From: Blastocladiella britannica
Lineage: Eukaryota; Blastocladiomycota; Blastocladiomycetes; Blastocladiales; Blastocladiaceae
DNA length: 32,602 nucleotides
Assembly: GCA_025349905.2 (NCBI GenBank)
Contig: MU624629.1
Span: 5,971-38,572, forward strand
Direction: 5' to 3'
The notes below the pieces were generated by a model. That model did not search any database and was not told the DNA's origin. It worked only from the letters and a program-made list of their open reading frames with translations. Shown piece after piece: positions 1 to 32,602 of this stretch; position 1 is the first letter of the stretch, and each line of letters begins with the position of its first letter. Made by a program: the position numbers and the translations under genes.

Positions 1-75
1 GTCGAGGCCAAGATCAGGGCCAATGCCATCGCGGCTGTGGTGGCCCCGACTGAGGCGGCCGTGGTGACGCCGTAG
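1..75 (+). CDS. 3' end of an unidentified gene (partial)
   Basis: The frame beginning at base 1 is open for 24 codons and stops at TAG 73-75. The residues are alanine- and valine-rich (start VEAKIRANAIAAVV, end VVTP). Codon use is GC-rich at third positions like the neighbouring genes, and the composition changes sharply to T-rich sequence right after the stop, as expected at a gene end. The rest of the gene lies outside the window. Too little is present to name a family. Confidence 0.5.
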   Translation, partial: VEAKIRANAIAAVVAPTEAAVVTP

Positions 76-434
76 GGGTTTTTTCTTTTGTCCTGTCCTC
101 TCTTTTCTTTTTTGCTCTCGTCCGTTCTCTTTTTTGCTCTCGTTTTTTTCGACTTTTCTTTTGTTTTGTCTTGTTGTGTTTTTGTCTTTTTTTTCCTTTC
201 CTTTTACACCAAGGCAGTTTCGTCTTCCCCCCCTTTATCTGGGTTCACTCCCACCCTTTCTCGATTAGGCCTTTCCTTTTGGCGTACCTGGTTAAGTTCA
301 GGGTCGAGATCTCGAGGTTCTGCTTTTCCGATGGATTTTTGGTTTGGTTGAATCTGATGTGCAGTCCTCTCTCAAGCTCAACAAGAAGCAATCAATTTCG
401 CTCTGCCGACCAAGCGGAAGAAAAAATATTTAAA
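76..434 (+). promoter_or_regulatory. Pyrimidine-rich intergenic region upstream of RPN6
   Basis: This 359-bp stretch holds no convincing gene. Bases 78-235 are strongly T/C-rich, with repeated TTTTCTTTT-like tracts, and the last 20 bases before the RPN6 ATG are A-rich. It presumably contains the end of the upstream transcript and the RPN6 promoter and 5' UTR. I see no clear TATA box or known proteasome-gene element. Confidence 0.4.
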
Positions 435-1378
435 ATGACTGTCCCCTCATCCTCGCCCGTGGCCGTTGCCGATGCCGCTGCTGCCCGTGGCGATCTGCCC
501 GCCGCCGTCAAGGCCTACCAACAGATCGTGGCCGCCGATGCCGCCTCGGAAGAAGCGGTGCGGGCCAAGGAGCACGCGGTGCTGCGTCTGGGCCAGCTTC
601 TGCGCGATCAGGGGTCCGTTTTCCAATACTATTGGTCGTGTCACTGTCGATCAGCTTTTTCTTAACTGACATTTGGATGGTATATAAAGCGCTGCTGCCG
701 ACCTCGCTGCCCTCCAGACGCAGGCTCGCCCGTTCCTCATTTCGCTGCCCAAGGCCAAGACCGCCAAGATCGGTTTGTATTTCCATTATATTTTTCCTTG
801 GCTCGTACGCATACTGAATAAAAATATAAATTAGTCCGCACCTTGATCGACTACCTCTCCGAGATCCCCAACTCGCTCGACCTGCAAGTGGCCGCGTGCA
901 AGTCGGCCATTGACTGGGCCGAGGCAGAGAAGCGCGCGTTCTTGCGCCAGGCCCTCGAAACGCGCCTTGCCGCCATGTACCTCGACAACAAGATGTACAC
1001 CGAGTCGCTGGCGCTGATTGCGTCGCTGCTGCGCGAGCTCAAGCGCCTCGACGACAAGGCGGTGCTGGTGGACGTGCAGCTGCTCGAGTCGCGCGTCTGG
1101 CACGCGCTGCGCAACATTCCCAAAGCCCGGGTATGTCGTTTTTTATTTCTTTTTTTTTTTTAAACGTATTCTGACCATTTTTACTTTGACAGGCCGCCCT
1201 CACTTCGGCCCGCACCTCGGCCAACTCGATCTATTGCCCGCCGCTCATGCAAGCGGCCCTCGATCTGCAGTCGGGCGTGCTGCATGCCGAGGAAAAGGAC
1301 TTCAAGACCGCGTTTTCGTACTTTTACGAGACCTTGGAGGGCTACTCGTCGCAGGACGATGCGCGCGCGGTGCTGGCC

Positions 1379-1410
<32 letters not shown>

Positions 1411-2165
1411 GAGCTTGGTACATAGTGTTTTCTGCTGCAATTGGATGGATGACTCTCATTCATAAGAAAACCATGCATAGCCCGACGATGTGACGGCGCT
1501 TCTGACCCACAAGGTCGCCAACAAGTACACGGCGATTGAAGTGGATGCCATGAAAGCCATTGCCACCGCCATGCAGCAGCGGTCGCTGCTGGACTTTGAG
1601 CGGTCGCTCACCCAGTACAAAGCGCAGCTGCACGACGACCCGGTGGTGCGCCTGCACCTGTCGACGCTGTACGACACGCTGCTGGAGCAGAACCTGGTGA
1701 AGGTCATTGAGCCGTACGCGCGGGTCGAGGTCGCACATGTGGCGGAAATGGTGAAACTGCCCGTGGCCCAGGTGGAGCAAAAGTACGATTCACTTCTTTT
1801 TGATTTTTTTTTTTTGCTGTTGCTTATCATTGACCTGGACATGGATATTAGGCTCTCGCAACTGATTCTCGACGGCAAGATCAAGGGCGTTCTTGATCAG
1901 GGCGTCGGGATCCTCGTCATTTTCGATGAAGTCAAGGACGACGTATGTTTTTTATTATCTTTTTTTGGTTGAGTCTCGCTCAATGCATAAAAAACGTATC
2001 AAGGCCACATACACGGCAGCGATCGACACCATCAAGAAGATGGGTACCGTGGTCGATGCTCTGTACCAGAAGGTATCTCTTCTTTTATTCTTGGTTTATA
2101 TGATAACCAATCATTCCTCATTGACCATGACGAAAAAAAAAAAACAGGCGGCAACGCTGAGCTAA
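435..2165 (+). CDS. RPN6: 26S proteasome regulatory lid subunit Rpn6 (PSMD11)
   Basis: Joined exons are 435-613, 690-772, 835-1130, 1193-1417, 1481-1782, 1852-1942, 2004-2072 and 2148-2165, giving 420 residues, the usual Rpn6 length (human PSMD11 is about 422). Rpn6 is a scaffold of the proteasome lid that clamps lid and base to the 20S core. The N-terminal two thirds is a TPR-like helical solenoid. The motifs [32 protein letters not shown] and [19 protein letters not shown] are diagnostic. The C-terminal PCI domain spans about residues 230-390 ([37 protein letters not shown]), followed by a short helical tail. All seven introns are 61-76 bp, and each junction restores residues conserved in Rpn6. 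The start ATG sits in AAAAATGAC context. It is followed closely by the RdRP gene on the same strand. Confidence 0.95.
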
Positions 2166-2290
2166 GAGTATTTCGTTGGGCGGAGGACATGCATGAGGAT
2201 TGCAGAATTGAAACATTGATTTTTTTTGGACACTTGCGCTCTTTGGCCAGTTTTTGGCCATATTTTAAGCACAACAAAACCAAAAACGCA

Positions 2291-5200
2291 ATGTCCGGCC
2301 CAGACGCTGTCTTGCTGCCACCCTTACCGTCAACGGCGTCATCGTCGTCGTCGGCATCATCGGCCTCTGATGCGACACCAATTTCGCCGATGGAAGGCAG
2401 CACCAAGGCGGTGGTAGTCAACACCCGCCTCAAGCTGCTCCAGGACCAGGCCGAGCAGGACCGGGTGCTCAAATCGCGCGGGATGCGCGAGCACGCGGCC
2501 AAGCAGCAGGAGCGCGAGCAGCAGCAGTTTTACCTGCGCGGCATTCCGTACAAGGCGACGTGCCAGGACGTGTACAAGCTTCTTTTGGCGCATTGCTCGC
2601 GCATGCGCAACCCGGTCCCCGACCCGATCGTGCAGCTGGAAATCATCGTGAAAGGCCCGCAGCTGCAGCAGCACGAGGGCGGCCACTCGGGCCAGGGGTA
2701 CGTGCGATTCAAGACCCGCGAGGTGGCCACGTTCATGCGCGAGCTGTCGCGGCGCGGGGATATCACCATGGTCGGCGATAACGAGGACCAGCGCCATTTA
2801 CGGTTGCTGGAGAGCGGGGAGGTCCGCCGCCGCCATCAGAACAAGGCCCGCCGCGACGCCGTTGCATTTGAGTGCCAGGCGTCGGTGGTAGTCATGGGCC
2901 AGGTGCCTCCGTCGGGCGTCCGCGACCCGGTCTCGCTCGACTCCTTCACCAAGCAGGTGTGGGGCGTCCGTACCGCGTCCATTGTCATTGACGGCCGCGA
3001 ATCGGACCGCCAGATCAAGCTGCTGCTCGGCGACGGCGACAAGGTCTCGGCCGAGCTCGGGTTCCGCAATCTCCGAGACATTGTGTACTTTGCTGCTCCC
3101 GGTGCCGCCGACGCTGCCGCCACGAATGGCAATGGCAACAGCGCCCGCGATCAGGGCGACGTGCTGCGCCTGTGGATGCACGAGCCGCCGATTCTGTACG
3201 GCAACGCCACCAACCCAGTCGTGGACGCCGGCAACCTCGGCGACGTGTTTATGCTCAACAATTTCGCGAGCTTCCTGAGCCGCGTCATCACCACCCGGAC
3301 CGACGCCGACGAAAAGGTGACGTGGGATATCAACGACAAGGTGGAGCGCAAGACCGTCGACCCGTCGTTCTCGCGCACCAACGCGCCGTGGCGCGACATC
3401 AACCCGTTTGGCCGGTTCCCGGTCTACGATCTGCACATTCCCAAGCGCGCGGACGCCGAGCGCCTGATCGAGTGTCTCATTGCCTTTGGCCGCGCGCCGT
3501 TCCCGTCGGCGGGACTGGTCAAGCCGCGCATCGGCGTGGAGCGGTTCCGGCCCAACAAACCCGACTGGGCGGGCGGTTTTGGTGCTTGCTTTGCTAGTAC
3601 TTTTCCTTTTTTTCTTCTTCATATTCCTCACATTTGAAATACTGAAATGTGTCAATGTAACTAGACCTCCCATTCGACATTGCCTACTTGCTGCACGGCC
3701 TCATCTCCCGCAACGTGGTGTGGTTCGCGTCCGAGGAGCACGCCAACAAAATGGCCGACTTACTGCTCACCAAAGCCCACGACCAGGTCACGGCTGCGCT
3801 CGAGAGCCTGTTTCTGGTGCGCATCCCGGGCCCGAACCCGTACCAGGCGGTATCGGATGCCATTGACGAGGCCATCAAGGTCCACAAGCGTAAAGTGGCG
3901 CACTTGGTCCCGGCGCGAGTGGAAGCGGCGGCAACCGCCACGCACCAGCTGTCGCGGTCAGTGCTAGTGACTCCGCTGCGCGTGGTCCCGCAGTTGCCCG
4001 AACCCAAGGAGGGCAACCGCATCTTGCGCAAGTACGAGGCGCACCTGGACCGGTTCCTGCGCGTGTCGCTGGCGGACGAGGACCGATCGTCGTACTACAG
4101 CGCCCGGTGCAAGACCATGTTCGAGGAATGGATCACGCCCTGGATCCACTCGCCGATGGTCGTGGGCGGCCGGTCGTTTGTGTTTTTGGCGTACAGTAAC
4201 TCGCAGCTGCGCGAGCAGAGCTGCTGGTTTTATGACGAGCAACCCCGGCCCGATTCTCTCACGCCCCCGACCGCCGAGGAGATTCGTCAGAATATTGGCG
4301 ATCTGTCGGCCATCCACATTCCCGGCAAGTACGGTGCGCGACTCGGGCAGGCGTTCTCGACCACGACTGCCGCGACCCAGGTGCCCGTGGCCTTGACCCG
4401 CGAGATCCCGGACGTCGAGCGCAACGGGTACTGCTTCTCGGACGGCGTGGGCCGCATGTCGCCGTCGCTAGCGGAAAAGATTGCCGGCCCGCTGAAGGTG
4501 GACACCCCACCGACCGCCGTGCAGATTCGGTACCAGGGCTGTAAAGGCGTGGTGACGCTGGACCCGCGACTGGAAGGATCCGACATTCAGCTCGAACTGC
4601 GGCCGTCCATGAACAAGTTCACGTGCTCGGCCGAGGACTCGACGCTCGAAGTGTGCAATTTCGCGCGGCCGTCGGTGTTTTACTTGAACCGACAGACGAT
4701 CGTGCTCATGACGGCGCTCGGGGTTCCCGACAGCGCGATCGAAAAGCACTTTCAGGTGATGAAGGACGAGCTGGAGGCCGCGGTCATCGACGACAAGGCC
4801 GCGCTGCAGTTTATGCAGTCGCACGCCGCAAGCACCATGGTCCCGATGATGCTGCGCAGCGGGTTCTCCATCAAGTCCGACCGGCACCTGCGCGAGCTGG
4901 TGGCGGCGCAGCGCAACAGTTTGCTGCTGGACCTCAAGAACCGTGCGCGTATTCGCGTTCCCGAAAGCGTGCTGATGCTGGGCGTCATGGACGAGTGGAA
5001 TGTGCTGGGACCCGATGAGGTGTACCTCAGCTCCAACTCGGACCTGTTCCCGCTGCCTCCCGCTGGCACCCGTGTTTTGGTCGGACGGTCGCCGTCGCTG
5101 CACCCGGGTGACTTGCGGCTTGCCACGCTGGCCGCCGAACGCCCGGAACTGGCGCACCTCAAGGAAGTGATTGTCTTTCCGCAGACGGGCGACCGCCCGC

Positions 5201-6312
5201 TGTGCAACATGATGTCCGGTGGCGACCTGGACGGCGACCAGTTCTTTTGCATTTGGGACAAGACGCTGATCCCGGACCACCAGGTGCCGCCGATGGAGTA
5301 CGAGGCGTCGTCGTCGGTGGCGGCCGCCATCAACCGCGCGGCCACCAAGGTCGATATCGAGGACGTGTGCAAGTTCTTTGTCGATTACATGGAGAACGAC
5401 ATTGTCGGGGCCCTGTGCAACTTGCACCTCGCGTACGCCGACCTGATGAGCGCCGCGTCTCCGCCGTGCCTGCAACTGGCGCACATTTACACCACGGCGA
5501 TCGACTGGCCCAAGACAGGTGTTCGCGCGGTGCTCCCTCCGACACTGCGACGGATCGCCCGTCCCGATTTCATGGAGGCCGAGTTCCTCGACGTGTACCG
5601 ATCCGAGAAAATCTTGGGCCGGATCTACCGCGCCATGAAAGACATGGCGTCGCGCGCGTTTGCCGAGTACGACCGGTTCTCGCCCGAATGTCTGGAACAA
5701 GCGCTGACGGGCAACGTTAAGCCGTTTGACAACGGGTACGACCCGACCCTGACGGCCGCGGTGCCCGACCACCAGCGGTACATGGCGGAAGCGCGCGACC
5801 TGTACAACGCGTACGCGCTCGACTGGATCAAGCGGTCGATCATGCACGACGTGCACGACGAGGCCGAGCTGGCGATCGGGTTTTTCCGGCAGGCGGCCAT
5901 GAAAAAGATCCGCCGCAAGAACTGGGACGAGTCGGTGTCCATGGTCCTGGACGATATCATTGCGCTGCGCAACGAGTACTGCGATTACTTCTGGGACGAG
6001 TTCGAGGAATCGTTACCGGAAAAATTCGTCGACTTGCACCAGCAGTCCTTGTGGCGCGAGTCCCGGTGCGACCGGCCCGACGTCGTGGCTAAAGCCGTCG
6101 CTTGGTACCGCGTCGCGTACGAGGTCGTGGAAGATGCCAATCCGATGAATGATCGGCCGGTGGGGGCGGCGGCTGCGGACCCGGAGGTCGCTGAGCACAT
6201 TGCGAGGCTGCAGTACTTGGGATTCGCGTGGCTGGTTCCGCAGCCGATTTGCCGGGTCAAGGCCGGGTTGGTTCGTAAGGCTGCGGACGCGGTGCGGTGG
6301 GCTCGTCGATAA
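2291..6312 (+). CDS. Cellular RNA-dependent RNA polymerase of the RNA-silencing type
   Basis: Exons are 2291-3596 and 3665-6312 (1317 residues). An alternative donor at 3582 would remove five residues and give the junction GGFDLPFDIAYLL. The enzyme makes double-stranded RNA from single-stranded templates for Dicer (RDR/QDE-1/EGO-1 family). The catalytic signature SGGDLDGDQF is present, with the metal-binding aspartates at residues 956, 958 and 960. Upstream are the family blocks YCFSDGVGRMS and IRYQGCKGVVTLDP. Residues about 79-170 (FYLRGIPYKATCQDVYKL, then GYVRFKTREVATF) look like the RRM-like N-terminal domain of plant RDR1/2/6 and nematode EGO-1. I chose the ATG at 2291 for its A-rich context; an in-frame ATG at 2189 would add 34 residues but begins only 24 bases after the RPN6 stop. 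It is a host gene, not viral: it is spliced and has the two-barrel cellular RdRP motif. Confidence 0.93.
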
Positions 6313-6433
6313 AATAGACTGTCATATTCTTTTTTGTGTGGTCGACGATGTGTGTGAGATTCCGCTCGACTGCTTGCATGAGAAAAGCGAAAATTTGATA
6401 CGCCACAGTACGCTCGAGTCGCGGTGTTGCATC

Positions 6434-6529
6434 ATGGCCCAACTCCAGCGCAGACTGGGTCCTTATCAGGCCGCCGTCAAGGTACATGGTCCCCTCACTC
6501 TCTTTTGCAAGAATATTCAATATATATAA
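6434..6529 (+). other. Possible upstream ORF of 31 codons
   Basis: An ATG at 6434 opens a frame starting MAQLQRRLGPYQAAVK that ends at 6529, 14 bases before the main ATG at 6544. A donor-like GTACAT follows AAG at 6482, so this could instead be a coding first exon. No downstream AG that I tested joins it in frame to the following coiled-coil gene. It may be a regulatory uORF or an unrelated mini-exon; I cannot decide. Confidence 0.25.
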
Positions 6530-6543
6530 TATATACACATAAA

Positions 6544-7413
6544 ATGGCCGACAGCGATGCCCCAACCCGCGGCCGCACCGCCACTCGCACGCCCGTGCTT
6601 CCTGACACAACGACGACCGCAACCACGGACGCCCCTGCAGCATCCGACGCAGTCTCGCGGTCCCGTTCCCCACTGGCCCTACGCCCACTGGCCCGCCTGG
6701 TCGCGCGCGTGATCCATACGGTGCTCCCAACGGCCCTGGAAGCCCCGCTCATCAAGTTGCGCGACGACATTGCCGCCACGTCCACGGCGCTGACGGCCGC
6801 GTACGCGCGCGGCGACTTGCTGGGCGCGCACTCGGCCAAGCTGCTGGCTATGAAGGAGGAGGAGGAGGAGCGGCTGGAGGTGATGCTTCGCGACCGCGAG
6901 TCGGCGCTGGATGTCACCCGGCGCGAGCTAGAGGATATGCGCGACGTGCTCATGGCTGAAATCAGCAAGTCGGAGGCCTTGGCCGAGCTGTACAACTCGA
7001 GCCACGAGCGCCGCAGGAGGGTCATTGAGGTATTTACCTCCATTTTCCTGGGACCATATGACGACCATTCAACCAAATATGTGAATTAGGAACTGGCCCT
7101 GGTCAAAGTGACTCTGGAACGGGTCGTGGACGAAAAGGAGCGCCTGCTTGCGTTTGTTGCTGCCAAAGCCGATGCCAACGCCCCACCTGTGCCCCGGGTC
7201 CCGGCCGACCTTGCCGCCGCCGCTATCAATACCACCATGACAACGTACCCTCCTCGCAGTCCGTCGGCCAAGAGCGTGCGATTTTCCGATGCCGTGGACG
7301 TGTCGGTGATTCCTGACGCGGCCGAGAGCGATGACGAGGGCGAGTCATCGTCTGCGGATACCGAACTGGAGGTCGGTGCTGCTGCTGCTGTTGCCCCTGC
7401 CCCAAGTGCTTAG
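6544..7413 (+). CDS. Unknown coiled-coil protein
   Basis: Exons 6544-7029 and 7090-7413 flank a 60-bp intron (GTATTT...TTAG) and give 269 residues. I do not recognise the family. Residues 1-45 are Thr/Ala-rich and probably disordered. Residues 45-75 form an Arg/Leu/Val-rich, possibly amphipathic segment (ARLVARVIHTVLP). Residues about 75-205 are a charged, heptad-like helix with an EEEEERLE block and IEELALVKVTLERVVDEKER crossing the splice junction, which supports the splice. The C-terminus is acidic and serine-rich (SDDEGESSSADTELE) and ends in an alanine tail. No signal peptide or clear membrane span is seen. It could be a cytoskeletal or trafficking adaptor, but that is a guess. Confidence 0.75.
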
Positions 7414-7584
7414 ATTTTCTTTTGCCTCAATATATTTCTGCCTTTTTTTTTTTTTTTTTGGGAAAGTACCTGTCGAATTGTGTGTTATGCGTCACACCAA
7501 TTTTTTTTGGCCCAGAAATGGGAAAATTGTTCCCAACTTTATCCAGCGAAAGTCTTCCCACTTTCAAGCAAGCGTATTGGTGAC

Positions 7585-7590
7585 TATAAA
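7585..7590 (+). promoter_or_regulatory. Candidate TATA box for the LPMO-like gene
   Basis: TATAAA occurs in GACTATAAAACCGGG context, 138 bases before the ATG at 7728. The 314-bp region 7414-7727 contains no gene. It begins with the 3' end of the coiled-coil gene and a T19 run (7443-7461), and ends with an A/C/T-rich leader containing repeated CATATA-like motifs. Promoter function is inferred from position and motif only. Confidence 0.4.
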
Positions 7591-7727
7591 ACCGGGCCGT
7601 CCGCACCTCGATTCCTGTCCTCTCTTCCAACACCAACTAATAACTCGCTTGATCGTTCGACTCTCTCCAATCCATATACATACAGCATACACAAACATAT
7701 ATAAACTCACATATAAACATCTCTCAA

Positions 7728-9030
7728 ATGACTCGCTTCACTTGCTGCTCCCTCCTCCTCTTGCTTGCACTCGCGATGACTTCCCAAGTGTCAGCTCATT
7801 CACGTCTGATCCACCCTCCCCCTCGAGACGCGAGCTTGTGTGCGGCAGCCGACGCCAAAAACAACTGCCCGCCGTGTGGATGGAACGGCGACAAGTCGGT
7901 CGCCAAGCCCGCAGCGATTCGGTACGGCCGCGGGGACGTGGTGCCGATGCAGTGGCCGCGCAACAATCATCCTGGTTCGTCGTTTTTACACATTTGATCT
8001 CCATTTTGACGGGATCACTGACCCTTTTTTTTGGAAATGGGTGGTGGCCAGGCGGATTCATTGCTCTGGCCGTGGTCCCCTTCACGTCGAGCCAGACATT
8101 CGACGACTTCAACACCAACATTGTCCAGTACAACTGCCACGAGGCTGGCGGATGCGCTTCATGGGACCCCGTCGGGCACCCGCTGGGCGCGGATCCGGCC
8201 AATTTCGGCGAGGACCAGAACATGTGTGCGTCGGCATGGACCGTGCCGTCGTGGATGCCGGACGGGCAGTACACGATGCAGTGGAAGTGGTATGATTTCT
8301 CAGTTTACTGTTATTACTTCATTGTGAAATTCGTTTAAGGGTTGGAATTTTAGGTTTGGCGGTGGGTCGTACTTTGGAGACCTGTACCGCGGCGTCAGCG
8401 ATTGGCAGAACTGTGTGGACTTTACGGTCGCCGGTGGATCCGCGGTGGATGCGGGCGCGAAACCGGCGTGCCCGCTGTTCAAGCCGGGAGACGCGTCCAA
8501 TGCGCCTGCGCTTGGTGTTTGCCGGTTCGCTCTTCAATTTTTATTGTTGTTTGTTTGAAGGTGAGGCTGACACTTGTAAGAACAGGTACTTTGGCGATCC
8601 GGAACCCATGGGATGCTTCCCGCAAGGATGCTCTGGATCCTACGCGATGGGGATCCCGAAGGCGTTGCAGAGCTGTCTTGCTGCTCACCCGTCGACAACC
8701 ATTTCGTCCACACAGGCGTCGGCAGTGGCCACTGCTTCCACTGAGACACCTTCATCGATTGCGCCGAGCACAACGACGACCACCACCACTACCAATTCCG
8801 CTGTTGCTGTTGCTACCACCACTGCTGACTCGGCGTCAACAACAACAACCTCGGCGCCGGCTTCAGCTACCATCACCACCGTGACGGTCACTGAAACCGT
8901 CACTGAGACCGCGTGTGCCAGTGCCAGTCAAGGCGCAGAGGCGGCAGCGGTGCCGACGCCCTCGCCAACGCCCAAGCAGCCAAAGCGGAAGCCGCATCGT
9001 TATGGCCGGAACGCGCACCATCGCAAGTGA
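7728..9030 (+). CDS. Secreted LPMO-like (chitin-binding type-4 class) protein
   Basis: Exons are 7728-7974, 8052-8289, 8354-8524 and 8586-9030 (366 residues). Residues 1-23 form a signal peptide whose predicted cleavage after VSA leaves histidine 24 as the mature N-terminus (HSRLIHPPPRD). That is the hallmark of lytic polysaccharide monooxygenases, where the N-terminal His is half of the copper histidine brace. A second candidate brace histidine is His81 in NNHPGGF, a motif restored exactly by the first splice. Cysteine-containing blocks (YNCHEAGGC, QNCVDFTV, MGCFPQGCSG) suggest a disulphide-rich beta-sandwich. From about residue 225 the tail is Ser/Thr/Ala-rich and likely O-glycosylated, ending in a basic Lys/Arg/His stretch. 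No GPI signal is visible. It would oxidatively cleave chitin or a related polysaccharide outside the cell. I cannot place it in a numbered AA family with confidence. Confidence 0.75.
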
Positions 9031-9099
9031 TCCCTTTATTCAACTTGACTCTATTGCACACCATCCTCTCCTATTATGGCACATACATACTTGCATCAA

Positions 9100-9105
9100 A
9101 ATAAA
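9100..9105 (+). terminator. Poly(A) signal of the LPMO-like gene
   Basis: AATAAA lies 70 bases after the stop codon in an AT-rich tail, a typical place for a fungal polyadenylation signal. Confidence 0.4.
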
Positions 9106-9252
9106 TCCATATTTGACTCAAATTTCAGAATGACACCGTGGCGTTGTAGTCCACGTTGAAAAGGTCGTCGCGGAACGAACGAGACTTCAAATTTTCTCTT
9201 CAGAAATCAAGCATTCATTTTCATAAAATTTATCCGTATACAACAGGAAAAA

Positions 9253-10598
9253 ATGACCTCGATAAAGGACCGCACCGCCGAGCTCTTCTCGGCCATTCAC
9301 TCGCTGGAAGCCCGAGGAGGCGGCCCGTCTTACGCTTCCGCCGCTGCCGCCACCGGCTCATCATCATATCCGCCACCACCGCCGCCGCTCCGAAACCGTC
9401 CCGGAGCTCATACTGGCGATTCGGCCACGTCGCCGCTATTGGGACAATCGCCCGTCGGGTCATTGACGTCACTGAACGCGTTTGGTGGAGTTAATGGGCG
9501 TCGTCTCAGCACCGCTACCGTTAACGGCGGGGCGCGTGTGCCCAAGTCCGAGTTTTCGGTCCGCGCAGCCCACATTGCGCGTGGGATTCAGACCACGGCC
9601 GCCAAGTTGGAGAAGCTGGGCAAATGTAACGATACCCACATTAACATCCACGTCAAAGTAATACTGACATGTAACTATCTATAGTGGCAAAGCGCAAGAC
9701 CCTGTTTGACGACCGGCCCGTCGAAATCACCGAGCTCACGGCGGTCATCAAGCAAGATATCACGCACTTGAACGACCAGATCCGTGGGCTGCAGGCGTTC
9801 CAGCGGGCGCAAAACTCGCGCGCACGTGCCGGGCATCAGGAGGAAGAGCACTCGCAGTCGGTGGTGGTCGGGTTGCAGTCATCCTTGGCGCGGGCGTCGC
9901 AGGGGTTTGCCGAGGTGTTGGAGATCCGGACCGAGGTATCTCACGTTTTTTTTTTCTTTTTTTTTTTTTCATTTTGGAGGTATGCAGACTGAGGTATACA
10001 AATGTATAACAACAGAATATGAAGGCGCAGAAGGAACGCCGGGACCAGTTCTCGTCGAGCCCGAATTTTGCGTTGGGTGGGCCTTCCAGTACGTTTCCCT
10101 GTTTTTTGCCCGTTTTTTCGTGATGGCTGATAGTACTTGTTACCAGCCGACTCGCCCCTGTTCCGTATGGACCGACCCAACGGCGGCGGACCCATGTCCA
10201 TCGGGTTCGCATCTCCCTCATCTCCCACCGCCGCCAACGGATCCGGGTTCATGTCGATCGACATGGCCATGACCCCGGCCGAGCAACAACAACTGATGCA
10301 AGCGACCGCTGACGCGTCTTCGGGCTACATGGACCAGCGCGGGGCCGCCATTGACACGATCGAGTCCACCATCGCCGAACTAGGCCAAATCTTCACGCAG
10401 CTCGGATCTTTGGTCGCCCAGCAACAGGAACAAGTGCGACGGATTGATGACAACATCGTGGACGTGGAGGCCAATGTGGAAATGGCGCGGTCCGAGCTGT
10501 TCAAGTACTGGCGTTCCGTCTCTTCCAACCGGCTGTTGATGGCTAAAGTGTTTGCGGTGGTGTTGGTGTTTGTGCTCATATTCACCATGTTCCTCTGA
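9253..10598 (+). CDS. SED5: Golgi Qa-SNARE syntaxin-5/Sed5
   Basis: Exons are 9253-9625, 9685-9935, 10016-10088 and 10147-10598, with introns of 59, 80 and 58 bp, giving 382 residues. Sed5/syntaxin-5 is the Qa-SNARE for ER-Golgi and intra-Golgi fusion. Residues 1-15 (MTSIKDRTAELFSAI) match the conserved N-peptide that binds the SM protein Sly1. The Habc region contains KLAKRKTLFDDRPVEI and the NMKAQKERRDQFS linker found in Stx5. The SNARE motif covers about residues 290-355 (AIDTIESTIAELGQIFTQLG, then VRRIDDNIVDVEANVEMARS), and a single C-terminal membrane anchor follows (MAKVFAVVLVFVLIFTMFL). A Pro/Ser-rich linker makes it somewhat longer than yeast Sed5. It is convergent with the Swi1-like gene, 22 bp away. 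Confidence 0.95.
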
Positions 10599-10602
10599 TC
10601 CC

Positions 10603-10608
10603 AATAAA
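10603..10608 (+). terminator. Poly(A) signal of SED5 in a 22-bp convergent gap
   Basis: AATAAA starts five bases after the SED5 stop and lies between the two convergent stop codons (10596-10598 and 10621-10623). The SED5 transcript must therefore run into the 3' coding end of the Swi1-like gene on the other strand. Confidence 0.5.
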
Positions 10609-10620
10609 TATATTCATTTT

Positions 10621-13600
10621 TCAATCGACTTGATTAGAAGGTGCGCCAGGAGGTGCAGGAGTGGTAGTAGAAGCGACGTCGGCGATCATGCCCAGCAACA
10701 ATCCCGCTATGCACCGCACCATCCCCGACTCGCTGGTCAGCAGCGTGCACGCGCGGTCACGGAAGAGGGCCCATCGGACCAGCGGTAGCACGGGGAGCGA
10801 TTGCTGTGTTGCACCACTCGGGATGACTGCCGTCAGCGGCGTTGCTCCTGCTGGCGACGACAACTTGGACCACGATGAACCCGCAAGCCCGTCCAGCCGT
10901 AACGGCGTCGGAAGTGGGTTGTGGCGGCGCCGTTGGTGCCTGCCGCTAAGGGGGAGGTTTCCTCCATTTACAGGAACAGTGCTGGCCGCCGGGTCTAGTG
11001 GTGGTGGCACATTGCTGCTGCTGCCGGTGTCCATGGAATCGCCCAACCCGATTGGCGATTGCAATGATGGCATGGGTGGTGATGGCGACTGAGGCCAAGC
11101 TGGCCGGCCAGAGTGACCACCCCCAACAACAAGCGGTGGTGGAGGCACAATCAGGCCCATCGACGCCGCGTGCGGGCCGATCCGAGTTAGGAACTGGGCG
11201 GCGTCGCGCCGCGCGTTTGCGTCCCGATCGAGCTCGTCTGCGGCCGTACCAATGGTTGCCGCCATTGGAGCCGAAGGCGATCCCGGATACGACGGCGCCG
11301 TTGGCCCCTCCGCTGCCGTGGTTGAGACGCTGCGACCCGAGACCGACACCCGGCGCTTCTTGATGGTATAGTTGGTATTGTCAGCAATACCGGTCGACCC
11401 CGTCCGTCCCGTGGTGCTCGTGGTGGACACCAATGCCGCGCCGCCGCCGCCGCCGTGCTTGGCGTCAAGGGCAACCAAGTCCGGGACCATGACCCACAAC
11501 GACTCGGCCGCGGCTTTGGTCAAGTCGTACCGGTTATCGGTGAGCGCTGCCACCAGCGCCGACAGCAGCACGTCCATAGGGGACGGCGGTGCTAACACAA
11601 TTGCCGTCGCAGAGTCCGTAGAGGCGTGGGTAGCAGCGACCGCGCCATGGACGCACCGCGACCACCCGCGCGCGACCGCCGACCGCGCGCGCGCGTGCGC
11701 CATGAGTAATCGAACCACCGTCATACCCATGAGCGCGTGGGTGTCGTCCGGGGCCGCCGCAAATGCCGGCGCCGCGTATCCTGTCGCCCCTGCTGTTGCG
11801 GTGGGTAATGCGCCGTCTCCCGTGGTAAAAGCGGCTTCTCGCCGGCCGGTGATCTGCTCCACGATCCGGTGCACCATCAGAAGCGCGGCGGCCGCCGGCG
11901 TATCGGTACGAGCGGATGCTGCTGCTGCTGCTGTCCCAGCGGACGTAGCAAATCCGGTTCCGAGTCGACTGGGCGTGGCGGGGGTCCCTGGAGCACTAAA
12001 CGGCGACTGCGGCCCTTGTTGTTGCAATACCGTAGTCCCAGATGGCGGTGCCAGCGCCGCGGCAATCGCGTCCGCACACTCGCTCCGGGGCAATACCGCT
12101 CCCAGCACAATCAGCGCCAGCATCCCGGCATTATCGTCGTCGCGAATCCCGAGCGGGCCCGATCCTGATGGCCCTCCACCGGGCGGCACCAGTCGCGCGG
12201 CATCCACGGCGCGCTCGAGCCGCGGCCGCCAGTGATCGGCCCATGCCAGCCAGAAATTGGACACGTCCATTGCCAGCGTCACCAGCGCCGCGCGGTCGGC
12301 GGGTGTGGGCGCCACGACCGACACATTGACTAACGGGAGGAGATTGGCCAGTATCACCAGTACGTGGTGCATGGCGTGCGCGGATGACATTAATACTGGC
12401 GTCGTGGCCGTCGACCCGCCCGATTGGAGCAGTGCGGCAGCGGCCGTGGGCGAATGCAGGAACGGGAACGTCGGGTCGCCCGCTGCAACCGCTAGTAACG
12501 GCAGAGTTTGCTCGACGACCGACCGGACCGTCGCCAGCACCTGCGGGACGGCGCCCAGCGCCTGGGAGTGCGCATTGTCAAACGACCAGTTGCGCAGGAT
12601 CAGCAGCGCCGCCAGCGCCCGGTCGATCGCTGCTGCGTCCCGCGCGTCGGCCAGCTCCCATTCAGGCCGCACCGCGGATACAGACGGCACGAACCACTCG
12701 TCCATATCGCTGTCACTGCTCTCGTTGGTCTCGGTCTCGTCTACATCCATGGCTCCTGCTCCAGATGTTGTTGCTGGGACATAAGCAGCACCACTAATGC
12801 CATGGGAAGACGACCCCCCAGCGATGACCTTAGCCCACGCGGCGTCAGCAACTTTACACACTGCGCGCGCGAGCTGCGGACACTCGGCAACCGGCGTATA
12901 CACCGCATCGTCCGCCGACAACACCAGCAATACGTTAACCGCGGCGGCGACGTCAGCATCGATCCCGCACGCGAGCTGGCACACGACCGCCTGCACGTCA
13001 ACGAACGCCAAGTCGGCCTCAAGCTCGCGCAGTGTTCCCGCCGGTCTTTTTCCCGCCTCCACGGGAACCGGCAGCGCTGGTGCCGACTTTCCCGGGTTTT
13101 TTTTCACGTACATGGCGACAGCCGGTGCGTGCTGGGCGAGTATGGATTTGGCGGCAATCGCCTCGCCGGTCATGCCGACGTGCCACCGGTCAATCAGGAA
13201 CCGGTCGAGCCCGCCCCGCAGCTGGCCCGTCAAGTACTTGTCGGTAGTGGGGAAATCGGCCACCGCCGACTGGGTTGACAGCAGGATGCCACGGGGGATG
13301 TACTTTTTCAGTGCGTACGCATTGGCCGGCGGTGGGGGCCGCGATGGGTACGGGTCGCGCGTGAACATGGGCGTGCGGTGTGGCGAGTAGTCCGGGAAAC
13401 TGATCCCCGGCGGGAACGACGCCAGCGCTTCCATGTTTGGGTTGCTCATGCTCGGTGTCGATACCGGCGTCGCTGGCCGGCCGCCCACTGCTGGTTGTTG
13501 TGGTCCTGCTGTTGCTGCTGCTACTGCTGTTGTTGGCGCAGTTGATGGAACTGCAACGGGTGTTGCTTGTGGTGGTGATGCAGTTGCAGTTGCAGTCGCC

Positions 13601-15513
13601 GCCACTGCTGCTCCTGATGGAGCACGATCTGGAGACGCCACAGCAGCAGCACTGAGCGACATGGCCGCTGAAGGAGGAGGTGGTGCCATGGGTGCGGCGT
13701 TGCCCACGATCGGCGTGCCCGTGGCCGACGCTGGCATGGACCCGGCCCGGAGTGCTGCCGCTGCTGTTGTTGCAGCATTTGCAGTCTGCAAACCGTTGTT
13801 GAATGTGAGTCCGACTCATTGCTCAAATAATCAATAGTTACGCACCACTTCGGCAGAGAGAATATCAGACTGCGATCGGGCCAGAGCACCCGGTTGCGGT
13901 GGTGGTGGTTGCATCCGGGCCGCGACAGCCGGTGCCACTGTTGTTGCGACAGCTGCAGTCGGCGGTGCGGGGGGCAGCGGCTGTGGTTGGTGCATCTGTT
14001 GATACTGCTGTTGCTGCATTTGCATTTGCTGCTGCTGCTGGAGGTGAAAGTGGAGCTGCTGCTGCTGCTGCAGAGTCAAGTGCATCGCCATATTGCCTTG
14101 TTGCATGACAAACCCAGTCGGCGGCACTCCAGGCTGCTGCTGATGTTGCTGTTGTTGCTGTTGTTGCTGCTGTAGTTGCTGTTGCTGCACCATATCGGCA
14201 GTGATCAAAGGTGCGCTGATCGGTAACGGTATTGAATGTGGCTGATGCTGAGGTTGCTGCTGCTGCTGCTGCATGGTCTGGCCTGGCGCCTCCACTGGAA
14301 ATGAAGTGGTCGGGTCGAGCAGCCTCGGAGGCGGCGGCACAGCAGGCGGCGCCGGCGGCGTCAATGGCGCGACCGAGGTAGTCGGGGTAGTAGCAGCGGC
14401 GGCAGCGGTACTCGCTCGGGCACCTCGTTTCTTGGGAGCCAGCGTCGAAGTCAAACTCGGGCTCGCACCCGCCGCTCCCGCTGCAGCCGCAGCCGCAGCC
14501 GCGGCGGTCGCGGCAGCAGGGTCGGGCTGTTGCACCACCACGATTCCGCGCGCCTCTTCCAACGGCACCAGCAACTTGTCGTAGTTCTTGCGCAGGAACG
14601 ACGGCACATTGGAGTTGGTCTGCGGCAGCTGCAGCGCGTTGCCAACCTCGCGCCAGAACTTGGACGTCATCGCGGCCCCGCGGCCGCCGCGCGATTGCAC
14701 CTCCTCCCACAGCCGCTCAATCAATAGCACGTGGCCCGCGATCGTCGGCAGCTTGAACACCAGCCCGCGCTTGCGCAGTATGGGGACTAGCTCGCGGTAG
14801 AACGCGGACGAGAGCATGAGCTCGTCTTCGGTTGGGCGCGGCGTTCCCTTGCCTCCCGTCGTCGTGGTGCCTGTAGCGGCGGCACTGGCGGTCGGTGCGG
14901 ATGGTGGGGCTGATCCTGCGGCTGGTTGGGCAGCAGATGCATGGAGCGATTGCTGTTGCATCGGGGCCGGCGGACCAAGCGCAAGGCCAAACGGGTCGAC
15001 GGCCCCAAGAAGTGAGTTTTGCTGCTGCTGCTGCTGCTGCGAGAGCGCGCCGCCGCTGCCAGCGACCGCCAGCGGCCCCGAAAGGAGCGACGGCGGAGTG
15101 CCCATGGCCACGGCAGGTGTATTGGGCCCCGTCCCAAGCGCGGATGGAGGGCCGAACGGGTCGCTGCCGATCCCGTCCAGACCGACACCGCCGCCAAGGC
15201 CGAGCATGCCCATTCCACTGCCGCCCACGCCGCCGCCAAACATATCGTCCATGAGCCCGGTGCCGAACGCGTCGACGCCAAAGGGGGCCGATCCGGAACC
15301 AAAAAGGGCGTCGGACGATGACGATCCGACACCGGCGCCGGGACCGCCTACGCCCAGGCTGGCGCCGTCCATGCCTGCGCCTATTCCGCCGCCGAGGAAC
15401 GAGAAGCCCCCGCCACCGCCACCGCCGACCGTGCCAGAGACCGAGGGCCAGGCCGACGAGGATGTGGAGTTGGGGCCGCTGCCGGTCGAGGTCGGAAGCT
15501 GCTGGTGCGTCAT
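10621..15513 (-). CDS. SWI1: Swi1/ARID1-type ARID subunit of the SWI/SNF chromatin remodeller
   Basis: Exon 1 is 15513-13846 and exon 2 is 13785-10621, separated by a 60-bp intron (GTGCGT...TTGCAG, phase 0), giving 1610 residues. Residues 1-225 are Gly/Ser/Pro/Gln-rich. An ARID DNA-binding domain spans about 228-320 (SSAFYRELVPILRKRGL, then WREVGNALQLPQTNSNVPSF). Long glutamine tracts follow (about 390-520). In exon 2 the block ADLAFVDVQAVVCQLACGID followed by NVLLVLSADD resembles the Swi1/ARID1 armadillo-like core that binds the ATPase complex, and ALLILRNWSFDNAHSQ is another conserved LRN-type helix. The C-terminus ends in a helical block (RWALFRDRACTLLTSESGMV). The ARID lies after a long low-complexity N-terminus, as in Swi1, and not at the extreme N-terminus as in Rsc9/ARID2. 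ATG 15513 is the first true ATG; the upstream open frame starts only with TTG. Confidence 0.8.
13980..14280 (-). repeat. CAG/CAA trinucleotide tracts encoding polyglutamine
   Basis: Read on the minus strand, repeated CAG and CAA codons encode several glutamine runs separated by Met, His and Leu within the Swi1-like protein. A further tract lies at about 15017-15041. The mixing of CAG with CAA argues for protein-level selection rather than a pure expanding microsatellite. Length variation between strains would be expected. Confidence 0.75.
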
Positions 15514-15705
15514 TATAGAGTAGATGCTCGACCAGTGAGCCAAGCCAAATTTTATCAAGGACTGGGGGCGTATGCGTATGCGGGAGGGCGTCGTTGTTGG
15601 TGGTTGGTCTTTAGTGCGTTATAGTTAAAATACTGGAAAATTTAAGAAAGAGAAGTCGGACGGATTCGAACTCTTCGCTTCCTGTCCAAATTCAGAGCAT
15701 AGAAA
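15514..15705. promoter_or_regulatory. Divergent promoter between SWI1-like and PAC4 genes
   Basis: These 192 bp separate two ATGs that point away from each other, so both promoters and 5' UTRs must share them. The part next to PAC4 is A-rich (AAAATTTAAGAAAGAGAAG). No clear TATA box is seen. Confidence 0.5.
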
Positions 15706-16164
15706 ATGGCGACCTCAACCTCACCACCACTATTTCCTACCGAGACCGTCACGCTGCAGTGCGTCGACACGCCCGTGACGTTCTCGTACCTGATGCTGGT
15801 CAACAGCGCCTGGATCTGGGTGGGTCCTGCCTCGAATGGGCCAACGGCGTGCATGCCCAACTTGACGGTAGGGTTGTCGATGAATGGACCCGCGTCGGCG
15901 TCGACCTTGTTTGGCGACTCGGCGACAGCAGTAGCCGAGACCATGACGCGTCGTCTCGGTATGTCTATATTCTATTTTCGGTGATGAATGGATACTGAAA
16001 AATGGAGATAAATTGAAGCGACGCGATTCCCCGGGGTCCAAGTGTTTCTGACGGTGGCCCTTGACCAGACGGACGAGATGGTGCTGGCATGGGTCGAGAA
16101 AAAGATCCGGGATCGGCTGGCGGCGGCGGTGGACGCGCCTTCCTCTGAAGTGTGTAACTCTTGA
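15706..16164 (+). CDS. PSMG4: Proteasome assembly chaperone 4 (PAC4/Poc4 family)
   Basis: Exons 15706-15958 and 16019-16164, with a 60-bp intron, give 132 residues, close to the usual size of PAC4. PAC3-PAC4 heterodimers guide assembly of the 20S proteasome alpha ring. The single domain shows the family pattern: an early beta strand followed by LMLVNSAWIWVGP, then LTVGLSMN, STLFGDSATAVAETMTRRLA, and finally a strand VQVFLTVAL with a C-terminal helix MVLAWVEKKIRDRL. The splice joins TRRL to ATRFPGV, restoring the conserved helix. The sequence is short and diverged, so the call rests on order of motifs rather than high identity. Confidence 0.8.
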
Positions 16165-16169
16165 ATAAA
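16164..16169 (+). terminator. Poly(A) signal overlapping the PAC4 stop codon
   Basis: AATAAA begins on the last base of the TGA stop. The next gene starts 67 bases after the stop, so the two same-strand transcripts are packed tightly. Confidence 0.4.
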
Positions 16170-16231
16170 TTGGCTTCTCTTTCGACATCAAAACCTCACC
16201 TCACGCTCAGCAATTTTCAAGAAATACTGGA

Positions 16232-17683
16232 ATGGCCACCCCTCATACGTTCCGTGCCCCGGCGCTGCCTCTGTCGCAACAGCAGACCCTATCCCAGCAA
16301 TCCCTGCTGTCCTCCCAGCAGAGTCAGTCCTCTCCGTACCAGCCACAACAAAATCAGCACCTAGTACAACAAGTACAGCAACAACAACGCCCGCCGCTGG
16401 CCCATGCAACCGACTCTCCCCGCAACCCCTTCCTCTCACGCACCTCCGTGGTGGTGGCGGCGGTGGGAGGTCCCGATCCAAAGCACCACCCTCGAATGTC
16501 GCTTGCCGCCCGGTTCGCGCCCGATCCGACTCCGCGGCGGCAGTCGGCGCACGCACAGCTGCTGCTAGGATCGACGGCGCGGCGGTCCACGCTGTTCCAG
16601 GCGTCCGCCCGCAAGACCTTGGGCACGCCGTCGTTCTTGGCACCCCGCTTTTCGGCCGTTCATCAGCAACAGCAGCCTTTGGGAGCACGCAGCAGCTTGG
16701 GACCGGCCGCGACTGCTCCCCGTCGCGCGACCATGGTTCCTGGTGCCGCTAGTGCTTTGTCGTTTTCGTCCACTCTGATGCACCACCGCGCAACCTTGGG
16801 GGGAGCTGACGGAGACGTTGATGGGGAGAAAGGCACAGCAGCCGAGGCAAACGATGCGCCCGTGCTGACGGCCCTTCCCGCAGCGACGGCAGCGGCGGCG
16901 GCGGCTCTGATGCGGTCGATGGCCGAGATGGCGGCTGCGATGGAAACTGCGCGCGCGGCTGCCAAGCGCACGCTCGGTGAAGCGGGGGCGCGGGCGGCGC
17001 GCGAGATTGACGTGCACCAGCGCGCGCACGAGGCCGCCGACCGCGCGCTGGCCATGCTTGCCGACGCGGCGCGGGCGCGCGCTGACCGTGCCGCCACCTG
17101 GTCAGCGGCCCGGCAAACTTCGGCGACCGAGCTTCGCGCCCAGGCCGAAGCGGTGGCGGCGGTGAGGGCGCGGCGCGATGCGGCGTCAGCGCGGGTGGCG
17201 TCGTTGCGGGCCCAAACGGCAGCCGCGCGCGCTCAGCTGGCGGCCCGACGCACCGCGCGCGCGGTGGTGGTGCGTGCGGCCGCGGCCGAGTGCATGCAGT
17301 ACGAGATGGTGCTGGGTCTTTCGGTTCGGCCTCGTCCCGGAGCGGTACCGGTGGATGGCGCCGAGTTTGCGTTCCATTTACCGTCCGAGCACCGCGCGCG
17401 CGTGGCGCTGCGGCTGGCGGCCGACGACGATACGTCTTCCGGGCAGCGCCGTAACACGCGGTCCTCAAGTGTGTCGACGATTGCTCCTCAGAGAACCCGC
17501 TGGACGTGCGCCACCTGCGAGCCGCCGGTACCCGGGATCGATGCGCTGGTGGCGAAACTGGACCGCGAGGGAGACGTACCGGCGTTCCTGCGAGCGGTGC
17601 GTCGGGCGTGGATTGAGGTGCTTGGCGGTGGGAATGGTGGTCCATCGTCGTCAAGGCAGACTCCATTGATGGCGGCCGAGTGA
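16232..17683 (+). CDS. SPC25: Spc25-like kinetochore (Ndc80 complex) protein
   Basis: A single open frame of 483 residues. Residues 1-220 are disordered and rich in Gln, Ser, Pro and Arg (for example LSQQQTLSQQSLLSSQQSQS) with no family similarity I can see. Residues about 220-353 are an Ala/Arg-rich coiled coil. Residues about 353-470 match the Spc25 globular RWD-type domain: MVLGLSVRP, then EFAFHLPSEHR, and near the end VPGIDALVAKLD and VPAFLRAVRRAWIEVL. The last motif corresponds to the family's terminal helix (FSAFLxxVRKAF). Spc25 pairs with Spc24 and anchors the Ndc80 complex to the inner kinetochore. The usual length is about 220-250 residues, so the first half here is extra. Naming rests mainly on the C-terminal third. 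Confidence 0.7.
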   Translation: MATPHTFRAPALPLSQQQTLSQQSLLSSQQSQSSPYQPQQNQHLVQQVQQQQRPPLAHATDSPRNPFLSRTSVVVAAVGGPDPKHHPRMSLAARFAPDPTPRRQSAHAQLLLGSTARRSTLFQASARKTLGTPSFLAPRFSAVHQQQQPLGARSSLGPAATAPRRATMVPGAASALSFSSTLMHHRATLGGADGDVDGEKGTAAEANDAPVLTALPAATAAAAAALMRSMAEMAAAMETARAAAKRTLGEAGARAAREIDVHQRAHEAADRALAMLADAARARADRAATWSAARQTSATELRAQAEAVAAVRARRDAASARVASLRAQTAAARAQLAARRTARAVVVRAAAAECMQYEMVLGLSVRPRPGAVPVDGAEFAFHLPSEHRARVALRLAADDDTSSGQRRNTRSSSVSTIAPQRTRWTCATCEPPVPGIDALVAKLDREGDVPAFLRAVRRAWIEVLGGGNGGPSSSRQTPLMAAE

Positions 17684-18259
17684 AATGACGTTTTTGGGAA
17701 CCAATAAAATTGAGTTTTGTGATCAGACACATCTCGATTCCTCGGATTTGAAGGCCATGCTCTCATAAAACCCCCTTTCCCCCAATACTCGCTGAGTTTT
17801 AAAAATATTTCCTTCCATCTACTCGACTGATATTATATTTTAATTAGTCGGTACGCACTTCCTTCTTACTCACCAACACCACCGACCGAACCCATTTATC
17901 TACATTTCTGCTGGCTGATCCCTGTCTTGTACGATTTTACTCGACAACCACCGCATACTTTTTTTCGTTTTTTTTTTTTTGGAGGNNNNNNNNNNTGCAC
18001 AACCAAAAAAAAAAAAACCATCATCAACATTTTTTCCATGTTTGGTGAGCAGTGAGCAGATATCATACGGATCCCTCACCCTACATAATACTCGTGGCGT
18101 GTGGAGTAACCCGATCTCAGCACGATTACTGATTGTGGATCCTCCCATCTGGACCCTCCCAAAATAAACCTCTTGCCTCCCAATTCCGTCCCCTTGAGCT
18201 TTTAACATTTACAATTGTCAAAAAGGAAATTAATCACGAAGAATAGTAAAGCGCTCCGG
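17684..18259. other. Intergenic region with assembly gap
   Basis: This 576-bp stretch contains no gene I can support. It begins with a poly(A) signal (AATAAA at 17703-17708) for the Spc25-like gene, continues AT-rich, contains a gap of ten Ns, and ends with an A-rich leader before the ATG at 18260. The promoter of the downstream gene must lie here. Confidence 0.6.
17967..18018. repeat. Inverted repeat flanking a 10-N assembly gap
   Basis: The left arm 17967-17982 is G, T13, GG and the right arm 18003-18018 is CC, A13, C, a perfect 16-bp inverted repeat. The ten Ns (17986-17995) lie in the loop. A T-run hairpin that blocks sequencing or assembly explains the gap; ten Ns is probably a placeholder and not a measured length. 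Confidence 0.85.
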
Positions 18260-20176
18260 ATGACGGCCGCCCCTTTTCCAAGCAACCACATGGCATATCC
18301 ACCGCCCCACCAACACCAATTTCCCCAGCAGCAGCAGCAGCAGCAGCACCATCCATCATTTGGCCGTGGTGGTAGTGCAGGTGCAGTGGGCAGCGGAGAG
18401 TTGCATCCGCCGCCGCAGTACCTTCGTCACAGACTGTCATCAGCTTCGGCGCCGAGGGACCAACACCCCCACCCCCACCACCACCCGTACCCAGTGTATC
18501 CGAGCTATAACCAGCAACAGCAGCATCCTACTCCATACGAGTACTGCTACCCGGCGACTGCTCCTGATGCGCCCCCACCACCGCCGTTGCAGTACCACCA
18601 GCAGCACCACGTTCCAGCTATTTCTCGCCCGGATCCACGGTCCGCGTCCCTCCACTGGCCGCCAGCAGCAGCACACCCGCATAGTGGACACGGCCCATTG
18701 CCTGCGACTGCTGTGAATGCACGGCCACCACCGCAATTCCGGCACCAACCGTTGCCGCACCAACAACCAGCGCCAACGTCGTTGGTGACGAGCCGATCAT
18801 ACATTTCTGCGCACCAGCAACAGCAACAGCTGCAGCACCCTCACCAACAACCTCCGCCGCCGTACCTTGTTCGCGGTGATTCGGGATCCGCAGTTGGCCC
18901 ACCACCAGCACCCCCGTCTATTCGCCAGCAATACCAGTACCCTCGTCACCCCTCAGTAGCAGCATGGCCTCCTTCTTTGTACTACCCTTCCCGCGGCCCA
19001 CATGCCGACCCTCCTTCTCTGGGAGCATACCCTCGCCAAGTTGCGCCACCGATGCCCCCACCGCCGATTGGTAGCGGTGGTGTTGTGGTTGATCGGAGAC
19101 GGCCGTTGGTGTCGCCGTCTCCGTCTGGCAGTGGTGATAGTACCAACTGGTTCCAGCAGCAGCAACACCATTACCAGCACCAGCATTCCTATCCGCACCC
19201 CCAGTATGACGCGCCATCCCTGCATCCTCATCCTCATCATCTGAATGGTGGTCCCCAACCATTCCCTCGCCCCACTTCGGCGGCGCTGCCACAGTCTTAC
19301 CGACCGGTCATTGGTGCAGTGAAACCGCCGCGTGGCCCACCCGCATCATCCGTGGCATCATCCGCATCAACCGCTTCGACGATGATCCGGCCGCCCGTAT
19401 CGCCCGGTACTGCTGCTGCTGCCAAATCCACTGGAATCGCTGGAACTGCTGGAACCGCACATTACCCGACGCCTCCGGCCGACCCCCCGACGGCCCTTGC
19501 AGTCGCCAATGTCCACGATGGGTCGCAACCCCCAACGCGCCCGAAACGCCGCGTGGTCAGGCGGCGAGAGTTGCGGCGAGTGGTTGACGAGGATGACGAT
19601 AACGATGATGATGTCGAGGTCCCCGACGACGATGGTGACCGCGACAGCAACGAGGGCGGAAATGCGCCAACGTCACGGTTGCGGCACCAACAGCAGGGCG
19701 CCCGGTTCAAGCGCCAGGCGAAACCGCAACAACCGCCTCCAAGGCAACTGCACCAAGCGGGATCCGTCCGCCCAACGCGGGCAGGCGCGGTCGCCGCGAA
19801 CGCTCGCATTCGGTTGATGGTCGGGTCCAGCGTACATCCCCATATCGACGATGACACCGACGAAAGCGATGTCGTCGAGTGGTCGCTGGGCACCACTCCC
19901 ATTGGATCGCCGCGCGTTTGGATCGCGTTCCCGAGCGCTGCCGATGAACCTGCTGCTGCTGCATTGCCTACGCCCACTGACGACGAGGAGGAGTCGACAG
20001 TGGTCTCACGCGACTCCCGAATGGTTCTGTCATGGGCCAAAGCTCGCGGCGTCGATGCGCGGCGGGTGTCGCCGCTTGCGCAGCTGGCGATGGTGGCGAA
20101 GTTGGTGGCGAGCATGGATGGGATCACGGCGGCTGCCGGTGCTGCTGGCGACGACAAGATTGGACCAGTGGTGTGA
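18260..20176 (+). CDS. Unknown disordered Q/P/H-rich protein
   Basis: A single open frame of 638 residues. I do not recognise the family. Residues 1-400 are almost wholly low complexity: Pro, Gln, His and Tyr in motifs such as HQHQFPQQQQQQQHHP and HPHPHHHPYPVYPSY. Around residues 430-475 a basic stretch (PKRRVVRRRELRRV, a likely nuclear localisation signal) is followed by an acidic run (DEDDDNDDDVEVPDDDGD). The C-terminal quarter is less biased and may fold (DTDESDVVEWSLGTTPIGSP, RMVLSWAKARGVDARRVSPL). Composition suggests a nuclear or RNP-associated regulator, but no DNA- or RNA-binding domain is visible. ATG 18260 is the first ATG; the open frame reaches 18215 only through a TTG. The whole promoter lies next to the assembly gap. 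Confidence 0.7.
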   Translation: MTAAPFPSNHMAYPPPHQHQFPQQQQQQQHHPSFGRGGSAGAVGSGELHPPPQYLRHRLSSASAPRDQHPHPHHHPYPVYPSYNQQQQHPTPYEYCYPATAPDAPPPPPLQYHQQHHVPAISRPDPRSASLHWPPAAAHPHSGHGPLPATAVNARPPPQFRHQPLPHQQPAPTSLVTSRSYISAHQQQQQLQHPHQQPPPPYLVRGDSGSAVGPPPAPPSIRQQYQYPRHPSVAAWPPSLYYPSRGPHADPPSLGAYPRQVAPPMPPPPIGSGGVVVDRRRPLVSPSPSGSGDSTNWFQQQQHHYQHQHSYPHPQYDAPSLHPHPHHLNGGPQPFPRPTSAALPQSYRPVIGAVKPPRGPPASSVASSASTASTMIRPPVSPGTAAAAKSTGIAGTAGTAHYPTPPADPPTALAVANVHDGSQPPTRPKRRVVRRRELRRVVDEDDDNDDDVEVPDDDGDRDSNEGGNAPTSRLRHQQQGARFKRQAKPQQPPPRQLHQAGSVRPTRAGAVAANARIRLMVGSSVHPHIDDDTDESDVVEWSLGTTPIGSPRVWIAFPSAADEPAAAALPTPTDDEEESTVVSRDSRMVLSWAKARGVDARRVSPLAQLAMVAKLVASMDGITAAAGAAGDDKIGPVV

Positions 20177-20444
20177 GGGGTTTTGCCATAGCATATATCT
20201 ATTTATCGCCCGCTCATTTTTTCGCCTTGGGTATTACGGGGTGCGCGAAGCCTGTGAGCGTTGCTTGCGTGCTTGGTTGTTTTACGCGTTCTCACATAAA
20301 AAATACGATGTGAAATGATCGCCCTCTTTCGCATTTTCACATCTCCAGTTGTACTTTCGAACACTTGTTTACTTCACGGATCCACGCACGCAGGCACAGC
20401 ATCCACACGCGCGGTCGCCGAGCATTCAATTCAAAGATATAAAA

Positions 20445-22474
20445 ATGACCGTATCACGCACCCACGTAGCAGTCCTGCTTCTGAGCTGCGGCATGGTCTG
20501 GGGCAACTACCACTGCTACGACTTGCCCGCGGCGTTAGCCCTCCCGCTACGCGCGCACCTTCGATCCACGCCCGCCGTGTTCCAATGGCAACTCAATGCC
20601 ATGTACACCGCATACTCGCTGCCCAACCTCGTCTCCCCGCTCCTCGGCGGCCTATTAATCGACCGGCTCGGAACCGAGACCACCACCATCGCGTTTGCAG
20701 TGACGGTCGCGGTCGGTGCAACCCTGTTCTGGATCGGAACTGCAACGCGGCTGTTCCCTTTGATGATGGTAGGCCGAGTTTTGGCGGGACTGGGCGGCGA
20801 GTCGCTGGAAGTGGCCGGAACAACCGTCACAACCGAATGGTTCGTGGACGCAGGGTACTTATCGGCGGCGCTGGCGATCAACCTGTCGACGTCGCGGATC
20901 GCCGCCGCTCTGCAGGATATCGTGTCGCCGTGGCTGGCCACCGTGGTGGCTCCTCCATCGGTGGATGGCGATGACGGGTCGTGGGTCCGTGGGGCTCCAT
21001 TGCCGGCGCTCCTGGGCGTGGCCGTCAGCGTGGTCTCGGTCGCGGCCGCTGTCGCACTGATCCGGACTGACTCGGCGGCCGCACGGACGCGGGCTGGATT
21101 GCGGCCCGAGTCGCCGGCCGATGTGCCGCTGCTCGTGGACGACGATTTGGAGCCCAGCGCGCACGGTGACCGTCGGTATCAACAGAGTTCCAACCATCCG
21201 ACAGTCTCGCAAATGATTTCGCCGGTGCTGCTCCAGCGATCGCCCGTTGCGCCCGTTGCGTCCAATGCCGACGACGACGATGACAATGGGACCGTGAGTG
21301 GACTGAGTATGGCGCCCAGCTCGTCCAACCAAACCCTGGTCAGTCCTGTCGGGGGTACCCGAGCACTTCCCAAGGGCCATGTTATTGCTTCTCATGGCGA
21401 CAAACCAGCGATGGACCGCACAGCAACAACGACAACCGCCACGGCAGTGCACGCGTCATCGTCCGACGCTGCAAGTTTACCTGACCACGCCGCCACTGAC
21501 GACGATGCCACTGATCGGCCGCTGCTCTTGGGCCTCTCGGCCTCGTTCTGGGCACTCTGCGCATTAACCGTGCTGCTGTACGGATCGACCATGCCGTTCA
21601 TTCACATTTCGTCCGACGGTACGACGAAAAACACCTTTTCAAGTTCTCTGGCACGTCAAATTAAGATACATATACATCAGTGATCCAGTCCAAATGGTAC
21701 TCAGGCGATGCTGCGCGCGCCGGCGCCGCCATGGCGATCCCAGACCTGACGTGCGCCGTCCTAACCCCTCTCCTCGGCCTCCTAGTCGACCGCACGCGCG
21801 TCCCACCGGCCCTGTTCTTGCCCTTGGCATCGGTGCTGCTAGTAGCAGGCCACGCGATGGTCTTTGTATTCCCCCCACTCTCATCCCCATGGCCCGCACT
21901 CCTGGTCATTGGCACGGGAAGCGCCGCGTTCGCCGCCACGTTGTGGCCCGTGGTGCCGCTGGTCGTCGCCGACCGCCAATTGGCCACCGCATACGGCGCC
22001 ATGACCGTGGCGCTGAACGTGGCGCTGGCGGGCGTGCCGTTGATGGTGGCTGCCGCGACCGGCGCTGCAGCTACTACCAGCGATCCGTGGAAGTACACGG
22101 GCTGGCTGTTCCTGAGTATGGCCGCGGCCGCGGGCGTCGCCGCAACGGGTATGCTGGCGTGGGACGCACGGTACGGGTCGGGGATTTTGGTGGGTCGCCG
22201 TCGCCACGCAAAGGGAACGGGGACACTTGGGTACCGCGACGAGCGGGTGGCGATCCTGGGGTCTGAGGTTCGTGCGGACGGCGCTGTGGGACGGTACGAC
22301 GACAGCCATCCGTTTGGCGGGCTTGGCGGAGGTGGTACCGATCACGGTGGCGGCGATGTTGGTGGAGGAGGCGGCGCCGGCCCTGCGCATCGGAGGCCAA
22401 GGGTCCGGTCGGGAACGGCCGGTGACGATCACGAGTGGAGCTTGGGGGATCCGGACGCGGCAGCTGACGTTTGA
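20445..22474 (+). CDS. MFSD1: MFSD1-like major facilitator transporter
   Basis: Exons 20445-21618 and 21681-22474, with a 62-bp intron, give 655 residues. The first half has six hydrophobic spans with MFSD1 signatures: GNYHCYDLPAAL near the first helix, LVSPLLGGLLIDRLG, and GRVLAGLGGESLEVAGTTVT. The second half carries CAVLTPLLGLLVDR, FAATLWPVVPLVVADRQLAT and AYGAMTVALN, all typical of MFSD1. Animal MFSD1 is a lysosomal dipeptide exporter; a vacuolar or lysosomal role here is inferred. Between the two halves lies a hydrophilic loop of about 150 residues (about 207-359), rich in Ser, Asp and Thr, far longer than usual. The C-terminal tail is Gly/Arg-rich. The splice restores the segment PFIHISSDVIQSKW at the start of helix 7. 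Confidence 0.85.
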
Positions 22475-22483
22475 TCCTGTACT

Positions 22484-22489
22484 ATAAAT
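22484..22489 (+). promoter_or_regulatory. Candidate TATA box of the chimeric receptor gene
   Basis: TATAAA lies 10 bases past the MFSD1-like stop and 182 bases before the receptor ATG. A poly(A) signal for the upstream gene (AATAAA, 22576-22581) lies downstream of it, so the upstream transcript would overlap the receptor promoter. Function is inferred from position only. Confidence 0.25.
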
Positions 22490-22670
22490 GGGAAGTCCGA
22501 ATTCATCCTTTTGGCATTCCATGTGACTGGAAAGCAGTTATTTCCCACAAAACTGGATATCTCTTCTGGTTTTTCAATAAAACCTCATTCCCCATTGCAG
22601 ACCACAAAATATTACAATATTTTCTTCTCTTGGTTTCGATTTCCAGAAATCAAAAAGTCGAGCTACAAAA

Positions 22671-25600
22671 ATGGTAAAAATACGCCAAGCGCGATCAAGC
22701 GCCACTTGGCCACTGTTGCTGATCCTTCTTGCCCTGTCGGCGGCGACTAGTTCGTTGATCTGGTTCTTGTTGTTGTGCAGTAAAAGGATCACTAACCCAT
22801 AAATAACAGGTATTCAAGCTCGATCGACAGTGCGCGTATTGCTCGCTGGATGTCCGTTTCGTCCTTCCTCGTTGGATCGCCTCTTATGGCTTCATTTTGA
22901 TTGTAACAATTTCTCTCATACAAGTTATGTTTTGCAGTACCATCAACCATCAACACTGCAAGTGAAGCAGCGTACCTGTACTCGCTTGCGAATGTGTGGT
23001 CTGCCACCAGCGGCATTGATCTCACGTTCCAGTGGAATGTACGCACTCAGCAATCGAGCTCTGGAAAATCAAACACTCACATTATAAACAGACAATTGCC
23101 GGAGTGGCCAACGACACAGCGTCCAACTTTGGCTGGGACACGCTCACCGTCTTCAACAATGCCAACAAGGCGGCCACGGCCGGATCGGCCGACATTGTCA
23201 TGTTTGACGGCGTGTACACGGGCATGATGGCGCCGTTGCTCAAGAACCTGTCGCCGCTGATCCCTGCCGCGTCTGTCGCGGCACACATGCCACAGGCGGT
23301 GGCAGCGTCTACGGTCGCGGGAAAGCTGTACGCGTTGCCCATGACCCTGGACGTTGCGCTACTGTATTACCGCATGGACGTACTGCAGCGGAATGGGTTT
23401 ACGGCGCCGCCGACCACCGCACGTTTTCACATTTTTTTTTACATTTGAATGGATCCCCTCACACAATGCCGTAAAAAAAAAAATAGTGGGACGCCATGGG
23501 ATCCATGCTCTCGACGATTGTATCCGCCGAAAAGGCGCGCAACCCAGCCATCATGGGTTTCCTCGGCCAGTTGCGCGGGTACGAGGGCTTAACGGCGTTC
23601 ACGACCGAGTGGCTCGCGTCCGTCGCCAACACCACCTGGCTCACCGACACCTTGGGCTTGCCGACGGGTCCCGCCGGTGCCAAGAAACAAGTGGCGCTGG
23701 ATGCAATGACGCGGCTTCGTACCTGGATCACGAGCGGAATCATTGGCGCGCCTGCCATCATGTGCGACGAGCAGTACTCGGCCGATTTCTGGGGCCAGGG
23801 GAACGCAGTGGTCATGCGGCACTGGAACTGGATGCCGGCGTACTCGGGATCGGTCTCGTTCCCGTGGGTGGCCGCACCGTACCCGGGATCCATCAGCGCG
23901 CTCGGTGGATTGGTGGCGGGAATTGTGGATAGTACGACGGACGCGGCGGCGGCGGCGGCCGCGTTGCAGTTCTTGGCTTCGGCGCAGATGCAGACGGCGC
24001 GCGCGGTCAACAGCGGGATGATTCCCACGATCCCGGCGCTTTGGTCCGGTAAGTTTTTGCCTTTCCTTTTCGTTATGCCGTTCTAATAACAGCTTGATCC
24101 AAAGATCCAACCGTATGCAATGCGATCCAGATCTGCGATAAAATCAAGGCCATGAACGTATGTACCTCACTCCTTTGGGACAAAATACAGGAAAGAAACT
24201 CATCGCAATAGAAGTGTAGTTTGTAGCACGACCGTCGGTGCCGGCCGGGTCCCAGTACCTGACCATCTCCTCCTTGATTTGGTCCAACTGGGTCAACATG
24301 CTCAACGGACAGCAAACGCCCGCGGTGGCCCTGGATTCGGTCAACTTTGGAATCGGCCAGACCCTCGGAATCGACCTTCTCGGCCCGCCAACCAACATTG
24401 ACCGCACCAACCCGATCGCGCTGTTTATCTTTGTGGTGTGCGCGATCGGCCTGGTTCTGACATTCCTGGTGACGATGTACATTGGCGCAGGCCGCGCAGG
24501 CCTGCCACTCCCGGTCCGCGTCAAGTCGTCGATCCCGCCCGCGCTGCAATGCACGCTCCTGGCCGGCATCGCATTCGCGTTCATGGTCCCCATGGTGTAC
24601 ACTGGCATCCCCACCGCCGTCCAGTGCTCGCTGCAGCCGTGGCTGGCGACGCTGGCGGTGGTATTGCCGGTAGCCGCGGTGGCCGCGTACCAGCAAGCGG
24701 TGTTGATCACCTGGCGCAACCCGTACGCGCGCACCGTCGCCGAGTTTGCGCTCATCCCACTTCGCCCGTTGTTGGTCTTGGTAGCGGCCGCCACGGCGGT
24801 CGCAGTACTCCCAGTATTGGTATGGACGGCCGCGGCGCCGCGCGTTCCCATCACCGTCAATCTCGGCGCGTCGCGGTACATTGCATGCGAGTCGGCGGCG
24901 TCGCCCACGTTCGAACTGGTGTTGTCGGCTCTGACGTACGCGATCTGCGCAATCGCGGTCGCGGTGGCGCTGGTGTCGGCGTACTCCTCGCGGCTCGCGG
25001 TGCGCCGGTTTCCGGAAGTCAAGAGCACTGCGTTTGCACTGTCTAATGCGGCGTTGCTTGGCGTCGTTGCGGTATGTGTCTCCTTTTTTAATTATGATCA
25101 TTGAACTCACTGATTTCATTTTCAGCTCCCACTCAGCGGGTACACGGCCCTAGGCCAGTCGCTGCAATACCTGATCCTGAGTCTCGGGATCGTGATCTCG
25201 GTGTGGACCATGCTCGGCGCGCTGTGCATTCCGACGGTCATGGCGGCCTTGCACCAGAAACGCCGGGGCAATACCAAGGGCGACAGTTCCGCGTCCCGCT
25301 CCAATAACAACAACAAGAACTCTGACAACCCGTCATCGTCCCCGAGCCACGCGACCCGGTCGGCGACCGAGTCCAAGGCACCCAGGGCCAGTCGGCAAGG
25401 GTCCATCAGCAAGACATCGGCTGCTGTTGCCGGAGCACGCACCGGTAATACTGGCGGTGTGAGCGGAAGCACGGGCGGAATCGCGCTGGAGCGCGAGGGG
25501 ATCGTCGGGTACCGGTCGTCTCGGTCGCGGTGGTGGAAGTGGGCGGCGCGGTGGCGCGGCGCACGCATGATTGTGTTTCCTGCACAGGGGATCGTGGTAT

Positions 25601-26216
25601 TTGAGCCGGTGGACGCGGTCCGTTCCCTTTTCTTTGAAACACTCAACGTGTACTTACAACTGTGGATCTTGTATAGATGGACAGCACCGACATGGGCGAC
25701 GTGATCGGCTTAGACGAAATCGCGTCCGTTGCAGTCCTCAATGCATCTGGCATCCCCACTCCCACTCCGACGGATCCCTCCTCCGACTCACCCGACTCAC
25801 CCACATCCCCCGCGGCCCTCACTGGCACCGAGTCCGCCACCCCGACCGTGCATGAGGTGAAGGTCGTGATTACCATCAAGAATCTGCCGCTCGAGTACGA
25901 GATCATGGCCCCCTCGCGCGCCGAGGCATTGCAGTGGGAGGCCACGTTGCGTGCGGCGGCAGCGTCGTCGGTGTCCATGAGTTCGGTACCGTTGGCAGGA
26001 TCGGCAGCGCAGCCGCCCATGTTGCAATTAGGCGGGAAAGATGATCGCAAACGCAAGTTGGCGTCGGCGACCGCGTCGGTGATTGGCACCGCGACTGTTT
26101 CGCCGCCACAGCCGCCGCCGAGCATTCCGGTCGGTATGGTCATGGTTAATAGCGCGAGTTTTGGGACGGATGCGCTGGGGCGCCGGGTCAGTGTGGTGGT
26201 GGATGACGGCGTGTAA
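22671..26216 (+). CDS. Chimeric receptor: sugar-binding protein ectodomain, class C GPCR core, PH-like tail
   Basis: Nine exons: 22671-22749, 22810-22851, 22938-23038, 23092-23418, 23487-24048, 24105-24157, 24220-25071, 25126-25617 and 25677-26216 (1015 residues). Residues 1-27 are a signal peptide (PLLLILLALSAATS). Residues about 33-440 match bacterial family-1 solute-binding proteins of the trehalose/maltose class: LYALPMTLDVALLYYRMDVL, APPTTWDAM, AVVMRHWNWMPAY, then PTIPALWSDPTVC and FVARPSVP. Residues about 452-710 form seven helices with class C GPCR features: Cys524 before helix 3 (VQCSLQPWLATLA), LITWRNPY after it, Cys611 in the second extracellular loop, FPEVKSTAFALSNAALLGVV in helix 6, and helix 7 ending IPTVMAAL. 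Residues about 804-930 resemble a PH domain: WWKWAARWRGARMIVF, a disordered Pro/Ser insert, then APSRAEALQWEATLRAA. Intron 4 uses GC-AG. The first two introns are the least certain. A surface sugar- or solute-sensing G-protein receptor is inferred. Confidence 0.82.
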
Positions 26217-26253
26217 GTGTCGTCCATCTTGGATCTTGATTGGACTTGAGTTG

Positions 26254-26259
26254 AATAAA
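26254..26259 (+). terminator. Poly(A) signal of the chimeric receptor gene
   Basis: AATAAA lies 37 bases after the stop, inside the 193-bp gap to the convergent mitochondrial gene. Confidence 0.45.
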
Positions 26260-26409
26260 GGCAGTCACGTATAAGTATATTCCACGGTCATGGCCGAGTG
26301 AAGGGGTACGAGGGGAAATAGAAAGGTACGATTCCGTTTCCCACGCCCCGTCAACCATATCTTCGTTTGGTTTCCTCAATTTCAACAACAAAAGCAAATA
26401 CCCTCGGCC

Positions 26410-27576
26410 TTACTGGGACGAAGAAGGCGAGGTAGGCTTGGCCGCGTCCACAAACTCGGCCTCCTCGGGCACAGCGATCCGCGGCCCGTCGCCGACCTGC
26501 ACCCACTTGACCACGACGCGGTCCGTAGCCGGGTTGGTCGCGGCGGCCGGGCGCGCGACCAGCGACCCGGCGGCGCGGATCGGCACCGACTGACCCGTTG
26601 ACGCGACGGCGTCAAACTCGATTTCCAAGTCGGACCGCACCACGGCCGCAGCATCCGATCCAGTCCGGACCGACGCAAACGACTCGGACGCGGACCGGAA
26701 CGGGCCAAACGAGACCGTGGGGGCGTTGATCGGCGTGGCGTCCGACAACGTGTAGTCATTGACGTCGACGGCCGCCAGGACTGCGCGGCGCACGGCCGCG
26801 TCTTGGACGACGAACGCGGTGGTGGCCGCCTGCAGCAAGTGCGGGCCCGACACAAGGCCGAGCGTCCGCGCGGCGTGCGTCGACCACCGCAGCACCCGCT
26901 GCATGTCGCCGTCGGTATTGCGGAACCCGCCGGCCGCCGACCGCAGCACCGCCGACACTGGGTCGGTGGCCGCGAACGGGCCCGAGCGCATCAGCGGCGA
27001 CCGCGCGGCCGCGGCGTTCCACGGCTTCACCTGAGGCGACCACGCGGCCGCATCCGACGGCCCGCCGTACGCCTGGTACCCGCCGTTGTTGGGCGGGAAC
27101 TGAATGTCGAGCCAGTTGCGCGTCAGCCGGTACGCGCCGAACCCGAGGCCGCCGCCCACGATCAGGAAAAACAGCGGCTTGGTCAGCGAGAACACCATCA
27201 CGCCGGCGCCGACCGACACGCCGACCTTGGCCAGGTTGCGCAGGCCGCGCTCGCGCGGGTAGCCGTGGCGGTACCGGTTGCCGTACCGGCCACCATAGTA
27301 AGACGAGTTGCAGTTGTTGGGATCCGAGGACGGCGATTGCGACGACGACGGTGACTGGTTGTACTCGTTAAAGTGGCGGTGGTGGTACGACCGCACAGCC
27401 GTCGTGACGGACGTGGTGGTGGCCGGCGCTGCAGCACGCAAAGTGGACGACTGCAGGTGCAGCGACGAAAAGGGCCGCAGCAGCACGACCGAGGCGGGAC
27501 GCGTCGCGGTCGCGCTGGCAGTGGCCGACACCAGAGCGGCGCGGAGGGGAGTACGGGAGGCAAGAGTGGAAAGCAT
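26410..27576 (-). CDS. Unknown mitochondrial membrane protein
   Basis: A single open frame of 388 residues, ATG 27576 to TAA 26412. I do not recognise the family. The first 60 residues are rich in Arg, Ser, Ala and Thr with no acidic residue (MLSTLASRTPLRAALVSATA), a strong mitochondrial presequence pattern, and VRSYHHRHF could follow the cleavage site. Residues about 115-150 are hydrophobic and glycine-rich with a central Lys-Pro (VMVFSLTKPLFFLIVGGGLG), a possible two-span hairpin. The C-terminal part, about 185-375, looks globular, with beta strands carrying alternating hydrophobics (TVSFGPFRSASESFASVRTG, RVVVKWVQVG). This suggests an inner-membrane protein with a soluble domain on one side. 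It lies 166 bp downstream of the Cdc11-like gene on the same strand. Confidence 0.75.
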   Translation of the reverse strand: MLSTLASRTPLRAALVSATASATATRPASVVLLRPFSSLHLQSSTLRAAAPATTTSVTTAVRSYHHRHFNEYNQSPSSSQSPSSDPNNCNSSYYGGRYGNRYRHGYPRERGLRNLAKVGVSVGAGVMVFSLTKPLFFLIVGGGLGFGAYRLTRNWLDIQFPPNNGGYQAYGGPSDAAAWSPQVKPWNAAAARSPLMRSGPFAATDPVSAVLRSAAGGFRNTDGDMQRVLRWSTHAARTLGLVSGPHLLQAATTAFVVQDAAVRRAVLAAVDVNDYTLSDATPINAPTVSFGPFRSASESFASVRTGSDAAAVVRSDLEIEFDAVASTGQSVPIRAAGSLVARPAAATNPATDRVVVKWVQVGDGPRIAVPEEAEFVDAAKPTSPSSSQ

Positions 27577-27742
27577 TTTTTTTTTGGGGAATTAACGCTG
27601 ATCCAACGAAGGAGAAACGAGGACGCGTCGCGTCTTATTAGGGTCGTCGACTCGTTGTCCCGACGGGATCGACCAAATGACTGGTAGGAATGGATTTTGA
27701 TTTTAAGTTTCGCAAGTTTACGTGGCAGTCCCGGCGGCGGGC

Positions 27743-30700
27743 TCAAGTACCTGGGCCGCTATGATCACACCATGTTGCCGCCGACCCTGCCCGGGGGCCA
27801 GACCGCGCCATAACTTGCGCCAGCGACCGCTCCATGCGCGCGTACCGTGCCGGCGCACCCGCGCGCTGGTCGGCCGTGATGGCGATCCAGTCGAGCTCCC
27901 GCAGCGACGCGCGCAAGTGGTACAGCACCGCGGTGCGGTAGCACGCGCGCTTGACCAGCGTCGAGTCGTTGAGCTGCTGCTCCTGGTACTGCTGGTCGGC
28001 CACCGCCCATGCTGCCTTTTCGTCATCATCTTCATTGACATCAACCGGGTGAGGGTGATGCGACGACACGCCAGGAGGCGACATGACCAAGTTCGGGTAA
28101 AACAGTGCCGTGAGCGGGTTCTGGCGCAGATCCAGCACCTCGAGCCGCGTCAAGTGCCCGAGGTACCCGACCGCTTGGAAGAAATCGCCCACGTCGTTGC
28201 TGCGCAGCGACAGCCACCTCAGCCGGCGCATCTTGGCAACGGGCGCCAGGTCCGACAGACAGTTTTGCGACAGGTCGAGGCGGCGCAGCGCGGGAACATG
28301 GCGGGCCATGCGGGTTGGGAGCGCTCGGATCCCGCACCCGGCCAGGTCCAGGTGCACGAGCTGGTACATGTGCGTCATGCGGTCCAGGGGTGGGAGCCGC
28401 GGGTTGTTGCGCAGCGACAGGCGCGCTGCCGTCTGCAAGGTGCTGTAGTCGAATGAATCATCATCATTGCTTTCGGTGTCCTTGTCTGTGGACGACGCAA
28501 ATAGGGACGATCGCGTCGGGGGGAGTAAATGCGACTGGCACGCGAGCTGGACGTGATCCACCGAGTCTAGGTCCGAGAGGTCGAGCGAGCGCACCTGGTT
28601 GCCGTCCAAGTTGATGCGTCTGAGACTGGGCCAGTGGGTGGCGACGTCGGCCACTTGGGTGACCAGGTTATCGGCCAGCGACAGCGACTGCACGCGCGCG
28701 TGGCGGCCCAAAAACGTGCCCAGAAGCCCATTGGCGTCCAGGACCAGCGTGCGCAGTTTGGGCATGGCCACGTCAAGCGAATCACTCACCGTCTCCACCT
28801 GGTTGCCCGTCAAATCCAGCTCGACCAGCGCCGGCCACATTGCCGCGCCACCATGCACCTCTTCATCGCCACCAAGCGACGCAATCCGGTTCCCACGCAA
28901 GTGCAGTACCTGCAACGCCCGCATTCCCGGCACCGCCGCCCAGCTGGCGATCCCGTTGCGGTCGGCCTTGAGCACGCGCAGGTGCGGCAAGTGCGCGCAC
29001 CCAATCAGGTCGTCGACGTGGTTGCCCGAAATATCGAGTTCCTGGAGCCCAGCCAGGTGGTGCAGCGACGTGAGCGTGGAGAGCCGGTTGTCGGCGACCG
29101 CCAGGTGCGTCACGGTGGTCGGAGTGCCCTCCAGGTACCGCAGCCGCGAGCGCACGCACCGCAGCCACGACAGGTGCGGCGCACACTTGTCCAGCCCCTC
29201 GAGCGTGTCCAGATCAAACCCGCTGAGGTCGAGCTCGGCCACGTGCGCCAGAGTGGACCATACGGGTCGCCCGCCCATCAGCGCTAACAGCGCTTGCGCT
29301 AGTTGGCCGTGCACGGGTTCATCATGAGGCGGTGATGACGTTGTTGGAGGTGCGTCATGTGATCGCGGTCCCGCCGAGGCGGGCGTGTCGGGTGGCATGA
29401 CATAGGGCGGATCTTGCAGTGGGGTGATCATGGGCGGGGGTGAGGATCTCCTTCCAGCGAAAGCAGTGGACTTGGCGGTTGCCGGAGTGGGTTTCGTCGG
29501 CGTTGGCGTCAATGACCGACCCACTGTACTCGAGTGCAGCGACGATAGACTTGGCTCGGACGCACCGCTATGCACGACATTTGTATTAGCAGCGGTGGAA
29601 TGCGAGGTCGGGGGCAATGCGAGTGGCGAGCGGTCTCCGTGCGTCGCGCGCATGAGCATGGCCAGTCGCTCGCCAAAGTTCAAGGGAGGAGGAGGCGATT
29701 CGCTGCGCAAAGACCACGGCGCAGGTGCTGGAGGAGATTCGCCTGCACCTGCACGCTGATCGTCCTTGTCGCCAAAAAAAGACACGTTTTCCAGGCTGAG
29801 GAGGGCGTCGTGCAAGGGCATGGGCGTTTCCTCGGCCGCCAGCCGCGCTTCAATGTGCCGCTTGACCGCGGTCATGGTCAGTTGCGCCGCGGGTGTCTGA
29901 GGGTCGCTGCTGGCCACGGGCGGCTGCGACGGGCGAACCGGCGTTGCTACCGGAGATGGTTCCGGCGACGAAAGACCCGAAATGGCGCGAGGCGATGACG
30001 GAGGAGTGCCATTTCGTGGAGTGCCTCCCTGATCCAGAGGCAGAGGTTGCCTTGCTGCATCGCGGCCGTGGTGCAATGTGCTCACACCCGATGACATGGT
30101 CTCGTCCATCGCAGCCCCAGAGCGATCCTCCTCCTCCTCCTCCTCCGCCTGGTGGTGCAACGAGTCTATGCGCCCTGTCGAGTCGTCGGTGCTGCTGTAG
30201 TCGGCCGCCGAGACCCGAATGTCCTCGTAGCTCGGCGCCATGACCCCAAGCGGGTCCTGCGGGCCGTGGGGGTGGTCTTCGGGATCGGGCAGCGGGCCCA
30301 GGTCGGCGGTGGTCAGTCCGACAATCACCACGTCGTCATCGAGCGTTGGCTGCTCTTGTTTCTGTTGCTGTTGTTGTGACGCAGGTGCAAAGATGGAGAG
30401 GCTGCGTGGAAGGGCGGATCGCGAGCCAAATCTGAATATGGAATCTTGAGTGAGCGGCAATTACACTCGAATCCAAAGAAGTTGTGCGAACCGGCTGGCC
30501 TGGTGCGAGTGGGATAATGAAGTCGACTGTGGTGCATCTGGAGGAGCAGGCCTGTTATTTCTAAAAGTGAGCCCAAAAAAAAAAGTGTCCCAACCACGTA
30601 AACAACGCGCAAGTAAAAAGTACCGATCGCGCGAGCTACTCTTGTGTCGTGGATCCGACGAGGTGGCCGACGAGGCAGAGTTGCGCTGCTGTCGCTGCTG

Positions 30701-31911
30701 CTGAGACGCAGAAGCTGTTGGACGCTCGGCTACCGAGTTTGAGCCAGATTCATCGACAGCAAGGTCGCCGAATGTGAGCTCGGGTGAGCGGCTGCGTGGT
30801 CGCCGTGTTGGAGTGCGTCCCTCGTCCCATGACCCAACATCGGGCTGGAATAGACGCATATACGGCGTGTCCAACAGTGGCGGCATCGCGGCTGACGGAG
30901 GAGCAGCAGCAGAAGAAGGCGGTGATCCCGCGTCGCGGCGCGTCGGAGTCGCCGCGCGCGCAACCAGACCACCGCCTCCATCACGCTGGCTGCGCCGACT
31001 TTCGCGCACGGTGGTTCCAGACGAGTACATGGACGATGGAAACATGTGGGCGGGCGGGATGGCTGCCAGTGCCGGCGGCGGCGAGGGTCGTGCCGATGCG
31101 CGTTGTTGCGAGAGGGGCGATCGGGCGGCACGTGAGGGCGTCATTGCGTAGCTGCTGCTTCCGTGACCGCTGCTTCCGTGACTGGTGTTGTGATTGTGGT
31201 GCTGGAGGAGGATGGCAGCCATGGACTGCTGGCCCGACGCGGTGGTCGCGTGCTCGGTGACCTCTTCGATCATCGAGAGCTTTTTCTCGGTGCTGCTGTG
31301 AGATGCGGTCAGCGTTGCATCTCGCGGCATCTGCATAATGGAGGCAAGTACCCGTCGGCCGCGGCTCCAACAACAGCCCGTGCGTGGTACGAGAGCGCGT
31401 ACGCATTGTCGGGCGCGTCCATGACGGCGCCAATGGCCCGGTCGATCATGGCCAGCGGATCGCCCTCCCCCTGATCATCGCCATTTTCATCGCCATCGTC
31501 ATCGTCGGCGGCGAGGGCAGCGGCGGCAAAGTAGTCGTGCTCGTCGCGGTGCACGTGAATCTGCGACACGCCCGGCGTCCATATGGCCGCGTCGTCGTCG
31601 TCATCGTCGTCGTCGTCGTTTTCGGTGCCATGCGAGAGTGCATGCGCGCCCATTCTCTCGTGCTGTCGTCGACCAAGCTGCGATTGCAGACCAAGATTGT
31701 CGAACCCATCGCAGAGCACCTGCACGTGTTGGTCGTCTTGCTGCTGCATGCGTGCCACAGAAGAAGCTGCGAATTGGCGGCCATGTCGCGATGTCGTTGC
31801 GGTCGTGGTGGCCGACGACCCCGACCGCAGGCCCGGCGGTAAAGGGTACTGCGAGCGGCGCGGCGACGGGAACGGGACCGAGATATCGGATTCGGGGTCC
31901 GAGTCGGCCAT
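27743..31911 (-). CDS. cdc11: Cdc11/Nud1/centriolin-like leucine-rich-repeat scaffold
   Basis: Exons 31911-31352, 31295-30624, 30560-30492 and 30431-27743, with introns of 56, 63 and 60 bp, give 1329 residues. The name follows S. pombe cdc11 (S. cerevisiae NUD1), not the yeast septin CDC11. This family sits on the spindle pole body and recruits the septation-initiation or mitotic-exit kinase cascade. Residues 1-820 are disordered, Ser/Pro/Asp-rich, with acidic runs and many SP/TP sites suited to kinase control. Residues about 825-1210 hold leucine-rich repeats: VAELDLSGFDLDTLEGLDKC, LQELDISGNHVDDLIGCAHL, LRVLKADRNGIASW, LEVLDLRQNPLTALFYP. The cap after the repeats (DSTLVKRACYRTAVLYHLRA followed by LRELDWI) resembles the conserved end of Nud1/Cdc11. 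The N-terminal exons are joined by frame and splice sites; they could in principle belong to a separate small gene. Confidence 0.78.
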
Positions 31912-31980
31912 TTACAAAACAAAAACAAAAAAAAAAAAGAAAAGAATCAAAATTGCGTTTTGGAAGAGTGAGATTTTCGA

Positions 31981-32215
31981 TCAATCTCCTCGCATCGTTT
32001 CCTGGGTGGACCGGATCCACTGCCAGACTTGCTTGTTCGGCGCCAGGGCGCGGTCTAACTAACTCGTCCGCCGACGGAAACACCGTGTCGTGTACGCGGT
32101 GCATGTCGTACCACCACTGGGCGGCACCCAAGTCGCCCGCCTGGCGCTCAGATAGATTTCGCGACATGCGATATCTCAATGAGCTCTGTGGCCCACCATT
32201 CGGGAACAATGCCAA
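31981..32215 (-). pseudogene. Degenerate, frameshifted copy of the ankyrin-like gene end
   Basis: Minus-strand translation gives QAGDLGAAQWWYDM and MHRVHDTVFPSADEL, nearly the same as the end of the neighbouring gene (MHRVHGTVFPTADEL; 13 of 15 residues identical). After DEL the frame is lost at a tandem TAAC TAAC (plus 32056-32063). In the next frame the match resumes (WQWIRSTQETM against RWIQAIQKTM) and ends at TGA 31981-31983. The copy keeps only the last part of the gene and has no good start codon context. Alternatively, a 60-bp intron (32184-32243, GTGACA...AG with a T14 run) could join it to the upstream copy as a second repeat, but the frameshift would still disrupt it. It abuts the 5' end of the Cdc11-like gene and fills most of the 328-bp gap 31912-32239. 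Confidence 0.65.
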
Positions 32216-32239
32216 AAAAAAAAAAAAGATTCATTGATG

Positions 32240-32602
32240 TCACATTGTCTTCTGAATAGCCTGGATCCACCTCCCCACCGCACCGTCGGCCGCACACTCA
32301 ACGCGGCCCAGCTCGTCCGCCGTCGGAAACACCGTGCCGTGGACGCGGTGCATGCTGAGCCACCACTTGGCCACGGCCAGATCGCCGGCCTCCATCGCCA
32401 AGACCGCGCTCCTCGAATGATAGCACGGCTCGAACCGCACGCCAATGCGGGCGCAAATGTCCCACAGGTACGCCAGCACCGCCGGCGCCGCCACTCGCCG
32501 GTGGAATTTTAGAGTGTCAATCGATTTATCCATCGCGCTGAATGTCAGCGGCTTGTCGTGGGCCACAGAAATCCGCCACATCTGCTCGGCCAGGTCCACG
32601 CG
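32240..32602 (-). CDS. Ankyrin-like Trp-rich repeat protein, 3' end (partial)
   Basis: The frame is open from the window edge to TGA 32240-32242 (about 120 residues); the 5' part lies beyond 32602. The pattern is helical-hairpin, ankyrin-like: LAYLWDICARIGVRFEPC, then MEAGDLAVAKWWLSMHRVHG, ending VGRWIQAIQKTM. Repeats with GDLxVxxWW are typical of large ankyrin-related families in zoosporic fungi, usually many paralogues per genome; I state this from general knowledge, not a search. The usual role is protein binding. It has a damaged partial duplicate just downstream. Confidence 0.6.
   Translation of the reverse strand, partial: RVDLAEQMWRISVAHDKPLTFSAMDKSIDTLKFHRRVAAPAVLAYLWDICARIGVRFEPCYHSRSAVLAMEAGDLAVAKWWLSMHRVHGTVFPTADELGRVECAADGAVGRWIQAIQKTM

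Follow-up and report, generated by a model that had tools for sequence, protein, structure and literature searches.

Gene structure of the locus

The DNA analysed here (the window, 32,602 nucleotides) comes from Blastocladiella britannica, a zoosporic fungus of the Blastocladiomycota, and its contig (C90) belongs to an assembly of 15.26 Mb. Splice-site enumeration at 22671-26216 (+ strand) yields a spliced frame of exactly 1015 aa, bearing out the nine-exon frame of the preliminary description with its cysteines at residues 524 and 611. Exon 1 (22671-22749), placed by splice enumeration, carries the start codon and the core of a probable signal peptide (residues 1-26), and the deposited protein P0001 has the same N-terminus; a hydropathy peak at residues 10-30 is the basis for regarding this N-terminus as a probable signal peptide. 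There follow exons 2 (22810-22851), 3 (22938-23038), 4 (23092-23418), 5 (23487-24048), 6 (24105-24157), 7 (24220-25071), 8 (25126-25617) and 9 (25677-26216), all on the + strand. The exon-intron layout is unremarkable, its eight introns measuring 53-86 nt. Seven of them are GT-AG, and intron 4 (23419-23486, +, 68 nt), which interrupts PPTT|WDAM, is GC-AG; at the same site of the paralogue on contig C275 a GT-AG splice is possible, and the deposited protein P0002 uses the junction. Intron 7 (25072-25125, +, GT-AG, 54 nt) falls within the seven-helix core and intron 8 (25618-25676, +) within the PH-like tail. A gene for an MFS transporter lies just upstream, within the window.

Exon 7 is a single open frame (residues 389-672) that holds the end of the binding domain, TM1-TM6 and the fusion point between them, so the joining of head and core is independent of splicing. 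Its residues 389-423 align with the Thermus binding protein discussed below, up to residue 387 of the latter. The paralogue on contig C265 likewise has one open frame, reaching from the mid-part of the binding domain as far as TM6; its deposited model (P0003) splices out a short in-frame piece and leaves the join untouched. That gene prediction has welded two adjacent genes together is scarcely credible: the sole point in favour is that no transcript stands behind the gene model, whereas the join lies within one exon here and within one open frame in C265, and it recurs in the deposited models of four other species. With the head-core join inside a single exon, a fusion artefact was rejected at the level of sequence.

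The deposited model, P0001 (BC828DRAFT_295751), has 752 aa. It shares the first six introns and the last intron with the long model, and its product is identical to ours over residues 1-496 and then again from the tail to the end. Between these parts lies a disputed stretch (24543-25385, +), which P0001 removes as one in-frame intron of 843 nt, deleting TM2-TM7. Were this correct, the gene would encode a solute-binding protein that crosses the membrane once and ends in a cytoplasmic tail, and TM2-TM7 would be an intron or a segment skipped in one isoform. The removed stretch has GC-AG ends and is in frame, and GC-AG occurs also at intron 4, common to the deposited model. Against this, the introns of the long model measure only 53-86 nt, and the removed stretch contains a normal GT-AG intron of 54 nt as well as most of the significant 7tm_3 match; its homologue is retained in the deposited Allomyces proteins P0005 and P0006. 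Read in the coding frame, 24543-25071 has a codon signal of 0.246 per codon, whereas none of 500 base shuffles exceeds -0.015. This signal is supportive and not decisive, because the codon table was trained in part on other segments of the same gene and the antisense frame, likewise open, scores 0.13. By profile match, codon signal, the Allomyces models and the shared exon, the TM2-TM7 segment is taken to be coding. We judge its removal to be an annotation error and the single-pass protein to be improbable. As the deposited annotation hides the seven-helix core, surveys of annotated proteins may miss this receptor.

A solute-binding ectodomain of the importer type

The ectodomain (22810-24345, +, introns included; about residues 27-430) is encoded by exons 2-6 and the start of exon 7, and has a type II solute-binding fold. 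Residues 96-368 match SBP_bac_8 (E 4.6e-11, 43.5 bits against a Pfam cut-off of 27), and the best solved relative in a phmmer search is the alpha-glycoside-binding protein of Thermus thermophilus (TtGBP, 6jaz; 2e-37, residues 101-423). Of the family-1 binding protein announced in the preliminary description, the solute-binding assignment stands, with a profile over cut-off; the Pfam family, however, is SBP_bac_8, SBP_bac_1 being matched in addition by relatives. The motifs it had pointed out are present (YALPMTLDVALLYYRMD, PPTTWDAM, MRxW at 293-296 and PTIPALWSDPTVC), and the profile and structure-relative matches uphold its claim that an ectodomain resembling ABC-importer trehalose/maltose proteins (type II) shares one gene with a class C core. 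The NCBIfam scan returned matches to sugar-binding proteins only, all far below cut-off, and a Pfam scan with E up to 1 detected neither an ANF_receptor ectodomain nor a nine-cysteine domain in the window protein. In the fold search of the predicted model, which effectively covered residues 27-433, neither a class C receptor nor a PH structure occurs in the 50 rows given by each of the two hit lists.

How much of the TtGBP pocket is retained? Asp113 (23206-23208, +) aligns with TtGBP Asp70, which presumably has a role there. The other TtGBP contact residues were taken from the titles of PDB entries. Asp161 (23350-23352, +), aligned with Asp118 (D118A in entry 6jai), and Arg392 (24229-24231, +), aligned with Arg356 (R356A in 6jal), are retained; Trp287 (W287A, W287F in 6jb0, 6jaz) is replaced by Leu325 (23910-23912, +), and R49 lies beyond the alignment. 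Trp296 of the MRxW motif (23823-23825, +) is conserved in all nine fungal and all 29 bacterial-type rows. The disaccharide sensing proposed at the outset is made plausible by the fold and by most of the aligned contact residues, but not by the leucine at the position of Trp287. Because Leu325 replaces this pocket tryptophan, a solute other than trehalose or maltose may be bound. TtGBP (6jaz and other entries) and the Thermococcus protein TMBP (1eu8) have the fold and several aligned contact residues in common with the window ectodomain; they are, however, free binding proteins of ABC importers, whereas the latter is part of a receptor.

The seven-helix core

The class C core (24406-25233, +; residues 451-708) matches 7tm_3 at 2.5e-14, with 54 bits against a Pfam cut-off of 33.5. 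Cys524 at the top of TM3 (24625-24627, +) and Cys611 in extracellular loop 2 (24886-24888, +), both invariant in the seven aligned receptors, supply the cysteine pair, and the class C claim holds. The core is divergent, its 54 bits comparing with 147.5 for the Allomyces orthologue. The TM3/ICL2 segment reads AYQQAVLITW in the window protein and VRNFRIYRIF in Allomyces, both arginines being replaced; the first basic residue, Arg or Lys in five of six aligned relatives, is here Tyr. The TM7 motif is PT, as against PK in Allomyces and Chytriomyces (three of the six relatives). The basic TM3/ICL2 residues and the TM7 PK motif are important in class C receptors and are not required for membership of the class. 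With two arginines lost from the TM3 end and the lysine that follows the TM7 proline gone as well, the window receptor may fail to couple to G proteins on its own and may need a partner.

The cytoplasmic tail

The tail contains a PH-like domain (25492-25943, +; about residues 795-925) with an invariant Trp923 (7/7). The PH-like tail of the preliminary description is supported by the tails of paralogues and by the predicted structure of an orthologue, but not by Pfam, which gives no PH (PF00169) match in the window protein and none in the four SBP-type tails scanned alone. The tail block is conserved in the Allomyces orthologues. In one of these, P0005, the tail (745-866) is predicted to form seven strands and a C-terminal helix (E745-755, E761-764, E770-775, E780-785, E795-798, E802-807, E842-848, H851-866), with pLDDT, taken by tens, of 46-72 and of 26-32 in the loop 811-840; this segment lies outside the reach of the fold search. 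A structure of P0001 folded without an alignment had a mean pLDDT of 36 and was discarded.

In seven tails of other class C receptors of this genome, which looked alike and were picked by eye (as were their head types, except that on contig C44, confirmed by scan), the best match is PF00169 PH throughout, and in one it exceeds the cut-off (25.3 against 25.1 bits, 2.2e-5); the remaining six range from 3.2e-5, for a segment joined by eye from two exons, to 0.22. These tails thus match PF00169 proteins weakly to significantly, whereas the window tail is without a Pfam match. A profile of six genome tails finds 26 PDB sequences at E <= 1, led by TAPP1 (0.0011) and cytohesin 2 (0.0025); 24 of them, judged by name or general knowledge, are PH-domain proteins, and the other two are adenylation-domain proteins. 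Upon iteration the PH-tail profile finds receptor tails at 12 of 25 loci searched, comprising five seed loci and seven newly recruited ones, with the best reversed sequence at 0.36 and none below 0.01. It recruits no SBP-type tails, P0005 standing at E 0.21-0.77. A single open frame on contig C171 contains 7tm_3 (2.4e-31) and, downstream of it, a weak PH match, at 0.12 when the long frame is scanned and at 0.0061 when the tail is scanned by itself. Eight longer frames were also scanned, one of them overlapping a segment of the seven-tail scan; two contain PH (0.00076, 0.12) and six have no PH match.

Profile-profile comparison relates the SBP-type tails to the others with 63% probability over 39 columns. 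Searched against the PDB at E <= 10, the SBP-type tail profile gives three matches, to the gp52 adaptor (0.15), beta-spectrin (0.46) and ROCK2 (0.7), the last two presumably PH domains; by themselves these are too weak to carry weight. Its position, the invariant Trp923, the 63% profile match and the strand order of P0005 make a PH fold likely for the window tail.

Relatives and origin of the head

The B. britannica genome contains four SBP-type paralogues, on contigs C275, C265, C264 and C138. Their 7tm_3 scores are poor: against a cut-off of 33.5, C265 reaches 35.1 bits in one exon, C264 has 29.1 and C138 24.5, and C275 is absent from the list. Even so, their cores align with the window core. 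Initial homologue searches recovered nothing but the window protein, perhaps because the capped candidate list was taken up by alanine-rich words. With residues 95-425 of the C275 paralogue as query, at least 37 proteins were found at E <= 0.001, a list from which absence is uninformative because only the 7995 candidates sharing most words were scored. At least six are deposited fungal relatives: P0002 and P0003 (B. britannica), P0004 (B. emersonii), P0005 (Allomyces arbusculus), P0006 (A. javanicus) and P0007 (Chytriomyces hyalinus). The Allomyces proteins, the closest full-length relatives among the matches listed, align with the window protein over their full length at 34-35% identity and have seven helices. 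PF00003 is listed for P0003-P0007, five of the six, and is absent for P0002; in our own 7tm_3 scan of five of the six, the cut-off is exceeded by P0004, P0005 and P0007 and missed by P0003 (26.3 bits), while P0002 gives no match. The same architecture, which the preliminary description suggested looking for in other zoosporic fungi, occurs also in the four B. britannica paralogues and in deposited proteins of B. emersonii, two Allomyces species and Chytriomyces. P0007 also has a ribosomal S10 domain, which looks like an annotation run-on. The other 31 of the 37 proteins are solute-binding-protein-like, 30 by an SBP Pfam domain and P0021 by name, and many are labelled trehalose/maltose.

In an unrooted tree, a single branch with support 100/100 separates the nine fungal ectodomains from 29 bacterial-type ones, and the window ectodomain forms a long branch. 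The bacterial-type sequences were picked for their resemblance to a single fungal query, and the sample contains no proteins of gut fungi or of the rhizarian Plasmodiophora brassicae. Within these limits, and with respect to the head only, the tree is consistent with one acquisition of the head across the fungi sampled, which range from Chytriomyces to Blastocladiales.

Other class C receptors of the genome

Our 7tm_3 scan of the genome gave 47 matches on 34 contigs, 40 of them over cut-off; 47 is not a gene count, because matches were counted per exon. None of 14 prokaryotic control genomes has a 7tm_3 match. A scan for heads in nine frames, six of them from receptor loci, found ANF_receptor on the minus strand of C138 and on C44, with a weak match below cut-off on C53, Peripla_BP_4 on C68, and OpuAC just below cut-off on C104.

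Contig C138 carries a divergent (head-to-head) pair of receptor genes, one SBP-type and one ANF-type, whose candidate start codons lie about 220 nt apart, an arrangement that would suit paired expression; the 7tm_3 stretch of the ANF-type gene is below cut-off. Could the window protein act with another receptor? It might be a ligand-binding or regulatory subunit without G-protein coupling of its own, similar to GABA-B1, that needs another class C receptor. The replacement of the basic TM3/ICL2 residue by Tyr and of both Allomyces arginines, the change of PK to PT and the long ectodomain branch would fit this proposal, as would the C138 pair. That pair, however, involves another gene. We consider such a subunit possible, if rather unlikely.

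The heads may be part of a wider pattern. We are evenly divided over whether early-diverging zoosporic fungi possess a large class C family in which swappable periplasmic-binding heads (type I amino-acid-like, type I sugar-like, type II betaine-like and type II sugar-like) are mounted on one seven-helix core with a C-terminal PH domain, the window gene being a type II sugar-headed member. If this were true, each receptor would bring with it a sensor or anchor for membrane lipids, a layout that to our knowledge is unfamiliar among animal class C receptors.

Comparison with known systems

The flytrap of animal class C receptors is of type I (ANF_receptor), that of GABA-B receptors included, in contrast to the type II flytrap of the window protein, and the chain leaves the two differently. 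GABA-B receptors nevertheless resemble the window protein in that a Venus flytrap is joined to the 7tm_3 core with no cysteine-rich domain between them. The lack of this domain in GABA-B receptors is noted in PMC5168858. As a chimera of binding protein and class C core the gene is not novel, such fusions having been published since 2012 (PMC3251606, PMC5168858, PMC4815078, as far as the accessible text of each goes). Eight receptors combining SBP_bac_1 and 7tm_3 were described in 2012 from Allomyces macrogynus, also of the Blastocladiomycota, with a type II solute-binding domain ahead of the class C core as in the window protein, and a comparable variety of heads was reported there; the sections seen discuss N-terminal domains, and nowhere in the main text do the words C-terminal, C-termini, cytoplasmic or pleckstrin occur (PMC3251606). 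Class C GPCRs with SBP type II domains were found in 2016 in transcriptomes of anaerobic gut fungi, another fungal group; the available portion of the paper leaves a tail domain unmentioned, and, for stand-alone SBPs of these fungi, already raises the zoospore-guidance idea that the preliminary description put forward as chemotaxis (PMC5168858). In the open-licence PubMed Central literature, as far as its text was accessible, we found no earlier description of a PH-like receptor tail. The fusion of head and core was therefore known already; for the tail, that literature yielded no earlier account.

In Plasmodiophora brassicae, seven proteins joining 7tm_3 with bacterial SBP or PBP domains were reported in 2016 and, in the excerpts at hand, read by the authors as 'novel putative transporters' (PMC4815078), whereas we read the window protein as a receptor. 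Should their reading apply here, the protein would transport the bound sugar, and the MFS transporter gene just upstream could be seen in that light. The membrane part, however, is 7tm_3, for which we know of no transport activity, and the Pfam scan found no permease or ATPase domain of an ABC importer. Transport of this kind seems to us very improbable.

Proposed mechanism and significance

We think it probable, judging from the sequence, that the gene encodes a class C type I membrane receptor with a type II flytrap of the sugar type, a 7tm_3 core and a tail probably of PH fold. Points against this receptor are the deposited model without TM2-TM7, the divergence of the seven-helix core with its missing Allomyces TM3/ICL2 arginine pair, the poor 7tm_3 scores of the paralogues, and the PH domain that Pfam does not match in the window tail and the four SBP-type tails and that the iterated profile does not recruit there.

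How might such a receptor work? A carbohydrate or comparable small solute from outside the cell would close the flytrap, and a short linker (about residues 430-450) would pass the closure straight to TM1 with no cysteine-rich spacer, in the manner of GABA-B. The chain end of type II binding proteins packs unlike that of type I, and the lever would therefore have to be another one than in animal class C receptors. The signal would then reach G proteins through the window protomer or through a dimer partner, while the tail, probably a PH fold, would tether the receptor to phosphoinositides of the inner leaflet or to a partner protein.

The corrected gene model confirms that zoosporic fungi equip class C receptors with sugar-binding domains of the bacterial importer type. 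A functional test of this fusion, known since 2012, is unreported in the cited papers as far as their accessible text goes. The PH-like tail would add another unusual module. These receptors form a set suited to testing by what means a type II flytrap acts on its class C core, and which substances zoospores taste.

Annotation of the receptor and its relative

The absence of the 7tm_3 label from the window receptor in the database searched is due to the deposited model, BC828DRAFT_295751, in which the stretch encoding TM2–TM7 (window 24543–25385) is taken out as an in-frame 843-nt GC–AG intron; PF13416 is the only Pfam label listed there for the deposited protein. The deposited relative from Chytriomyces hyalinus, P0007, carries at its C-terminal end a ribosomal S10/plectin domain, probably because the annotation ran on into the gene that follows.

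Genomic surroundings and other class C receptors

Directly adjoining the receptor upstream, on the same strand, lies an MFS-type transporter gene (20319–22474, +), whose first frame (20319–21680, +) matches Pfam MFS_1 at 9.2e-15 and Sugar_tr at 0.0029, the latter below the cut-off, and whose second frame is without a Pfam match. Just downstream, the opposite strand holds a 393-aa open frame (26413–27591, −), for which the Pfam search at 0.01 returned no match.

Elsewhere in the genome, a PH-like C-terminal segment occurs in class C receptors with other head types (L039:2121–3809, −; L040, L045, L046, L048 and L050), and one receptor (L042:3608–4723, +) joins a type I sugar-like Peripla_BP_4 head through a short teneurin-like EGF match to the 7TM core. 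On C138, two class C receptor genes, one ANF-type and the other SBP-type, stand head to head (about 3650–4570 of stretch L033, C138:4500–13500), their candidate start codons roughly 220 nt apart, and the two are possibly a co-expressed pair.
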